Assembly: GCF_001866665.1 (NCBI RefSeq)
Contig: NZ_MLYO01000045.1
Coordinates: 1 to 64,000 of the forward strand
From: Streptomyces monashensis
GTDB lineage: Bacteria; Actinomycetota; Actinomycetes; Streptomycetales; Streptomycetaceae
Direction of reading: 5' to 3'
Length of the DNA stretch: 64,000 bases
Every line of letters begins with the position of its first letter. The stretch's first letter is position 1. Shown piece by piece: positions 1 through 64,000 of the stretch. The notes below the pieces were generated by a model, which made no database searches, had not been told where the DNA came from, and saw only the letters and a list, made by a program, of their open reading frames with translations. The position numbers and the translations under genes were made by a program.

Positions 1-812
1 GTGGCCTGCGTGCGGCCCTTGAGGTGGTTGTTCTCGGGCTGGTAGGTGTACGGGATGAAGGCGCGGAAGCCGCCCGTGCGGTCCTGGACGTCCCGGATCA
101 TCCGCAGGTGCTCGATGCGCTCGGCGTTCGTCTCACCGGTGCCCATCAGCATGGTGGAGGTGGACTCCACGCCGAGCGTGTGCGCGGTCTCCATGATCTC
201 CAGCCAGCGCTCGCCGGACTCCTTCAAGGGCGCGATGGCCTTGCGCGGCCGCTCGGGAAGCAGTTCCGCGCCCGCGCCCGCGAAGGAGTCGAGGCCCGCC
301 TCGTGGATCCGGGTGATGGCCTCCTCGACGGACACGCCGCTGATCCGGGCCATGTGCTCGACCTCGGACGCGCCGAGGGAGTGGATGACGAGCTGCGGGA
401 AGGCGTCCTTGATGGCCTTGAAGTGCTTCTCGTAGTACTCGACGCCGTAGTCCGGGTGGTGGCCGCCCTGGAACATGATCTGGGTGCCGCCCAGCTCGAC
501 GGTCTCCGCGCAGCGGCGCAGGATGTCGTCCAGGTCGCGGGTCCAGCCCTTGTCGGTGTCCTTGGGGGCCGCGTAGAAGGCGCAGAACTTGCACGCCGTG
601 ACGCACACGTTCGTGTAGTTGATGTTCCGCTCGATGATGTACGTCGCGATGTGCTCGGTCCCGGCGTACGTGCGGCGGCGCACGGCGTCGGCGGCGGCGC
701 CCAGCGCGTGCAGCGGGGCGTCCCGGTAGAGGACGAGAGCCTCTTCCGGGGTGATCCGCCCACCGGCAGCGGCACGGTCGAGGACGGACTGAAGGTCGGC
801 CTTCTCGGTCAC
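1..812 (-). CDS. mqnC: Cyclic dehypoxanthinyl futalosine synthase MqnC (5' part, cut by window edge)
   Basis: Radical-SAM enzyme of the futalosine menaquinone pathway that converts dehypoxanthine futalosine to its cyclic form. The radical-SAM cysteines are visible as CVTACKFC at residues 70-77 (CX3CX2C), followed by the family-typical stretch FQGGHHPDYGVEYY. The reading continues through FIPYTYQPENNHLKGRTQAT to the window edge, so about 270 residues are present and the C-terminus is missing. The start is a GTG at 812 preceded by GAAAGGGAC, which gives MTEKADLQS. It is the paralogue of mqnE at 43291-44454. The neighbouring Tad operon runs the same way but upstream of it. Confidence 0.93.
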   Translation of the reverse strand, partial: MTEKADLQSVLDRAAAGGRITPEEALVLYRDAPLHALGAAADAVRRRTYAGTEHIATYIIERNINYTNVCVTACKFCAFYAAPKDTDKGWTRDLDDILRRCAETVELGGTQIMFQGGHHPDYGVEYYEKHFKAIKDAFPQLVIHSLGASEVEHMARISGVSVEEAITRIHEAGLDSFAGAGAELLPERPRKAIAPLKESGERWLEIMETAHTLGVESTSTMLMGTGETNAERIEHLRMIRDVQDRTGGFRAFIPYTYQPENNHLKGRTQA

Positions 813-885
813 CGGACGCGTCCCTTTCGTAATGGCTTGTGGACGGACCGAACCAGCGTACGCCAGCCGTTTCACCCCGCTGACC

Positions 886-1794
886 TCAGGCCGCGCAGGC
901 GCCGATCAGCAGTCCGGCCAGGGCGCCGGACAGCAGGAACGGCCCGAACGGGATTGTCGTCCTGCGCCCCGCCCGCCGTACGACCACCAGCGCACCGCCG
1001 TACACCGCGCCCAGCAGGAACCCGGCGAAGGCGCCGAGCAGCACGACGGACCAGCCGTACCAGCCGAGTACGGCGCCCATGCCCACCGCGAGCTTCACGT
1101 CCCCGAAGCCCATGCCGGAGGGATTGACGAGGAACAACACGAAATAGCCCGCGCCCAGCGCAACCGCACCGTACAGCGCGGTGAGCCAGTGGCCGGCGTG
1201 CTCGGGCAGCAGAGCGGCCAGGCCCAGCAGCGCGAGGGCGACGGGGGCGAGCGGCAGGGTCAGCGGGTCGGGCAGCCGCTGCACCCTGAAATCGACCACG
1301 GCCAGCAGCACCCCGACGGGCGCGAGCAGCAGCCAGACCGCCAGTTCCGGCCGGGTTCCGGTGGCGGCGGTGAGGGCGGCGCACAGGAGAGCGGTGACGG
1401 CGGCGAGGAGGGGGGCGGAGGGGGTGTACGGCAGGGTGCCGACGGAAGGTCCTGGCGTGTCCGACGGTCCGGCCGGATACGGCGGTGCGCACGCATCGGA
1501 CGACTCGGCGGCAGCGGCCGCCCCCTCGTCCACGCACGCATCGGACGACTCGGCAGCGGCCGTCCCCTTGCCCGCGCACGGATCGGGCAGCTCGGCGTCA
1601 GCTGCCCCCTTGCCCGCGCACTCCCCGCAGCGCGCCGGTCCGAGCCAGCCGCGCAGCGCGTGTCCCTCCGGGCACCGGTCCCGCCAGCCCTCCCCCGCCG
1701 GGACGGCGAAACGGCAGGCGGCTCGGGGAAGCAGCGCCCCTGCCACCGCGCCCCACAGCACGGCGGCGGCGATGCCGAGCGGGACGCCGGTCAT
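886..1794 (-). CDS. Type IV prepilin peptidase (A24 family)
   Basis: Membrane aspartyl protease that should cleave the leaders of the Flp pilin and TadE-type pseudopilins encoded upstream. The protein has 302 residues. The two catalytic aspartates are visible: D168 in AVVDFRVQRLPDPLTLP and D232 in GMGFGDVKLAVGMGA (the GxGD signature). A CPEG...CGEC cysteine cluster lies at residues 41-59. Between residues about 60 and 125 there is an Ala/Ser/Asp-rich insert made of three near-repeats, not expected in the family core. The start ATG overlaps the stop of the upstream LysM-BTAD gene by 4 bases, so it is translationally coupled and is the last gene of the Tad operon. The large frame running to 3588 on this strand is out-of-frame shadow upstream of this ATG. 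Confidence 0.88.
   Translation of the reverse strand: MTGVPLGIAAAVLWGAVAGALLPRAACRFAVPAGEGWRDRCPEGHALRGWLGPARCGECAGKGAADAELPDPCAGKGTAAAESSDACVDEGAAAAAESSDACAPPYPAGPSDTPGPSVGTLPYTPSAPLLAAVTALLCAALTAATGTRPELAVWLLLAPVGVLLAVVDFRVQRLPDPLTLPLAPVALALLGLAALLPEHAGHWLTALYGAVALGAGYFVLFLVNPSGMGFGDVKLAVGMGAVLGWYGWSVVLLGAFAGFLLGAVYGGALVVVRRAGRRTTIPFGPFLLSGALAGLLIGACAA
1488..1617. repeat. Three in-frame near-repeats inside the prepilin peptidase gene
   Basis: Three units starting near 1488, 1533 and 1575 each open with a form of CGCACGCATCGG and continue with a CTCGGCGGCAGC-like tail. The periods are 45 and 42 bases, both multiples of three, so the units encode Ala/Ser/Asp/Cys-rich near-repeats such as AAESSDAC without breaking the frame. 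The third unit has diverged most. Confidence 0.7.
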
Positions 1795-4754
1795 CCGGCC
1801 GCGGTGGCGCCCTCGCGCCAGGTCGGCAGGAGTTCGTCGAGAAGGGCCTCGGTGCGCGGCGGGAGACCGCGGGCGCCGCTGCGCGAGAGGAGATCGGCGG
1901 CGCGGGCGCGCAGTCGGTCCGGGTCGCCGGTGGCGTGGGTGGCGCGCAGCACCTCGTTCCACAGGCGCTCGTCCGCCGGAGCAGTGCGCAGCGCCGCGTC
2001 GAGTGCCTCGATCGCCTTTTCCGCGCGGTCCTTCTCCAGGTGGAACGCCGAGAGCGCAAGACCGATGTCCGCGATCAGCAGCGGGAGCTGGGCGTCGATG
2101 ATCTCGTGGCCGAGCCAGTCGTAACGGCCCTCCGGGCGGTCGGCGAGGAGCGGGCCCCGTACCAGCACCAGCGCGTCGGTGAGCATGCGTCCGCGGACCG
2201 CGCGGTTGTCGGCCCCTTTGCCCTGGGTGGCCTCGTGGTAGAGGGAGCGCAGCACGTCCAGGTCGGAGACGACGGACGTGGCGAGGGTGAGCCGGCCGGT
2301 CTCGTCGGCACCCAGTCGCGGGCTGCCGTCGGGGTCGGTGCCCAGCCAGGCCCGCAGCCGCTCGACGAGTGCGTCGCGGACGTCCTCGGTCACGCCACGG
2401 GGCCACAACGCGGCGGCGAGCACGCGCGGATGGACGCCTTCCCGGTGCATGAGCAGCAGCGCGAGCGCCTCCCGGAGCAGGGTGCTGCGGTCGTCGTCCG
2501 GGGTGTCCAGGCCGATGATCTCGTAGGGCCCGACGAGGCGCGCGTAGACCGCGGGCCGGCCCTGTTCGGTGACGTCGACGAGGAAGGGCGGGGTGCTGGC
2601 CGGGCCGTCCGGATCGTGCTCCGGGTCGGCCTGGGCGAACAGCTCCACGACCGCGCGCTGCTGTGCGGCCGGCAGCAGCTGTGCGTCCAGTTCCAGCCCG
2701 AGAAGTGGCGCGAGCAGTTTGCCCTCGTGCGTGATCTGCATCTCCCAGGCGGCGCCGGGCAGGTCGTCGGCCTCGGTGCCGACGAGGTAGCCGATGCCGA
2801 GGCGGCTGGCGTCGGCGGCGAGTTCGGCGAGTTTGAGCGCGTCCTCGGCGGAGGGCTGGGCGGCGAGCAGCACCAGATGGGGGGCCCAACGGGTGTGCTG
2901 GGCGGGGCCGGTGCGGCCGGTGAGGACCGAGTCGTGGCCGGCGGCGCCGAGTGCGCCGCGCCGCTGCCGGGTCTCGGCCTCCATGGTCTCGGTCAGCGCC
3001 TCGATGCCGTCGAGGTGGCGCAGCCGGTTGGGTGCCAGGGCGGTGAGGTCCTCGCCGAAGCCCACGAGGGTGATGGTCATACGGTCCGACCAGCCGTTGG
3101 TGGCGAGTTCGGCGGCGACCGAGGCGAACACCGCGGCCCGGTCGGACGCGCGACCGCTCAGCGAGACGATGCCGGGCACCGCCTCCAGGTTGAGCAGCAG
3201 CCGGGAGTCGTCCATGGTGCCGAGGCTGACGAGGCCGGGGTAGGGAGCGGCGGTGTCCGTGTCGCCGTAGCGCTCGGCGTCCGTGCGGGACAGCACCCAG
3301 AAGGTCTGGTCCTGCCCGGGCCGCCAGGGTGCCGGCGGCTTCCCGGCGGGCTGGGCGAGCTGCAGGTGCAGTTCGCCGCGGCTGAGCCAGGCGGCATAGA
3401 CGACGGGCAGCGGACGGGACTCTGCGGCGAGGGCGGCGGCGAGCCCGCGCAGCGACCGGTCCAGCAGCCGTACGCCCTCGGGGTCGGCGCCGACGAGCAG
3501 CGCGTCCTGGGCGCTTCGGGCGTCGCCGGTCGGGGTGGGGGGTTCCATGCCGCGCCGGCCGCCGACGGCGGCGAGCGCCGACTGCCACAGTGCCTGCCGG
3601 CGCCGGTGGCCGAGGGCCACGAGCAGTCCGGCGGCGAGCAGCGGGGCGCCGACGAGGGCTTCGGACAGACCGAAGGAAGAAGAGGAGGAGGCGTCCCGGG
3701 CGGCGGTGGCGCGCTGTCGGCCCGCCGCTGCGGCGCCGTCGGCCCCCGTGCCGGTGGCCGGCCCCCGCTGCGCGGGCATGGACACGTGGCCGCCGCCCTG
3801 GGCGTGCCGGCCGTTCTGCTCATGCTCGTGGGCGTGGTGGCCGGACTTGTCGTACCGCTGGATCTGCTTCTGCGCGGCCGGCGAGACGTGCGCGTCGGGC
3901 ATCTCGACGAGTTCGCCGCCGTGGGCATCGCCGGGCATCTCCATGATCCAGCCGGGACGGATCAGGCTGGCCTCGGTGAGACGGGAGCCGTCGGCCTGGA
4001 GACGGTCCTTGTTGAGTTCGTAGATCTCCTTGTACCGGCGCCCGTCACCGAGGTGGCGCTGGGCTATCTCCCACAGGGAGTCGTGGTGACGGCCCTCGGG
4101 CGGCTGGATCCGGTAGAACTTGGTGGCCTCCTGCTTGCCTGTGTCCGACCGGGCCTGTGCCGCGGCGTGGTCCGCCTGCTCGGCGACGGCTGCTGCCGCG
4201 CGCTGGGCCTCGGCCTGCTGCGGGGGAAGGAGACCCGGCGTCTGCTGGGCGGCGGCGACCGTGCCCCTCTGGTTGCCCTCCAGGCCGGCGTGCTGCCCGA
4301 GCTGCGACAACCCGGGCGTGAGGCTGGCGGCGGTGGCACCGACGAGGAGCAGCGCGGTGACGAGCTGCCGCGCGAGCAGCTGGCTCGGGCCGGCGCCCGG
4401 GACGCGGCCCGGCAGGCCGACGCCGGAGAGGGCGGCCTTGATCTCCACGAGCACGCAGGCGGTGAACTGGGCCCAGGCGAGCCAGACGACGACGGTGAGC
4501 ACGTGCAGGAAGGTCTGCACGGTGATCTCCTGCGTCAGCCAGTCCTGCGACGGCAGCCCGTGCGGCAGCGGCCAGCCCACGAAGACGGCGAGCGCACCGG
4601 GTACACCGACGACGAGCGCGAGCAGGGCGACGAACGCGAGGAACGCCATGACGAAGTCCCCGAACGTGCGCCGTCGTACCCGCACCGGGTGAGGTGTGCG
4701 GTTCCGCGGGCCCGTCGGCCTTCCCGTCGAGCCTGATGTGCTGCGTCGCGCCAT
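1791..4754 (-). CDS. Membrane protein with LysM domain and C-terminal SARP-like/BTAD domain
   Basis: 987-residue protein of the Tad operon. N-terminal hydrophobic segments lie at about 33-62, 79-108 and 128-150. A LysM-like peptidoglycan-binding module is at about 212-270 (FYRIQPPEGRHHDSLWEIA, then GDGRRYKEIYELNKDRL). Another membrane segment lies near 368-388 (LVGAPLLAAGLLVALGH). The last 270 residues resemble the winged-helix plus bacterial transcriptional activator domain of SARP regulators (VYARLVGPYEIIGLD, then LRAWLGTDPDGSPRLG and a TPR-like BTAD ending EALLDELLPTWREGATAAG). LysM suggests wall anchoring of the pilus machine; the BTAD may act as a protein-interaction platform rather than a DNA binder. 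ATG at 4754; the 3' end overlaps the prepilin peptidase start. Confidence 0.85.
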   Translation of the reverse strand: MARRSTSGSTGRPTGPRNRTPHPVRVRRRTFGDFVMAFLAFVALLALVVGVPGALAVFVGWPLPHGLPSQDWLTQEITVQTFLHVLTVVVWLAWAQFTACVLVEIKAALSGVGLPGRVPGAGPSQLLARQLVTALLLVGATAASLTPGLSQLGQHAGLEGNQRGTVAAAQQTPGLLPPQQAEAQRAAAAVAEQADHAAAQARSDTGKQEATKFYRIQPPEGRHHDSLWEIAQRHLGDGRRYKEIYELNKDRLQADGSRLTEASLIRPGWIMEMPGDAHGGELVEMPDAHVSPAAQKQIQRYDKSGHHAHEHEQNGRHAQGGGHVSMPAQRGPATGTGADGAAAAGRQRATAARDASSSSSFGLSEALVGAPLLAAGLLVALGHRRRQALWQSALAAVGGRRGMEPPTPTGDARSAQDALLVGADPEGVRLLDRSLRGLAAALAAESRPLPVVYAAWLSRGELHLQLAQPAGKPPAPWRPGQDQTFWVLSRTDAERYGDTDTAAPYPGLVSLGTMDDSRLLLNLEAVPGIVSLSGRASDRAAVFASVAAELATNGWSDRMTITLVGFGEDLTALAPNRLRHLDGIEALTETMEAETRQRRGALGAAGHDSVLTGRTGPAQHTRWAPHLVLLAAQPSAEDALKLAELAADASRLGIGYLVGTEADDLPGAAWEMQITHEGKLLAPLLGLELDAQLLPAAQQRAVVELFAQADPEHDPDGPASTPPFLVDVTEQGRPAVYARLVGPYEIIGLDTPDDDRSTLLREALALLLMHREGVHPRVLAAALWPRGVTEDVRDALVERLRAWLGTDPDGSPRLGADETGRLTLATSVVSDLDVLRSLYHEATQGKGADNRAVRGRMLTDALVLVRGPLLADRPEGRYDWLGHEIIDAQLPLLIADIGLALSAFHLEKDRAEKAIEALDAALRTAPADERLWNEVLRATHATGDPDRLRARAADLLSRSGARGLPPRTEALLDELLPTWREGATAAG

Positions 4755-4859
4755 GGCGGGTGTCCTGGGTCGTGGGGGCGGGAGAGTGCGGTGGGGCGTT
4801 GTCGAGAGCCTGCAGAGATCCTATGGACCGGGACTGACAGTGTGGAAACAGCGCATTCC

Positions 4860-5321
4860 TCAGCCGACCTCGTTCTTCGCCACGGACCGCCCGTGCACGA
4901 CCACGTCGCCGCCGTAGAACAGCCCGGTGAACACCGGCTGGTACGTCAACTGGACCTCGACCTCAACCTGTTCGGTGTCCGCGGCGACGCAGTGGGTCGC
5001 GCCGATGTCGGCCGTGCTCATGCCCATCTCACGGGCGAACGCCTTCACCCGGGCGTCGCAGTCCTGGTACTTGATCGGCGCCGCGCCGCCCTGGTTCTCG
5101 TACAGAGCGTTCTTGTCGATGTCCTGGGCGGCGTACCGGGCGGCCTGTTCCGCGATGTCGGCGGCGCGTTCCCGTTTGGAGATGGACAGGCCGCCGTCGA
5201 TGACGAAGGCCGCCAGCGAGAGGAAGACCAGGGCGAAGATGATGACCGCGCCCGCGCCCGAACCCCGGTCGTCCAGACGGCAGCGGCGCGCGGCCCACCA
5301 GGTGCGTCCGACGTCTCTCAC
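4860..5321 (-). CDS. TadG/TadE-like pilus assembly protein (pseudopilin-type N-terminus)
   Basis: 153 residues with a short basic leader, DDRGSGAGAVIIFALVFLS as a single hydrophobic helix (about 18-40), and a soluble, presumably extracytoplasmic remainder. It starts at GTG 5321 behind GGAGGTCGGC and overlaps the upstream tadE by 4 bases. The segment resembles the putative Flp pilus-assembly TadG N-terminal family. Unlike its two upstream neighbours it has no glutamate five residues after the predicted cleavage glycine, so it may be retained as a membrane anchor rather than processed like a pilin. Confidence 0.75.
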   Translation of the reverse strand: MRDVGRTWWAARRCRLDDRGSGAGAVIIFALVFLSLAAFVIDGGLSISKRERAADIAEQAARYAAQDIDKNALYENQGGAAPIKYQDCDARVKAFAREMGMSTADIGATHCVAADTEQVEVEVQLTYQPVFTGLFYGGDVVVHGRSVAKNEVG

Positions 5322-5740
5322 GCCGACCTCCGGAACGGGTCGAGCGGGGAGGAGAAGCTTGCCGAGAGGTGGGTGGGGATGTCCAGGCCCAGCATGGCCA
5401 GACCACGCACCTGGCAGCTCACCTCGACGGTGAAGATGCTGTCGGGCGCGAAGCCCTGGCTGGTCTGGACGACCGAGACCGGGCCGGAGCAGACGTCCGA
5501 CAGGTCTGCCTCGGCGGCCTTGCGGGCCTCCTCCATCGCCGTCCCGTGGTCCTTCTGGATCGAACCCGCGCGGGCCGCGTCGCGGGCGGCGCCGTCGATC
5601 GCGCCCCGGCCGTCGACGAGTTGGCCGAAGGCCACCAGCACCAGGATGAAGAGAATCATCACGGGGGCGAGGATGACCACCTCGACCGTGGACAGCCCCC
5701 GGTCGTCGGCCGTGCAGCGCCTTCTCAGCCAGGAGCGCAT
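5318..5740 (-). CDS. TadE-like minor pilin
   Basis: 140 residues. The N-terminus DDRGLSTVEVVILAPVMIL has the prepilin-type site (cleavage after Gly, Glu at +5) followed by a 20-residue hydrophobic helix. The rest is a small domain with a cysteine pair (DVCSG and VSCQV). The ATG overlaps the stop of the upstream tadE by one base (TGATG arrangement read on this strand) and its end overlaps the next gene, so the three pseudopilin genes are coupled. Expected role: minor subunit or assembly factor of the Flp pilus, processed by the operon's peptidase. Confidence 0.8.
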   Translation of the reverse strand: MRSWLRRRCTADDRGLSTVEVVILAPVMILFILVLVAFGQLVDGRGAIDGAARDAARAGSIQKDHGTAMEEARKAAEADLSDVCSGPVSVVQTSQGFAPDSIFTVEVSCQVRGLAMLGLDIPTHLSASFSSPLDPFRRSA

Positions 5741-6213
5741 CAGTTCCCGGGCTCCTTCACGAACCGCTCCACCGGGCCCGACGACTGGGCGTGGACGGTC
5801 AGGTCCAGCCCGGGGAAGACCGTCGGCACCCGCGCCGTGATCACCACGCCCACCGTGTGCTGCTCGGGCTGGACCGTCTGCACGTCCGGCGAGAGCACCA
5901 ACTGGGGGCCGAGCTGCTGGATGTAGGAGTCGACCACGTCCCGCGCCTCACCGCGCCACTCGCCGGGCTGCTCGTCGGCCGTGGCGCGCGCCTTGCGCGC
6001 CCCCGCCTGGGCCGCCGCCTGAGCCACGTGGTCGGCGAAGAAGTACAGCGCGAACTGCACGGTCGCGAAGATCATGAAGAAGAGGACGGGCGTGAGGAAC
6101 ACGAACTCGATCGAGGTCATGCCGGAGTCGGCGTTCCGGCCACGCGCGGCCGCGGCCCGCCGGCGCACCCATCTGCCGGCCCGGCCGCCGACGTTCACCG
6201 GCACCCCCGTCAC
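5740..6213 (-). CDS. TadE-like minor pilin
   Basis: 157 residues from GTG 6213 (MTGVPVNVGG...), chosen because the frame further upstream is Arg/Gly shadow and a G-rich stretch precedes this GTG. The basic leader is followed by DSGMTSIEFVFLTPVLFF: a prepilin site with Glu at +5 and a hydrophobic helix that carries the TadE look. A downstream Met in GMTSIEF is a less likely start because it would remove the leader. It lies between the Flp pilin gene and the second tadE and probably forms part of the minor-pilin complex. Confidence 0.8.
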   Translation of the reverse strand: MTGVPVNVGGRAGRWVRRRAAAARGRNADSGMTSIEFVFLTPVLFFMIFATVQFALYFFADHVAQAAAQAGARKARATADEQPGEWRGEARDVVDSYIQQLGPQLVLSPDVQTVQPEQHTVGVVITARVPTVFPGLDLTVHAQSSGPVERFVKEPGN

Positions 6214-6266
6214 CCCGTCACCCCCGTACCCCCTCGCCCGAGCCACCCGTCGTGTCGTACGTACGC

Positions 6267-6518
6267 TCAGCAGGTCTTGGACGCGCTCGCGCCCTTGATG
6301 CAGTTGCCGACCTTGTTGGCGCCGTCGCTCAGCGCGCTGTTGATGATGGCGGCCACCACGCCGACGATCGCCACCACGACCGCGGAGATGATGACCCACT
6401 CCACCGCCGAGGCACCGCGGTCCAGTTCACCGGAGCGGGCCCGCTCCACGCGGCCGCGCAGGAAGGTGACCAGAAAATCCACTGCCGGGATCCCGGTACT
6501 GAAATTCCGTCCGTTCAT
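6267..6518 (-). CDS. Flp-type major pilin
   Basis: 83 residues. A 35-residue leader ends in ELDRG, followed by ASAVEWVIISAVVVAIVGVV: cleavage is expected after Gly35 with Glu40 at +5, then the pilin hydrophobic helix. The mature chain is only about 48 residues, as for Flp pilins, and carries two cysteines near its end (GNCIKG and SKTC). This should be the structural subunit of the pilus built by the surrounding operon. It lies between tadC and the TadE genes, with a 64-base gap upstream. Confidence 0.85.
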   Translation of the reverse strand: MNGRNFSTGIPAVDFLVTFLRGRVERARSGELDRGASAVEWVIISAVVVAIVGVVAAIINSALSDGANKVGNCIKGASASKTC

Positions 6519-6582
6519 GATGAGTTGTCCTCTTTGTCGTCTCGTCTCGTACAGCAGTTGGTCGAAGTTCTTCCGAGACCGC

Positions 6583-7506
6583 TCACACCTGGAACACCCG
6601 CATCGCCGCGGGGAAGATCAGGAACACCAGGAACCCCGCACACAGCAGCAGCTGCGCCACGAGCATCGACTGGGACTTCTCGCCCGCGCTGCCCTCGATC
6701 TCGGCGAGTTCGCGGTGCCGCATGGTCTCGGCGCGAGAGGCGAGCGACTCGCGCACCTTGGCACCGTCGTCCGCGACGAGCGCCAGCGACGCCGACAGGT
6801 CCTTCAGCTCCTCCACGCCCAGTTGCTCACCCAGCCGGCCCAGCGCCTGCCACTGGCTGTGCCCGGTGATCCGGGCGTCGGCCAGGGCGCTGCGGATGCG
6901 CTGGTTGGCCCAGCCGTCGGAGATCTCGGCCGCCGCCATCAGCGCCTCCGGCAGACCGCGTCCGCCCGCCAGGCTCATCGACACCAGGTCCAGGTACGCC
7001 CCGATGACCCGGCGCAGGTCCCGGCGCTTGTCGGCCGCGTCCCGCCGTACCTCGACGTCGGGCAGGAGGAAGAACACCGCCGCGCATGCCAGGGCCAGCC
7101 AGACCGGGATGACCGGGCTGGAGCCGAAGCCCATCGTCCAGACCACCGCGAAGAGGAACGGCCCGAAGAACAGACCGGCGACCGCCAGCAGCACCTTGGT
7201 CGCGAGGAACCTCTCCCAACTCCGCTCCAGGACGGCCAGGTCGGCGCGGAGTGAGCGCTGCTCCCAGCCCTGCTGGAGGTAGAACTCCGAGACGCGGGCT
7301 CCGACGCGGGCACGCAGCGCGCCGAACCGGCCCTCGTCCTCCTTCGTCCGGCGCGCGGACTCGTACGCCGTTCCCCGCGCCCGCAGCGCGTCGATCCGAA
7401 AGACCTGGGCGACCGCGCTGCGCCTGGTCGGCATCAGCGCACGGATCAGGGCGTAGATGCCCAGCCCGAAGACGACGCCGACGACGATCGGCAGGGTGAG
7501 GCTCAT
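6583..7506 (-). CDS. tadC: Tad pilus platform protein TadC (type II secretion F family)
   Basis: 307 residues from ATG 7506, which overlaps the end of tadB by 4 bases. It has an N-terminal membrane helix (LPIVVGVVFGLGIYALI), a central pair of hydrophobic segments, the T2SSF core (LDLVSMSLAGGRGLPEALMAAAE, and later VRESLASRAETMRHRELAEIE) and a C-terminal helix ending in FPAAMRVFQV. Inner-membrane platform protein, probably paired with TadB and driven by the CpaF ATPase. Confidence 0.9.
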   Translation of the reverse strand: MSLTLPIVVGVVFGLGIYALIRALMPTRRSAVAQVFRIDALRARGTAYESARRTKEDEGRFGALRARVGARVSEFYLQQGWEQRSLRADLAVLERSWERFLATKVLLAVAGLFFGPFLFAVVWTMGFGSSPVIPVWLALACAAVFFLLPDVEVRRDAADKRRDLRRVIGAYLDLVSMSLAGGRGLPEALMAAAEISDGWANQRIRSALADARITGHSQWQALGRLGEQLGVEELKDLSASLALVADDGAKVRESLASRAETMRHRELAEIEGSAGEKSQSMLVAQLLLCAGFLVFLIFPAAMRVFQV

Positions 7507-8453
7507 CCCCGCACCCCCTCTTCCTGGGCCACCGCGAAGCGGGGCCGCACGAACAGCACCGCCGACTCGTCCCGGACCAGGAACCGCTCGGGCGTCTCGA
7601 TCGTGGACAGCTTGCGCAGCCACCAGAACCCGAGTGCGAACAGGGCACAGACGAGCGCGAGGACGAGCTGTCCGACGGGGGTGCCGTACGGTGCGACGAA
7701 GTCCCGGTTGAAGACGGCGAGTCCGAGGACGAACGCGACCGACACGGCGACGACGATCTGCACCGAGCGCCGGGTGGAGGCGCGTTGGGCCATCACGCGC
7801 TGGCGCATGTCGACCTCCTCGCGCGCCGACTTGGCGAGCGCGCCGAGCACTTGGCGCAGACCGGGGCCGCGCAGCCGGGCGTTGAGGATCAACGCGGCGA
7901 CGATGATGTCGGCGGAGGCGTCGTCGATCTCGTCGGCGAGCAGCTGCAGCGCGTCGGGCAGCGGAGTGCGGGCACGCAACCGGTCGACGAGCGCGTCCAG
8001 ATGAGGCCGCAGTACCGGGGCGGCCGCCCGCGCGGAGGCGGGGATGGCCTGCTCCAGGCCGACGGCGCCGGCGATGGTGTCGCGCAGGGACTCGGTCCAG
8101 GAGGCGAGGGCCTCGACGCGGCGCATGGCGGCGCGTTCCTCGGCGGCACCGCCGAAGAGCCGGTTCCAGAAGAAGACGAGGACGCCCGCGGCGATACCGG
8201 CGACCACCCAGCGGGTCAGCAGCAGCACGACAAGGCCGACACCGACGGCGAGCGAGCCGCGCCGTCCGGCGAACCGGGCGAGTTCGGCGGCGCGTTCGTT
8301 GGCGCGCTGCTTCTCGTGCTCGGGCTTCGCCGGCAGGCCGCGGACAGCGATCAGGAGCAGCGCGAGTCCGCCGCCGACGACGACACCGCTGCCGATGGCG
8401 TACAGGACCGTGGTCGAGTACAGGGCGCCGAGCGCACCGAGGTCCATGCTCAC
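7503..8453 (-). CDS. tadB: Tad pilus platform protein TadB (type II secretion F family)
   Basis: 316 residues. An N-terminal hydrophobic segment (VLYAIGSGVVVGGGLALLLI) is followed by a second pair near 70-95. The T2SSF domain (ESLRDTIAGAVGLEQAIPA... REEVDMRQRVMAQRASTRRS) and C-terminal helices follow. It overlaps cpaF upstream and tadC downstream by 4 bases each, so the three genes are translationally coupled. Role: membrane platform of the Flp pilus apparatus. Confidence 0.9.
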   Translation of the reverse strand: MSMDLGALGALYSTTVLYAIGSGVVVGGGLALLLIAVRGLPAKPEHEKQRANERAAELARFAGRRGSLAVGVGLVVLLLTRWVVAGIAAGVLVFFWNRLFGGAAEERAAMRRVEALASWTESLRDTIAGAVGLEQAIPASARAAAPVLRPHLDALVDRLRARTPLPDALQLLADEIDDASADIIVAALILNARLRGPGLRQVLGALAKSAREEVDMRQRVMAQRASTRRSVQIVVAVSVAFVLGLAVFNRDFVAPYGTPVGQLVLALVCALFALGFWWLRKLSTIETPERFLVRDESAVLFVRPRFAVAQEEGVRG

Positions 8454-9757
8454 CCCCAGCTTCCGTGGGGCCGGTAGCCGTGTGGCATCAGGTCCTCCAG
8501 GCAGGCGATGGGTGCGTGCGGTACGACCCGTCCGTCGGCGGCCTCGGCGAAGACCTCGCTGGACAGGACGCGGCCGTCGACGCCGTTGACCTCACGGACG
8601 GAGGTGACCATGCGCTGCAGCCGGCCGCCGCTCTCGTAGTTGTTGCGCCGCTGGATGAAGACGACGAAGTTGACCGCGCCCGCGATCAGCATCTGGCTGG
8701 CCTCGATGGGCAGCCGCTCCGACGCCTGCAACGCGTACGTCGAGATACGGTTGAAGACCTCGCTGGAGCTGTTGGCGTGGATCGTGGACAGCGAGCCGTC
8801 GTTGCCCTGCGACATCGCGTTCAGCATGGTGACGATCTCGTCGCCCAGCACCTCGCCGACGATGACGCGGGAGGGATTCATACGAAGGCTGCGGCGAACC
8901 AGTTCGGCCATGGAAATGGCGCCCTGCCCCTCGGAGTTGGGCAGTCGTTCCTCGAACGCGACGACGTTCGGGTGCAGTTCGGGGAAGGTGTCGAGGCCCA
9001 GCTCCAGGGCGCGTTCGACGGTGATGAGCCGCTCGTGCTGAGGGATCTCGTTGGCGAGCGCGCGCAGCAGGGTGGTCTTTCCGGCGTTGGTCGCACCGGC
9101 GATCATGATGTTCTTGCGGGCCCGGACCGCGCAGGCCATGAAGTGGGCGACCTCCGGCGTCAGCGTGCCGTTGCCGACCAGGTCGGCTATGAACACCTTG
9201 CCCATGCGGGCGCGCCGGATGGACAGCGCGGGCCGCCGGGCCACGTCCATGACCGCGGAGAGCCGGGAGCCGTCGGGCAGCCGCAGGTCCAGCTGCGGGT
9301 TGGCCGAGTCGAACGGCCGCGAGGACAGACCGGAGTAGGCGCCGAGCACCTGGATCAGCTCGATGAGCTCCTCGTCGGTCTCCGCGACGGGCTCGCCCCT
9401 CACCTCACGCCCGTCGGCGTACCCGACGAAGACCTGGTCGCAGCCGTTGATGTCGATGTTCTCGACCTCGGGGTCGTCCAGCAGCGGCTGGAGCCGCCCC
9501 ACGCCGAACAGCGCCGCGTGCACGGCGGCGGCGTACTGCTCCTCGGTCTCGGCGTCCAGCGGCGCACGGCCCGCGTTGATCTCGGCGCGCGCGTGCTCCT
9601 CCAGTATCTGGGCGATCACCGCGCGGGCGTACTGCCGCTCGTCCTCCGTGGACATCGGCGCGACGCCACTGACCTGGTCCAGCCGCCGCTGCTCGGCGAT
9701 CCGGTCACCGGCGTCCTGCCGGAACCGCTTGACCAGCTGATGGTCGACCGCGGTCAT
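8450..9757 (-). CDS. cpaF: Pilus assembly ATPase CpaF/TadA
   Basis: 435-residue secretion ATPase. The N-terminal domain contains LQPLLDDPEVENIDINGCD, typical of CpaF. The Walker A is GATNAGKT at residues 221-228, and the Walker B/Asp-box region is SRVIVGEVLGDEIVTMLNA. His-rich and Arg-finger-like stretches (STIHANSSSEVF) complete the type II/IV secretion ATPase fold. It should power pilin polymerisation through TadB/TadC. The ATG at 9757 overlaps the upstream CpaE-like gene by 4 bases. Confidence 0.95.
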   Translation of the reverse strand: MTAVDHQLVKRFRQDAGDRIAEQRRLDQVSGVAPMSTEDERQYARAVIAQILEEHARAEINAGRAPLDAETEEQYAAAVHAALFGVGRLQPLLDDPEVENIDINGCDQVFVGYADGREVRGEPVAETDEELIELIQVLGAYSGLSSRPFDSANPQLDLRLPDGSRLSAVMDVARRPALSIRRARMGKVFIADLVGNGTLTPEVAHFMACAVRARKNIMIAGATNAGKTTLLRALANEIPQHERLITVERALELGLDTFPELHPNVVAFEERLPNSEGQGAISMAELVRRSLRMNPSRVIVGEVLGDEIVTMLNAMSQGNDGSLSTIHANSSSEVFNRISTYALQASERLPIEASQMLIAGAVNFVVFIQRRNNYESGGRLQRMVTSVREVNGVDGRVLSSEVFAEAADGRVVPHAPIACLEDLMPHGYRPHGSWG

Positions 9758-10737
9758 CGCCCGGCCCCCGTGTGCCCCTGCTGGGGTTGGTACGGCTGCT
9801 GGGGCTGGCCTTGCTGAGGCTGGTACGACGGCTGGTACTGGCCCTGGTGGGTCTGCTGAGCCTGCTGGTGCTGCTGCGGCTGCTGGCCCTGCTGCGGCTG
9901 TTGCATGTGATGGCCCTGCTGGGCCTGGGCGGAGACGGCCCAGGCGGCGCCGTACTGCTGGTTCAGATCGGCGGCGATCTTACGGGCCGAGCGGACCAGC
10001 AGCGACTTGTCGAGGCGGCCCCGCTTGCGCCCGGCCAGCATGTCGGCGCCGGCCGGGTCGTCCGCGAGGGTGCCCACGACCCGGGCACCGGTCTGGGCGT
10101 GCACCAGCATGTCGTTGACCTGGTTGACGAGCTTGCCCGAGCCCGCCGGGTCGGCGATCAGGACGACGCCGACGAGCGGGGTGGCGAGCGCCGCGGCACC
10201 GCGCGAGCCGCCGTGCAGCCGCGCGGACAGGTGGGCGGCCCGGTCCCGGACTCGGGCCAGTGCCTCGGGTTCGGTGCGGGACAGCAGCAGCACGAGCGCC
10301 GCGTGCGGGAACAGCTCGACGGCCGGGGTGTCACCGCTGACGCGTCCGCAGTCGGCGATGACGTCGGCGGGCGCCTGGGGCGAGTCTGCGAGGGCGGCGA
10401 ACGAGCGCCCGAGCGTCGGCCACAGGCTGACCAGCCCGGCGGCCTGCTCGGCGACACCGAGCCCCACGAGTACTTCCAGCCCACCGCTCAACGGCTGGAC
10501 ATGATCCCAGAGTTGATCGGGCACCAGCCCGCGCCGGGCCGTCGCGGCGATCGACAGCAGTCCGGTGTTGGGGTTGAGCGGGCCACCGTGCGCGGCCGTA
10601 CTGCGGTACACGAGGTCACCGCCCGCCGGGTCGGTCTCGGCGAGCAGAACACGGCGCGGCCAGACCGCGGCGAGCGCGACGGCCGCGGTGGTGACGCCGG
10701 GGGAACCCTTGTCGGCGGCGAGAGCGATGAGCGCCAT
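9754..10737 (-). CDS. CpaE-like MinD/ParA-type protein with Gln-rich tail
   Basis: 327 residues. It opens MALIALAADKGSPGVTTAAV, matching the deviant Walker A position of MinD/ParA proteins, but the P-loop lysine (KGGxGKTT in the family) is Val here. A second family feature, VLLAETDPAGGDL, is present. The core ends near residue 265. About the last 60 residues are a Gln/Pro/His-rich tail (for example QQPQQHQQAQQTHQGQYQ). In Tad loci CpaE/TadZ places the apparatus at the cell pole; the altered P-loop suggests weak or no ATP hydrolysis. Coupled to cpaF by a 4-base overlap. Confidence 0.82.
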   Translation of the reverse strand: MALIALAADKGSPGVTTAAVALAAVWPRRVLLAETDPAGGDLVYRSTAAHGGPLNPNTGLLSIAATARRGLVPDQLWDHVQPLSGGLEVLVGLGVAEQAAGLVSLWPTLGRSFAALADSPQAPADVIADCGRVSGDTPAVELFPHAALVLLLSRTEPEALARVRDRAAHLSARLHGGSRGAAALATPLVGVVLIADPAGSGKLVNQVNDMLVHAQTGARVVGTLADDPAGADMLAGRKRGRLDKSLLVRSARKIAADLNQQYGAAWAVSAQAQQGHHMQQPQQGQQPQQHQQAQQTHQGQYQPSYQPQQGQPQQPYQPQQGHTGAGR

Positions 10738-10754
10738 GAGATCCGGGGTCCGCC

Positions 10755-11504
10755 TTACTGGTTGCCGGAGCCGGAGTCGGAGACGTGCACGACGGCGACC
10801 GCGCCGTTCGAGGCGGCGCGTGCCACGGCGGCGGCGTCGGCCTGGTCGACGATCAGGGTCAGCGAGAGATTGCCGCTGCTGATGGTGGCGTCGCCGCTGT
10901 CCTTCTTGTAGCCGACCTTGGCGGTGGCGATGGGGGCCCCGGAGGACGCGGAACCGGAGGACGAGGACCCGGTCCCGGCCCCCGTACCCGTCTTGCCCGA
11001 CCCCGAACCGCCGCTGTCGACGTTGTAGACGGCGACCGTGTCACCGGCCTGGATGTCCGCCGGGTACTGGCCGTCCTTCAGCGACACACCGACGACGGCC
11101 TTGCCGGCCGGCAGCACATCGCCCTTGGTGAACATCTGGCCCACGACGATGGTGCCCGGGTAGATCGTGGTCCGCGCCTTGTAGTCCTTCAAGGCGCCCA
11201 ACTGGTCCCACCGGACGTAGTCGATGCTGCTGTCCGCGGCCACCATCACGGACGTGGAGTTGCTGCTGTTGACGGACTGCCCGACCTGGATCGGCTGCGT
11301 CACCTTGACGACCTCGATCCGGTTCCCGGCCCGTAGCACGAGCGTGGTCGCACCGAGGGCACCGAGCAGGATGAGCAGCACCGCGAGCGCGGCGAGGGCG
11401 GGCTTGCGCTCACGGGGCGGGGTGGGGAGGCGGTCACCGACCGGCGGCTGCGCCGGAACGGCGGCACGACCGGCACCGGCCCCCGTACGCTCTTGGATCT
11501 TCAC
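10755..11504 (-). CDS. SAF-domain protein, CpaB/RcpC-like
   Basis: 249 residues from a GTG at 11504 behind GGGGG. A proline/arginine-rich cytoplasmic start is followed by one membrane helix (ALAALAVLLILLGALGATTLVL, about 37-58) and then an SAF domain (IQVGQSVNSSNS... IYPGTIVVGQMFTKGDVLPAGKAVVGVSL). A Gly/Ser linker interrupts the C-terminal part. In Tad systems CpaB/RcpC works in the cell envelope. It is the first gene of the minus-strand Tad operon; its promoter should lie in 11505-11773, shared with the divergent lipoprotein gene. I could not assign a specific -35/-10 there. Confidence 0.75.
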   Translation of the reverse strand: MKIQERTGAGAGRAAVPAQPPVGDRLPTPPRERKPALAALAVLLILLGALGATTLVLRAGNRIEVVKVTQPIQVGQSVNSSNSTSVMVAADSSIDYVRWDQLGALKDYKARTTIYPGTIVVGQMFTKGDVLPAGKAVVGVSLKDGQYPADIQAGDTVAVYNVDSGGSGSGKTGTGAGTGSSSSGSASSGAPIATAKVGYKKDSGDATISSGNLSLTLIVDQADAAAVARAASNGAVAVVHVSDSGSGNQ

Positions 11505-11773
11505 GCAATTGCCCCCGAACAGCTAAAGAATTCTTCAAGTAGCTGATTGCTTCGTCAAATTACCCTGCGTGCAGCCAAGTTCAGGCGCCGGGCCCCCGCA
11601 CGGTATCAACACCATATAGACCCCTCAAGGCCGATCCCCTCTCGCCTGGAGGGCGGTTCATCGCACATGACCACGCGTCACAACGTCACCGCAGTTCCAC
11701 ACTTGATGCAGTCAATACGAAAACGCCGATGGCCAGGCTTCGCCAGATCGCCGAACCACCTAGGAGAGCCCGC

Positions 11774-12511
11774 ATGAAGCGCTCGACCACCCTGGCCGCG
11801 TTCATGCTGTCGCTGCTGCCCCTCACCACACTCACTGGGTGCGGCGGCAGTGGCGGTGCAGACGCCAAGGGCGGTCCGGGCACCCCGACTTCGTCGGCAT
11901 CGCCCTCCCCCACGAGGACGGCCAGTCCCACCCAACAGGTTCAGCAGCCAATCCTCACCAGCTCGGACGCCGCCGGGTACCTCGTGTCGAAGCCGCACTC
12001 CGGCTACGGCCTGGCCGCGTCGCAGAAGGACCTGACGGTGGACAAGTCGGCTTGCCTGCCCGCGGGTTACGCGATGAACAGCCTTCCGGTCGGCTCGCCG
12101 CAGGCGTCCCTGACCCGGATCGCCGCCAAGAAGCAGCCGGACGGGATCCTGATCCACATCACGCTGTCCGCCTACGCCCACGGCCAGGAACAGGCCGCCA
12201 TGAACGTCCTTGCCGCGGCGGCGAGGTCCTGCGCCGACGGCTTCACGGCCAAGGGGCCCGGTGGCAAGAACCCCTACAAGACAGTCAGGTCAGAGCCGTC
12301 CCCGGCGGGCGGTGACGAGGCTCTCGCCTTCGCCGCCGGCTTCGACGACGCCTACGGGCACACGCAGACCGTCCGGACAGAGGCCTTCCGCTTCGGCGAC
12401 CTGGTGGTCACGTACTTCGCCATCGACAGCCAGGCCTTCCTCCAGCGGACCACCGGCAACGCCAAGATCCCGCCAGCTGTCGTCAAGGCACAGAACGCAA
12501 AGCCGGCCTGA
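11774..12511 (+). CDS. Lipoprotein of unknown function
   Basis: 245 residues from ATG 11774 with AGGAG eight bases upstream; this start removes an unlikely 15-residue extension. The signal sequence ends in the lipobox LTGC (residues 19-22), followed by a Gly/Ser/Pro-rich spacer and a globular domain (LTSSDAAGYLVSKPHSGYG..., with a Cys pair SACLPAG and ARSCADG). It is transcribed away from the Tad operon and towards the type VII-like island. Streptomyces encode many such surface lipoproteins; no function is recognisable. Confidence 0.8.
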   Translation: MKRSTTLAAFMLSLLPLTTLTGCGGSGGADAKGGPGTPTSSASPSPTRTASPTQQVQQPILTSSDAAGYLVSKPHSGYGLAASQKDLTVDKSACLPAGYAMNSLPVGSPQASLTRIAAKKQPDGILIHITLSAYAHGQEQAAMNVLAAAARSCADGFTAKGPGGKNPYKTVRSEPSPAGGDEALAFAAGFDDAYGHTQTVRTEAFRFGDLVVTYFAIDSQAFLQRTTGNAKIPPAVVKAQNAKPA

Positions 12512-12632
12512 CCAATCCTTTTGAATTTCCGTGCGTTTGCTTGACCTTGAGGACATGCGCCCGAAGAAACCGAACAACGCACCGGTAGCGTCATGCATCC
12601 TGACTCAACTCACGTCTCCGGGGGAGCCGATC

Positions 12633-13289
12633 GTGAAGAGCCGTTCCGTGCCCGTAGCCACCGCGTTGGCCGCGACAGCAGCCCTGCTGTTGACGGCGTG
12701 CGGTGGTGGCAGCAGCTCGTCAAAGGGCAACGACAAGATCGCCGGCGCCGGAGGCGGCACTGCGACCTCCTCGCCCTCGCCCAGCACTTCATCGACCGAT
12801 GGCGCGTCCCGTCCTCGGATCACGCTGCCCGCCGACGTGCACGATGTCTTCGCAGGCTGGAACACCGCAGACCCCAAGGCCGGCCCAGTACTCGCCGACG
12901 CCGAACGGCGCATCGACGCCACGAACTACGCCCTCTCCCAGGGGAACCCCGACGAGCCTTCACTCGGCTTCTACTACACAGGGGATGCCCTCGTGGGAGC
13001 GGCTCAATGGGTCAAACAAGCCGTTGACGCAGGTGTCGTCCTCACTGGGACAACTCGCTACTTCAATGCCCGAGTCAACCTCTACGCAGCGAACAGCGCC
13101 ACTCTGAGCTATTGCTCATTCGAAGGCAAGGCGTACGAGAAGAACCGAAAGACCGGCAAGGTCACGAAAGACCCTGTCACCGACAATTCCTACCTTCTCT
13201 ACACCACACGCTTGGAGAAGAACGGCAAAGGCGTCTGGCAGACGAATGCTCTCCGGAGCGACAGGGGGAACAAGGCATGCACTCCCTGA
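12633..13289 (+). CDS. Lipoprotein, left copy of a duplicated pair
   Basis: 218 residues from GTG 12633 with GGGGAG seven bases upstream. Lipobox LLTAC follows a short signal, then a Ser/Gly-rich linker and a domain with two cysteines (LSYCSFEGKAY and the end KACTP). Clearly paralogous to the lipoprotein at 26293-26952: shared positions include SKGN.KIAGA, GKVTKDPVT.NSY and YTTRLEKNGKGVWQT. Its last 13 bases overlap the start of the next gene, the same overlap as in the right-hand copy. Confidence 0.85.
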   Translation: MKSRSVPVATALAATAALLLTACGGGSSSSKGNDKIAGAGGGTATSSPSPSTSSTDGASRPRITLPADVHDVFAGWNTADPKAGPVLADAERRIDATNYALSQGNPDEPSLGFYYTGDALVGAAQWVKQAVDAGVVLTGTTRYFNARVNLYAANSATLSYCSFEGKAYEKNRKTGKVTKDPVTDNSYLLYTTRLEKNGKGVWQTNALRSDRGNKACTP

Positions 13290-14344
13290 CCAGGGATAAC
13301 TCAACGACATTCGCACGGAGATGGACCGTGGTGGCGTGCACTGCACTCCTCGGCTGCGTCGTGTTCACACCACCCGCCTGGGCGGGCTTCGACCCGGGCG
13401 GCGGTAGCCAGGGTGGTACCACCGCGACGTCCAAGCGGGACGGCCACACGATCGAGTCCCGCGTCTCCTTCTCCGGCTCCACCCGGTCCGCCGGCGACTC
13501 GTCGTCCTCCGCGGTCACCCCCGTCGGCAACTGGTCGCCGCCCGCCTGCTGGTACGAGCCGATATCGGCCCAGCAGTTCTCCAAGGAAATGGAGGACGGC
13601 TACAACCAGGTCGTCAACGATCCGAGTCAGCCCGACTACGCCAAGGAGGCGACGGGCGAGTACCGGGACATGTACAAGAACGGCAAGTACAAGAACTACA
13701 ACCTGGACAAGGCCAATGAAGGCAACTGGTGGGTCTCCACACAGGACCCGTCTCGGTTGAACGATCCGGCGGCCTGGGAATGCAGTGACCTCCCCTTCTG
13801 GGTGAAGAACGGCGACACCCCGCCCGTCAAACAGGCGATCTCGCCGGAGATCCTGGCCGAACTCGCCTACAACCGAATCAAGTTGCCGGACACCAAGGTC
13901 TCGCTCGCTCCGGCCGATGTCACCAAGGTCAATCTCCCCACCTGGGCCTGGCTGGACAAGGCCACATTCAAAAAGGTGTCCGTCACCGCTTCGCTGAACG
14001 TGCCCGGCCTGAACATCCAGGCCACCACGACCGCCGAGCCCGTCTCGCTGAAGCTGGAGCCCGGCACGCCCGACGCCGAGACCTTCCCTTCCTCCGGTGA
14101 GTGTGCATTCAGCAGCGACCACTCGATCGGGCAGGCCTACGCCAAGGGGATGGCCGACCAGACCCCGCCCTGCGGCATCGAGTACCTGCGCTCCTCCGGC
14201 AACGGAACGTTCCCGCTGAAGGCCACGATCACCTGGGCGATCACCTGGACGGGCACGGGCACACCGGGCGGAACGCTGCCCGATGGAACGTTCGGCAAGG
14301 AACAGGATGTGAAGGTCCAGGAGATCCAGTCCGTGAACCACTGA
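13277..14344 (+). CDS. Secreted protein, left copy of a duplicated pair
   Basis: 355 residues from ATG 13277, behind AGGGGG. The signal peptide is VVACTALLGCVVFTPPAWA with likely cleavage after AWA. The mature protein shares long blocks with the product of 25274-26305: ILAELAYN, TKVNLPTWAWLD, VSVTAS, ADQTPPCG, YLRSSGN, FPLKATITW and VQEIQ.VN. Family members are sometimes labelled enoyl-reductase-like in Streptomyces, but I see no catalytic motif. A hairpin follows 27 bases after the stop. Confidence 0.85.
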   Translation: MHSLTRDNSTTFARRWTVVACTALLGCVVFTPPAWAGFDPGGGSQGGTTATSKRDGHTIESRVSFSGSTRSAGDSSSSAVTPVGNWSPPACWYEPISAQQFSKEMEDGYNQVVNDPSQPDYAKEATGEYRDMYKNGKYKNYNLDKANEGNWWVSTQDPSRLNDPAAWECSDLPFWVKNGDTPPVKQAISPEILAELAYNRIKLPDTKVSLAPADVTKVNLPTWAWLDKATFKKVSVTASLNVPGLNIQATTTAEPVSLKLEPGTPDAETFPSSGECAFSSDHSIGQAYAKGMADQTPPCGIEYLRSSGNGTFPLKATITWAITWTGTGTPGGTLPDGTFGKEQDVKVQEIQSVNH

Positions 14345-14370
14345 ACTACGGAACTGAGTTGGCACTCGAA

Positions 14371-14395
14371 GGCGGCCCGGCGACGTCGGGCCGCC
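14371..14395 (+). terminator. Hairpin after the left secreted-protein gene
   Basis: Nine-base arms GGCGGCCCG (14371-14379) and CGGGCCGCC (14387-14395) with a 7-base loop, 27 bases after the stop of the secreted protein and 70 bases before the ATPase gene. No U-tract; Streptomyces terminators often lack one. It may reduce readthrough into the ATPase gene. Confidence 0.55.
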
Positions 14396-14464
14396 GACCG
14401 GGCCGGATAGCCTTGCCGGCATTCGACGTGGCGGCGCCACGGTCCCCAGGAAGGAACACGGCCG

Positions 14465-17400
14465 ATGCGGCTGTCCGTGACGGTGGTCCGACAGGGCACG
14501 GATCCACAGGACGTCATCCTCGACTTCGGTGAGGACGCGAGCGTCACTGAGGTGGCCAAGGCGCTGGCACCCTCGACCGCCCCCACCCCCACCCCCACCG
14601 CCGTCACCGCACTGCGGCAGGGTCGGTACGACCCGTACGACGCACGACCCGTTGGCGCGTCGGCACCCGGCGCATCGGACGGCCTGTGGGCCGACGGTCG
14701 GTACTGCGAACCAGACCTCCTGGCGGGCGACGTGCTCCGCGATGGCATGCGGATCTCCGTCGACGACGCCATCGGACCGTTTCTCCGGTCGGGGGAACCG
14801 TCCGGGCGCTACGAGCTGCGGGTCACTGGGGGTCCGGGCGCAGGCCGGGTCGCCCGGCTGGCCGCGGGTGTGAGCACGATCGGATCGGGGCCCGGTGCCA
14901 CCATCGCCGTCCCCGATCCCCGCCTCCCCCACGAAGCGCTGCGGGTGAGCGTCGCCGTCGACGGCCGGGTCACCCTGACGCCGGGACCGGCGGGCGCCGA
15001 GGTGCTCCTGGAGGGGGAGGCTGTTGCCGGCGAACGCGAGTGGCCGCTGGGCACGCTCCTCACCTGCGGCAGTTCCCTGCTGGTCCTCGACAGTCCGGTG
15101 GAACCCGACGCACACCTGGCACCGATGGGCGAGGGCGGACTGGCCTACAACCGCCCGCCCCGGCTGAGTTCGCTCCCGCCGCGGGCGAGGCTCGTGGTTC
15201 CGGACTCCCCCGGCAAAGCCGAGCGCCATCGCTTCCAATTGATCGCCTCGATCACCCCCTTGATCTTCGGCGTGGTCATGTACCTCATGACCAAGCAGAC
15301 GTACACGCTGCTGTTCTGCTTGATGAGCCCGGTCATGATGGCCGGCGAATGGGTCAGCCAGAACCGCGAGGGCAAGAAGAAGCACCGCACCACCATGAAG
15401 GAGTACAAGGCCCAGAAGGCCAAATACGACGAGGACCTGGCTCACCTGTGTGCAGCAGACCAGCGCGCCCGTCGCGACGCCTACCCGGACGCCGCCTCTC
15501 TCCTGCTGTTCGCGACCGGACCACGGCGACGTCTGTGGGAACGCAGGCTCACCGATCCCGACGCCCTGGTGCTGCGCGTCGGCGTCGCCGATCTTCCGGC
15601 GAACATCGAGCTCGCCGCCTCTCGGTCGAGGAGCGACGAGGGGCCGCCGGCACCGCCGCTCGTGCACGATGTGCCGCTACCGCTGCCGTTCACCGAACTG
15701 GGCGTCGTGGGTCTGGCCGGAGCGCGTACCCAGGTACTGGCCGGCGCCCGTTGGTTCGCGGTCCAGTCGGCTGTCCTGCACAGCCCGCGCGATCTGTCGA
15801 TCGTGGTGCTCTCTTCCGCCCCGGACGCCGGGGACGCCTGGAGCTGGGCGCACTGGCTGCCCCACACAGCGCCGCGCAACGGGCAGGACTGCGTCTCTCT
15901 CGTGGGCGCCGACTCCGAGACCGTCGGGCGACGCGTCACCGAACTACTCAACGAACTGAATCGCCGTAAGGAGGCTGCCACTCCGGCCGGCGGCATGGGC
16001 CGGCTGCGGCCCGACCCCTACACCCTGATCGTTCTGGACGGGGCGCGGCTGCTCCGCCGGGTGCCGGGCGTTCCTCAACTGCTGCAGGAAGGGCCGCTCT
16101 ACGGCATGTTCGCGCTGTGCGTGGACGAGGACGAGCGGCTGCTGCCCGAGGAGTGCCGCGCGGCGATCTGCTGGCCGACGGGCTCCGCCGACCGCGTGCT
16201 GCTCCGCGGTGCGGGACTCGACGCACTGGGTGAGGTGCTGGCCGACCAGGTGTCCCGGGAGTGGTGCGAACTGGTGGCCCGCTCACTGGCTCCTGTCCGC
16301 GACGTCAGCCGCGACGACGCCGACAGTGCGCTGCCATCGGCGGCACGCCTGCTGAACCTGCTGCAGATGCCTGATCCGACGGGCGCCGCCATCGAGCTGA
16401 TGTGGCGCTCCGGCGGTGCCACCACCCGCTTCCCGGTAGGCGTCGGGGCCGAGGGCACCTTCTCTCTCGACCTCCGGCTGGACGGACCGCACGGACTCGT
16501 CGCCGGTACCACGGGTGCCGGCAAGTCCGAGTTGCTGCAGACCCTCATCACCTCGCTCGCCGTCCACAACCGGCCCGACGCCCTGAACTTCGTTCTGATC
16601 GACTACAAGGGCGGCGCCGCGTTCCAGGACTGCGCCCGCCTTCCGCACACCGTCGGCATGGTCAGCGACCTCGACGCACATCTGACGGAGCGCGCCCTGG
16701 CCTCGCTCGCCGCCGAACTGCGACGACGCGAGGAACTCCTGCTCCAGGCTCCCGCGAAGGACATCGAGGACTACACCGACACCCGTCAACTGCGGCCCGA
16801 GCTGGAGCCGATGCCCCGGCTGGTCATCATCATCGACGAGTTCGCCTCGCTGGTCGCCGAGCTGCCCGACTTCGTCGCCGGCCTGGTCGACATCGCCCGC
16901 CGAGGGCGCTCCCTCGGTGTGCACCTCATCCTCGCCACACAGCGTCCCGCGGGCGTCGTCAGCCAGGACATCCGCGCCAACACGAACCTGCGCATCGCGC
17001 TGCGCGTGACCAACCGCGACGAGTCCGCGGACGTGATCGACGCGCCGGACGCGGGGAGCATCGCGAAATCCACCCCGGGCCGGATGTACGTACGCTCGGG
17101 TGCGAACGCGCTGGTGGCCGTCCAGTCCGCACGCATCGGCGGCCGACGGCCCGGGCAGTCGTCGCGGCCTGCCGTCGGTCTCGTCCCGCTGCCCTGGAGC
17201 GCGGTCGGCCGTGCTCTGCCGAAGGCAGCCGCCGACGGCGACGACGGCACCATGGTGACGGATCTCGCGGTGCTGGTGGATGCCATCGCGGACGGTTCAC
17301 GCCGCATGGGTTTCGGCGAGCCGCACAGCCCGTGGCTGCCGCCGCTGCCCACCCACGTCGCCCTCGCCGACCTGCGTCGGGAAAGCGGTCCCGCACAGGG

Positions 17401-18922
17401 CGACCTGTCACCGGCCGTCTTCGGTGTCATCGACGTACCCGCCCGGCAGGCTCGCTCTCCGCTTCACCTGGACCTGGTGGACGGCGAGCACCTGCTGATC
17501 GTCGGCGGTCCTCGCTCCGGACGGTCCACCACGCTGCGTACGCTCGCGGCCTCCGTGGCCATGACCACGTCCCCGTCCGACGTGCACCTCTACGGCATCG
17601 ACTGCGGAGCCAACGTTCTCCTGCCGCTGACCAGGCTGCCGCATGCGGGCGGTGTCGTCACCCGCGACGAGACAGAGCGCCTGGTACGGCTGCTGGGCCG
17701 CCTCCAGGGCGAGGTGACCCGGCGCCAGCAACTCCTCGCTCACCTCGGCTTCTCTAGCGTCGCCGAGCAGCGGGCGTCGGCGCAGGGCGAGGACAGGCTG
17801 CCGTACATGGTGCTGCTCCTCGACGGCTGGGAGAGCTATGTCCAGACGTTCGAGGGGTACGACTACGGCAAGCTGATCGAAGCCGTCACCCGGCTGTTCC
17901 GTGAGGGCCCCGCCGTCGGCCTGCGCGTGGTGATGACCACGGACCGCAGCGGCACGACCGGAACCGTGACCAGCTCCTTCGGTGAGCGGCTGATCCTGCG
18001 GCTCACCAACCCCGACGACTACGGCATGGTCGGCATCAACCCGCGTTCCGTGCCCAAGGACATGCCGCCCGGCCGCGCCCTGCGTCTCACGGACGACGGC
18101 GTCCAGGAATGCCAACTGGCCCTGCTGGCCGCCGACCCGGCCGGCAAGGCCCAGGTGGAGGCAGTGCAGCAGATCGCCACCGAGGCCGCCCGTGTGCACC
18201 CGCGGCCGCCGCGACGGCTTCGGCCGATGCGGGTGGACGCCCTGCCCATCCGGTGCACGGCCAGGGAAGCCCTCGCCCTCGACCCGGAGTTCGCCCCCGT
18301 CTCGGACCTGTGGGCTCTGGTGGGCGTCGGGGGCGACGAACTGGCGCCGCTGGGGGTCGACTTGTCGGAGGCCGGACCCGGCTTCGTCATCGCCGGCCCA
18401 CCGAAGTCGGGCCGGTCGAGCACGCTCACCACGATGGCACGGTCACTGACCCGGCGCGGCCTGCCCGTCGTTCTGGTCACCCCGAAACGCTCTCCGCTGA
18501 AGAACCTGGAGGGCGAGCCCGGCGTCCTCGGCGTCCTGACCGGCGACGCCTCGCAGCACGATCTCACCGAACTCCTGTCACCGGTGTCGACCGAGCGCTA
18601 CGCGGTCCTCGTGGACGACGCGGAACTCCTCTACGACTCCGCACTGGCCGAGGGGCTGGAGGAGGTCGTCCGCAGCGGACTGGACGGCGATCACGCCGTC
18701 ATCGCGGCCGGTTCGGCCGAGGTCCTGGGATCCCAGTACCGCGGCTTCGTGGTCGAGGCGCGACGCAACCGCCACGGCCTCCTCCTCGCTCCCACCCCGG
18801 ACGCCGGCGAACAGCTCTTCGGCCTTCGCCTGCCCCGCACGACCGCGGCGGGCCCGGCGGGCCGCGGAATCCTGGTCCAGGGCAGCTCGACGACTCAGGT
18901 GCAGGCGGTCGTCGACGACTGA
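14465..18922 (+). CDS. Type VII secretion FtsK/SpoIIIE-type ATPase (EccC/EssC-like)
   Basis: 1485-residue motor protein. The N-terminus is followed by an FHA-like segment at about 118-212 (STIGSGPGATIAVPDPRLP, then HEALRVSV and LLTCGSSLLVL). Two membrane helices follow (about 257-297), and then three P-loop domains. Domain 1 has a canonical Walker A GTTGAGKSE (from residue 681) and Walker B LVIIIDEFASLV. Domains 2 (GGPRSGRST, from 1014) and 3 (GPPKSGRSS, from 1311) have Arg in place of the P-loop Lys. The FHA-plus-ATPases order recalls EssC of Firmicutes. ATG 14465 sits behind AGGAAGGAAC. It should drive export of the WXG100 proteins encoded next to it. Confidence 0.92.
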   Translation: MRLSVTVVRQGTDPQDVILDFGEDASVTEVAKALAPSTAPTPTPTAVTALRQGRYDPYDARPVGASAPGASDGLWADGRYCEPDLLAGDVLRDGMRISVDDAIGPFLRSGEPSGRYELRVTGGPGAGRVARLAAGVSTIGSGPGATIAVPDPRLPHEALRVSVAVDGRVTLTPGPAGAEVLLEGEAVAGEREWPLGTLLTCGSSLLVLDSPVEPDAHLAPMGEGGLAYNRPPRLSSLPPRARLVVPDSPGKAERHRFQLIASITPLIFGVVMYLMTKQTYTLLFCLMSPVMMAGEWVSQNREGKKKHRTTMKEYKAQKAKYDEDLAHLCAADQRARRDAYPDAASLLLFATGPRRRLWERRLTDPDALVLRVGVADLPANIELAASRSRSDEGPPAPPLVHDVPLPLPFTELGVVGLAGARTQVLAGARWFAVQSAVLHSPRDLSIVVLSSAPDAGDAWSWAHWLPHTAPRNGQDCVSLVGADSETVGRRVTELLNELNRRKEAATPAGGMGRLRPDPYTLIVLDGARLLRRVPGVPQLLQEGPLYGMFALCVDEDERLLPEECRAAICWPTGSADRVLLRGAGLDALGEVLADQVSREWCELVARSLAPVRDVSRDDADSALPSAARLLNLLQMPDPTGAAIELMWRSGGATTRFPVGVGAEGTFSLDLRLDGPHGLVAGTTGAGKSELLQTLITSLAVHNRPDALNFVLIDYKGGAAFQDCARLPHTVGMVSDLDAHLTERALASLAAELRRREELLLQAPAKDIEDYTDTRQLRPELEPMPRLVIIIDEFASLVAELPDFVAGLVDIARRGRSLGVHLILATQRPAGVVSQDIRANTNLRIALRVTNRDESADVIDAPDAGSIAKSTPGRMYVRSGANALVAVQSARIGGRRPGQSSRPAVGLVPLPWSAVGRALPKAAADGDDGTMVTDLAVLVDAIADGSRRMGFGEPHSPWLPPLPTHVALADLRRESGPAQGDLSPAVFGVIDVPARQARSPLHLDLVDGEHLLIVGGPRSGRSTTLRTLAASVAMTTSPSDVHLYGIDCGANVLLPLTRLPHAGGVVTRDETERLVRLLGRLQGEVTRRQQLLAHLGFSSVAEQRASAQGEDRLPYMVLLLDGWESYVQTFEGYDYGKLIEAVTRLFREGPAVGLRVVMTTDRSGTTGTVTSSFGERLILRLTNPDDYGMVGINPRSVPKDMPPGRALRLTDDGVQECQLALLAADPAGKAQVEAVQQIATEAARVHPRPPRRLRPMRVDALPIRCTAREALALDPEFAPVSDLWALVGVGGDELAPLGVDLSEAGPGFVIAGPPKSGRSSTLTTMARSLTRRGLPVVLVTPKRSPLKNLEGEPGVLGVLTGDASQHDLTELLSPVSTERYAVLVDDAELLYDSALAEGLEEVVRSGLDGDHAVIAAGSAEVLGSQYRGFVVEARRNRHGLLLAPTPDAGEQLFGLRLPRTTAAGPAGRGILVQGSSTTQVQAVVDD

Positions 18923-18952
18923 GAGGCCCGGAGATTCCCACCGGCACGGAAA

Positions 18953-19004
18953 ACGGCCCGGGGGCGGGGAGTCCGAAGCTTCGGACTCCCCGCCCCCGGG
19001 CCGT
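18953..19004. terminator. Perfect 52-base palindrome, bidirectional terminator
   Basis: Two 26-base arms, 18953-18978 and 18979-19004, are perfect reverse complements meeting at AAGCTT with no spacer. It lies between the stop of the ATPase gene (+) and the stop of the WXG100 gene (-), so it can end transcription from both sides. The arm begins ACGGCCCGGGGGC and ends AGTCCGAAG. Confidence 0.85.
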
Positions 19005-19014
19005 AACTACTGGC

Positions 19015-19290
19015 TCAGTGACCCGAAGTGGCCCGGCGGATGTTCTCGTGGTGGGTCTGCGAGGCCTGGTGGGCCTCGTGCAGCAGGTCCACGATCTTCT
19101 GCAGGTGCGGCTTCATCGAGGACCACTCATGACGGAACTTGTCCGCCAGCGGACCCGTCCAGTACGCCTGGCTCTCGTCAGAGGCGGAGTTCAGACCGGA
19201 GAACACCGACTCCAGGTTGATCTTCTGGCTCTTGAAGTGATTGACCAGCTTGTTCAGCGCTTCGAGATCGGCACCACTGATATTAGCCAT
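19015..19290 (-). CDS. WXG100 family protein (ESAT-6-like)
   Basis: 91 residues, predicted helical hairpin with the turn motif YWTGP (Trp44, Gly46) at the position expected for WXG100 proteins. No signal peptide. It ends HHENIRRATSGH; a clear C-terminal YxxxD/E export signal is not present. Convergent with the ATPase gene and divergent from the 108-residue helical protein at 19491. Likely the secreted or chaperoning partner of the ATPase. Confidence 0.9.
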   Translation of the reverse strand: MANISGADLEALNKLVNHFKSQKINLESVFSGLNSASDESQAYWTGPLADKFRHEWSSMKPHLQKIVDLLHEAHQASQTHHENIRRATSGH

Positions 19291-19490
19291 GGCTAACCGC
19301 TCCTCCCCGTATCAAGAACTCTGCCGCGGACCCGTCGTCCGCGAGCGGCACCGTACTCTACGCCACTCCCGAAACAACCGCGTCGGCGGATTCCTCTACA
19401 ACACACGCCACCTGTATGCCCGTTGGTTCCCACATGCCATGATGTTGCTCCGCGTGGTACATGCGCATGCGACGGAAGCGGGGAGAGGTC

Positions 19491-19817
19491 ATGGGGGATC
19501 CGGCAGCCCAGCAGAAGGTCGACAATCCATGGCGAGCGGCCTTGGTGTCACTGAAGAATGACCTCATGTCGGAAACCGAGCGGCTGAAGGGCCTACTGGC
19601 AACGGTCGACGCCGACATGCAGGGCAAGAAGGTGTGGACCAGTGAGACCGGTGGAGTCGCGGCGAACTTCCGGGACGACCTCCACGGCAAAAAGCAGCGA
19701 ATCGGGACACTGGTGGGCAAGCTCATTCCGGCCGTGGAAGCCGAAATCGCCAAGTGCCCCGAGCAGGTCCCGCCGGGCGAGGCCAAGATGATGCGTATGG
19801 AGATGCAGGGCTACTGA
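19491..19817 (+). CDS. Small helical protein, WXG100-like
   Basis: 108 residues from ATG 19491 behind GGGGAGAGGTC; a start at 19461 is possible but lacks a ribosome site. Two helices flank a central VWTSETGG (Trp49), reminiscent of a WXG turn although Gly is not at +2. No signal peptide. It is encoded 50 bases ahead of the 953-residue protein and diverges from the WXG100 gene. It may be a chaperone or partner of that larger protein. Confidence 0.75.
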   Translation: MGDPAAQQKVDNPWRAALVSLKNDLMSETERLKGLLATVDADMQGKKVWTSETGGVAANFRDDLHGKKQRIGTLVGKLIPAVEAEIAKCPEQVPPGEAKMMRMEMQGY

Positions 19818-19866
19818 GCCCTGGCCGGCAAAGTTCCGATAAGAGACTCCAACGGGGAAGCAAAAA

Positions 19867-22728
19867 GTGGGCGAGTTTTCGGCAATAGATCCGACGGCCA
19901 TGCAGAGCATGATCACGTCCTACAACAAGGACAAGAGCGACCTGCGCAACAGCGTCACGAACATCAAGTCACGCTTCGACCGGTTCGGCATCGACTCCGG
20001 TGACCTGACGCAGATCCTGGGCATCTGCAACTGGCTCGACGACCAACTGTCCACGCTCACCCGCCACCAGGTCCTCGGGGCAGCCCTCGAACGGGAGAAC
20101 CCCGGACTCACGATGGTCCAGGTCCCCGAGCCGGTCGTCAGCGCCGCCCAGGCCCGCAAGGACGGCAAGGACCTCGCCGACCGCATGAACAAGATCGACG
20201 GGACCGGCGACTCCGCCGAGCAGTACCACGAGATCGCCCAGCAACTGGCGGCCCACAAGGACGACCCCGACTACTGCTCGGCCTTCTATGCCGCGATCAG
20301 TCCCAACATCGCGCAGAACCTCCCCACCTTCCTTTCCTCCACGGGCAGTTCCACCGCAGGCGAGGACCTCAAGGCGTACAGCCAGGCACTCGGCTCCGCG
20401 TGCAGCGACGGCTACCCGGCACCCGGCTTCGACAAGGTCAAGAAGCTCTACCTGACCCCACCGCCCAAGGGTGACAACGCCCTCGCCTGGAACCGCGGAG
20501 CCATGCTCCAGTACGGCCAGTTCCCCGCCGACTTCCTGTCGAGGGCCGCCCGGGTCAACGTCCTGGATTCCTTCGCCAAGGACCACGACCAGAACTTGTC
20601 GTTGATCTCCCAGAACAGCGCACTGGGGCTGCCGTCCAACACCATGACGCTGTACCTCAACGCACTCGGCACCAACGGTGACGCGACTCGCGACGCCCTG
20701 GCCCACATGGGCGGGACCGGATCCGGAACCGACCTGCAGGGCAACCTGAAGTCGCTCATCGCCTACGCGAACCAGAGCCACGACCCGGACATGACCAACG
20801 CCCTCAAGTCGGCCCTGACCGCCGGATCAGGCGACCAGGTCACCCACGGAGCCGACGGCAGCCTGAGCGTCGTACCCACCATGCATGGTGGGTACGAAGC
20901 GGACTTCGCGGCAACGGCCATGTCCTCCCTCGCTCAGTCGCACGCGGACTACAAGACCTACAAGGACTACATCGACACGACGTTCACCGCGTATGGAACG
21001 CCGCCCGGTGCCCACAGCGACCAGAAGGGCGCGCAGGACGCCTTCCTGCTCCACCTCGCGACGGCCGGTGACCCGACATGGCCTCCGACCCGACCCGCCA
21101 TCATCGCGGTCGGAAAGGACGCCGACGCCCTGAAGGGCGACACCGACTTCATGTCGGGTTTCTACTCACAGGGCGGCGACCGCTTCGAGGCCCAGGTCGC
21201 CTCGTCACTGCACGCGGAGGACGGCACGCACAACGGCCAGGTTCTCAGCAAGGACTCCCAGAACATTCTCGCCGAGTTCGGCGCGAACCTCGCCGCCGCC
21301 ACCAAGCTGGAGGCATCGGGCAAGATCCCGACCGGCCTGACCCAGACCTTCACCAACCCGCCGGACATGTGGTCGGCGACGATGCTGATGAAGTACGGGC
21401 CGAAGGGGGGCGAGTGGGACCCTGGCTTCCTGTCCTCGATGGGTGACGCGGTGCTCCACTGGCGCAAGGCACACGACATGCGGCCCATCTATGTCGATGG
21501 TCAGACGACATTGGCCGGGTATGTCCCCGGAGGCTTCGCTGACCCCAAGAACGCCTGGTACTCCGAGCTGGGGTTGAAGGAGAACGCCGCCGACATGACC
21601 GGCGACGAGCAGTTCGCGATCGTTCAGGGCATCGATGACAACGACCCCAGCCTCGCCGTCCTGTCCAAACTCGCCGACAACGCCGACGCGTCCCGGACCC
21701 TGCTGTCCGGCAAGGACGGCTCCTTCGCGGCGCAGCAGCTGGTGAACGACCACTGGGCCACCCCGGGTACCGACTTCGACGACGCCAAGTTTCCGGCCGC
21801 CATCATCACAGCGGCCACCTCCGACCGTGAGCACCATGCCAAGGACGCGGCCGTGGCCGCGGCGAACATCATCAACGCCGGCGCGGCCAAGTACGCCGAC
21901 GACAAGAACAAGAGCAGCGATGACAAGATCCTCTATCCGGTCAACACGGAGATCGAGAAGTCGCTGGCCTTCGTGTTCTCGACGTACGTACACGACTTCG
22001 CGGCCAGCACAGGCACCGATCAGAAGGCGGCGTCCCCGAACGGCGACGGAACGATCAAGGTACCCAGGGGCACCACGCTGGCGTTCCTCAGCGAGATTCT
22101 GGAGAACAAGGACAAGGACTGCGCCGGCAACGTCATCCAGGCCATCAACGCCCAGGTCAGAGCCACCTCTCAGCTCGGCGTCGAAGGGGACAACGGCGAC
22201 TACATCAACAAGCTCGCCGAACTGCGGGGCGAGATCTCCAAGGCCGGACACAATGTGGACATGGACGAGGCGGCACTCGCCGACGCCGAGCACGCCAAGC
22301 AGCTCTTGTGGTTCAACATCGTCACCAGCGCTGCCGCGTCCGTGCCACTTCCAGGGGGGGCGCCGGCGGTCGAACTCGCCGAGAAATGGGCACAGGCCGC
22401 GATCTGGACGGGCATTCCCTACGGTGGCTCCAAGTTTCCGTCCGGGGCACAAGCAGCGGCGGAGGCCGATTACCAGGGCATGAAGTTCAGCGAGTCGACG
22501 TCTATGGCGGTGCCGCTGATGGAGGGGCTCGCCAAGTCCGGAAAACTGCAGCAGTGGCAGGTACCGCCCCCTCCGGGCCACCCGGAGTGGGTTCAGGGCC
22601 ACATCGTCATCAAGAATGACGACGACCGCGATGCATTCAACACCTGGTGGCTCAACGCCCAGAAACACGGCGGCCTCGCCGGGTTCGACCAGCAGATGAG
22701 GGAGGCTTTCAGCCTTGGTGCGAGTTAA
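19867..22728 (+). CDS. Large protein, candidate type VII-associated substrate
   Basis: 953 residues from GTG 19867 behind GGGGAAG. The N-terminal ~75 residues are helical (MQSMITSYNKDKSDLRNSV, NIKSRFDRFG, CNWLDDQLSTLTRHQ), resembling the helical targeting module of large type VII substrates. No signal peptide and no long membrane helix; one weak hydrophobic patch near 820 (NIVTSAAASVPLPGGAPAV). The rest is acidic, helix-rich and without a toxin motif I recognise; the C-terminus has HPEWVQGHIVIKNDDDRDA. The next gene starts inside its last 14 bases. Function unknown. Confidence 0.8.
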   Translation: MGEFSAIDPTAMQSMITSYNKDKSDLRNSVTNIKSRFDRFGIDSGDLTQILGICNWLDDQLSTLTRHQVLGAALERENPGLTMVQVPEPVVSAAQARKDGKDLADRMNKIDGTGDSAEQYHEIAQQLAAHKDDPDYCSAFYAAISPNIAQNLPTFLSSTGSSTAGEDLKAYSQALGSACSDGYPAPGFDKVKKLYLTPPPKGDNALAWNRGAMLQYGQFPADFLSRAARVNVLDSFAKDHDQNLSLISQNSALGLPSNTMTLYLNALGTNGDATRDALAHMGGTGSGTDLQGNLKSLIAYANQSHDPDMTNALKSALTAGSGDQVTHGADGSLSVVPTMHGGYEADFAATAMSSLAQSHADYKTYKDYIDTTFTAYGTPPGAHSDQKGAQDAFLLHLATAGDPTWPPTRPAIIAVGKDADALKGDTDFMSGFYSQGGDRFEAQVASSLHAEDGTHNGQVLSKDSQNILAEFGANLAAATKLEASGKIPTGLTQTFTNPPDMWSATMLMKYGPKGGEWDPGFLSSMGDAVLHWRKAHDMRPIYVDGQTTLAGYVPGGFADPKNAWYSELGLKENAADMTGDEQFAIVQGIDDNDPSLAVLSKLADNADASRTLLSGKDGSFAAQQLVNDHWATPGTDFDDAKFPAAIITAATSDREHHAKDAAVAAANIINAGAAKYADDKNKSSDDKILYPVNTEIEKSLAFVFSTYVHDFAASTGTDQKAASPNGDGTIKVPRGTTLAFLSEILENKDKDCAGNVIQAINAQVRATSQLGVEGDNGDYINKLAELRGEISKAGHNVDMDEAALADAEHAKQLLWFNIVTSAAASVPLPGGAPAVELAEKWAQAAIWTGIPYGGSKFPSGAQAAAEADYQGMKFSESTSMAVPLMEGLAKSGKLQQWQVPPPPGHPEWVQGHIVIKNDDDRDAFNTWWLNAQKHGGLAGFDQQMREAFSLGAS

Positions 22729-23770
22729 GCCGGTTGGCAGAGGTCGGTGGCTGACAGTTGTAGCGGCTTCGGTCGTACTACTCGGGCTCACGGGATGCGG
22801 CGGCGGAGGGGGTGATTGGAAGGAGCCCAAGCAGGGACAGGCGCTGGTCCTTCTCAGTACGGCTACGGGCGCTGCGTACGACGGGTTCGGCGACATCCCC
22901 GTGGGGCTCGCGGTCGGCAGGAATGACCAGGTCTACGGGATGTTCGTCAACCTCGTCGCCCTCGGAAAGGACCACAAGCTCAAGACGCTGCAACAGCACA
23001 TAGACGGGATGCACGGACTCGTCGCCCTGCCTGACGGATCGCTGGCGACCGGCAGCGGCGGCCAGATCGTCAGACTGAGTGCTGACGGGCAGCAAACGGC
23101 GGTACTCGCCGGTACTTCGGGTCTGGGGCGCAAGGCCGGGCAGCCGGCCCCGGAGAGTGCCCCGGCGAAGCAATTCCGATTCGCCGACAAAGCTCCCGCG
23201 CCCTTTGGAGTACGCTCGGACGGCTCCCTCCTGATCACGGACGAGGACGTCATCTGGAGCCTCAAGGGCGACACTCTGACCCGCCTCTATCAGATCCCGA
23301 CGGACGCGTACCGTAACGGAACCCGTTTCCTACCAGGCCAAGTAGCGAGCGGAACAAACAGCGTCTATGTGGCCGATCAGCCGACCCTCGGCGGCATCCG
23401 GACGGTCGACCCCGGCGGCACGTCACACCCCTTCGCCCTGCTGCACGGTGTCGCCGGGGTGACCGGCGACCTGTCGGCGCTCCAAGTGGCCTGGATGACG
23501 GGCGATGGCGCAAACGGTGTCTACGTCAAAGCCCACGACGAGAATGGCTCATATGTACTCCATCTGACCAGCGGCAAAGCCGAGTTGATCGTCAAGCAAG
23601 CAACCGGCGACACCGGCAGCGCGGCAAAGTCCGCTTGCAAGCCGGGCCGTCTGGTCGATGCGACGAAGCTGCCCTGCTCCATCCCGTATGCCCTGACTTA
23701 CTCGGCGCACTCGGGAAGCCTCGTCATGGCGGGTAGCTCCTCGTATGTCCTGCGCGTGCCCACCAAGTAG
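22715..23770 (+). CDS. Lipoprotein, probable beta-propeller
   Basis: 351 residues. Start is TTG 22715 or GTG 22718, both behind AGGGAGG and both overlapping the upstream stop. Signal and lipobox LLGLTGC (Cys28), then repeated propeller-like strands such as GLVALPDGSLATGSGGQIV, PFGVRSDGSLLITDE and NSVYVADQPTLGGIRTVD, as in NHL/SMP-30-type folds. Overlap with the 953-residue gene suggests co-translation, so it may be an outer-surface partner of the exported protein. Confidence 0.8.
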   Translation: MVRVKPVGRGRWLTVVAASVVLLGLTGCGGGGGDWKEPKQGQALVLLSTATGAAYDGFGDIPVGLAVGRNDQVYGMFVNLVALGKDHKLKTLQQHIDGMHGLVALPDGSLATGSGGQIVRLSADGQQTAVLAGTSGLGRKAGQPAPESAPAKQFRFADKAPAPFGVRSDGSLLITDEDVIWSLKGDTLTRLYQIPTDAYRNGTRFLPGQVASGTNSVYVADQPTLGGIRTVDPGGTSHPFALLHGVAGVTGDLSALQVAWMTGDGANGVYVKAHDENGSYVLHLTSGKAELIVKQATGDTGSAAKSACKPGRLVDATKLPCSIPYALTYSAHSGSLVMAGSSSYVLRVPTK

Positions 23771-23827
23771 GCATCAAGTCAAAGGATTTTGTGTGGTGAC
23801 GCAATCGACACCTCAGAACCATGAAAC

Positions 23828-24418
23828 ATGAACGGCCACACTTACGCCGTTCTCCTTGCGGGTGTGACCGTGACCGCCGCCGCGTTTGACGTGATCCGTG
23901 TGTACCGGCGACTGCCGGAGAAGACTTCCGCCGAAGAGAACACTTCTGTTGAACGGAACTTCGGCTTCGTGGTGGTGTCCCGCGCCATAGTCGTCACCCT
24001 CGCCTTCATCGTCGCTGGCATGCTCTGGAACTTCGAGAACGACGAGCACTGGACCGAGAGCAAGGTCGTGCAAGCGACCGAGGACATCGCGGCCGACATG
24101 GAGCGCGGCGGGGATGCGCCCACCGATGCGGGAAGTTTCAAGTCACTGGTAGACCAGGAAGTACAAGGCTCCCGAAGCAACGGGCTCGGCCTGACAGACG
24201 ACTGGGCCACACCACCGCCCGGCGCCCTGGAGAGCTACGTCATCACTGGCACCGAGTTCGAACATCAGACGCGCGAGTCACGACCCACCAAGTACCGGGC
24301 CTGCCTCGTCATCATCTCGTCGCGCCCCGTCCCGAACGGTCTGCCGACTAGCAACCCAGCGAGCAAGTACGTACACGACTACGCGATACGGACCAAGGTC
24401 GAGGCGGGCGGATGCTGA
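23828..24418 (+). CDS. Membrane protein of unknown function
   Basis: 196 residues with two hydrophobic segments: TYAVLLAGVTVTAAAFDVI at the N-terminus and SRAIVVTLAFIVAGMLW at about 56-72. The soluble C-terminal part has no recognised domain. Codon use is visibly less GC-biased than in the flanking backbone genes. Its stop overlaps the ATG of the following ORF (ATGCTGA context). Confidence 0.6.
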   Translation: MNGHTYAVLLAGVTVTAAAFDVIRVYRRLPEKTSAEENTSVERNFGFVVVSRAIVVTLAFIVAGMLWNFENDEHWTESKVVQATEDIAADMERGGDAPTDAGSFKSLVDQEVQGSRSNGLGLTDDWATPPPGALESYVITGTEFEHQTRESRPTKYRACLVIISSRPVPNGLPTSNPASKYVHDYAIRTKVEAGGC

Positions 24419-24912
24419 ACGGGGACGCGCTGACCTACGCGCAAGTCGATCTCGAGCCAGACCGCGCAATGTTCGTGGGACGTACGACGGTGCCATGCCC
24501 GCTCACCGATCTACCCAAGAGCGACTGGACCGTCCCGGTCCGCTATTCGGAGAAGGACTCACTGGGTGTGGATGTGACGGGCCCAGCGCAGCAGCCAGCC
24601 CCGTCGGGCCCCCGAGTGCGTTCCGGCCAGGAAGGTTGCCGCGATGCTGATCATTCAACTCGCATACAACTGCCATATGGAGAACTGCACAGGGTTCAAG
24701 ACAGACAACACTCCTTTCTATTTCCTGGTCGGCTCCGTTGTCTGCGCCGTCCTTTTCGTATGCATGGCGGAGGCTGTAACCACTCTCCAAAAGAGAAAGC
24801 TGTTGCAACGTGGCATCGCTGCGGGCGCGGAGATCAAGAAGGTTACCTCACGGAAAGTACACAAAGACGGAACAGTCGAGGTAGGCCTAAAGCTAGAGGT
24901 CACAGCGCCTGA
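24412..24912 (+). pseudogene. Truncated paralogue of the next gene, probable remnant
   Basis: The first ~55 residues (GDALTYAQVDLEPD..., LTDLPKSDWTVPVRYSEKD) align with the C-terminal half of the 24644 product (GTVEVGLKLEVTAPDG..., ITELPQIGWSINVRYSAKD). The membrane N-terminus is absent and, after about 24600, the frame runs on out of register through the next gene with Arg/His-rich sequence. I read it as a decayed duplicate that lost its start region and stop. It could still be translated, coupled to the upstream gene. Confidence 0.55.
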
Positions 24913-25084
24913 CGGGGAGGTGTTCGAAGCGCAGACCGACGAGGAGTTCCCGATCACCGAACTCCCGCAGATCGGCTGGTCGATCAACGTCCGCTACTCG
25001 GCAAAAGACCGACACAGAGTGGCTGCGGACGGCGCTGCCTCGCCATCCGACGGAAAGGACAGCGGCGACAGCGGCCGCCCTTGA
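24644..25084 (+). CDS. Small membrane protein, DUF3592-like
   Basis: 146 residues from ATG 24644 with GGAAGG eight bases upstream. One membrane helix (YFLVGSVVCAVLFVCMAEAV, about 26-45) is followed by a soluble beta-rich domain with VRYSAKD and PDGEVFEAQ, the pattern seen in DUF3592-type proteins. The end is Gly/Ser/Asp-rich. Its C-terminal half is repeated in the remnant just upstream. Last plus-strand gene of the island. Confidence 0.65.
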   Translation: MLIIQLAYNCHMENCTGFKTDNTPFYFLVGSVVCAVLFVCMAEAVTTLQKRKLLQRGIAAGAEIKKVTSRKVHKDGTVEVGLKLEVTAPDGEVFEAQTDEEFPITELPQIGWSINVRYSAKDRHRVAADGAASPSDGKDSGDSGRP

Positions 25085-25158
25085 CATCGCGGCTCAGGAG
25101 CGCGCTTTTCTCCCGCTGGCTGGCAGCCCCCTTACCCGGCCAATGGGTTGCACTCGCG

Positions 25159-25188
25159 CCATGCCGACAGGCCTATACCCCGGCATGG
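25159..25188. terminator. Candidate hairpin between convergent genes
   Basis: Eight-base arms CCATGCCG (25159-25166) and CGGCATGG (25181-25188) with a 14-base loop, in the 189-base gap between the convergent 24644 and 25274 genes. No U-tract. Confidence 0.45.
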
Positions 25189-25273
25189 GCCATAGACAAC
25201 AGCACCGGGTGTCGCTCGTGGTCTCCGGGACGGTGATCACTGGAGGTGATCGGCAAGGACATCAGTGACCCGG

Positions 25274-26305
25274 TCAACGGTTGACGGCTTGGATTTCCTG
25301 CACCGTGACATTCTGCGTGGCCCCGAATTCGCCATCAGGCAGATCGTCACCGTTGCCGTCGCTGCCCTTCCAGTGGATCTTCCAGGTGATCGTGGCCTTC
25401 AGTGGGAACGAGCTGTTCCCGGAAGAGCGCAGGTACTTCACCCCACAGGGCGGCGTCTGATCAGCTTTCCCGTTCGCGTACGGTTCGCCGATCCTGCCGT
25501 TATTGAAATCGCAGACTCCCGACGCCGGATAGGTGACCGCGTCAGACGTGCCGGGATCGATCTTCAGCGAGTAAGGCTCCGCGGTAGCCGTCGCCGAGAT
25601 GCCGAGCAGAGGAACGGAAGCAGTCACTGAGACCGGCTTGAACTCAGCGCCGTCCAGCCATGCCCATGTGGGCAGGTTGACCTTCGTAGCGTCTGTCGGT
25701 GCCAGTGTCACCCGCGTACTGGGGACTCGGATCTCGTTGTAGGCAAGTTCCGCAAGAATCTTCGGGGTGACGGCCTGGGGGATGTCGGCCGGCGGAGCGG
25801 TACCCGTGTCCACCCAGAAGATGGGTTTGGTGCAGGCAAGGGCTCCGGGATCACCCTCACGGCCCTGCGTGACGTACGAGTCCCACCAATAACCCTTGCC
25901 AGTCTTGTCCTTGTTGAAGTCTTTGTACGGGTGACCTTTGACGTAGCGGTCCCGCTGTTGGGCGTCCCACTCGTAACCCGTTGATTCCGCCGCCCAGATC
26001 GGCTCTAGGTAAACCTTCAGCTCCGCCGGGGTGTACTTGGGGGCGTAATAGCAGGCTGGTGGGGTCCAGGTCGTCGTCGGAGTGACAGAGCCGGCTGACT
26101 GGCCGGAGCCGTTCTTGGAGGTGTCGTAGACGACGGCACCAGCGGTCACTGAAACCGTCTGGTCCTTCTGGTCTGTGTTGGCCTGAGTCTCACTGCCCGT
26201 CCCCTTGCCTCCGGGAACGACGTCGGCCCATGCCGTCGGACCGGAAATCCATACCGCCGCGCCAACAACTGCCGCGCAGACAGAGACTCTGGCTACGGCT
26301 GACAC
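25274..26305 (-). CDS. Secreted protein, right copy of a duplicated pair
   Basis: 343 residues; signal sequence VSVCAAVVGAAVWISGPTAWA, cleavage likely after AWA. Paralogous to the 13277-14344 product along most of its length: TWTPPACYYAP, ILAELAYNEI, TKVNLPTWAWLD, ADQTPPCG, YLRSSGN, FPLKATITW and VQEIQAVN are conserved. The ATG at 26305 overlaps the stop region of the upstream lipoprotein by 13 bases, exactly as in the left copy. Codon use is less GC-rich than in the left copy. Confidence 0.85.
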   Translation of the reverse strand: MSAVARVSVCAAVVGAAVWISGPTAWADVVPGGKGTGSETQANTDQKDQTVSVTAGAVVYDTSKNGSGQSAGSVTPTTTWTPPACYYAPKYTPAELKVYLEPIWAAESTGYEWDAQQRDRYVKGHPYKDFNKDKTGKGYWWDSYVTQGREGDPGALACTKPIFWVDTGTAPPADIPQAVTPKILAELAYNEIRVPSTRVTLAPTDATKVNLPTWAWLDGAEFKPVSVTASVPLLGISATATAEPYSLKIDPGTSDAVTYPASGVCDFNNGRIGEPYANGKADQTPPCGVKYLRSSGNSSFPLKATITWKIHWKGSDGNGDDLPDGEFGATQNVTVQEIQAVNR

Positions 26306-26952
26306 TGGGTTGCCCCCCTGCTGGAAATGATCTGCGACGTCTGCCAGACGCCGTCGGCATTCTTGTCGAGCCGGGTGTTGTAGAGGACGTAACTGTTCTT
26401 CGTGACCGGCGTCTTGGCGATCTTGCCGGTCTTCATGTCCTTGCTGAAGCCCTTGCTCTCGTCAGCGCAGAACACAAGTGTCGCTGACGTCTTGTTCGTT
26501 TCGAGGGTCACCTTACGGTCGTAGTAGCGGACCTCGCCCGTTACCGTGGCGTGGGCCTGTTTGAACTGAGCCACCCAAGAGACGGCTGCTTCGAGAGCCT
26601 TACCCGTGTTGTAGTAGGCGAGCGCCTCGCCTTTGGAATCTGTGCCGGTGATCGCCGCGTCCACTGCGCGCATGCGCTCCGCGCTGTCTGCCAGTACGGC
26701 ATCCTTCGTTGCGTCCCCCGTGTTCGACTCCTCGAAGGTCAGCGTCAGATCCGACGGCAGGGTGAACTTCGGGCGCCCGTCCGGACTGGACGCCGAGGCG
26801 GACGGAGAAGTAGGCGTGTCGTTCCCCGTTTCTGCTCCGGCGATCTTCCCGTTCCCCTTGGAGTCGCCGCCTCCCCCACCACACGCGGCAAGGAGGAGTA
26901 CGGTCAGCGCGCCGGCGGTTGCTGTCGCGAGCGGGCGAAGTCGGCGGTCCAA
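26293..26952 (-). CDS. Lipoprotein, right copy of a duplicated pair
   Basis: 219 residues from TTG 26952 behind AGGAG. Signal with lipobox VLLLAAC, then a Gly-rich linker (GGGGGDSKGNGKIAGAE) and a domain paralogous to the 12633 lipoprotein (YYNTGKALEAAVSWVAQ; YVLYNTRLDKNADGVWQT). It forms a two-gene minus-strand operon with 25274. It marks the right end of the island; the left copy marks the left end in the opposite orientation. Confidence 0.83.
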   Translation of the reverse strand: MDRRLRPLATATAGALTVLLLAACGGGGGDSKGNGKIAGAETGNDTPTSPSASASSPDGRPKFTLPSDLTLTFEESNTGDATKDAVLADSAERMRAVDAAITGTDSKGEALAYYNTGKALEAAVSWVAQFKQAHATVTGEVRYYDRKVTLETNKTSATLVFCADESKGFSKDMKTGKIAKTPVTKNSYVLYNTRLDKNADGVWQTSQIISSRGATQCQP

Positions 26953-27159
26953 GGTGCTCTCCTGGTGGGGCAGTTGAGGTCTGAGAACAGTCGATACCGT
27001 AACGGGTTTGACAACGGGCGCACCAGAGCGAATTGCCCCAAGATCAGCCTACGGACGGAGGCAGCCTGCGCCGTTCCGGTCGTCAGGGCGTGATAGTCCC
27101 GCCGCTGCCGAGGACCTCAGCCTTAGCTCTGTTTGGCCAGCAGGTCTCCGGCTCTTGCG

Positions 27160-27447
27160 CTATTCCTGGCCGCCATCTGCCGCCCCGTCCAATTCTCGGT
27201 ACGCCACGAAGGTGCCCTTGGATGGAAGCGTTACGACAAGCCCGCGCTCCCGAAGCTCTCGCGTGGCTCGCCGCGCAGTCAGGTGAGCGACGCCATATTC
27301 CGCAGCAAGATCTCGCTCTCCAGGCAGCCGTGCCCCCGGCCGCAGTTCGCCCGACTTGATGCGCGCGGCAATGTGGTTCGCGACCTGCATGTATACGTAA
27401 GCGATCTCGTTCGGGTCGATGGGGGACCCACTCGGGTGCTCTGCCAT
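27160..27447 (-). CDS. GntR-family regulator, short form
   Basis: 95 residues from ATG 27447. The winged-helix DNA-binding domain covers nearly the whole chain: YVYMQVANHIAARIKSGEL, RLPGERDLAAEYGVAHLTA, RRATRELRERGLVVTLPSKG. There is no effector-binding domain, so it is a short GntR protein. A longer start at 27501 adds a Cys-rich stretch that does not fit the family. It diverges from the three small plus-strand genes that begin at 27589. Confidence 0.8.
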   Translation of the reverse strand: MAEHPSGSPIDPNEIAYVYMQVANHIAARIKSGELRPGARLPGERDLAAEYGVAHLTARRATRELRERGLVVTLPSKGTFVAYRELDGAADGGQE

Positions 27448-27588
27448 ATCGAACAACGTACGACAGCACTGACCTGCACAGTTCGGTGGAGCACGGCACA
27501 CCGCTATATATCACTCATAACCACCCTGTACCGTGCCCCTGGAGACCCCGGCGAGGTGGACAGACCTCCCGGGGAATGGCCGATCTGA

Positions 27589-27939
27589 ATGGACCAGACC
27601 GACATGCGCAAGCTTATCCACCGGATCCTCGACCGACTGAGCCTGATGCTCGCTCCCGGGACAGGACGGCGCCGCGCGGGCGGGCCTCCCCTCACGCCGG
27701 ATCCCACCCCCTGGCCGGACGTCCGGCGCACCCCCGCGCCACTCCCCACCCACCGCTCGCCGTACTGCCTCCATGAGCCGATCGACGGCAGCACGACACT
27801 CCTCGTACGCCCCTACCTCGCTGCGCTGGAGAGGGAATCCACCCGGCAGGCACGTAGGCGACTCGCGCTCGTGCTCGCCGCCGACTTCGGGATCGACCTC
27901 GACCAGCACCTGATCGGGATGCAGGGGGCGGCTGCCTAG
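27589..27939 (+). CDS. Small protein of unknown function
   Basis: 116 residues. Basic, Pro-rich middle with flanking helices (MDQTDMRKLIHRILDRLSLM; RQARRRLALVLAADFGIDLDQHL). The stop shares its last base with the GTG of the next gene. Genes of this kind occur in Streptomyces as small accessory modules with GntR regulators. Function unknown. Confidence 0.65.
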   Translation: MDQTDMRKLIHRILDRLSLMLAPGTGRRRAGGPPLTPDPTPWPDVRRTPAPLPTHRSPYCLHEPIDGSTTLLVRPYLAALERESTRQARRRLALVLAADFGIDLDQHLIGMQGAAA

Positions 27940-28271
27940 TGAAGCCAGTCACCACCGTCCGCCTCCTGCCCTGGCTGTCGCCCGAGGGGAATCCCTGCTA
28001 CCTCGTGCCGGACAGCGAAGGCGGGCACCTGTCGCGCCTGGCCGACGACATCGAGGCCGTGCTACTGGCCACAGGCGCCGACGTGCTCGCCCTCGCCCGG
28101 AAGGTGCTTGGTGATCCGGTGGCACCGCATGCCGAAGTACGGTTCGCCGGGATCCGGCTCGCCGAGTGCCTGAACGACGCCTTGCGCGTGGCGGAATCAC
28201 GCGGCATGCGGCTGCCCGGGACCAAGGCCCCGGACATCGGGGACGACAGCGGCTCGGGCGGGTGCACATGA
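27939..28271 (+). CDS. Small protein of unknown function
   Basis: 110 residues from GTG 27939, which overlaps the upstream TAG by one base. No signal peptide. Helical centre (RLADDIEAVLLATGADVLALARKVL) and a conserved-looking end RLAECLNDALRVAESRGMRLP. Coupled to both neighbours (4-base overlap downstream), so the three proteins are probably made together. Confidence 0.65.
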   Translation: MKPVTTVRLLPWLSPEGNPCYLVPDSEGGHLSRLADDIEAVLLATGADVLALARKVLGDPVAPHAEVRFAGIRLAECLNDALRVAESRGMRLPGTKAPDIGDDSGSGGCT

Positions 28272-28498
28272 GTCTGCGAGCCGTCTATCGCTACGTCTCA
28301 CACACCATCCGGCACACCCCGGAAGGCGGCGTCGTGTACGAGGCGTACTGCACCGCTTCCAGTTGCGGCGCGCACTCCGGGCCGCAGGAAGCTCAGGAAG
28401 CCGTCCAGGACTGGGCTCTACGTCACACCGGGCGTACCAGTCATTCGCTGTTCCGCCGGGTGGTGACCGATCACGCCCGGGTGACCCGCGACGAGTAG
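28268..28498 (+). CDS. Small DUF7848-like protein
   Basis: 76 residues from ATG 28268 (ATGA overlap with the upstream stop). Pattern MSLRAVYRYVSHTIRHTPEGG..YEAYCTASSCGAHSG, then EAVQDWALRHTGRTSHSLFRRVVTD, with a Cys pair at AYCTASSC. The look matches a family of ~75-residue Streptomyces proteins that travel with XRE or GntR genes; the family name is from memory. Its end overlaps a weak minus-strand ORF by 28 bases. Confidence 0.68.
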   Translation: MSLRAVYRYVSHTIRHTPEGGVVYEAYCTASSCGAHSGPQEAQEAVQDWALRHTGRTSHSLFRRVVTDHARVTRDE

Positions 28499-28752
28499 CC
28501 CTGCCAACAGCGCGACGGTCCCGGACGCCGGATTTCCAAGGCAACCGGGGCCGCCATCGCCTTGAGCACGATCAGACCGCACGCCCAAACACAGGCAGCG
28601 ATCCCCGCTCCACTCCGGAACCGGACCGCAGTCGCGTCAAGTCCGATGGTGGCCTTCCCTCCAGTCAGCCCGACAGTAGCCCTGGGGTCCTGCCCGAACG
28701 GGCGGATCTCACACCGCCGGCATCCCATGGCCTCCAGCCCGTTGGTCACCAT
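28471..28752 (-). CDS. Possible small membrane protein (weak call)
   Basis: 93 residues from ATG 28752 (or Met9 behind GGAG). One hydrophobic stretch, AGIAACVWACGLIVLKAMAA, and a CRRC motif near the start. It occupies the 333-base gap between 28498 and 28833 in which I see no other gene. Codon third positions are GC-rich but less so than in backbone genes. It may be non-coding. Confidence 0.35.
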   Translation of the reverse strand: MVTNGLEAMGCRRCEIRPFGQDPRATVGLTGGKATIGLDATAVRFRSGAGIAACVWACGLIVLKAMAAPVALEIRRPGPSRCWQGYSSRVTRA

Positions 28753-28832
28753 CGGTAAGGACGGGGCCGGGGGCGCCCGATGGCCGATACGGCGCCCCGG
28801 CCCGGCGTCGACGGGGCCAGGACCGCGACGGC

Positions 28833-29690
<858 letters not shown>

Positions 29691-29783
29691 CTAGACCCCG
29701 TGCGGTACGGTGCCGGGACCGCCCCCGCCGTCGAACGGACTAACAGCCGTTCAAACATCCGGGTGAAGTGATCTTGCCCTCTA

Positions 29784-29811
29784 TTGCTTTCGGGTGCCCG
29801 CGTGCTAGGCT
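29784..29811 (+). promoter_or_regulatory. Candidate vegetative promoter of the cold-shock gene
   Basis: TTGCTT (29784-29789) and TAGGCT (29806-29811) with a 16-base spacer fit a housekeeping sigma promoter. It would give a 5' leader of about 150 bases before the ATG at 29968. Long leaders are common for cold-shock genes. Not verified. Confidence 0.45.
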
Positions 29812-29967
29812 CGCCGCAAGTTGCAGTTTGGTTTCCCTTGCAGTACAGAGCCTGCGGAGCATGTGACCGCGGGCTCTCGTCGTTTTCAGACGATTGCAGT
29901 TGTGCAGCACCGTTTCGCACGTGCAGGTTCTGGAGCAGGGCAACCCTTTTGAGCCCAAGGAGGGCTT

Positions 29968-30171
29968 ATGGCTACCGGAACCGTTAAGTGGTTCAACGCC
30001 GAAAAGGGCTTTGGCTTCATCGCCCAGGAGGGCGGCGGCCCCGACGTCTTCGTTCACTACTCCGCGATCAACGCCCAGGGCTTCCGTTCGCTCGAGGAGA
30101 ACCAGCAGGTCTCCTTCGACGTGACGCAGGGCCCGAAGGGTCCGCAGGCGGAGAACGTCACCCCCGTCTGA
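29968..30171 (+). CDS. Cold-shock protein (CspA family)
   Basis: 67 residues, a complete single cold-shock domain. RNP1 KGFGFI at residues 13-18 and RNP2 VFVHY at 27-31 are intact, after [30 protein letters not shown] precedes the ATG. Binds single-stranded nucleic acid and acts as an RNA chaperone. A stable hairpin follows. Confidence 0.97.
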
Positions 30172-30207
30172 TCACTGCCTGATCGCAGAACCTGAGTGCA
30201 GTACCCA

Positions 30208-30239
30208 AGGAGCCCCGGCCGTAAGGCGACGGGGCTCCT
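30208..30239 (+). terminator. Hairpin terminator after the cold-shock gene
   Basis: Ten-base arms AGGAGCCCCG (30208-30217) and CGGGGCTCCT (30230-30239); the loop holds a second small stem GCC/GGC. Followed by GCCTTTG rather than a pure U-tract. Confidence 0.8.
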
Positions 30240-30291
30240 GCCTTTGCCGGGAACCCGCCTTCTGTGAATTCCCGGCGAATTCTCTACTTCT

Positions 30292-30855
30292 CTACACGTG
30301 CTGCATGACGAGGACGAAGGCCGTGCCCGGCATCAGCGCCTCGTACGAGTGGGCGACATCCCCGCGGTACGTCATGTAGTCACCGGGACCCAGTTCCGCC
30401 TCTTCTCCGGCCGGCCCCGCCTTCACCCGTCCCGTGCCGACGACCAGATGCTCCACCGTGCCCGGAATATGCGGCTCCGCCGCGCGGGCCGAGCCCGGTT
30501 CGGCGCAGATCCGGTAGATGTCCCGACGCGCCCCGGGCGGACTCGCCGACAGCAGCGTGCCGACGAAACTGGCCTGCTCGGAGCCGACGCCGGGGCCCTC
30601 ACCGGCGCGGATCACCTGGACGCTCTGCACCGGCGGCTCGACCAGCACGCTGAACGGCACCCCCAGCGCCACCGCGAGCGCCCACAGCGTCTCGACGTTC
30701 GGATTCCCGCTCGCGGCCTCCAGCTGGGACAGCGTGGACTTGGCGATTCCGGCGCGCTTGGCCAGTTCGGACAGGGACAGCCCGGCGCGGGCGCGCTCGC
30801 GCTTGAGGGACGCGGCGATCCAGTCCATCGGGAGCCGGTCGGGGACCTCATGCAT
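30292..30855 (-). CDS. XRE-family regulator with cupin domain
   Basis: 187 residues from ATG 30855 (MHEVPDRLPMDW). N-terminal helix-turn-helix about 15-70 (RARAGLSLSELAKRAGIAKS, then TLSQLEAASGNPNVETLW). C-terminal cupin about 105-185 (AEPHIPGTVEHLVVGTGRV, GPGDYMTYRGDVAHSYEA). This architecture is typical of repressors next to transporters of the AzlCD type. It diverges from azlC; the shared gap has an inverted repeat at 30892-30911. Confidence 0.92.
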   Translation of the reverse strand: MHEVPDRLPMDWIAASLKRERARAGLSLSELAKRAGIAKSTLSQLEAASGNPNVETLWALAVALGVPFSVLVEPPVQSVQVIRAGEGPGVGSEQASFVGTLLSASPPGARRDIYRICAEPGSARAAEPHIPGTVEHLVVGTGRVKAGPAGEEAELGPGDYMTYRGDVAHSYEALMPGTAFVLVMQHV

Positions 30856-30891
30856 CTCGTTCGCTCCATCGGTACGATCGTTCGCCTTGAC

Positions 30892-30911
30892 GGACAGGGC
30901 GCTCGCTGTCC
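30892..30911. promoter_or_regulatory. Inverted repeat between XRE-cupin gene and azlC
   Basis: GGACAG (30892-30897) and CTGTCC (30906-30911) are 6-base inverted arms with an 8-base spacer, placed between the divergent starts at 30855 and 30924. It is a candidate operator for the XRE-cupin protein. A second palindrome, TTCTAGAA, lies at 30913-30920 directly before azlC. Confidence 0.45.
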
Positions 30912-30923
30912 ATTCTAGAAAAC

Positions 30924-31667
30924 ATGCGTTCGCCACAACGAACAACCCCGATATCCCCGACACCCTCCATTTCCCCGGCGTCCTCCGGCATGTCCGGGGA
31001 CCGCTCGCTGGTCCGCGACGCCTCGCTCGTCTGGCTGGCCAGCGGCATCGTCGGTGTCTCCTTCGGCGCGGTCTCCGTCGCGGGCGGGCTGCCGCTGTGG
31101 GTGCCGGTGCTGATGTCCGTGCTGGTGTACGCGGGATCGGCCCAGTTCAGCGCGGTCGGCGTGCTGCTCGCCGGGGGCGGTCCGGTCGCGGCGGCGGCCA
31201 CCGGGCTGCTGCTCAACACCCGTACGGCCGCGTTCGGCCTGGCCGTCGCGGAGATCCTCGGCACCGGCCGCGCGGCCCGCTTCCTCGGCGCGCACCTGGT
31301 CACCGACGAGACGGTCGCCTTCGCCCTCGCCCAGAGCGATCCGGTACGGCAGCGGCGGGCCTTCTGGATATCCGGCCTCGGGCTGTTCGCCGTGTGGAAC
31401 ATCGGTGTGCTCGCGGGCGCACTGGCCGGCAGCGCGCTCGGCGACACCGCCCGCTACGGCCTGGACGCCGCCTTCCCGGCCGTCCTGGTCGCCCTGGTCC
31501 TGCCCGCGCTGCGCGCCGACGCGGCGGTACGACGGTGCGCGCTGGTCGGCGCCGCGCTGGCGCTGGCCGTGACGCCCGCGGTGCCGGCCGGGGTACCGGT
31601 GCTGGTCGCTCTGGCCGGGCTCTTCCTGCACCGGGGACCGGCCGCCCGGAAGGAGGCCTCCGCATGA
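30924..31667 (+). CDS. azlC: Branched-chain amino acid export subunit AzlC
   Basis: 247 residues. AzlC-family core: VWLASGIVGVSFGAVSVAGG, VYAGSAQFSAVGVL, LLLNTRTAAFGLAVAEI, HLVTDETVAFAL. Several membrane helices. No ribosome-binding site precedes ATG 30924, so it may be leaderless, or translation may begin further in at Met23 (MSGDRSLVRDAS). Coupled to azlD by an ATGA overlap. Confidence 0.93.
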   Translation: MRSPQRTTPISPTPSISPASSGMSGDRSLVRDASLVWLASGIVGVSFGAVSVAGGLPLWVPVLMSVLVYAGSAQFSAVGVLLAGGGPVAAAATGLLLNTRTAAFGLAVAEILGTGRAARFLGAHLVTDETVAFALAQSDPVRQRRAFWISGLGLFAVWNIGVLAGALAGSALGDTARYGLDAAFPAVLVALVLPALRADAAVRRCALVGAALALAVTPAVPAGVPVLVALAGLFLHRGPAARKEASA

Positions 31668-31978
31668 ACGCCACCGTCGTCGTGATCCTGGCCCTCGCCG
31701 TCGGCACGTACGCCTTCCGGCTGGTCGGGCCGGTGCTGCACGGGCGCGTGACGGTCCCGCCGCGGGTCCAGGAGCTGGCCTCGGCCGGAGCGGTGGTCCT
31801 GCTGGTCGCCCTGCTGGCCACGGGCGCGCTGACCGAGGGCGGCGGCTTCGCCGGGTGGGCCCGGCCGGCCGGGGTGCTGGTGGCCGTCCTGCTCGCCTGG
31901 CGGCGGGCACCGTTCGTCGTGGTGGTCGTGGGAGCGGCGGCGACGACCGCGCTGCTGCGGGTGGCCGGGGTCGCCTGA
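31664..31978 (+). CDS. azlD: Branched-chain amino acid export subunit AzlD
   Basis: 104 residues, four predicted short membrane helices (NATVVVILALAVGTYAFRLV; AGAVVLLVALLATGALT; AGVLVAVLLAWRRAPFVVVV). Small partner of AzlC. ATG overlaps the azlC stop by 4 bases, behind GGAGGCC. Confidence 0.9.
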   Translation: MNATVVVILALAVGTYAFRLVGPVLHGRVTVPPRVQELASAGAVVLLVALLATGALTEGGGFAGWARPAGVLVAVLLAWRRAPFVVVVVGAAATTALLRVAGVA

Positions 31979-32222
31979 TCCCCTGCCCCCGCCGCCCGTT
32001 CGGCGCGCTGCCCGGTGGGCCGGGCCGGCTCACCGGGCAGCCGGCGTCGGGAGCGCTTGAGGATCGCTGGAGGAACGCTTGAATCCGGGAGTACCGGGAG
32101 GCTGACCTGCTACGGGAACCAGCGGGGACGGCATGGGGATCGCAGCCCAAGAGCATCGGTCGCGGCGTCGGGGGAAGGCCCGGCGACCGGTTCACGATCC
32201 GTCTCTTCCTGGGGGATACACC

Positions 32223-32432
32223 ATGCGTTCCATCGCACTGCGTACGAAGACGGCTCTGACCGCACTCGCCGGCGCGGGTGTCCTGACGCTCGCCATCGCC
32301 GCGGCCGGCCCGGCGAACGGTGTGGGCCGTGACCTGGCACAGGTCACGGCCGGTCTGTCGGGTTCGCACACGGCGGCGGGTCCGGTGCTGGCGGACGACC
32401 GTCAGCCCACCCTCACCCGGGTCCACGCCTGA
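32223..32432 (+). CDS. Small secreted peptide
   Basis: 69 residues from ATG 32223 behind GGGGG. Signal peptide TKTALTALAGAGVLTLAIAAAGPA, leaving about 40 residues (GRDLAQVTAGLSGSHTAAGPVLADDRQ...). No cysteines and no known motif. Convergent with the AfsR-like gene. I see nothing coding in 31979-32222. Confidence 0.6.
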   Translation: MRSIALRTKTALTALAGAGVLTLAIAAAGPANGVGRDLAQVTAGLSGSHTAAGPVLADDRQPTLTRVHA

Positions 32433-32449
32433 GCGCACCACGGCATCGG

Positions 32450-32483
32450 CGGCACCGGCCGGGCGTATGCCCCGTTGGTGCCG
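32450..32483. terminator. Compound hairpin between convergent genes
   Basis: Outer arms CGGCACC (32450-32456) and GGTGCCG (32477-32483) enclose a second stem GGGC-GTAT-GCCC. It lies between the stops of the small secreted peptide (+) and the AfsR-like gene (-). Confidence 0.55.
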
Positions 32484-32494
32484 TTCGACGTGGG

Positions 32495-35400
32495 TCAAAG
32501 GCGTCGCGCCGCCTCCGTGACTCCCATCGCGTCGTAGAGCGCCTCCGCAGCATGCCGATGCCGTTGTGCCGCCGGTTCGTCGCCCAGGGCATGCGCCGCC
32601 TCCGCCATACCGGACAGAGCGCGGGCGATCTCGATGCGGTAGCTGAGGCGCGAGGCCAATTGGTGCGCTTGGCGGTACATCTCCATCGCCCGGTCGGGGG
32701 CGCCCCTGCGCAGCTGGACCAGGCCGACCACATTCACCACAGCTGCCTGCCGCAGGACCGAGCTGTCGGCGGAAATCAGCTCCAGGGCACGTTCGGCGTG
32801 TTCGGCGGCCGAGCGTGCTTCGCCGAGGCGCTGGCAGAGCCGGGCCCAGTGGGCAAGAACGAATGCCACGTTCCCCGGTTTGCGGGATTCGTCGCACAGT
32901 TCAAGGGCCTGAGCGAGGCAGGCCCGTGCCCGCTCCTCCTCACCCGTGCCGAGGTGCGCCAGTGCCAGCCAGGTCAGAGAGTGGATCTCGTTGCTGCGCG
33001 CACCTACGCGCCGGTTCAACTCGGTGGCCCGGGCGGAGTACCGGACGCCTTCGGCGTAGTTCCCCGACCAGGTCTCCACGGTGCCGAGGTTGTCCAGCGC
33101 CTGCGCCTCCATCCGGTCGAGGCCCAACTCACGGTGCAGGGGAATGGCCTGGGTGAGGTAGGTACGGGCCGCGTCGAAATTGCCGAGTGCGCCGTGCAGC
33201 AAGCCCAGCACATCGAGGCAGCTCGCCTCTGATCCGCGGTCCTTGCCGGAGACCAGTGCCAGGCCTTCTTGGGCGGTGGCGATCCCGTCCGGGAAGTCGC
33301 CCAGCCACCAGTGGGCCACGGCCAGGTTGGACAGACTCACGCTCAGCAGCATCGGGTCGGCAAGCTCTCGGGCGGCATCGACCGCGATCCGGCTGACGAC
33401 GCGGAACTGCTCGTAGTGCCCGCGCATGTCCAGGTAGAACAGGAGATTGCGCGCCAGCAGCGCGGTCGGGCCGGGCCGGGTCCCTGCGCCGGCCCGGGCG
33501 ACAACCGCCAGCAGCGCTTCGTGTTCACGGTCGTACCAGCGAAGCGCCCGCGCGTCGCTGTCCAGCCGGGGCAGTTCCGGCACCTCACCGGCCGGTGGCT
33601 CGCCGAAGCGCTCGCGACCGGGAAAGAGCACGTCGCACGCCTGATCCGTGGCCAGCGTGTAATACCCCACCAGCCTCCCCACCGCCCCCTCCTCGTCGTC
33701 CTCCGCCTCCCGCACGCTCATCGCGTACGTGCGCACCAGGTCGTGGAAGCCGTACAGCCCGGCCTCGTGCTGTTCCAGGAGGTGGGCGTCGAGGAGGTTC
33801 TCCAGGGTGTCCTCGGCGTCGTGGACGTCGGTGCCGAGCAGCGCGGCGGCGGAGTGGACGTCGATGGCGCTGCCCGGGTGCAGGCCGAGGAGGCGGAAGG
33901 CGATGCGCTGGTCCGCGTCCATCGCCTGGTACGACAGCCGGAGCGTGGCCTCGACGCTGCGCTCCCCGGCGCTCAGCTCGCGCAGCCGCCGGGTCTCGTC
34001 GGCGAGCCGGTCGACCAGGTACTGCACGGTCCAGCGGGGGCGGTTGCGCAGCCGGGCGGTGGTGATGCGCAGGGCGAGGGGCAGCCCGCCGCACAGGCCG
34101 GCCAGCCGCGCGGTGGCCTCGGGTTCGGCGGTGGTGCGGTCGGCGCCGAGGGTCCGGGTGAGCAGGGTCGCGCTGTCGTCGGGCGAGAGCAGGCCGAGGG
34201 AGAGCCACTCGGCGCCGTCCAGGTCGAGCATCCGGACCCGGCCGGTGAGGATGGCCAGGCAGTCCTCGGCGGCGGGCAGCAGCGGGCGGACCTGGGCGGC
34301 GTCGGCGGCGTTGTCGAGGAGCAGCAGGAGTCTTCGCTGCGCCGAAACGGTTCGCCAGAGCGTCGTACGTCGCTCCAGGTCGTCGGGTATCCGGTCGTCC
34401 GGGATGCCGACGGCACGCAGCAGGGAGTGCAGGACCGCGGACGGCTCCTGCGCCTTCTCGCCGGGGCTGAAGCCGCGCAGGTCGACGAAGAGCTGCCCGT
34501 CCGGGTAGTCGGCGGCGAGCAGATGGGCCGCGTGCACCGCGAGCGCGCTCTTGCCGCTGCCGCCCATCCCGTCGACGCCGACGATCCGCGTGCTCCCGCC
34601 GGCCGGGGCCCGCCCCGCCTCCAGGATCCGCGCCAGCTCCGACTCGCGCCCGGTGAAGTCCGGCAGGTCGTAGGGCAGGGTGCAGGGCGCGGGCTCGGAG
34701 GGGGACGGCTGGAGGTAGGAGGCGGGGGCGAGGAGCGCGGCGCGGTCGGCCACGGACTGCGGCACCCGCGGGGCCACTTCGGGGCTGTCGCGCAGGATGG
34801 CCTCGTACAGCCGGGTCAGTTCGACGCCCGGGTCGATGCCCAGCTCCTCCACGAGCAGCGCGCGCACCCGGCCGAACTCCTCCAGCGCCTCCGCCTGCCG
34901 GCCGGCCCGGTACAGGGCGAGCATCAGACGGCCGCGCAGGGTCTCCCGCAGCGGATGGGCGATGACCAACTCGCGTAACGGGCCGACCAGTTCGGCGGAC
35001 TGGCCGAGTTCGAGCTGGAGCTCGAAGTACTGCTCGGCGACCGCCATGTGGCGCTCCTCCAGCGCCGCGGAGGCCGCCGTGATCACCGTGCCGCCGGCGC
35101 CCGCCATGACCGGGCCGCGCCACAGGTCCAGGCAGGCCCGCAGGTGCCCGACCGCCTCGGCGGCGCGCCCGGCGGCCACCGCCTGCCGGGCCTGACGGGC
35201 CCACTGGGTGAACTCGTGCAGATCCAGCTGGTGTTCGCCGAGCATCGCCCGGTATCCGGCGCCGTCGGTGACGATCATCGAGGCGCCGTCGGGGATGTGG
35301 GTGCGCAGCGCGGCGACGGACTTGCGGATCTGGTGGCCGGCGGTCTGCGGCGGCGCCTCGTCCCAGGCGGCGGCGACCAGCCGGGGCAGCGGCACCATGC

Positions 35401-35551
35401 GCCCCGGCTCCAGCAGCAGGGTGACCAGGACGCGTTCCTGGGTCGGGCTGCCGAGCCGCAGGCGGTGCTCGCCGTGCCAGCCTTCCAGCGATCCGAGGAT
35501 GTTGAACCGTACGACAGGACGACCCGATGCCGACGGTGCCGCCGAATCCAC
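32495..35551 (-). CDS. AfsR-like regulator: SARP domain, NB-ARC and TPR repeats
   Basis: 1018 residues from GTG 35551, chosen because GGAGGGG lies 8 bases upstream; the frame is open further to 35605 with no ribosome site. Order: OmpR-type winged helix (VVRFNILGSLEGWHGEHRLR), BTAD to about 260, NB-ARC with P-loop GMGGSGKSALAVHAA near 330 and RRLLLLLDNAADAAQ, then TPR repeats to the end (for example RAYLTQAIPLHRELGLDRME). AfsR-type proteins activate secondary metabolism. One leucine codon at 34978-34976 (residue 192) is TTA, so translation should depend on the bldA tRNA. Confidence 0.92.
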   Translation of the reverse strand: MDSAAPSASGRPVVRFNILGSLEGWHGEHRLRLGSPTQERVLVTLLLEPGRMVPLPRLVAAAWDEAPPQTAGHQIRKSVAALRTHIPDGASMIVTDGAGYRAMLGEHQLDLHEFTQWARQARQAVAAGRAAEAVGHLRACLDLWRGPVMAGAGGTVITAASAALEERHMAVAEQYFELQLELGQSAELVGPLRELVIAHPLRETLRGRLMLALYRAGRQAEALEEFGRVRALLVEELGIDPGVELTRLYEAILRDSPEVAPRVPQSVADRAALLAPASYLQPSPSEPAPCTLPYDLPDFTGRESELARILEAGRAPAGGSTRIVGVDGMGGSGKSALAVHAAHLLAADYPDGQLFVDLRGFSPGEKAQEPSAVLHSLLRAVGIPDDRIPDDLERRTTLWRTVSAQRRLLLLLDNAADAAQVRPLLPAAEDCLAILTGRVRMLDLDGAEWLSLGLLSPDDSATLLTRTLGADRTTAEPEATARLAGLCGGLPLALRITTARLRNRPRWTVQYLVDRLADETRRLRELSAGERSVEATLRLSYQAMDADQRIAFRLLGLHPGSAIDVHSAAALLGTDVHDAEDTLENLLDAHLLEQHEAGLYGFHDLVRTYAMSVREAEDDEEGAVGRLVGYYTLATDQACDVLFPGRERFGEPPAGEVPELPRLDSDARALRWYDREHEALLAVVARAGAGTRPGPTALLARNLLFYLDMRGHYEQFRVVSRIAVDAARELADPMLLSVSLSNLAVAHWWLGDFPDGIATAQEGLALVSGKDRGSEASCLDVLGLLHGALGNFDAARTYLTQAIPLHRELGLDRMEAQALDNLGTVETWSGNYAEGVRYSARATELNRRVGARSNEIHSLTWLALAHLGTGEEERARACLAQALELCDESRKPGNVAFVLAHWARLCQRLGEARSAAEHAERALELISADSSVLRQAAVVNVVGLVQLRRGAPDRAMEMYRQAHQLASRLSYRIEIARALSGMAEAAHALGDEPAAQRHRHAAEALYDAMGVTEAARRL

Positions 35552-35709
35552 GAATGCGTCCCCTCCACCCCGTCGCACCGTCCGGCCCGAGATGCTCGGG
35601 ACCACCTAGGTTGTACCGGAACGAGCGGCGCGGAGGGGGTGATTCCGTCCTCGTGGCGCACAGCTCGGCTCCGGCGGACAGCTCTGTCCCGACGGACAGC
35701 TAACCATCT

Positions 35710-36504
35710 TCACGCGAGCTGGAGGAGGGTCGCGTGCGCATCGCCTGCCAGCGCCGGGTCGTGGCGCAGGATCGCGTTCTCCACCCGGCGCAGCGCCGGG
35801 GAGGGCTGAATGCCCAGCTCGGCGTCGAGCAGACGGCGCATCCGGCGGAAGACGTCGAGGGCGTCGGCCTGCCGGCCCGCGCCGTACAGGGCGATCATCA
35901 ACTGCTCGCAGAAGCGCTCGCGCAGCGGGTGGTTGGTGTGCGCCTCGGCCAGCTCCGCGAGGACGGCGGCGTGCCGGCCGAGGCGCAGCTCGGCGTCGAA
36001 GCTCAGCTCCATCGCCCGCATCCGGTACTCCTCGTAGCGGGCGGCGGCCAGCTGGCACAGGGTGCCGCCGGTCAGGCCGCCGAAGACGGGCCCGCGCCAC
36101 AGCGCCAGTGCCTCGCGCAGCAGCCGGGCGGTGTTCCCCGCGTCGTCCGGCAGGGCCGCCTCGGCCCGCCGTACGGCGGCGACGAACTCGGCGGCGTCCA
36201 GCTCGCCCTCGGCGACGGTCAGCCGGTAGCCGGAGGGGTGGATGGTGACGCGCGAGGCGGGCCGGTCCGGCTCCAGGGCGCGCAGCTTGCGGCGCAGCCG
36301 GCTGACGTGCGCCTGGAGCGCGTTGGCCTGGTTGTCGGGGACGGCCTCGCCCCACATCTCCTCGACGAGGCTCTCCCCGGAGACCGGCTGGCCCTCGCTG
36401 ATCAGCAGCGTCTGCACGAGGGTGCGCTGCAGGTCGCCGGAGATCTCCGCGGGACCGGACACGGTACGGACATGCAGCGCCCCGAGGACCGAGAACTTCA
36501 GCAT
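35710..36504 (-). CDS. Small SARP-family transcriptional regulator
   Basis: 264 residues from ATG 36504, behind GGAGGCGGAGTCAGG. N-terminal OmpR-type winged helix (MLKFSVLGALHVRTVSG, VSRLRRKLRALEPD) and BTAD (FVAAVRRAEAALPD, ALALWRGPVFGGLTG, LMIALYGAGRQADALDVFRR). No ATPase domain. Sits 158 bases downstream of the AfsR-like gene's start region on the same strand and 113 bases from the ATP-grasp remnant; a pathway-specific activator is expected, but no biosynthetic cluster is adjacent. Confidence 0.9.
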   Translation of the reverse strand: MLKFSVLGALHVRTVSGPAEISGDLQRTLVQTLLISEGQPVSGESLVEEMWGEAVPDNQANALQAHVSRLRRKLRALEPDRPASRVTIHPSGYRLTVAEGELDAAEFVAAVRRAEAALPDDAGNTARLLREALALWRGPVFGGLTGGTLCQLAAARYEEYRMRAMELSFDAELRLGRHAAVLAELAEAHTNHPLRERFCEQLMIALYGAGRQADALDVFRRMRRLLDAELGIQPSPALRRVENAILRHDPALAGDAHATLLQLA

Positions 36505-36617
36505 CCTGACTCCGCCTCCCGTTGGTGTCGCTGGCGTCGTCGTCCTTCTTCCGGCGACATACCAACGGTGCCCCCGGGCCGTACCGGTTCGTTCCCGATC
36601 CGTTCCCGGTCCCCGGA

Positions 36618-37436
36618 TCAGCCCGCGTCGCCGGTGACCAGCGCCTTCAGCGAGGTCACCCGCCGGGCCGCCACCTCGGGGGAGTCGGCGTGCACGACGA
36701 GGTGCCCGGGGGCGAGGGCGTCGGGCGGCGAGACATGGCGCACGTGCGGCAGGACCCCGACCTCGGCGCTCTCCAGCCGCCACGGCGGGTTCAGCACGGC
36801 AGCCGCCGCGAAGCGGCCCGGTCGTACGGCGTCCACGAGCCGGCCGCAGAGCACGTCGACGGCGCCGGCCGCCAGGTCGCAGCCGCCGGCCGCCTTGAGC
36901 AGCTCGGGCACCGGGTCCCCGGCGAGGCCCGCCCGGCAGCCGGTGATGACCGGGCCGTGCGGGGTGAGCGCGACGCTCGTGTGCGCGGGCCCGTACTGGT
37001 AGCCGGTCAGGTCCAGCAGGGCGGTCACCACGGCGCGCACCTCGGCGGCGCTGTCCTCGGTCAGCGGGGCCGGGTGGAGCAGGCCGTAGGGCATGCGCGC
37101 GGTGATCCCGACGGCCTGGTGCATGCCGTGCACGCTCAGCGTCTCCACGGTCAGCCCGAGGGCGCCGGGCGGGACCCGCCCGCCGCCGGGTGAGAGCCGG
37201 TTGTCGCGGACGAGGCGCCGGACGGCGTCCTGGTCCGCGAGCAGGGCGAGGGAGCGGGCGGAGTTGACGAACAGCCCGGCGTCGGCGGCCTCGGCCAGCA
37301 GGGCGCGCAGGGCGGGCTCGTCGCGGGTGTCGGCACGGGCCGAACGCACTTGGACCCCGGCCTCGGCGGCCTCGCGGACGAGACGCTGGTCCGGGTTCAG
37401 CAGGAAGATCCGGCGGACGTCGTTGTCTTCTTTCAT
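36618..37436 (-). CDS. Degenerate ATP-grasp ligase-like protein
   Basis: 272 residues from ATG 37436. The C-terminal half follows the ATP-grasp carboxylate-amine ligase pattern (VHGMHQAVGITARMPYG, LTGYQYGPAHTSVALTP, then GLAGDPVPELLKAAGGCDL). Where active enzymes have a metal-binding EIN.R motif this protein has ITGCRA. The central ATP-binding subdomain is missing: the N-terminal fold jumps to the C-terminal half near residue 85. It is about 100-150 residues shorter than active relatives. Probably non-catalytic. Precedes the small SARP gene on the same strand. Confidence 0.65.
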   Translation of the reverse strand: MKEDNDVRRIFLLNPDQRLVREAAEAGVQVRSARADTRDEPALRALLAEAADAGLFVNSARSLALLADQDAVRRLVRDNRLSPGGGRVPPGALGLTVETLSVHGMHQAVGITARMPYGLLHPAPLTEDSAAEVRAVVTALLDLTGYQYGPAHTSVALTPHGPVITGCRAGLAGDPVPELLKAAGGCDLAAGAVDVLCGRLVDAVRPGRFAAAAVLNPPWRLESAEVGVLPHVRHVSPPDALAPGHLVVHADSPEVAARRVTSLKALVTGDAG

Positions 37437-37562
37437 GCCTCTGCTCGGGGTATGAGGTCGGCGAGGGTGGAAAGGCAGGCTATGAGGGGGCGTTACCGTT
37501 CCGGTCCCGGACGGATCCCCGGGTGGCGGGGACCAGGGCACGCTACCGGTTTTCCGGCCGCG

Positions 37563-38465
37563 CTACCGGTTTTCGCCGAGGTCCCGCGGCTGGATGCGCA
37601 CGGTGTCGGCGAAGGCCCGGGCGGGCGGGCTCAGCGCGTCCCAGCGGCGCACCGCCCAGCCGACCGGCAGCGGCCGCAGCCCGGGCAGCGGGATCAGCCG
37701 CAGCGGTCCCGCGCCGGGCACGGGCGGTCCCGGTACGGCGGGTACGACGGCTCTGCCCGCGCCCAGTTCGGCGAGCAGCAGCGCCGTGTCCCAGTCGGCG
37801 ACGGAGGCGTCGTAGGAGAAGCGCACGCCCGACTCGGCGCAGGCGGCGTCCAGATGGGCGGCGGAGGCGGAGTTGGGCGGCAGCCGGATGAGCGGGAGGT
37901 CGGCGAGGTCGGCGGGGTCGAGCCGGGACCGGGCGGCCAGCGGGTCGCCGGCCGGTACGGCCAGCACCCAGGGCAGCTCGGCCACGGTGCGCTGCTCGAT
38001 GCCCCGCACCGGCGGGCCGAGGGTGATCCAGGCGAGGTCGAGGGTGCCGTCGGCGAGCGCGTCGAAGGTGCCCCGGCCCGAACTGACCGTGCGGAACTCC
38101 AGGTTGACCTTGGGGTGGCGGCGGCGGAAGGCGACGACCGCGTCGGACATGAAGTGCCGCACGGTGGTGGCGCCGGTGGCCACGCGGACGTGTCCGCTGT
38201 GCCCGTCGAGCAGATCGCGCAGCTGTCGTACGGCGAGGTCGAGACCCGAGATGCCCTCGGCGGCCGCGGCTTCCAGGATCCGCCCGGCCCGGGTCGTCAC
38301 GACGCCGCGCGGCCGGCGCTCCAGCAGGGCGAGGCCAGTCTCCCGCTCCAGCCGCTTGACGTGCTGGCTGACGGCGGACTGGGTGCAGCCGAGCTCGCGG
38401 GCGACCGAGCTGAGGCTGCCGGCCCGGCACACGGCCACGAACACGCGAAGGTCCTCAAGTGTCAC
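37563..38465 (-). CDS. LysR-family transcriptional regulator
   Basis: 300 residues from GTG 38465 behind GGGGG (a TTG start 11 codons earlier has no ribosome site). N-terminal winged helix VTLEDLRVFVAVCRAGSLSS, VARELGCTQSAVSQHVKRLE, then the LysR substrate-binding domain (VRVATGATTVRHFMSDAVVA, LGAGRAVVPAVPGPP). Same strand as, and upstream of, the ATP-grasp remnant; its target is not evident. Confidence 0.93.
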   Translation of the reverse strand: MTLEDLRVFVAVCRAGSLSSVARELGCTQSAVSQHVKRLERETGLALLERRPRGVVTTRAGRILEAAAAEGISGLDLAVRQLRDLLDGHSGHVRVATGATTVRHFMSDAVVAFRRRHPKVNLEFRTVSSGRGTFDALADGTLDLAWITLGPPVRGIEQRTVAELPWVLAVPAGDPLAARSRLDPADLADLPLIRLPPNSASAAHLDAACAESGVRFSYDASVADWDTALLLAELGAGRAVVPAVPGPPVPGAGPLRLIPLPGLRPLPVGWAVRRWDALSPPARAFADTVRIQPRDLGENR

Positions 38466-38639
38466 AACCCCCAAGCTATCACTGGGGTTTGCCGACAAAT
38501 CTCAAGGATTGACTGAGGCCCCGGCGCGGTACGAGGATCGGTGCCGGGCCGCGATCGACCCAGGCGGCAACCCGCTCCCCGCAGCGCACCGGGCGTCCGG
38601 ACCGAGGTGTGCGCCGGCCGGGGAGCGGGTGCCGACCCC

Positions 38640-40595
38640 TCAGTCGGTCCTCGGCCGGGAGGACTCGTACAGTCCCTCCACCTGCGGCGCGAAGTCCCGC
38701 ATGATCTGCTCGCGGCGCAGCTTCATCGAGGGCGTGAGATGGCCCTCGAACTCGGTGAAGTCCCGCGGCAGCACGGCGAAGCGGCGGATGGACTCGGGGC
38801 GGGAGACCAGCTTGTTGGCCTCGTCGATCGCCCGCTGCAGGACCGCCTCCAACTCCGGGTCGCCGACCAGCAGTTCCGGCGGCACCACGTGCTTGCCGAT
38901 CATCTGCCGCCAGTGGCCGACGCCATCGGGGTCGAGGGTGATCAGCGCGGAGACGTACGGGCGGCCGTCGCCGACCAGCATGACCTGGGAGATCAGCGGG
39001 TGCTGGCGCAGCCAGTTCTCCAGCGGGGCCGGGGCCACCGACTTGCCGCCCGCCGTGATCAGCAGTTCCTTCTTGCGGCCGGTGATGGTGAGGTAGCCCT
39101 CGTCGTCCAGTTCGCCGATGTCGCCGGTGGCCAGCCAGCCGTCCCGGGTCGCGGGCACGACGCCGCCGGCCTGCGGATCCCAGTAGCCGCGCAGCACGTG
39201 GTCGCCGGCGACGAGGATCTCCCCGTCGGCGGCGATCCTGACCCGGGTGCCGGGCAGCGGCCAGCCGACGGTGCCGAGGCGGGGTTTGAGCGGCGGGGTG
39301 CAGGTCGTGGCGGCGGTGGTCTCGGTGAGGCCGTACCCCTCGAAGATCTCGATGCCGGCGCCGGCGTAGAACGCGGCGAGGCGCCGGCCGAGCGGGGAGC
39401 CGCCGCAGATGACGTACCGGACGCGGCCGCCCATCGCGGCGCGGATCTTGCGGTAGACGAGCGGGTCGTAGAAGCCGCGGGCGGTCTTCAGCGAGCGGCT
39501 CGGGCCGCCGCCGGTGCCGGTCTGCCGGGCCTCCAGCGCCTCGCCGTAGCGGACGGCGGTCGCCGCCGCCCGGTCGAAGACCGTGACCCGGCCGCCCGAC
39601 TCGGCCTTGGCGCGGGCGGAGTTGTAGACCTTCTCCAGCATGTACGGGATGGTCAGCAGCGCGGTCGGCCGGAAGGCGGCCAGGTCCGGCAGCAGGTCCT
39701 CGGCGGCGAGGCTCGGCGCGTGCCCGAGCCGCACCCGGGCCCGGACGCACGCGATGGCGACCATCCGCCCGAACACGTGCGACATCGGCAGGAACAGCAG
39801 CACCGAGGGGTCCTCGTCCTGCGACTTGAAGACCGGGTAGAGCAGTTCGACGGCGTTGTCGACCTCGGCGAGGAAGTTGCCGTGGGACAGCGCGCAGCCC
39901 TTGGGGCGGCCGGTGGTGCCGGAGGTGTAGATGAGGGTGGCGAGGGTGGCGGGCCCCATCATGCCGCGCCGCACCGCGACCTCGCCGTCCGGCACCTGCG
40001 CGCCGGCCTCCGCCAGCCGCTCCACGTGCTCCTTGTCCATCACCCACACATGGCGCAGATCGGGCAGGTGCGGCAGCTCGGGCCCGATGGCGGCGGCCTG
40101 CCCGGCGGTCTCGGTGACGAGGGCGCGGGCGCCGGAGTCGTGCAGGATCCAGCGGGTCTGGAAGACGGAGGAGGTGGGGTAGACGGGCACGGTGACGAGC
40201 CCGGCGGCCCAGGCGGCGAAGTCGAGCAGCGACCACTCGTAGCGGGTGCGGGCCATCACGGCGATCCGGTCGCCCGGCACCAGCCCCTCGGAGATCAGCC
40301 CCTTGGCCACCGCGAGCACCTGCTCGGCGAAGTCCGCGGCCGTCACGTCCTGCCAACGGCCTTCGGGCATACGGCGGCTGAGCGCGATCGCGCCGGGGGC
40401 GGCCTCGGCGTTGTCGAACGGCAGGTCCGCGAGCGAGCCGTGGGTGACCGGGGGCACGAACGGCGGCACGTGCACCTCGCGCACCGCGCCGTCCAGCCGC
40501 TGGATCCAGGGCTCGACGAGGACGGGCTTGCCGTCGTAGTCGACGGCGGAGACGGCGGCGGAGGAGACGGGGGCGTTCGGGTACGGGGTGGACAC
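38640..40595 (-). CDS. Long-chain acyl-CoA synthetase (AMP-forming)
   Basis: 651 residues. Adenylate-forming enzyme that activates fatty acids to acyl-CoA. Motifs: YTSGTTGRPKG (about 220-230), YGLTETTA, GWLATGDIGELDDEGYL and ITGRKKELLITAGGKSVAP. The C-terminal domain (PELEAVLQRAIDEANKLVSR ... LKLRREQIMRDF) is intact. GTG start at 40595. Diverges from the MaoC gene across a 215-base gap with two inverted repeats. Confidence 0.95.
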   Translation of the reverse strand: MSTPYPNAPVSSAAVSAVDYDGKPVLVEPWIQRLDGAVREVHVPPFVPPVTHGSLADLPFDNAEAAPGAIALSRRMPEGRWQDVTAADFAEQVLAVAKGLISEGLVPGDRIAVMARTRYEWSLLDFAAWAAGLVTVPVYPTSSVFQTRWILHDSGARALVTETAGQAAAIGPELPHLPDLRHVWVMDKEHVERLAEAGAQVPDGEVAVRRGMMGPATLATLIYTSGTTGRPKGCALSHGNFLAEVDNAVELLYPVFKSQDEDPSVLLFLPMSHVFGRMVAIACVRARVRLGHAPSLAAEDLLPDLAAFRPTALLTIPYMLEKVYNSARAKAESGGRVTVFDRAAATAVRYGEALEARQTGTGGGPSRSLKTARGFYDPLVYRKIRAAMGGRVRYVICGGSPLGRRLAAFYAGAGIEIFEGYGLTETTAATTCTPPLKPRLGTVGWPLPGTRVRIAADGEILVAGDHVLRGYWDPQAGGVVPATRDGWLATGDIGELDDEGYLTITGRKKELLITAGGKSVAPAPLENWLRQHPLISQVMLVGDGRPYVSALITLDPDGVGHWRQMIGKHVVPPELLVGDPELEAVLQRAIDEANKLVSRPESIRRFAVLPRDFTEFEGHLTPSMKLRREQIMRDFAPQVEGLYESSRPRTD

Positions 40596-40770
40596 GGGCG
40601 GCTCCTCTGGCGTTCGTGCACCTGCGGCGGGCCTCGACAGACAGGGGGTTACCGCTGGTTAGGCAGGTGATCGTACGGGGCCACTGTGCGGAGGTTGTGC
40701 GGGTTCGGAGGTGGTCCGGGGCCAGGGATGTGCAACCTCGGGGTTTTTGTGACAGGGCCTCACGTTAGAC

Positions 40771-40800
40771 TTACCGGCGGTAACCTTACTTCAGAGTAAG
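40771..40800. promoter_or_regulatory. Two adjacent inverted repeats before the MaoC gene
   Basis: TTACC-GGC-GGTAA (40771-40783) and CTTACT-TCAG-AGTAAG (40785-40800) lie side by side, ending 10 bases before the MaoC ATG. They sit in the divergent promoter region shared with the acyl-CoA synthetase gene, so they are candidate operators for a lipid-responsive regulator such as the TetR protein at 41695. Confidence 0.55.
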
Positions 40801-40810
40801 CAGTTGGGGG

Positions 40811-41647
40811 ATGGACGTGACAAGTGCGCTGACACATCTCATAACGGGCGCCCTGCGCGCACCGTTCAAACGCCCCTCCCCCGACGCCGACTTCCCGCGC
40901 GCCCGGCTCACGCTGCCCGGGGTCCGCGTCGACCTGTCCCGCCTCGCCGCCTACGAGCGGGTCTGCGGCTTCCCGACCGGCGAGAGCGGCCTGCCGGTGA
41001 CCTACCCGCACGTCCTCGGCTTCCCGCTGGCCATGCGGCTGATGAGCGACCGCGCGTTCCCGCTGCCGCTGCCGGGCCTGGTGCACACCTCGATCGACAT
41101 CGTCCGGCACGGGGTCGTACCGCCGACGGACGCGTATGAACTCGCCGTGCACATCGAGGGGTTGGCGCCGCACCGGCGCGGCACGGAGGCGACGGTGGTG
41201 ACGGAGCTGAGGTCGCGGGGCGAGCGGTTGTGGGAGTCCCGCAGCACGTATCTCGCCCGGCACCATACGCAGGAGGCCGTCTCCGGTCACCGCGAGGAAC
41301 GGCGACCGGCGCCCGCTCTCCCGGTCCTCGACCAGTGGCGGCTCGCCGGGGACGTCGGCCGGCGCTACGGCGCGGCCTCCGGCGACCGCAACCCCATCCA
41401 CCTCCACCCGCTCACCGCCCGCCTCTTCGGCTTCCCGAGGGCGATCGCACACGGCATGTGGACGGTGGCCCGCTGCGTGGCCGCGCACGGCACGAGCGGC
41501 TCCGTCATGGTGCGGGCGCGGTTCATGGCGCCGGTGTTGTTGCCCGGGGTGGTGACGTACGGGGCGGATGCCTCCGGCCGGTTCGAGCTGCGGGACAGCG
41601 GTGGGGAGCGGGTGCATGTGCGGGGGGAGGTGCGGGGGGTGGGGTGA
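40811..41647 (+). CDS. MaoC-family acyl dehydratase/hydratase
   Basis: 278 residues with the hydratase-2 signature YGAASGDRNPIHLH followed by LFGFPRAIAHGMW (about 185-220), containing the catalytic Asp and His. The N-terminal half resembles a second, degenerate hot-dog domain, as in double hot-dog enzymes. Hydrates enoyl-CoA or enoyl-thioester intermediates. GGGGG precedes ATG 40811. Divergent from the acyl-CoA synthetase; likely the same metabolic setting. Confidence 0.9.
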   Translation: MDVTSALTHLITGALRAPFKRPSPDADFPRARLTLPGVRVDLSRLAAYERVCGFPTGESGLPVTYPHVLGFPLAMRLMSDRAFPLPLPGLVHTSIDIVRHGVVPPTDAYELAVHIEGLAPHRRGTEATVVTELRSRGERLWESRSTYLARHHTQEAVSGHREERRPAPALPVLDQWRLAGDVGRRYGAASGDRNPIHLHPLTARLFGFPRAIAHGMWTVARCVAAHGTSGSVMVRARFMAPVLLPGVVTYGADASGRFELRDSGGERVHVRGEVRGVG

Positions 41648-41689
41648 GCGCCGTCGGGGGTGCGTCACCGTCGCCGGGTGCGCGTGGTC

Positions 41690-41726
41690 CGTGGTTACGC
41701 GCGCGGTTCCCCGCGCCCCTGGGGTG
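41690..41726. repeat. Streptomyces-type GC palindromic repeat
   Basis: GGTTACGCGCGCGGTTCC followed by CCGCGCCCCTGGGGTG resembles the GTTCCCCGCGCCCCT element that is scattered through Streptomyces genomes (from memory). It overlaps the 3' end of the TetR gene. Confidence 0.4.
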
Positions 41727-42369
41727 CTTCCGGCGGCGGAGTCCAGCGGTTGCCCCGCATCAGGTCTCCCAGTCCCGCCCACGCGAAGTTCATCAGGGTG
41801 GCCGCCGCCTGCCGGGCGGTGACTCCCGGGGTCGCGTTGGCCCAGGCGGCCAGGGACTCCGCCGCGCCCACCAGGGCCTCGGCCAGGCCCGCGACCTCGT
41901 CCTCCGGCAGGTCGGGGTCGCTGTGCGCCTCGCGGGCCGCGACGACGACCAGGCCGGTGACGAAGGCGACGATCTCCGTGCGCATCGCGGCGACCTCGGC
42001 CGCGAAGGGCTCCCCGTGGGTACGGGCCTGCAGGTGCAGGACGGACCAGGCGTCGGGGTGCTCGCCGGTGTGCGCGAAGAAGGCCAGCAGTCCGTCCCAC
42101 AGCCGGCGGTCGGCCGGCAGATCAGGGCGGACCCCGGCGCGCACCGCCCGCGTCAGCGCGTCGGCCTCGCGGCGGATGCAGGCGGTGAAGAGGTCTTCCT
42201 TGGAGTTCAGGTACAGATAGACCAGCGGCTTGGAAACGCCCGCGAGTTCGGCTATCTCGTCCATCGACGCGGCCATGTAGCCACGCCGGCCGAAGGTCCG
42301 TACGGCGGCGTCGAGCATCTGCTGCTCGCGCACCGCACGCGGCATCCGTCTGGTCCTCGCCCCACCCAT
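41695..42369 (-). CDS. TetR-family regulator
   Basis: 224 residues. N-terminal HTH QMLDAAVRTFGRRGYMAASM, DEIAELAGVSKPLVYLYLNS, KEDLFTACIRREAD. The ligand domain follows. The last ~10 residues (PEAPQGRGEPRA) are encoded within a G/C-rich repetitive element common in Streptomyces (41690-41726). Convergent with the MaoC gene and possibly a regulator of it and the acyl-CoA synthetase. Confidence 0.92.
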   Translation of the reverse strand: MGGARTRRMPRAVREQQMLDAAVRTFGRRGYMAASMDEIAELAGVSKPLVYLYLNSKEDLFTACIRREADALTRAVRAGVRPDLPADRRLWDGLLAFFAHTGEHPDAWSVLHLQARTHGEPFAAEVAAMRTEIVAFVTGLVVVAAREAHSDPDLPEDEVAGLAEALVGAAESLAAWANATPGVTARQAAATLMNFAWAGLGDLMRGNRWTPPPEAPQGRGEPRA

Positions 42370-42378
42370 GGGCCCAGA

Positions 42379-42687
42379 CTAGTTGGACGCGGTCGCCTCG
42401 CCCCGCGTGCGGGCGCTGTCGTCGGCCACGTCCTCCTGGCTGCGGTTGGCGTCCAGGTTGGCCTTCATCCGGTCGACCCTGTTCACGATCTGCACCGAGG
42501 CCCGGTCCCGCTCCTTGCGCAGCACGACCCAGCTGATCGGCGCCGAGAGGATCAGGGAGAGCAACAGGACCCACAGGAGGTTGGAGTCGCCGAAACCGCG
42601 CGGGAAGATGCCGGAGTAGACGGCTCCCCACACGACCACGAGGCAGCCGACGAAGACGCCGAGGCGCATCAGCGTGTAGCGAAGCAT
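42379..42687 (-). CDS. DUF4229-like membrane protein
   Basis: 102 residues from ATG 42687 (MLRYTLMRLGVFVGCLVVVW); the open frame extends to 42765 but the extension is soluble and unlike the family. Two membrane helices (LRLGVFVGCLVVVWGAVYSG and LLWVLLLSLILSAPISWVVL) and a charged tail. Frequently found near mqn genes in Streptomyces. Function unknown. Confidence 0.78.
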   Translation of the reverse strand: MLRYTLMRLGVFVGCLVVVWGAVYSGIFPRGFGDSNLLWVLLLSLILSAPISWVVLRKERDRASVQIVNRVDRMKANLDANRSQEDVADDSARTRGEATASN

Positions 42688-42761
42688 CTCAATCCAGTCG
42701 TCCGATTCCAAAAAGGGCCGGTTCCAGTGAAGCACGGCCCGGGGGCGATCATGCAGGGGGG

Positions 42762-43286
42762 TCATACGAGGGGCAGCAGCATGGTGATGTCCTCGCGGTC
42801 GTCACCGGGGGCCACCCGGATGGCGTCGGGCACCCGGCCGACCTCCTTGTAACCGCAGGACCCGTAGAACCGCTCCAGACCCGTGCCGCCCCGGCAGGTG
42901 AGCCGGATCGCCTCGATGCCGTCGAGCGTGCGGGCCGCGTCGGCGGCGGCCGCGAGCAGGTCCCGGCCGTAGCCCCTGCCCTGGTACCGGGGGTGGACCA
43001 TCACCGTGTAGAGCCACACCCAGTGCGACATCAGCGGGTGCGTGTTCAGGGTGAGGAACGCGGTCGCCGCGACCGCGCCCGTGGCGTCCCGGCCCACCAG
43101 CAGCCTGGTACGGCCCTCGGCCATGGCGACGAGGTGCCTCACCAGCTCGGGGCGTATGTCGTCCACGGTCACCGGCGGCACGAAGCCGACGGAGCCGCCG
43201 GTGTTCGACACGTCCGCCCACAGCGCGAGCACCTCGTCCCGGAGGGCGGGCGAGACCGCCGGGTCCAGCTCGAACGTCAACGACAC
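42762..43286 (-). CDS. GNAT-family N-acetyltransferase
   Basis: 174 residues. Acetyl-CoA-binding motif A is VHPRYQGRGYGRDLLAAA, with the Q/R-x-x-G-x-G/A pattern. C-terminal LERFYGSCGYKEVGRVP is typical of the fold. GTG-type or ATG start not ambiguous (ATG 43286). Five bases upstream of its start lies the end of mqnE. Substrate unknown. Confidence 0.9.
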   Translation of the reverse strand: MSLTFELDPAVSPALRDEVLALWADVSNTGGSVGFVPPVTVDDIRPELVRHLVAMAEGRTRLLVGRDATGAVAATAFLTLNTHPLMSHWVWLYTVMVHPRYQGRGYGRDLLAAAADAARTLDGIEAIRLTCRGGTGLERFYGSCGYKEVGRVPDAIRVAPGDDREDITMLLPLV

Positions 43287-43290
43287 CGGC

Positions 43291-44454
43291 TCACACCCGC
43301 ATCGGCTGCGGGGAGTCCCGGCGCGCCGGGTCCGGGCCGTCGTACTCGCGGATGATCTCGTAGCGCGTGTTGCGCTCGACCGGGCGGAAACCGGCGTCCC
43401 GGATGAGGTCGAGCAGGTCCTCGCGGGTCAGCTTGTTCGGGGTGCCGTAGTTGTCCGCGTCGTGCGTGATCTTGTACTCGACGACCGAGCCGTCCATGTC
43501 GTCGGCGCCGTGCTGGAGGGCGAGCTGCGCGGTCTGCACGCCGTGCATCACCCAGAAGACCTTGACGTGCGGCACGTTGTCGAAGAGCAGCCGCGAGACG
43601 GCGAAGGTCTTCAGCGCCTCGGCGCCCGTCGCCATCTGCGTACGCGCCTGGAGGCGGTTGCGGACCTTGCCGTCCTTCATGTCCACGAAGTCGTGCTGGT
43701 AGCGCAGCGGGATGAAGACCTGGAACCCACCCGTCTCGTCCTGCAGCTCCCGCAGCCGCAGCACGTGGTCGACCCGGTGGCGGGGCTCCTCGATGTGGCC
43801 GTAGAGCATGGTGCACGGGGTCTTCAGCCCCTTCTCGTGCGCCAGCCGGTGGATGCGGGACCAGTCCTCCCAGTGGGTGCGGTGGTCCACGATGTGCCGG
43901 CGGACCTCCCAGTCGAAGATCTCCGCGCCGCCGCCGGTCAGGGACTCCAGACCGGCGTCGATCAGCTCGTCGAGGATCTCGGAGGCGGTGAGGCCGGAGA
44001 TCGTCTCGAAGTGGTGGATCTCCGTCGCCGTGAACGCCTTCAGACCGACGTGCGGCAGCGCCTTCTTCAACTCCCGCAGCGAGCGCGGGTAGTAGCGCCA
44101 CGGCAGGTTCGGGTGCAGGCCGTTGACGATGTGCAGCTCGGTGAGGTTCTCGCCCTCCATCGCCCTGGCGAGCTTGACGGCCTCCTCGATGCGCATCGTG
44201 TACGCGTCCTTCTCGCCCGGCTTGCGCTGGAACGAGCAGTACGCGCACGACGCCGTGCACACGTTGGTCATGTTGAGGTGCCGGTTGACGTTGAAGTGGA
44301 CGACGTCACCGTTCTTGCGCGTCCGCACCTCGTGCGCCAGACCGCCCAGCCACGCCAGGTCGTCCGACTCGTACAGCGCGATGCCGTCCTCGCGGGTCAG
44401 CCGCTCACCGGAGCGGACCTTCTCCTCCAGCTCGCGCTTGAGCCCGACGTCCAT
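43291..44454 (-). CDS. mqnE: Aminofutalosine synthase MqnE
   Basis: 387 residues. Radical-SAM enzyme that joins 3-enolpyruvoylbenzoate with SAM-derived adenosyl to form aminofutalosine. CTASCAYC at residues 66-73 gives CX3CX2C, followed by SFQRKPGEKDAYTM. Further family blocks: LHIVNGLHPNLPWRYYP, HVGLKAFTATEIHHFE, GGGAEIFDWEVRRHI. Near-identical role pattern to MqnC. AAGGTG precedes ATG 44454. Confidence 0.95.
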   Translation of the reverse strand: MDVGLKRELEEKVRSGERLTREDGIALYESDDLAWLGGLAHEVRTRKNGDVVHFNVNRHLNMTNVCTASCAYCSFQRKPGEKDAYTMRIEEAVKLARAMEGENLTELHIVNGLHPNLPWRYYPRSLRELKKALPHVGLKAFTATEIHHFETISGLTASEILDELIDAGLESLTGGGAEIFDWEVRRHIVDHRTHWEDWSRIHRLAHEKGLKTPCTMLYGHIEEPRHRVDHVLRLRELQDETGGFQVFIPLRYQHDFVDMKDGKVRNRLQARTQMATGAEALKTFAVSRLLFDNVPHVKVFWVMHGVQTAQLALQHGADDMDGSVVEYKITHDADNYGTPNKLTREDLLDLIRDAGFRPVERNTRYEIIREYDGPDPARRDSPQPMRV

Positions 44455-44500
44455 GCCAACACCTTTCTACGAAACCCGACCCCACCGTACGCCCTGCGGT

Positions 44501-44956
44501 TCACACCTCTTCGGGCAGCTCTCCGACCCGGTTCTCCCACTTGGTGGAGAGCACGATGGTGGTACGGGTCCGGGAGACGCCCTTGGTCCCGCTGAGCCGC
44601 CGGATGATCCGCTCCAGGCCGTCGACGTCGGCCGCCCGCACCTTGAGCATGAACGAGTCGTCGCCGGCGATGAACCAGCAGTCCTCGATCTCCGGCAGGT
44701 CCCGCACCCGCTGGGCGACGTCCTCGTGGTCGGCGGCGTCGGAGAGCGAGATGCCGATCAGCGCGGTGACCCCGAGGCCGAGCTGGGCCGCGTTCACCGT
44801 CGCGCGGTAGCCGGTGATGACACCGGCCGCCTCCAGCCGGTTGATGCGGTCGGTGACGCTGGGTCCCGAGAGTCCGACGAGGCGCCCCAGCTCCGCGTAC
44901 GAGGCCCGGCCGTTCTCCCGCAGAGCCTGGATGAGCTGCCTGTCCACCGCGTCCAT
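44501..44956 (-). CDS. Lrp/AsnC-family regulator
   Basis: 151 residues. HTH: MDAVDRQLIQALRENGRASY, AELGRLVGLSGPSVTDRINR; the RAM ligand domain follows (LGVTALIGISLSDAADHEDV; DSFMLKVRAADVDGLERII). Same strand as mqnE and ubiX, between them. Length normal for a single-copy Lrp protein. Confidence 0.94.
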   Translation of the reverse strand: MDAVDRQLIQALRENGRASYAELGRLVGLSGPSVTDRINRLEAAGVITGYRATVNAAQLGLGVTALIGISLSDAADHEDVAQRVRDLPEIEDCWFIAGDDSFMLKVRAADVDGLERIIRRLSGTKGVSRTRTTIVLSTKWENRVGELPEEV

Positions 44957-45034
44957 GCGATCGAAGCCTTCCGGTGAAGAGTTCCGAGTTGATGAGAGGT
45001 AGTGCTGTGCCGAGTGGGTACCGCGCCCGGCCCG

Positions 45035-45706
45035 CTAGCCGGCGGATCCGCCGCCCAGTTCGCCCGTCCAGCGCCGGTACAGGCCGTGCTCGACGCCCGC
45101 CGCGTCCAGCACCCGCCCGGCGACGAAGTCCACCAGGTCCTGGATGTGGGTGGCGCCCGCGTAGAAGGCCGGCGAGGTCGGCACCACCTGGGCGCCGGCG
45201 TCGTCCAGCGCGACGAGATGCCGCAGGGTCCGGCCGTTCAAAGGGGTCTCCCGCACGGCCACGACCAGCGTCCGGCGTTCCTTGAGGGTGACGCTCGCCG
45301 CGCGCTGGAGCAGGTCCTTGGAGAGCCCGAGCGCGACACCCGCCACACAGGCCGTGGACGCGGGCACGATGAGCATCCCCTTCGCCGGGTACGACCCCGA
45401 GGACGGCCCGGCCGCGAGGTCCCCCGCGCTCCAGTACCGCACCCCGCTGACGTCCACGTCGAAGGTCCCGGGCTTGCCGTCGGCCCCCCGGGCCAGCCAT
45501 TCGCGCAGGTCTTCCTGCCAGTGGGCGTCCCGGAACGAGATCCCCGTCTCGTCCAGCAGCGTCAGCCGCGAGGCCCGGCTGACCACCAGGTCGACCGCCT
45601 CCCCCGCCCCCAGCAGCGCCCGCAGCACGGCAGCCGCATACGGCGTTCCGGAAGCTCCGGACACCCCCACGATCCAAGGCGCGCGCTGCGTTTCTCCTGC
45701 GTTCAC
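45035..45706 (-). CDS. ubiX: Flavin prenyltransferase UbiX-like
   Basis: 223 residues from GTG 45706 (MNAGETQRAPWIVGVSGASG). UbiX family: Rossmann-like FMN site GVSGASGTPYA at 14-24, LIVPASTACVAGVALGLS, LVVAVRETPLNGRTLRHL. Makes prenylated FMN, the cofactor of the UbiD-type decarboxylase encoded at 46886. The frame extends upstream to 45859 across the CRISPR-like relic, but that part is not protein-like. Confidence 0.9.
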   Translation of the reverse strand: MNAGETQRAPWIVGVSGASGTPYAAAVLRALLGAGEAVDLVVSRASRLTLLDETGISFRDAHWQEDLREWLARGADGKPGTFDVDVSGVRYWSAGDLAAGPSSGSYPAKGMLIVPASTACVAGVALGLSKDLLQRAASVTLKERRTLVVAVRETPLNGRTLRHLVALDDAGAQVVPTSPAFYAGATHIQDLVDFVAGRVLDAAGVEHGLYRRWTGELGGGSAG

Positions 45707-45830
45707 ACCTTGAGCGTACCGGTGGGTCGGGCAGGCCTCAGGCCGGGTGGGGCGCCTGGGGGTCGACGGGGAGAGCGGCGGCGGGGACGGCCAGGGGATG
45801 ACGGCCCGGCCGGACAGCGCCGACCGGCTC

Positions 45831-45920
45831 GCCGGAATCCCCGCATCGGCGGGGAGCACTTGTCCGTGAACGGATGCATGGGCATCGCCCTCGGCTCATC
45901 CCCGCTGCGGCGGGGACTGC
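45831..45920 (-). CRISPR. CRISPR-like relic: two degenerate type I-E repeats and one spacer
   Basis: Two 29-base units, 45831-45859 and 45892-45920, share the core ATCCCCGC, then six bases, then GCGGGGA on the plus strand, 18 of 29 positions identical, separated by a 32-base unrelated segment (45860-45891). The 29+32 geometry and the core match actinobacterial type I-E repeats (minus strand: GTGCTCCCCGC... GCGGGGAT). Each unit keeps only one well-matching end. No cas genes in the window. A third unit is not convincing. Confidence 0.45.
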
Positions 45921-45986
45921 GCACCGCAACGTATCCGTTGCCGAGCCGCAGCAGCCGGTCGCGGCGAGCACCATCATCCGAACGGG

Positions 45987-46889
45987 CTACAGCGTGAGCC
46001 CTCGGACCAGGAGGTCGATGAGCGCGCAGACGAAGAGGCAGATTCCGATGAAGCCGTTGACCGAGAAGAACGCCCTGTTCAGGCGGGACAGGTCGTGGGG
46101 GCGGACGATGCGGTGTTCGTAGAGGAACGCGCCCGCGACGATCAGCAGGCCCAGCCAGAAGAACGCGCCGGCGTGCGTGGCCACGCCGTACCAGACGAAC
46201 AGGGCCGTCGTCACCGCGTGGCAGGCCCGCGCACCCCAGATCGCGGCCGGGATGCCGAAGCGGGCTGGGACCGACATGACGCCGACCTCGCGGTCGGTCT
46301 CGACGTCCTGGCAGGCGTAGATCAGGTCGAACCCGCCGATCCAGATGCCCACGGCGAGGCCGAGGATCACCGCGTCCCAGGACCAGGAACCGGAGATGGC
46401 CAGCCAGCCGCCCACCGGGCCCATCGCCTGGGCCAGGCCGAGGATCGCCTGCGGGAAGTTCGTGAACCGCTTGCCGTAGGGGTAGACCACCATCGGGATG
46501 ACGGCCACCGGGGCCAGGGCCAGGCACAGGGGGTTCAGCAGAGCCGCCGCACCCAGGAAGATCACCAGCGCGATCAGGGCACCGGTCCAGGCGTGCCGGA
46601 CCGACATCGCGCCGGTCACCAGTTCCCGGTGCGCGGTGCGCGGGTTACGGGCGTCGATCTCGCGGTCGATGATCCGGTTGACCGCCATCGCGAACGTGCG
46701 CAGGCCGACCATGCAGATCGTGACCAGCAGCAGCCGGGCCCAGTGAATGTTCTTGTCCCACTGGTACATCGCGGTCAGCGAGGCGATGTAGGCGAAGGGC
46801 AGCGCGAAGACCGAGTGCTCGATCATCACCAGGCGGAGAAAGGCTTTCGTGCGTCCCGGCTGGGGGATCGCGGCGGACGCTGAACTCAC
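45987..46889 (-). CDS. mqnP: Menaquinone-pathway polyprenyltransferase MqnP (UbiA family)
   Basis: 300 residues, membrane protein. The two Asp-rich motifs NRIIDREIDARNPRT (about 71-85) and YACQDVETDREVG (about 188-200) are intact. Start MSSASAAIPQPGRTKAFLRL. Prenylates 1,4-dihydroxy-6-naphthoate in the futalosine route. ATG 46889 overlaps the mqnL stop by 4 bases, so the two genes are coupled. Confidence 0.92.
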   Translation of the reverse strand: MSSASAAIPQPGRTKAFLRLVMIEHSVFALPFAYIASLTAMYQWDKNIHWARLLLVTICMVGLRTFAMAVNRIIDREIDARNPRTAHRELVTGAMSVRHAWTGALIALVIFLGAAALLNPLCLALAPVAVIPMVVYPYGKRFTNFPQAILGLAQAMGPVGGWLAISGSWSWDAVILGLAVGIWIGGFDLIYACQDVETDREVGVMSVPARFGIPAAIWGARACHAVTTALFVWYGVATHAGAFFWLGLLIVAGAFLYEHRIVRPHDLSRLNRAFFSVNGFIGICLFVCALIDLLVRGLTL

Positions 46890-48337
46890 AGTCCGTACTC
46901 CTTCCAGCGGCGGTCCACGAGAGCCGCCGTATCAGGGTCGGAGAGGACCATGTCCGGCCAGCCGCCGTCCCGGGTGTAGCCCTCCTCCGGCCACTTCTTC
47001 GTCGCGTCGATCCCCGCCTTGCCGCCCCAGAACTGCTGGTAGGAGGCGTGGTCGAGGTGATCGACGGGGCCTTCGACGACCGTGAGGTCGCGGGCGTAGT
47101 CCGTGTTGCCGAGGGCCCGCCAGGCGACCTCGTGCAGATCGTGGACGTCGCAGTCGGCGTCCACCACCACGATCAGCTTGGTCAGGGACATCATGTGCGC
47201 CCCCCAGATGGCGTGCATCACCTTCTGCGCGTGCTTCGGGTACTTCTTGTCGATCGAGACGATCGCGCAGTTGTGGAAGCCGCCGGCCTCGGGCAGGTGG
47301 TAGTCCACGATGTCCGGGACGATGATCTTGAGGAGCGGCAGGAAGAAACGCTCCGTGGCGCGGCCGAGCGGGCCGTCCTCCGTCGGCGGGCGGCCGACCA
47401 CGATCGACTGGAGCAGCGGGCGCCTGCGCATCGTCACGCAGTCGATCGTCAGCGCCGGGAACGGCTCCTGCGGCGTGTAGAAGCCGGTGTGGTCGCCGAA
47501 GGGGCCCTCGGGCAGCATCTCGCCCGGCTCCAGCCAGCCCTCCAGCACGACCTCGGCGTGCGCGGGCACCTGCAGCGGGACCGTCTTGCAGTCCACCATC
47601 TCGATCCGCCTGCCCGCGATGAACCCGGCGAACAGGTACTCGTCGATGTCGCCGGGGAGCGGGGCGGTGGAGGCGTACGTCACGGCGGGCGGGCAGCCGA
47701 AGGCGATGGCGACCGGCAGCCGCTCGCCCTTTCGCGCCGCGACCTGGTAGTGGTTCCGGCTGTCCTTGTGGATCTGCCAGTGCATGCCGATCGTGCGCTT
47801 GTCGTGGCGCTGGAGGCGGTACAGGCCCAGGTTCCGGATGCCCGTCTCCGGGTCCTTGGTGTGGGTCAGCCCCAGGTTGAAGAAGGAGCCGCCGTCGTCG
47901 GGCCAGGTGAACAGCGCGGGGAGCCGGTCGAGGTCGACCTCGTCACCGTGCAGCACGACCTCCTGCACCGGGGCTTCCTTGATCTTCTTCGGCGGTACGT
48001 GGGCCATCGCGCCGAGCTTCCCGAAGGCCTCGCGCACGCCGACGAAGCCGTGCGGCAGCTCGGGGCGCAGCAGGCCGCCGATCCGCTCGGAGATCTCGCC
48101 GTACGACTTGAGGCCCAGCGCCTTGAGCAGGCGGCGGTCGGTGCCGAAGACGTTCATCGCGAGGGGCATCGCCGAGCCCTTCACGTTCTCGAAGAGCAGC
48201 GCGGGCCCGCCGGACTTCTGCACCCGGTCGACGATCTCCCCGACTTCCAGATACGGGTCGACCTCGGCCTTGATGCGCTTGAGGTCCCCCTCGCGCTCCA
48301 GCGCGCGCAGCAGGGAGCGAAGATCGTCGTAAGCCAT
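46886..48337 (-). CDS. mqnL: Menaquinone-pathway decarboxylase MqnL (UbiD family)
   Basis: 483 residues. UbiD-type, prenyl-FMN-dependent decarboxylase. Family blocks: YDDLRSLLRALEREGDLKRI, TWPDDGGSFFNLGLTHTKDP, GTRNLGLYRLQ-like text IRNLGLYRLQRHDKRTIGMH, GPFGDHTGFYTPQEPFPALT, VKVMHAIWG-like QKVMHAIWGAHMMSLTK. Acts with UbiX and MqnP. ATG 48337; coupled to mqnP by a 4-base overlap. Confidence 0.94.
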   Translation of the reverse strand: MAYDDLRSLLRALEREGDLKRIKAEVDPYLEVGEIVDRVQKSGGPALLFENVKGSAMPLAMNVFGTDRRLLKALGLKSYGEISERIGGLLRPELPHGFVGVREAFGKLGAMAHVPPKKIKEAPVQEVVLHGDEVDLDRLPALFTWPDDGGSFFNLGLTHTKDPETGIRNLGLYRLQRHDKRTIGMHWQIHKDSRNHYQVAARKGERLPVAIAFGCPPAVTYASTAPLPGDIDEYLFAGFIAGRRIEMVDCKTVPLQVPAHAEVVLEGWLEPGEMLPEGPFGDHTGFYTPQEPFPALTIDCVTMRRRPLLQSIVVGRPPTEDGPLGRATERFFLPLLKIIVPDIVDYHLPEAGGFHNCAIVSIDKKYPKHAQKVMHAIWGAHMMSLTKLIVVVDADCDVHDLHEVAWRALGNTDYARDLTVVEGPVDHLDHASYQQFWGGKAGIDATKKWPEEGYTRDGGWPDMVLSDPDTAALVDRRWKEYGL

Positions 48338-48413
48338 GCGTCCCAGTATCGGCCACCCGCTACTCTGGCCCGGTCACCGGGGCCGTATCGCACTCGTCGG
48401 GGGATCGCACGCC

Positions 48414-48731
48414 ATGCTCAGGTATCTGCCGTTCCTGCTGGTCCTGGCTCTGTGGATCTACGCCTTCGTGGACTGTCTGAACACGCCCGAGGAAGAGGTG
48501 CGGCATCTGCCGAAGGTGGTGTGGGTGATCATCATCCTGCTCTTCGGCGAGGTGCTGGTGGGTCCGGTCGCCTGGCTGATCACCGGCCGGGTGCGACGGA
48601 CGGCGGACGGCGCGGCGTCCGCGCCCTTCGCGGCGGGGCATCGCGGCAGCGCCGCGCGCTGGGTGGCCCCCGACGACAACCCCGAGTTCCTGAAGTCGCT
48701 CGGGAAGAAGGACGACCCGGGCGGCGAGTGA
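48414..48731 (+). CDS. Small membrane protein, PLDc_N-type
   Basis: 105 residues. Two helices LRYLPFLLVLALWIYAFVDC and VVWVIIILLFGEVLVGPVAW match the phospholipase D nuclease N-terminal domain that occurs alone in many actinobacteria. Loop with LNTPEEEVRHLPK. The C-terminal tail is basic and Ala-rich. Divergent from mqnL across 76 bases. Confidence 0.8.
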   Translation: MLRYLPFLLVLALWIYAFVDCLNTPEEEVRHLPKVVWVIIILLFGEVLVGPVAWLITGRVRRTADGAASAPFAAGHRGSAARWVAPDDNPEFLKSLGKKDDPGGE

Positions 48732-48843
48732 CCGCCCCGGACCACCGACCGCCCACAACGACTTGCCTTCCCCCAACTGACCTGTGGTTAATGGTTGTTA
48801 CTGAGACAACAACAACCGCTTGGCCTCTGGGGGACAGACAGAC

Positions 48844-49509
48844 ATGCAACCGGCTCAGGATCCACCGCCCGCTCCCGCCACTCCACCACCCATCCCGTCC
48901 GCCCCGTCCGCTCCGCCCACGTCTGCGGCGTACATGCCGGACGTGCCCGCACCGCCCCGGCAGCCGACCGCCGTCAGCGTCGAGCTGCGGGTGAGCAAAC
49001 GGATCCTGTGGATCGGCGCGGCCGTGTACCCGCTGCACAACATCGCCCGCGTCTACACCTTCGTCATGCGCCCCAAGCGCAAGGAGGCGGTGCTGCGGTT
49101 CCTGCGGAACACCGGCGTGATGCTGATCGTCGGGTTCCTCGCGATGCTGCCCGGACTGTTCGCGGGGGCCGGCGGGGACAGCTCCGGTGCGAACGGCTAC
49201 GTCGCGTTCATATGGGTCGCGACGGTCGCCGCCGAGATCTACTTCATCATCGAACTGCTCTCGGTCCTGCTGGCCGCCGACCACCACGTCCTCGCGGTGG
49301 AGACCTCGGGCGCCTCCACCGCGCTGGTGACCAGCCGGACGCCGCAGTACCTGGACCAGGTCGTCGGCCAGATCTCGTACGCCATCGACCATCCGGACAC
49401 CGAGTTCAAGGTGACGGTGGAGAGCCTGCACTTCTCGCCGAAGAACTACTACTTCGGCGACAACGTCAACATGTACGGCGGCAGCGGAAACGTGGGGATC
49501 AGCGGATGA
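48844..49509 (+). CDS. Membrane protein with C-terminal GDNVNM motif
   Basis: 221 residues from ATG 48844 behind GGGGGA. Pro-rich N-terminus, two or three hydrophobic segments (TGVMLIVGFLAMLPGLF; FIWVATVAAEIYFIIELLSV), then a soluble region. It ends KNYYFGDNVNMYGGSGNVGI, the same motif that begins the next protein (NYYYGDNVNMHGGQGNTGI). The ATGA overlap couples the two genes. Such paired motifs recall amyloid signalling pairs in bacteria. Function unknown. Confidence 0.72.
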   Translation: MQPAQDPPPAPATPPPIPSAPSAPPTSAAYMPDVPAPPRQPTAVSVELRVSKRILWIGAAVYPLHNIARVYTFVMRPKRKEAVLRFLRNTGVMLIVGFLAMLPGLFAGAGGDSSGANGYVAFIWVATVAAEIYFIIELLSVLLAADHHVLAVETSGASTALVTSRTPQYLDQVVGQISYAIDHPDTEFKVTVESLHFSPKNYYFGDNVNMYGGSGNVGISG

Positions 49510-49856
49510 CGAGCAACTACTACTACGGCGACAACGTGAACATGCACGGCGGCCAGGGCAACACGGGCATCGTCAGGAACTACGCGGCCGCCGACGCAGG
49601 TCAGCAGGACCCGGCCCTGGTCGCGGCCCTCGCCGAACTCAACCGGCTGATCGGCGAGTTGCGCACCCGGGTGGCGGCGCCGGACGCGGAACTGCTGGAC
49701 GACCACCTGCCCGCCCTGACCCCCGACGCCGACGTGCCCGCGCGGCAGCGGCGGGGCGCGCTGATGGCGATCGCCGGGATCGCGAGCACCGTCGGCGCGG
49801 TCGGCCAGCCGGTCGCCGAGGCGGTGCGCGCGGTCATCGGCATGATCAGCGGCTAG
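49506..49856 (+). CDS. Small protein with N-terminal GDNVNM motif
   Basis: 116 residues. N-terminal MTSNYYYGDNVNMHGGQGN motif duplicated from the end of the previous protein, then a helical domain (LVAALAELNRLIGELRTRVA) and a hydrophobic C-terminus (RRGALMAIAGIASTVGAVGQ) that could insert into or act on membranes. Translationally coupled to 48844. Unrecognised family. Confidence 0.7.
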   Translation: MTSNYYYGDNVNMHGGQGNTGIVRNYAAADAGQQDPALVAALAELNRLIGELRTRVAAPDAELLDDHLPALTPDADVPARQRRGALMAIAGIASTVGAVGQPVAEAVRAVIGMISG

Positions 49857-49876
49857 CTCCCCCTACGGAGACGGGG

Positions 49877-51799
49877 TCACGTCCTCGCCCAGCTCTGCGA
49901 GGACGCGCCCGACCGGCAGGTCGCCTCGGCCACGCCGCCACCGAAGGCGAGGTCGAGGCAGCCGCCGTCGTAGACGGTGCGCAGGGTGTCGCCCGAGCCC
50001 GTCGTCCAGCGCAGATTGCCGCCGCCCTGCGAGCAGTCGCCGACGAAGACGGCCTGGCCGTTGCCGTTGGCGCTCAGACAGGCGCCGGTCGAGACGTTGA
50101 TGACCTTGACGCTGCCGTCGGAGGCACTGCGGAAGGTCCAGCCGGCGGTCGCGTCCGAGCAGGAACCGAGGCCCGTGGAGCCGTAGACCTGGATCAGGCA
50201 CTTGCCGTTCTCGCCGTTGCTCAGGTGGAAGGACCCCGAGCCGCCGCTTCCGCTCCCGCCGGACGAGCCCCCCGAGCCGCCAGAGCCGCCGGAATCTCCC
50301 GAACCGCCGCTACTGGAACCGGAGTTGCCGCCACTCCCCCCACTGCTCCCGCTACCCCCACTGCTCCCGGTTCCGGATCCGGTTCCGGAACCGCCCGCGG
50401 AACCGTCCGTCCCCTGGTGGCCGCTCTGGTCCTTCCTCGCGTCGCCGCTGCCGCCCGGGTCGCCCTTCGCCTTCCCGTTCTTCCCGCCCGCCGGGGAGGA
50501 CGACGCCGAGGCCGAGCCCCTTCCGGACGGCGTGGACGATCCGGAGGGGCTCGCCGAGGAGCCGGCGGGGCCGGGATCGGCCGCCGCGGAGACGGAGGCG
50601 CCGGGCCTTCCCGCGGCGCCCTTCCCCTGCGCGTCCGTGGCGAACGGAACCAGCTGGAAGGCCAGGGTCGCCGCACCGGCGCAGACGACGATCGGCACGA
50701 CGGCCAGCACGACCCGCTTGCGCCGCCGCTCCCGCCCCGGCCGCTCCGGCTGTCGCGGCGCATCCGGCCGCATGACGACCTCGGGCTCCTTCCCGGCCGC
50801 GGCCGGCCCGGGCTCGCAGGACCCGGGAGGCTCGGCGACGGTCGGCTCGGGCGCCTGCCCCGGCTCCGGTACGTCCGCCGCGAACTCCGCCCGCCGTTCG
50901 AGGTGTTCGGTGACGGCGGCCGGCCACAGCGGGGTGCCGGTGGGGACGTGGGCGGCGGTCAGGTCGAGGAGTTCGGCCGCGGTGGGCCGGCCCTCGGGGT
51001 CCTTGTCCAGGCAGGAGGCGACGACCGACGCCAACTCCGCGTCCAAGGCGGTCAGTTCACCCAGATCGGGCTGCTCGTGCACGATGCGGTACAGCACCGC
51101 GTGCCCGGACTCGTCGCCGAACGGCGGGCGTCCGGAGCCCGCGTACGCCACCACCGACCCGAGGGCGAAGACGTCCACGGCGCCGGTCAGCCGCCGTGCC
51201 CCCGAGGCCTGTTCGGGCGACATGTAGGCGGGGGTGCCGACCACCATGCCGGTCCGGGTCAGCTGGCTCTGCTCGGCGGCGCGGGCGACACCGAAGTCAA
51301 TGAGGGTGACGCCGTCGAGGGTCAGCATGACGTTGGACGGCTTGACGTCCCGGTGCACCATGTCCAGCGCGTGCACCGCCGCCAGTCCGGCCGCCGCGCG
51401 GTGCAGCAGCAGCCACAGCGACGCGGCCGGCAGCGGGCCGCCGTGCGCGTCGACCGCCTCGCGCAGGGTCAGCCCGGGCACGTACGCGGTGGCGAACCAC
51501 GGCGGCAGCGCGTCCCGGTCCCCGGCGAGCAGCGGCGTGGCGGCACCTTCGGGCAGCCGCGAGAGGTTGTCCAGCTCGTGTCCGAAGCGGCGGACGAAGT
51601 CCTTGTCCTCGCCGACGACCGACGGCAGGACCTGTTTGACGGCGGCGTACCTCCCGTCGTGCACACCGAGGTAGACCCGCCCCATGCCACCGGCCCCGAG
51701 ACGTCCGACCAGCGGGATCGACCCGATCCGCCGTGGATCTCCGTCCTCCAGCGGCCCGACTCCGACCTGTTCCCCGTTCAACTCTCTCCCCCTGTGCAT
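49877..51799 (-). CDS. Membrane Ser/Thr protein kinase with ricin-type lectin domain
   Basis: 640 residues from ATG 51799; TTG 51781 behind GGGGGAGAG is an alternative with a better ribosome site. Kinase domain about 28-285: GAGGMGRVYLG, AVKQVL, HRDVKPSN (near 150), DFGVARA, TPAYMSPEQ. Membrane helix VVLAVVPIVVCAGAATLAFQ near 363-385. Gly/Ser/Pro-rich extracellular linker, then a ricin B-type domain from about 521 (FHLSNGENGKCLIQVYGSTG; TGACLSANGNGQAVFVGDC). Suggests sensing of sugars outside the cell. Same strand as, and 25 bases after, the next entry. Confidence 0.92.
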   Translation of the reverse strand: MHRGRELNGEQVGVGPLEDGDPRRIGSIPLVGRLGAGGMGRVYLGVHDGRYAAVKQVLPSVVGEDKDFVRRFGHELDNLSRLPEGAATPLLAGDRDALPPWFATAYVPGLTLREAVDAHGGPLPAASLWLLLHRAAAGLAAVHALDMVHRDVKPSNVMLTLDGVTLIDFGVARAAEQSQLTRTGMVVGTPAYMSPEQASGARRLTGAVDVFALGSVVAYAGSGRPPFGDESGHAVLYRIVHEQPDLGELTALDAELASVVASCLDKDPEGRPTAAELLDLTAAHVPTGTPLWPAAVTEHLERRAEFAADVPEPGQAPEPTVAEPPGSCEPGPAAAGKEPEVVMRPDAPRQPERPGRERRRKRVVLAVVPIVVCAGAATLAFQLVPFATDAQGKGAAGRPGASVSAAADPGPAGSSASPSGSSTPSGRGSASASSSPAGGKNGKAKGDPGGSGDARKDQSGHQGTDGSAGGSGTGSGTGSSGGSGSSGGSGGNSGSSSGGSGDSGGSGGSGGSSGGSGSGGSGSFHLSNGENGKCLIQVYGSTGLGSCSDATAGWTFRSASDGSVKVINVSTGACLSANGNGQAVFVGDCSQGGGNLRWTTGSGDTLRTVYDGGCLDLAFGGGVAEATCRSGASSQSWART

Positions 51800-51824
51800 C
51801 AGTCGACTTCAAGCGATCCGCTCG

Positions 51825-52397
51825 TCAGCGCGCGTACGACCCGAGGCCCACCAGACAGTAGACGTAGGAGTTGATCGTCGCGCCGCCCAGTGTGTAGCGG
51901 TACGAGAAGGCGTACTGCGTCCGGGGATTGCTGTTGCAGCGGCTCAGGTCCGTCGTCAGCGGGACGGTCTCGATGACCTCGTAGTGCGCGTCGGAGGCAG
52001 AGCAGGAGACCTCCTCCACACCGCTGACGGACTGCGCGGTGGTGGAGTCCGGCAGGGTTCCGTCGAGGCAGGTGCCCGAGGTGTACGGGCTGGGCTCGGG
52101 GCTCGGGCTGCTGTACGGGTCGCCGCTGGCGTACGGGTCACCGCTGGCGTACGGGTCGGTGCTCGGCGTGTACGGGTCGCTCGACGGCGTGTACGGCGCG
52201 CTGCTCGGCACGTACGGCGACGGCGACGCACCGGCGTCGTCGGACGAGCCGCCCCCGCCCCCGCTGTGAGCGATCACCACCAGCAGGATCACCACGAGGG
52301 CGACGACCCCGAGCACCCCCAGACAGGCGACGCCCTGCTTCGGCGGCTGGGACGGATGGGGCGACCGAGGCGGCTGGGGCGGATGGGGTGACGACAT
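51825..52397 (-). CDS. Membrane or secreted protein with Pro/Tyr repeats
   Basis: 190 residues. Pro-rich start, one membrane helix (CLGVLGVVALVVILLVVIAH), then low-complexity repeats such as PYTPSSDPYTPSTDPYASGD, then a small Cys-containing domain (SGTCLDGTLPD, EEVSCSASDAHYEVIETV, SYVYCLVG) that resembles LppU-type domains. Encoded just upstream of the kinase on the same strand, so it may share its operon. Direct DNA repeats CCGCTGGCGTACGGGTC lie near 52125-52160. Confidence 0.75.
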   Translation of the reverse strand: MSSPHPPQPPRSPHPSQPPKQGVACLGVLGVVALVVILLVVIAHSGGGGGSSDDAGASPSPYVPSSAPYTPSSDPYTPSTDPYASGDPYASGDPYSSPSPEPSPYTSGTCLDGTLPDSTTAQSVSGVEEVSCSASDAHYEVIETVPLTTDLSRCNSNPRTQYAFSYRYTLGGATINSYVYCLVGLGSYAR

Positions 52398-52451
52398 GGG
52401 CGGCTCCCGGGTGTGAGGATGGGCACCACCAGTGTGGTGCAGCAGAGCACT

Positions 52452-52474
52452 GTTCTAAAATACCTTTCTAGAAA
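52452..52474. promoter_or_regulatory. Candidate operator before the TetR gene
   Basis: TTTCTAGAAA is a perfect 10-base palindrome at 52465-52474, 12 bases before the TetR ATG. It overlaps a looser TTCTA...TAGAA pair (52452-52474). It lies in the divergent region with the 51825 gene and is a plausible autoregulation site. Confidence 0.4.
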
Positions 52475-52485
52475 ATCATTCCAGT

Positions 52486-53097
52486 ATGAGCCGGAAACAA
52501 CAACGCGGTGAAGCGACCGTGGAGACCGTCCTGGACGCCGCCCTGCGCGTGTACGCGCAGGCGGGCGACCAAGGGCTGACCGTGGGTGCCGTCACGAAGG
52601 CGAGCGGGGTGAGCCTCGGCAGCCTCTACCACCACTTCGGCAGCGTCGACGGGCTGCTGAACGCCCTGGTCATGCGCTGGCTGGAGCGGCTGCTGGGCGA
52701 ACTGGTCAAGGCCCTGGAGGGGACCCGTACCGCCCACACGGGCATCCGGGCCCTGGTCGGCGCCTACTTCGACTTCGTCCAGGAGCAACCGGACGCCGCC
52801 CGGCTCCTGCACTCCGCCTACGCCGACCGGCAGGGCATGGCCGACGGGCAGCGGCTGCGGGACGCGCAGGAGGCCCGCCTGTCGCCGCTGGCGCAGTGGG
52901 CGCAGCGGTACGTGGACGCCGGCGAGATCGCTCCGCTGTCCGGACCGCTGATCGAGTCGCTGGTCCTCGGCCCGGTGACCGCGGTCGCCCGCCGCTGGCT
53001 GTCCGGCGTGGGGGACGTGGACCTGGACGAGGCCGCGGTGGTCCTGCCGGACCGGATCTGGCGGTCGGTCGAGTCGGCCGGCGCGGAGCCGAAGTGA
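52486..53097 (+). CDS. TetR-family regulator
   Basis: 203 residues. HTH VETVLDAALRVYAQAGDQGL, TVGAVTKASGVSLGSLYHHF, then DGLLNALVMRWLER. No ribosome site ahead of ATG 52486, so possibly leaderless. Followed 54 bases later by the deaminase gene on the same strand, which could be co-regulated. Confidence 0.93.
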   Translation: MSRKQQRGEATVETVLDAALRVYAQAGDQGLTVGAVTKASGVSLGSLYHHFGSVDGLLNALVMRWLERLLGELVKALEGTRTAHTGIRALVGAYFDFVQEQPDAARLLHSAYADRQGMADGQRLRDAQEARLSPLAQWAQRYVDAGEIAPLSGPLIESLVLGPVTAVARRWLSGVGDVDLDEAAVVLPDRIWRSVESAGAEPK

Positions 53098-53151
53098 ACG
53101 CCGCCCGCGGCGCCCTCGGCGGGAACGGCGAACGTGGGGAACAGTGACCGT

Positions 53152-53601
53152 ATGGAACAGGAACAGGCCCGCGCCTGGCTCGCCACCGCCGTGGCCGAGG
53201 CCCGCGCCGGACTCGCCGAGGGCGGGATCCCCGTCGGCGCGGCCCTCTACGGGCCCGACGGCACCCTGCTCGGCCGTGGCCGCAACCGCCGGGTCCAGGA
53301 CGACGACCCCTCGACGCACGCCGAGACGGCGGCCTTCCGGGCGGCGGGACGGCAGCGCACGTACCGCGGCACGACCATGGTCACCACCCTCTCCCCCTGC
53401 TGGTACTGCTCCGGCCTGGTCCGGCAGTTCGGCATCTCCCGGGTGGTGATCGGCGAGGCCACCACCTTCCACGGCGGCCACGACTGGCTCGCCGCGCACG
53501 GCGTGGAGATCCTGCTGCTTCAGGACCCGGAGTGCGTCACGCTGATGAGCGCCTTCGTCAGGGACAACCCGGACCTGTGGAACGAGGACATCGGTGACTG
53601 A
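53152..53601 (+). CDS. Cytosine deaminase, eukaryote-like
   Basis: 149 residues from ATG 53152. Zinc site His56-Ala-Glu58 (THAETAAF) and SPCWYC (Cys83, Cys86). The end PDLWNEDIGD and ISRVVIGEATTFHGGHDWL resemble yeast Fcy1 more than the usual bacterial tRNA or guanine deaminases. Deaminates cytosine (or a related base) for salvage. A terminator hairpin follows. Confidence 0.88.
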   Translation: MEQEQARAWLATAVAEARAGLAEGGIPVGAALYGPDGTLLGRGRNRRVQDDDPSTHAETAAFRAAGRQRTYRGTTMVTTLSPCWYCSGLVRQFGISRVVIGEATTFHGGHDWLAAHGVEILLLQDPECVTLMSAFVRDNPDLWNEDIGD

Positions 53602-53733
53602 ACCCCCTCGCTCCCCACCCGCTCCCCGCCCGGCAGGTACGCCCGGTTGATCAACCCGGCGTTCGCCCCACCACCCGATCCGCTGAAATGAACCGGCCGC
53701 GCATGTCCCCGCGCCTCCCCTCGGCATTGCCTT

Positions 53734-53762
53734 GAAGGGGGCCCGCAACCAGGGGCCCCTTC
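53734..53762 (+). terminator. Hairpin between deaminase and condensation-domain genes
   Basis: Arms GAAGGGGGCCC (53734-53744) and GGGGCCCCTTC (53752-53762), one mismatch, 7-base loop, followed by TGTTGT. It lies 18 bases before the GTG of the next gene, so it could also act as an attenuator for that gene. Confidence 0.6.
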
Positions 53763-53780
53763 TGTTGTGATGGGAGACGC

Positions 53781-55190
53781 GTGCGAATCACTGACATCCA
53801 GCGCTGCGAGGTCCGGCCGGGACGGCTCGTCGAGTGGACGCTGAGCCCGGCGACGGTCGCGGCGGCGACGGCGGTCCCGGAGGACACCCGGCCCCCCGCC
53901 TACATCCAGGAGTCGCACATCCGGACCGCCAAGTGCGTCCGGGAGGACGGGCTGTTCGTGCCGACCTGGCTGGGCACCGCCTTCGACATCCCGGGCGCGG
54001 TCGACCTCGATGTGCTCCAGGAGGCGCTGCGGGCCTGGACGGTACGGCACGAGACGCTGCGCAGCGGCTTCCGCTGGGCCGGTGACGAGCTGCGCCGGTT
54101 CACCCTCGACGCCGCCGACGTGTCGCTGCACCGGGAGGACGCCGGGGACTTCCCGGACACCGATGGGCTCGTGCGGCATCTCCAGGGCCGCTTCGACTCC
54201 GTCGCGGACGCGCTGCGCTGGCCCAACCTCATCTACACGGCGGTCGTACGGCCCGACGGTGTCAGCGTGTACATGGCCTTCGACCACAGCAACGTCGACG
54301 CCTACTCCCTGCACCGCATCCCCGCCGAGGTGCACGAGCTGTACACGGCCGGGCTGGCCGGCGCCGCGCCCGACTCCCGCGACCCGGTCGCCAGTTACAT
54401 CGACTTCTGCCAGATCGAGCGGGCGGACGCGGACGGCATCGACGCCCGGCACGCGGTCGTCGACCGCTGGCGCGAGTTCATCCGGCGCTGCGACGGGACG
54501 CTGCCCGGCTTCCCCGTCGATCTGGGTCTGGAGCCCGGGGGAGCGCTGCCGCGCCAGCGGATGCTGTGCGAGCCGCTGGCGGACGCGACCGAGGCGGCGG
54601 CGTTCGAGGCGTACTGCCGGCCCTACGGCGGCAGCCAGGTCGGGCTGCTGGCCGCGACCGGATTGATCGTGCGCGAGCTGGGCGGAGCGCCCGTGTACCG
54701 GACGGTGGTGCCGTTCCACACGCGGGTGAGGTCGCGGTGGAGCGACTCGGTGGGCTGGTACGTCGGCGGCGCCCCGATCGAGGTCCCGGTCGGCCGTGCG
54801 ACGGAGTTCCGGGACACCCTGCGCACCGTGCGCGACGAGCTGCGCGCCAGCCGGCCGCTGTCCCGGATGCCGCTGGCCCGGGTGCTGAGCCTGCTCGGCG
54901 CGGACTTCCGGCCGACCTCGCCGGACCTGTACTCGATCGTCTCCTACTGCGACGCCCGCACCATCCCGGGCGCCGAGCACTGGGCCGAGCAGCGGGCGCA
55001 CGGGCTGATCCGGGTGTCGTACGGCGACCAGGTGTGCGTGTGGGTGAACCGGCTGCACGAGGGGCTGTGGCTGGCCAGCCGGTATCCGGACACGGACGTG
55101 GCGGCGAAGAACCTGCGGCTGTACGTGGAGCGGCTGCGCGACCGCATCGCCTCCGTCGCGCACGGGAGCCTCACCGCGGCGGTCTCCTGA
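53781..55190 (+). CDS. Stand-alone condensation-domain protein
   Basis: 469 residues from GTG 53781 behind GGGAG. Condensation fold of non-ribosomal peptide synthetases and acyltransferases such as PapA: PTWLGTAFDIPGAVDLDVLQ, ALRAWTVRHETLRSGF, and the catalytic motif FDHSNVDAYS (about 169-175), where the HHxxxDG motif is changed to DHxxxDA but the catalytic second His is kept. No carrier protein or adenylation domain nearby. May acylate or esterify a small substrate. Confidence 0.88.
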   Translation: MRITDIQRCEVRPGRLVEWTLSPATVAAATAVPEDTRPPAYIQESHIRTAKCVREDGLFVPTWLGTAFDIPGAVDLDVLQEALRAWTVRHETLRSGFRWAGDELRRFTLDAADVSLHREDAGDFPDTDGLVRHLQGRFDSVADALRWPNLIYTAVVRPDGVSVYMAFDHSNVDAYSLHRIPAEVHELYTAGLAGAAPDSRDPVASYIDFCQIERADADGIDARHAVVDRWREFIRRCDGTLPGFPVDLGLEPGGALPRQRMLCEPLADATEAAAFEAYCRPYGGSQVGLLAATGLIVRELGGAPVYRTVVPFHTRVRSRWSDSVGWYVGGAPIEVPVGRATEFRDTLRTVRDELRASRPLSRMPLARVLSLLGADFRPTSPDLYSIVSYCDARTIPGAEHWAEQRAHGLIRVSYGDQVCVWVNRLHEGLWLASRYPDTDVAAKNLRLYVERLRDRIASVAHGSLTAAVS

Positions 55191-55306
55191 CCCGGAACAG
55201 ACATCGCCGCTTTTCGTAACCCAACGGACACCACTGGCTCTGGTCCGGAGCAACTTCCCCTTCTTACACTGCTGTTGAGGGGGCGATCGTTGAGGGGGGC
55301 GATCGG

Positions 55307-57424
55307 GTGGGCAGACGGTTGCACGGACGCGGGGCGCTGTTCGACGCCGAACCGGCCGGTCTCGCACCACGGCTGATCGGCCTGCGCCCCCATCACCACC
55401 GCGCCACGCCCCTGGAGCACCCGGACGAGCCGCCCTTCGTCGTGCTGACCGGCACCCGGGGCCTCGGCAAGAGCGCGGTCCTGGCCGAGCTGCGGGACGC
55501 CTACCAGGGGCACACGCCGGTCGCGCTGGCCGACTGCGCGGAGGAGCAGTTCGCCCGGCCGCCGGTGGACCGCTCCGCCGACTCCTGGTCGCCGCTCACG
55601 CAGGCGCTGCTGGTGATCGCCGAGCAGCTCGCGGAGCCGGTGACCGGCGCCCGCCGGATCATCTTCCCGCGGCTGATGTCGGGCCTGGTCGCGGTGGCGG
55701 CCGGCGGCTGGGGCGACGCCGACTCGGAGCGGATCCGCCGGGAGGTGGAGCGGATCCTGCTGCTGAACGAGGGCGGCTCGCGCTTCGGCGGCTTCGCCGG
55801 GCGCTGGGCCGGGAAGGTGGCGGCCAAGGTGGTCGCCGCGGCCACCGGCACCGGTCCGCTGGTCTCGGGCGCCATCGAGGCGACGCTGGAGGCGATCGCC
55901 GAGGGGTTCGCCGGCCGGCGCCACCAGAAGGCGTCCGAGTGGTACCGGACGTACCCGAACGCGGGCGGCCACGCGCAGCGCGGGCTGATCCTGCTCTCCC
56001 GGCACTTCCGCGAGGACGGCCCGGCACGCGAGCACGCCGAGCGGTATCTGGTGCGGGCCCTGCTGACCGACCTGACCGAGGCGTACAGCGGGGTGCTGCC
56101 GAGGATGCAGCGCCTCGGCCGGCCGCTGGTGCTGCTGGACAACGCGCAGGCGGCGCCCGGTCCGGGGCTGGTGGCCGCCGTGCTGCGGGACCGGGCCGAG
56201 GGCGTCCGCGACCAGGTGGCGTTCGTCGCGGCCCGGCGCGGCGAGGGCCGGGCGGAACTGCGCAGCGCGGCCCGGCGGGAGCTGGCGGAGGTGGCCCGGC
56301 GCACGGACTGGGCGCCGGACGCGACGCCCTCCTCCCGGGCGCTGCTGGTGGCGCTGGCGCCGCTGAGCGCCGACGACGCCCTGCACCTGGTCGGCTCGGT
56401 CTGCGGCGACCTGCCGGTGCCGCCCCATCTTCCGCACGCCGTGCACCGGTTGACCGGCGGCAACCCGCTGGGCATCGTGCTGCTCGCCGAGTCGGCCGCG
56501 CAGAACCTGCCCGGGGCGTCCTCGCTGGGCGAGCTGCTCACCGCGCCGGTGCGGCCCGCCGAGGACCGGCCCGGCGTCCCCGCCTACGAGGCGCTGCTGG
56601 ACCGGCTGGTGCCGCCCGAGCACCTGGCGGAGCTGACCGTGCTCGCCGCGGCCCACGGCATCGGCTCGGCCGGTGCGCTGGCCGGGGCGCTGCTGCCGGA
56701 CACCTTCGGCCCGGCGGACGTACGGGAGTTGCGGACCCTGATGGCCGCGGAGGGGCTGCCGGCCGTGCCGGGCCGGTTCGTCGGGGACCGGTTCGTGCGC
56801 ACGCTGCTGCTGCTGCGGCTGCATCTGCTGGACAGCGACCACCTGTCGTGGCGCACCGCGCACGAGACGCTCGTCGCCCACTACACCGCGCCCGAGCACG
56901 CCCGCTACCGGCTGCACCACGAACTCGCCCTCGGCGTCACGGGGTCCGCGGTCGCCGAGCTGCGCGACACCTTCGCCACGGCGGACATGCGCGACTGGCT
57001 GCGCACGCTGCGCTTCGTGGCCTCGGCCCCGTACTTCCACGCGCACGACGCCGAGGGCCGTGACTTCACCGGGCGCGGCGACGGGCGGACCGCGGTGGCG
57101 CTCGGCCGCACGGACGCCGCACAGGCCGTTCCGGAGGGCGCGGACGCCGTACTGCACTTACGGATACGGCGGCTGCTGCACGCCGTGTGGCAGCTGGCGG
57201 ACCCGCTGGTGCTGCCGGACCCGCAGGTGTGCGACCGGCTCCGGTTCGAGCTGGAGCAGCTGTCCAACCTGCGGCCGGCGGCGGGCGCGCTGCTGTGGCG
57301 GGCCTCGCGGGACTGGCCGACGGCGGCGCTCGCCGGGCGCCCGATGACCGGGCCCGACGATCCCGACGATCCCGGGGACGGCGGGGACGGCGGCCCGGAC
57401 GACCGGAACAGCGGGGAGGCGTGA
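55307..57424 (+). CDS. Large P-loop NTPase, STAND-like, with TTA codon
   Basis: 705 residues from GTG 55307. N-terminal P-loop GTRGLGKSAV (Gly49-Lys55) and Walker B RPLVLLDNAQ near 271-280. It has LTGGNPLGIVLLAESAAQ, a GxP-like element common in STAND NTPases, and a helical C-terminal half. A TTA leucine codon sits at 57158-57160 (residue 618), so translation is probably bldA-dependent. The stop overlaps the ATG of the next gene (TGATG), so the two proteins are co-translated. Confidence 0.83.
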   Translation: MGRRLHGRGALFDAEPAGLAPRLIGLRPHHHRATPLEHPDEPPFVVLTGTRGLGKSAVLAELRDAYQGHTPVALADCAEEQFARPPVDRSADSWSPLTQALLVIAEQLAEPVTGARRIIFPRLMSGLVAVAAGGWGDADSERIRREVERILLLNEGGSRFGGFAGRWAGKVAAKVVAAATGTGPLVSGAIEATLEAIAEGFAGRRHQKASEWYRTYPNAGGHAQRGLILLSRHFREDGPAREHAERYLVRALLTDLTEAYSGVLPRMQRLGRPLVLLDNAQAAPGPGLVAAVLRDRAEGVRDQVAFVAARRGEGRAELRSAARRELAEVARRTDWAPDATPSSRALLVALAPLSADDALHLVGSVCGDLPVPPHLPHAVHRLTGGNPLGIVLLAESAAQNLPGASSLGELLTAPVRPAEDRPGVPAYEALLDRLVPPEHLAELTVLAAAHGIGSAGALAGALLPDTFGPADVRELRTLMAAEGLPAVPGRFVGDRFVRTLLLLRLHLLDSDHLSWRTAHETLVAHYTAPEHARYRLHHELALGVTGSAVAELRDTFATADMRDWLRTLRFVASAPYFHAHDAEGRDFTGRGDGRTAVALGRTDAAQAVPEGADAVLHLRIRRLLHAVWQLADPLVLPDPQVCDRLRFELEQLSNLRPAAGALLWRASRDWPTAALAGRPMTGPDDPDDPGDGGDGGPDDRNSGEA

Positions 57425-58989
57425 TGGCGCGCAGGGGTGTGGGGACGTGGTTGCGCGAGGGCGTGTGGGAGATCCCGCTGCGCCGTTATCTGGCACTGCT
57501 GCTGGCGGCGGCCCTGGTGACCGGCCTGGTGTTCGCGGTCCGCGTCCTCGCCCACGACGACCGCTCGTGCGCGCCCGGGGTGTCCCGGCCGCAGCACAGC
57601 GCCGAATGCGTGGGCGTGGCCACGGGGCCGGGGCCGTACGACTTCGGGCAGGCCCGGCTGACCGACGCCGTGAAGGCGATCGCGCGGGAGAACGCCCGCC
57701 TGAAGCCCGGGAGTTACGTGACGGTCGCGCTGATGCTGCCGTACACCTCCACCTCCCCGACGATGCTGAACGACATCCAGCACCAGCTCCAGGGCGCCTA
57801 CCTGGCGCAGTACCAGGCCAACCACGACTCCAACGGGCAGTCCCCGCAGATCCGGCTGGTGCTGGCCAACCCGGGCGCGACGGGCACGTACGGGAAGCGG
57901 GCCGTGGACCAGCTGGCCCGGATGACGACCGGCACGGACACGCTGCGCGCGGTCGCCGGCATCGGGCAGAGCACCGCCGCCAACAAGGCGGCCGTCGCGG
58001 AGCTGACCACGCTGCACATCCCGGTGATCGGCTCCTCCATCACCTCCGACGACCTCGCCAACGGCCAGGGCGGCAAGGACCCCGACCCCTACCCCGGCCT
58101 CGCCCGGGTGGCGCCGACCAACACCGACGAGGCCCGCGCGCTGACCAAGTTCGCGCAGCTGAAGCAGGGCAAGGCGCTGCTGGTGTACGACAGCCCGGGC
58201 GACCCGTACACCACCACGCTCCAGAAGTCGTTCGCGGCACTGCTCAAGGGCTCGCGGTACGAGCCGTGGCCGTTCACCCCGCCGGCGGACCGCAGTCAGG
58301 AGGGGACGACCGCGAACACCTTCCGGCAGATCACGGACCTGGTGTGCGACACCGACCCGGGGACCGACACGATCCTGTTCGCGGGCCGGCACGTGCAGCT
58401 GCGGCAGTTCATCAACGCGCTCGGGGCCCGCGGCTGCCAGGACCGGAGGTTCACCGTGCTCACCGGTGACGAGGCGTCCTACCTGACCTATGAGAAGGAC
58501 CTGAACCGCGACGCCCTGCGGCACAACCTGTCCGTGCTCTTCACCTCCCTCGCCCACCCGGACGCCTGGGTGAGGAACCCGCCGGCGACGGGCGGCTCAC
58601 AGGCGGACTTCACCGCGCTCCGGACCCTGCTGACGTCCGCCGAGCGGTCACCGGTGGGCCCCATCGGCTCGGTCGCCCTGGACGACGGACAGCTGATCAT
58701 CGGCTACGACGCCCTGCGGCTGGCCGTGCACGGCATCCGCGAGGCCGTCCAGCCCGGCGCGGCGGTCCCGGCGCTCGCGGACGTGGGCCTCCAGTGGCCG
58801 CAGGTCAAGGGCAGGACCCTGCGGGTGAACGGGGCGAGCGGCTGGATCTGCCTGGACGTGCACGGCAACCCGTACGACAAGGCCGTACCGATCGTGGAGC
58901 TGACCCCCGAGGGCAGCGCACGCTTCGTCCGGCTCGCCTGGCCGGAGGGAAAGCCGCCGCCCCTGGACTGCCTTCCGCCGGCGACCTAG
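57424..58989 (+). CDS. Membrane-anchored periplasmic-binding-like protein (LivK-type)
   Basis: 521 residues. N-terminal membrane helix YLALLLAAALVTGLVFAVRV (about 21-40) and an extracytoplasmic type 1 periplasmic-binding fold (VAGIGQSTAANKAAVAELTT, LHIPVIGSSITSDDLANGQG, GKALLVYDSPGDPYTTTLQK). It has no transporter partners; instead it is coupled to the STAND-like NTPase. Likely a ligand sensor. Ends exactly where the convergent SRPBCC gene ends, with no spacer. Confidence 0.85.
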   Translation: MARRGVGTWLREGVWEIPLRRYLALLLAAALVTGLVFAVRVLAHDDRSCAPGVSRPQHSAECVGVATGPGPYDFGQARLTDAVKAIARENARLKPGSYVTVALMLPYTSTSPTMLNDIQHQLQGAYLAQYQANHDSNGQSPQIRLVLANPGATGTYGKRAVDQLARMTTGTDTLRAVAGIGQSTAANKAAVAELTTLHIPVIGSSITSDDLANGQGGKDPDPYPGLARVAPTNTDEARALTKFAQLKQGKALLVYDSPGDPYTTTLQKSFAALLKGSRYEPWPFTPPADRSQEGTTANTFRQITDLVCDTDPGTDTILFAGRHVQLRQFINALGARGCQDRRFTVLTGDEASYLTYEKDLNRDALRHNLSVLFTSLAHPDAWVRNPPATGGSQADFTALRTLLTSAERSPVGPIGSVALDDGQLIIGYDALRLAVHGIREAVQPGAAVPALADVGLQWPQVKGRTLRVNGASGWICLDVHGNPYDKAVPIVELTPEGSARFVRLAWPEGKPPPLDCLPPAT

Positions 58990-59391
58990 CTAGCCCCGCC
59001 CCAGATATTCGATCAGTCGTTCGAATCTGGTCCGCCACACGGCCTCGTTCTCCCCTTCGCCCCGGAACTCCCGGGTGAAGCGCAGCACGCTCGCCGTGTC
59101 ACCGTCGCGCTCCAGGTGGAACCGGAGCCGGCCGCCGCCCTCCAGGGTGTACTCGGCGACCCGGTCCACGTCCCAGGCCGTGACCCGGCCGGAGCCCAGC
59201 TCGGGCAGGCTGACCGCCCCGTCCAGCCGGGGCTGGAGAAAGCCGACGGCGGTGCACCACCCCGAGAGTCCCTCAGGGGTGGCCACCGCCGGCCAGACGT
59301 CCTCCATGCGCTTCGGGAGCCGCACCAGGAAGTGGAGTATGTGCGCGTTCCCGTGGGTCTGGCTGGTGCCCTGTGCGATGGAACCGCTCAT
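58990..59391 (-). CDS. SRPBCC-family protein (START-like fold)
   Basis: 133 residues. Pattern HGNAHILHFLVRLPKRMEDV, WPAVATPEGLSGWCTAVGFL, then FHLERDGDTASVLRFTREFR fits an AHSA1/START-like hydrophobic-ligand fold. TAG stop abuts the previous gene's stop on the other strand (58989/58990). Function unknown; no obvious tie to the cytochrome genes next door. Confidence 0.83.
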   Translation of the reverse strand: MSGSIAQGTSQTHGNAHILHFLVRLPKRMEDVWPAVATPEGLSGWCTAVGFLQPRLDGAVSLPELGSGRVTAWDVDRVAEYTLEGGGRLRFHLERDGDTASVLRFTREFRGEGENEAVWRTRFERLIEYLGRG

Positions 59392-59416
59392 GACACCAGT
59401 GTCACCGACCCCGCGG

Positions 59417-60523
59417 TCACACGCCCGCGTACGAGTGCTTGCCCGTGACGAAGATGTTGACGCCGTAGTAGTTGAACAGCCAGCAGCCGAAGGCGATCAT
59501 CGCCAGGTAGGCGGCCTTGCGGCCCTTCCAGCCAGCCGTCGCGCGCGCGTGCAGGTAGCAGGCGTAGGCGACCCAGGTGATGAAGGACCAGGTCTCCTTC
59601 GGGTCCCAGTTCCAGTAGCGGCCCCAGGCGTCGCCCGCCCAGATCGCGCCCGCGATGATCGTGAACGTCCACAGCGGGAAGACGGCCGCGTTGATCCGGT
59701 AGGCGAACTTGTCCAGCGAGGCCGAGGCGGGCAGCCGCTCCAGCACCGAGGTCGCGAAGGCGCCGGGCTTGCCGCCGGTCTGGAGCTTGGTCTCGTAGGA
59801 GTCCTTGAACAGGTACAGGATCGTGGCGACCGCGCCCACGTAGAAGACCGCGCCGCAGAAGATGGCGGTGGAGACGTGGATGTAGAGCCAGTACGAGTGC
59901 AGGGCCGGGACCAGCTGGTCGCTCGCCGTGTAGAGGACGGTGACCGCGAGGCCGAGATCGAGCAGGACCGTGGTGATCAGGAAGAGGCCGAGCCAGCGCA
60001 CGTTCTTCTTCAGGGCCAGCAGCGCGAGGTACACGCCGACGGCGACCGTGGAGAAGGTGATGTTGAACTCGTACATGTTGCCCCACGGGGCACGCTCCAC
60101 GGAGGCCGCGCGGGCGACGACGCCGGCCAGCTCCACCAGGAACGCGAGCACCGTGAGGGAGACCGCGACCCGGCCGAACAGGTCGCCCTGCGCGTCGCCG
60201 CCGTGCGCGCCGGGGCCGTCCGGCACGTCCCGGGCGCCGGACGCCGCGCGCACGACGACCTTCGGCCGCTCCAGCACGGCGGTGCCCCCCGCCTTCTTGA
60301 CGGTCACGGCGGGGCCGCCCGCCTTCTCCCGCGCCTCGCCCTCGGCGGTCAGCGCGCTGGCCGTACGGGCCACCTTGCTGCGGCTGCCGAAGATCCATTC
60401 GAGGATGTACGCGAAGAAGGCCAGGGTGTAGACGGCCATGGACGAGTAGATGAGCGTGTTGCTCATGCTCGCCAGATGTTCGTTGGTGGCGACGGCCAGC
60501 TCGGTCGCGGCGGCGAGAGTCAC
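59417..60523 (-). CDS. ccsB: Cytochrome c biogenesis protein CcsB/ResC
   Basis: 368 residues, polytopic membrane protein. The heme-handling WWD motif region is visible as WGRYWNWDPKETWSFITW (near 299), typical of CcsA/ResC-type heme-delivery proteins. Works with ResB in System II c-type cytochrome maturation. GTG start 60523 overlaps the resB stop by 4 bases. Confidence 0.94.
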   Translation of the reverse strand: MTLAAATELAVATNEHLASMSNTLIYSSMAVYTLAFFAYILEWIFGSRSKVARTASALTAEGEAREKAGGPAVTVKKAGGTAVLERPKVVVRAASGARDVPDGPGAHGGDAQGDLFGRVAVSLTVLAFLVELAGVVARAASVERAPWGNMYEFNITFSTVAVGVYLALLALKKNVRWLGLFLITTVLLDLGLAVTVLYTASDQLVPALHSYWLYIHVSTAIFCGAVFYVGAVATILYLFKDSYETKLQTGGKPGAFATSVLERLPASASLDKFAYRINAAVFPLWTFTIIAGAIWAGDAWGRYWNWDPKETWSFITWVAYACYLHARATAGWKGRKAAYLAMIAFGCWLFNYYGVNIFVTGKHSYAGV

Positions 60524-62220
60524 TTCTCAGCCCCTTCGGGTACGACGGAAGATTCGGTGGAGTCGTCGTCGGCGTCGGGGGCTCCCGGCGCCTGGTCGTA
60601 GAGGGTTCCGGCGAGGTCGCCCAGTTCCTCGGGCACCTTGGCGGACTCGCTGCGGCCGAGCCCGGCCATCTCGACGACCGTCACGCCGTCGGCGCCGCGC
60701 ACCGCGCGCACCCACACCCGGCGCCGCTGGATGAACAGGGACCCGGCCAGGCCGAAGATCGCGGCGACGGCGCCGCCGAGCGCCCAGCCGCTACCGGGCT
60801 CCTGGACGATCTCGAAGCCGGCCCACTGCTTGATGTCCTTCTCGAAGGTGATCGAGCCGGCGCCGTTCGGCAGCGTCATGGTGTCGCCGGGCTGGAGCAG
60901 CTTCTTCAGCAGCTGGCCCTTGGAGTCCTTGAACTCCTTCATGTGCGTCTTGTCGAGCTGGTACACGCTCTGCGGGATGCCCGAGTCCACGCCGAGGTCG
61001 CCGTGGTAGGCGTTCACCGCGAGCAGCGGGTTCACCAGCGCCGGGAACGCCGAGAGCATCGTGCCGCTCTTCGGGTCGAAGGTCGGCACGAAGAAGGCCT
61101 GGAAGCCGAGCTGTTCCGAGACGCCCTGCCCGTTCCTGTAGCCGTCCATCACCTTGATCACGCCGTTGGAGGTGACGTTGCCGTCGAGCGGCAGCAGCGG
61201 CACGGCGTCGTGGTAGACGACCTTGCCCTTGCCGTCGCGGACGGTGACGACGGGCGCGTAGCCGTGGCTGACGAGGTAGACCTTGGAGTCGCCGATGTGC
61301 AGCGGGGAGTTGACCTTGATGGTGGCCGACTGCTCCTTGCCGTACGCGCCCTTGCTGTAGTCGATGTTCGCCTGGTAGGTGCGCGGCGTGCCGCGGTTGG
61401 GGCCGCTGACCTCGTAGGTGCCGGTGAACTTCGTCAGGTCGAAGCTGAACGGTTCGAGGTCGTCGTTCTGGAACATGCTGCCGGACTTGAAGTCGTCGTA
61501 CTGGAGGATCGAGTTGGAGAACCCGTCCCCCTCGACGACCAGCTTGGTGCCGTCCGACTTGTACATCTGGCCCCAGGCGAAGGCGATCAGCAGCACGATC
61601 AGGGCGATGTGGAAGACCAGGTTGCCCAGTTCGCGCACATAGCCCTTCTCGGCGGCGACCGCGTCACCGGCGACATGGGCGCGGAACCGCTTCTTCTTCA
61701 GCAGCGCGAGCGCGGCCTCGCGGACCTTCTCGGGATCCTCGGTGGTGCGCCAGGTGGTGTAGGCGGGCAGCCGGTTCAGCCGCTTGGGAGCGCCCGGCGG
61801 GCGGCCGCGCAGCTGACCGACGAACTGCCAGGCGCGCGGGATGATGCAGCCGATGAGGGAGACGAACAGCAGGATGTAGATCGCGGAGAACCACACCGAG
61901 CTGTAGACGTGGAACAGGCCGAGCTTGTCGTAGATCGGCGCGAGCGTCCTGTGGGCCTTGCGGAAGTCGTCGACCTTGTTGAGGTCGGCGCCGGACTGCG
62001 GGATCAGCGAGCCGGGGATCGCGGCGAGCGAGAGCATCAGGAGCAGCAGCAGCGCGACCCGCATGGAGGTCAGCTGCCGCCAGAACCAGCGGGCCCAGCC
62101 GATGACGCCGAGGCCGGCCGGGGCGGAGAACTCCTCCTGCGGAGCCGTGGACAGCTGGGAGCCGGCCGCGCCCAGCTCCTCCTGGTCCCGGCTGCTCTTG
62201 TCGGTGTCGGTTGCGCTCAT
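60520..62220 (-). CDS. resB: Cytochrome c biogenesis protein ResB
   Basis: 566 residues, membrane protein with three N-terminal helices and a large extracytoplasmic part. Family pattern WARWFWRQLTSMRVALLLLL, YSSVWFSAIYILLFVSLIGC, RFRAHVAGDAVAAEKGYVRE, then NLVFHIALIVLLIAFAWGQM. Partner of CcsB in heme delivery to apocytochromes. ATG 62220. Coupled to ccsB. Confidence 0.95.
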   Translation of the reverse strand: MSATDTDKSSRDQEELGAAGSQLSTAPQEEFSAPAGLGVIGWARWFWRQLTSMRVALLLLLMLSLAAIPGSLIPQSGADLNKVDDFRKAHRTLAPIYDKLGLFHVYSSVWFSAIYILLFVSLIGCIIPRAWQFVGQLRGRPPGAPKRLNRLPAYTTWRTTEDPEKVREAALALLKKKRFRAHVAGDAVAAEKGYVRELGNLVFHIALIVLLIAFAWGQMYKSDGTKLVVEGDGFSNSILQYDDFKSGSMFQNDDLEPFSFDLTKFTGTYEVSGPNRGTPRTYQANIDYSKGAYGKEQSATIKVNSPLHIGDSKVYLVSHGYAPVVTVRDGKGKVVYHDAVPLLPLDGNVTSNGVIKVMDGYRNGQGVSEQLGFQAFFVPTFDPKSGTMLSAFPALVNPLLAVNAYHGDLGVDSGIPQSVYQLDKTHMKEFKDSKGQLLKKLLQPGDTMTLPNGAGSITFEKDIKQWAGFEIVQEPGSGWALGGAVAAIFGLAGSLFIQRRRVWVRAVRGADGVTVVEMAGLGRSESAKVPEELGDLAGTLYDQAPGAPDADDDSTESSVVPEGAEK

Positions 62221-62223
62221 CGG

Positions 62224-62994
62224 TCAGATCCCCACAGTGAAGCCGTTGGACCAGGTCTGCATCTGCTGCACCAGGCTGTCCCAGGCGCCGGTCAGCAGCA
62301 GCACACCGGTCGCGATCATCATCGTGCCGCCGATGCGCATCACCCACACATAGTGGCGCTTGACCCAGCCGAAGGCGCCGAGCGCCTTGCGGAAGGCGAG
62401 GGCGGCGAGCACGAACGGCACACCGAGGCCCACGCAGTAGGCGATCATCAGCACGGCGCCGCGTCCGGCGCTCGACTGGTTCATGGACAGGAGGTTCACG
62501 GAGGCGAGGGTCGGTCCGATGCAGGGCGTCCAGCCGATGCCGAACAGGGCGCCGAGGACGGGCGCGCCGATCAGGCCGGCGGTGGGCCGCTTGTGGAAGC
62601 GGAACTCGCGCTGGGTGAGCCAGGGCATCAGCCCCATGAAGAAGACGCCCATGACGATCATGAGTACGCCGAGCACCTTGGACAGCGTGTCCTGGTACTC
62701 GCGCAGGGTGGAGCCGAAGAAGCCGAACAGCGCCCCGCCGGAGACGAACACGGCGCTGAAGCCGAGCACGAACAGCGCGGCTCCGCCGATCATCCGCCCG
62801 CGCCGGGCCTCGGCCAGATCGGTGCCGGCGACGCCCGTGACGTACGAGAGATAGCCGGGCACCAGAGGCAGCACGCAGGGCGAGAAGAAGGAGACGAGCC
62901 CGCCGAGCAGGGCCACCGGCAGGGCGACGAGCAGAGCGCCGTTGAGCACCGTCTGGTTCTCGCCCGTCACCGCGAGCGTCACGAGGGCACTCAC
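62224..62994 (-). CDS. ccdA: Thiol-disulfide transporter CcdA
   Basis: 256 residues with six helices. Both redox cysteines are in the expected motifs: VSFFSPCVLPLVPGYLSYV and IGWTPCIGPTLASVNL. Passes electrons from cytoplasmic thioredoxin to extracytoplasmic ResA, needed for heme attachment. GTG 62994, one base after the resA stop. Confidence 0.95.
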   Translation of the reverse strand: MSALVTLAVTGENQTVLNGALLVALPVALLGGLVSFFSPCVLPLVPGYLSYVTGVAGTDLAEARRGRMIGGAALFVLGFSAVFVSGGALFGFFGSTLREYQDTLSKVLGVLMIVMGVFFMGLMPWLTQREFRFHKRPTAGLIGAPVLGALFGIGWTPCIGPTLASVNLLSMNQSSAGRGAVLMIAYCVGLGVPFVLAALAFRKALGAFGWVKRHYVWVMRIGGTMMIATGVLLLTGAWDSLVQQMQTWSNGFTVGI

Positions 62995-62995
62995 G

Positions 62996-63586
62996 TCACT
63001 TCTCCGCCAGGACCGGCTTGAGCATCTTCAGCAGCGCCGTGTCGTCCAGCGCCTCCAGGGCCCGCGCGGCGACCTTGCCGTGCTTGTCGATGACGAGCGT
63101 CGACGGGATCAGCTGCGGGTTGAGGGTGCCCTTCTTGAAGCGGAGCATCAGCCTGCCCGTCGGGTCGTACAGGCTCGGGTAGTCGATCCCGTGTTCCTTC
63201 TCGAAGTTCACCGCGGGCGTGGTGCTCGTGTCCCGGGTGTTGATCCCGACGAACTGCACGCCCTTGCCCTCGTAGGTCTTCGAGACCTTGGCGAAGTACG
63301 ACGCCTCTTCCCGGCACGGGCTGCACCACGAGCCCCAGACGTTCACGACGACGACCTGGCCCTTGAAGGACGCCACGTCGAGCGTCCTGCCGTCGATGGT
63401 CTCGCCGGACAGGTCCGGGGCCGCGTCGCGCTTGCCGAGGGGGGCGGTGGAGATGCCGTTGTTGCCGGTGACGAAGTTGGTGTTGCCACCGCCGCCGGAG
63501 GTGCCGCCCTTGCCGCACGCGGACAGGGTCAGGGCCGCGGCAGCGGCTACGGCGCTGAGCAGGGCGGCACGGCTACGGGTACTCAT
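62996..63586 (-). CDS. resA: Thioredoxin-like lipoprotein ResA/TlpA
   Basis: 196 residues. Lipobox LTLSAC (Cys24), Gly-rich spacer, thioredoxin fold with the CXXC active site WGSWCSPCREEA (Cys88, Cys91). Reduces apocytochrome thiols on the outside of the membrane. ATG 63586. First gene of the ccs/res block. Confidence 0.94.
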   Translation of the reverse strand: MSTRSRAALLSAVAAAAALTLSACGKGGTSGGGGNTNFVTGNNGISTAPLGKRDAAPDLSGETIDGRTLDVASFKGQVVVVNVWGSWCSPCREEASYFAKVSKTYEGKGVQFVGINTRDTSTTPAVNFEKEHGIDYPSLYDPTGRLMLRFKKGTLNPQLIPSTLVIDKHGKVAARALEALDDTALLKMLKPVLAEK

Positions 63587-63705
63587 GTGAAAAGTTTCGC
63601 ATGACGGTTCCGGGGATTTCGCGCACCCCCCTGCCGGGCGGAAAACCGCATTTCAGGGCGTACTTACACGGGACATTTCCGACAAGAAGGAACGCGCGCG
63701 GGACG

Positions 63706-64000
63706 TCAGGCGAGGAAGGTCTTCCAGCCGCCGGCGGGCGCCTGCCCGGGGGCCAGGGTGCGCAGCTTGGCCAGCACCTCGGGCTTCTGCACGTCGATCC
63801 AGTCGGCGAACTGCCGGAAGGAGACGAGGCGGACGTCGGCGCCCTTCTCCTTCGCCTGCGCGATGTGCTTGAAGGCCTTCTCGACGGCGTCCATGTAGAT
63901 GCCGCCGTTCCAGTGCTCGAAGTGGTTGCCGATGAAGAACGGTGCCCGGTTCGAGAAGTACGCCCGCTTGAAGCCGGCGATGTACGCCCCGGCCGCCTGC
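63706..64000 (-). CDS. Polysaccharide deacetylase-like protein (C-terminal part, cut by window edge)
   Basis: The reading enters from the window edge: QAAGAYIAGFKRAYFSNRAP, then FFIGNHFEHWNGGIYMDAVE, to VSFRQFADWIDVQKPEVLAK and the stop at 63706. These blocks match the C-terminal end of secreted polysaccharide-deacetylase-like proteins of Streptomyces that lie next to the cytochrome c genes. The catalytic part is outside the window, so the call is tentative. Confidence 0.62.
   Translation of the reverse strand, partial: QAAGAYIAGFKRAYFSNRAPFFIGNHFEHWNGGIYMDAVEKAFKHIAQAKEKGADVRLVSFRQFADWIDVQKPEVLAKLRTLAPGQAPAGGWKTFLA

Follow-up and report, generated by a model that had tools for sequence, protein, structure and literature searches.

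Matched motifs at the facing ends of two overlapping Streptomyces genes suggest a membrane-anchored two-protein module

Amyloid signalling pairs and the window locus

The closest described counterparts of the gene pair reported here are the bacterial amyloid signalling motifs known as BASS, reportedly defined in Dyrka 2020. Excerpts of PMC7889193 describe these motifs around NLR proteins, with the motif N-terminal on the NLR and C-terminal on a Bell protein, in pairs that link the Bell protein or another effector to the NLR; the layout is also treated in excerpts of PMC8086366, PMC12261475 and PMC9815663. BASS comprise several motif families and occur in multicellular actinomycetes and cyanobacteria (PMC7889193 and PMC9815663, both in excerpt). 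In fungi, HET-S/NWD2 and HELLP/PNT1 carry a matched motif pair on neighbouring gene products (PMC7889193, in excerpt).

The window, by which we mean the whole 64,000-nucleotide stretch of Streptomyces DNA that was analysed, contains two overlapping genes (Table 1) that recall both kinds of system. As in BASS, a short motif, here rich in glycine and asparagine, is common to the facing ends of adjacent genes, C-terminal on the first product and N-terminal on the second, and as in the fungal systems the matched motifs lie on neighbouring products. The pair differs from BASS in having no NLR: the upstream product is a predicted PH-like membrane protein and the downstream product a small predicted helical bundle, and a Pfam search found an NTPase family (NB-ARC, NACHT or other) in neither. 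The locus was rejected as a BASS proper on this ground. It differs from HET-S/NWD2, HELLP/PNT1 and the animal RHIM systems in its partner domains, with no NLR and no RHIM core. The core of RHIM and PP motifs is of the QxG type; such a core is absent from the window motif and present in the class D pairs described below (for example at loci L094 and L105), whose QxGxxN core we take to be RHIM-like. Ten motif peptides matched no Pfam family and no RHIM, the one match being to a PDZ domain at E 0.17, and one motif peptide compared with PDB sequences gave a best E of 1. DUF6232 and DUF5955, the families to which the two products are assigned or distantly similar, are named in no paper of the literature searched, and such a pair is absent from titles and abstracts among the literature matches listed.

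Table 1. Coordinates of the gene pair, its motif copies and its predicted structural elements in the window.
Feature	Position	Strand	Description
Gene 1	48844..49509	+	221 aa, DUF6232 (PF19744), motif at C-terminus
PH-like barrel, first half	48973..49068	+	strands within residues 44-75, AlphaFold prediction
Hydrophobic hairpin inserted in barrel	49078..49269	+	predicted helices 79-110 and 114-142; hydropathy maximum 2.09
PH-like barrel, second half	49282..49425	+	predicted strands 147-154 and 159-164, helix 167-182, strand 188-194; AlphaFold
Motif copy 1	49444..49506	+	C-terminal end of gene 1 product, NYYFGDNVNMYGGSGNVGISG; motif 49444-49500
Gene 2	49506..49856	+	116 aa, distantly DUF5955-like, motif at N-terminus
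Motif copy 2	49515..49571	+	NYYYGDNVNMHGGQGNTGI, near N-terminus of gene 2 product
Four-helix bundle of gene 2	49611..49850	+	predicted helices 36-53, 58-71, 79-95 and 97-115; AlphaFold

The first-pass annotation had claimed a common motif on the facing ends of these adjacent genes, and both stretches are present as it wrote them. The product of gene 1 closes with NYYFGDNVNMYGGSGNVGISG, immediately before the stop codon, and that of gene 2 opens with MTSNYYYGDNVNMHGGQGNTGIVRN, so that GDNVNM.GG.GN.GI can be read at both facing ends. The two copies are identical at 15 of 19 aligned residues, and the C-terminus of gene 1 aligned with the N-terminus of gene 2 gives a BLOSUM62 local score of 92. 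When 707 combinations of neighbouring reading frames on the same strand of the window were scored end to end, the next best reached 42; among 25,383 sampled C-terminal/N-terminal combinations the maximum was 76 and none reached 92. These control scores, together with letter shuffles, rule out chance or low complexity. Searched against its own 10.25-Mb genome at E ≤ 10, the motif matched two sites only, both at the pair. The genes overlap by four bases in an ATGA, with the start codon ATG at 49506-49508 and the stop codon TGA at 49507-49509.

Predicted structures of the two proteins

Gene 1 scores 86.6 bits against DUF6232 in Pfam, above the curated cut-off of 27.4, and the match covers residues 49-181, leaving the motif outside it. 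In the AlphaFold model (mean pLDDT 83.6; input alignment of 55 sequences, with the L092 fragment omitted), four predicted strands precede a hydrophobic helical hairpin, which is followed by two further strands, a helix and one last strand. We read this model as a PH-like barrel of two sheets with a closing helix, in which a putative transmembrane hairpin is inserted in a loop. Structural alignment bridged the hairpin and matched the model to solved PH and PTB domains, with modest Z values, the top matches being 9pvg_C (Z 9.5, rmsd 1.9, 74 aligned residues) and 3ulc (Z 9.4, rmsd 2.8, 72 aligned residues). About 35 of the best 50 structural rows are of PH, PTB or FERM type by title, and the rest match the helices or the hairpin; Foldseek with the same model gave no match at E ≤ 0.001. 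Hydropathy exceeds 1.6 in all 56 DUF6232 proteins of the pair set defined below.

Gene 2 is predicted to form a confident four-helix bundle after a stretch (residues 1-31) with pLDDT under 50, and the motif tail of gene 1 (residues 203-221) likewise has pLDDT under 50 and is predicted to be disordered. Disorder of both motifs in the monomer models is as expected of parts that would order on assembly. The DUF5955 (PF19380) score of gene 2, 18.8 bits, lies below the cut-off of 27.1, and of the 56 sequences in the gene 2 alignment 34 match this family at E ≤ 1, the best at 1.8e-7. Foldseek against the PDB with the gene 2 model found no match at E ≤ 0.001, and VIA-align returned only generic helical bundles with Z up to 9.4, a range considered uninformative. 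A Bell or HeLo structure is not among the structural matches listed, which is not evidence of absence; the comparison with Bell proteins is by fold only, with gene 1 predicted to be PH-like and gene 2 to be a bundle of four helices that has no PDB match at that threshold. An NCBIfam search of the pair gave nothing informative. Phage origin was considered and rejected: tblastn of gene 2 against phage records found nothing at E ≤ 0.01, and neither protein had a PHROGs match at E ≤ 0.1.

It had also been suggested in the first-pass annotation that the hydrophobic end of the second protein could act on membranes. This part stands less well. The 19-residue Kyte-Doolittle maximum of gene 2 is 1.50, borderline for a transmembrane helix, a four-helix bundle is its predicted fold, and the clear membrane protein of the pair is gene 1; hydropathy reaches at least 1.6 in 32 of the 56 gene 2 relatives. 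The case for gene 2 as a membrane toxin is weak.

Motif classes and matching among relatives

Of 199 Streptomyces genomes, 48 contain DUF6232, a patchy distribution, and 49 have matches to gene 2, some of these matches being fused or distant modules. A phylum-wide draw of 296 genomes gave four matches at E ≤ 1e-4, two of them above the cut-off, the source genome included. We recognised 82 DUF6232 frames in the fetched loci and named contigs, a count that includes fragments and duplicates between collections, and in 73 cases a gene 2 family partner follows downstream. The partner starts at an offset of -4 bases in 62 cases and -1 in six, together 68 of the 73, so that pairing and overlap are conserved features of the locus. 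The nine frames without a partner by profile lie at contig ends (L060, L121), have an odd tail (L112), are the first copy of a tandem (L100), are decayed, fused or partial (L058, the first fragment of L092, L122 and L126), or have a partner of another family (L106). The motif is kept in relatives, and the absence from orthologues that had been named beforehand as evidence against the proposal was not found. The motif is missing from DUF6232 proteins of another actinomycete (G395), which counts against the explanation that we favour below. By contrast, L106 counts in its favour: DUF6232 and a next protein outside the gene 2 profile have HGDVVxGDKxGRDQYK in common, with a score of 82, a motif match despite the different partner family. 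At L100, two DUF6232 genes and one partner stand in a row, with the motif on all.

The pair set comprised 72 pairs (two frames of the decayed locus L120 dropped, the window added), reduced to 56 non-redundant Streptomyces pairs at 85% core identity. Reading the ends side by side, we distinguished six motif classes: A (GDNVNMYGGSGNVGI, the class of the window pair), B (NYGPVxxxNGGxGNxGF), B2 (NGPVFNQ), C (QYGxGxIG...HSGSGDI), D (QxGxxNxG) and F (IGSMRDFYNASG). The classes were assigned by eye; simple patterns misplaced L046, which is really class A (giving 32 in class A and seven in class D). Judged by eye, the gene 1 tail and its partner have their class in common in the listed pairs.

The mean motif score was 80.1 within a gene's own pair, 47.9 with the partners of other pairs and 22.1 with shuffled letters, and 55 of the 56 pairs lay above the 99.9th percentile of shuffles (the exception was L059). 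When partners were permuted, the observed total of 4488 compared with 2716 (sd 121) and was reached in none of 20,000 permutations; it was also unreached within class A alone (31 pairs) or the rest alone (25 pairs). An all-against-all ranking weakens the reading, with the own partner first for 15 of the 56 and among the top three for 24; the low number of first ranks arises because many class A pairs are nearly identical and compete. Most of the motif similarity follows descent, as indicated by the correlation of 0.78 to 0.86 between motif and core distances. A part beyond descent is measured by the partial Mantel test given both core distances (r 0.386, 0 of 5,000), and permutation confined to clusters of similar DUF6232 cores gave means of 4044, 4168 and 4323 at three thresholds, with the observed total reached in 0 of 10,000 each time. 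Facing motifs thus co-vary beyond phylogeny, as would be expected if, judging by sequence, they were private connectors that bind each other.

Genomes with several pairs allow the comparison within a single cell. Ten of the 199 genomes have at least two DUF6232 matches, and six have two or three complete pairs (G014, G076 and G097, in which a second complete pair is missing, were omitted). In these six, the own partner scored best for all 15 tails, the lowest own score being 57 and the highest cross score 55, and G102, whose two pairs are cut by contig ends, agrees, with own scores of 70 and 94 and cross scores of 42 and 35. Co-resident pairs therefore carry different motifs, and would be insulated from each other if the motifs bind.

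Searching the 199 genomes with a profile built from class A and B motifs returned 76 matches, spread over 35 genomes. By coordinates, 75 of these lie inside DUF6232 or partner-module genes and the remaining one had E 0.076, so that for these two classes neither an NLR nor any other third carrier emerged from the 199 genomes. In some proteins, between 220 and about 500 residues long, the gene 2 module forms the C-terminus, behind a glycine/asparagine-rich stretch (L123, L129, L130 and L168). Three of these are proteins of about 490 residues (L129:331-1830, L130:1837-3327 and L168:4007-5473), two of which were tested and gave no Pfam match at E ≤ 0.5. At L123:2683-3345 the motif and helical module follow about 100 residues, and the adjoining gene was read as sigma-factor-like.

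The first-pass annotation had proposed comparison with known amyloid motifs, which we could carry out in part, with single published peptides. Against the Frankia BASS3 peptide (PMC8086366, in excerpt) the window motifs are weak, with z of 2.7 and 1.2, and z ≥ 3 was reached by three of the 112 ends. The corresponding figures were 10 of 112 for the Nectria sigma peptide and two of 112 for a non-aggregating peptide. Class D motifs, RHIM-like on our assumption, score no better than other classes against the published BASS3 peptide. An archaeal BASS3-like peptide reached this level at one end of the 112, the partner motif of L113 (z 8.6), and the excerpt of PMC8086366 reports that this peptide aggregates. 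N/G-rich look-alikes can stay unaggregated (RDW70414; PMC8086366, in excerpt). These score comparisons are suggestive at most.

Explanations for the pair and its surroundings

We consider it moderately probable that the pair is a two-protein module, anchored in the membrane and held together by matched motifs of an amyloid-signalling-like type. The two genes would be expressed as one unit, yielding a DUF6232 membrane protein, in which a flexible motif-bearing tail follows the PH-like barrel, and a small four-helix protein whose flexible N-terminus carries the motif as well. The motifs would bind each other in a sequence-matched manner, most likely stacked in a shared beta-arch or amyloid-like core modelled on fungal and bacterial amyloid signalling. 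Binding would recruit and cluster the small protein on its membrane-bound partner, and a trigger sensed by one partner would be passed to the other. Since gene 1 stands in the position of the BASS effector and gene 2 in that of the NLR, the small protein could act as trigger, with the membrane protein as executor; by analogy, an output in defence or cell death is possible. The first-pass reading of an amyloid signalling pair holds in part: the conserved motif, the facing ends of overlapping genes, the pairwise co-variation and the separate classes speak for it, whereas the missing NTPase domain, the missing third carrier of class A or B motifs and the weak BASS3 peptide score speak against it. 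More tentatively, and as a proposal that we stop short of favouring, the pair may represent an NLR-free amyloid-like couple with co-evolving prion-like end motifs, in at least six insulated classes and with several couples per Streptomyces cell.

Co-variation, overlap and distinctness would fit equally well if the motifs were matched heterodimer connectors, which form a small discrete beta structure and no growing amyloid and hold together a constitutive complex, not a switch. We regard this as rather unlikely, because the motifs are alike rather than complementary, which favours homotypic stacking, and because the facing-end layout is of the BASS type (PMC7889193, in excerpt).

Distinctly unlikely, in our judgement, is an antiphage or cell-death module in which a trigger causes the small helical protein to polymerise on DUF6232 and damage the membrane. 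PADLOC gave no match for the pair at E ≤ 1, the partner's hydropathy is borderline (at least 1.6 in 32 of 56) and gene 2 is predicted as a bundle. For at least 16 class A loci among the 72, the pair adjoins UbiD and not a defence island, the flanks available being mostly 1.5 to 4 kb. Such a module would nevertheless be in keeping with an architecture analogous to fungal and bacterial amyloid death modules (PMC7889193, in excerpt), with the patchy distribution (48 of 199 genomes) and with plasmid copies. Gene 1 matches 23 Streptomyces plasmid records, 17 of the 20 listed coming from S. clavuligerus strains, and pairs on the two plasmids inspected, an S. clavuligerus record and the NBC_00846 plasmid, have motifs that match.

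The rate of same-codon use at identical motif residues was 0.688 within pairs (743 cases) and 0.685 between pairs. Because the two rates are equal, the excess over the pooled codon-usage expectation of 0.57 does not come from copying within pairs, and the matching is explained by protein-level selection, not recent gene conversion, which was rejected on this comparison despite the excess in the plain codon-usage test. Already disfavoured and very improbable, therefore, is the view that about 60 bases spanning the gene junction were recently duplicated in tandem and that gene conversion has kept these functionless copies alike, for although the copies start 71 bases apart, the same-codon rate of 0.69 exceeds expectation and decayed fusions through one motif copy exist (L125, L126 and L170, each with one domain read as truncated or frameshifted), codon sharing is no higher within pairs than between them, the motif is kept across many Streptomyces, and co-resident pairs differ in class yet match within the pair.

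If the two-protein module joined by matched motifs is real, its two genes, with fewer than 350 encoded residues and motif classes that co-vary in nature, would offer a compact test-bed for motif specificity, and the pair would suggest a joint role for DUF6232 and DUF5955, two families of unknown function.

On one side the pair's neighbours in the window are UbiA-like and UbiD genes (45987-48337, minus strand), and the opposite side varies among relatives; the pair occupies a variable slot beside a core locus. Convergent with the pair, at 49877-51799 on the minus strand, is a gene whose product combines a Ser/Thr protein kinase, a low-complexity linker and, at the C-terminus, a ricin-B lectin domain. 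Further downstream (53781-57424, plus strand) lie genes for a condensation-domain protein and then a 705-residue protein with sub-threshold similarity to AAA_16; in relatives L020 and L030 both are likewise found close to the pair. A link to the nearby kinase or AAA-type genes was rejected: kinase, condensation-domain and AAA-type genes are near only some relatives, and the pair is treated as a unit by itself for this reason. Conservation of an inverted repeat upstream of gene 1 was not seen in ten relatives. TTAATGG and GACCTCTGGGGGAC boxes upstream of 48844 seem to be present in most of ten near relatives, and are possibly a promoter and a ribosome-binding site.
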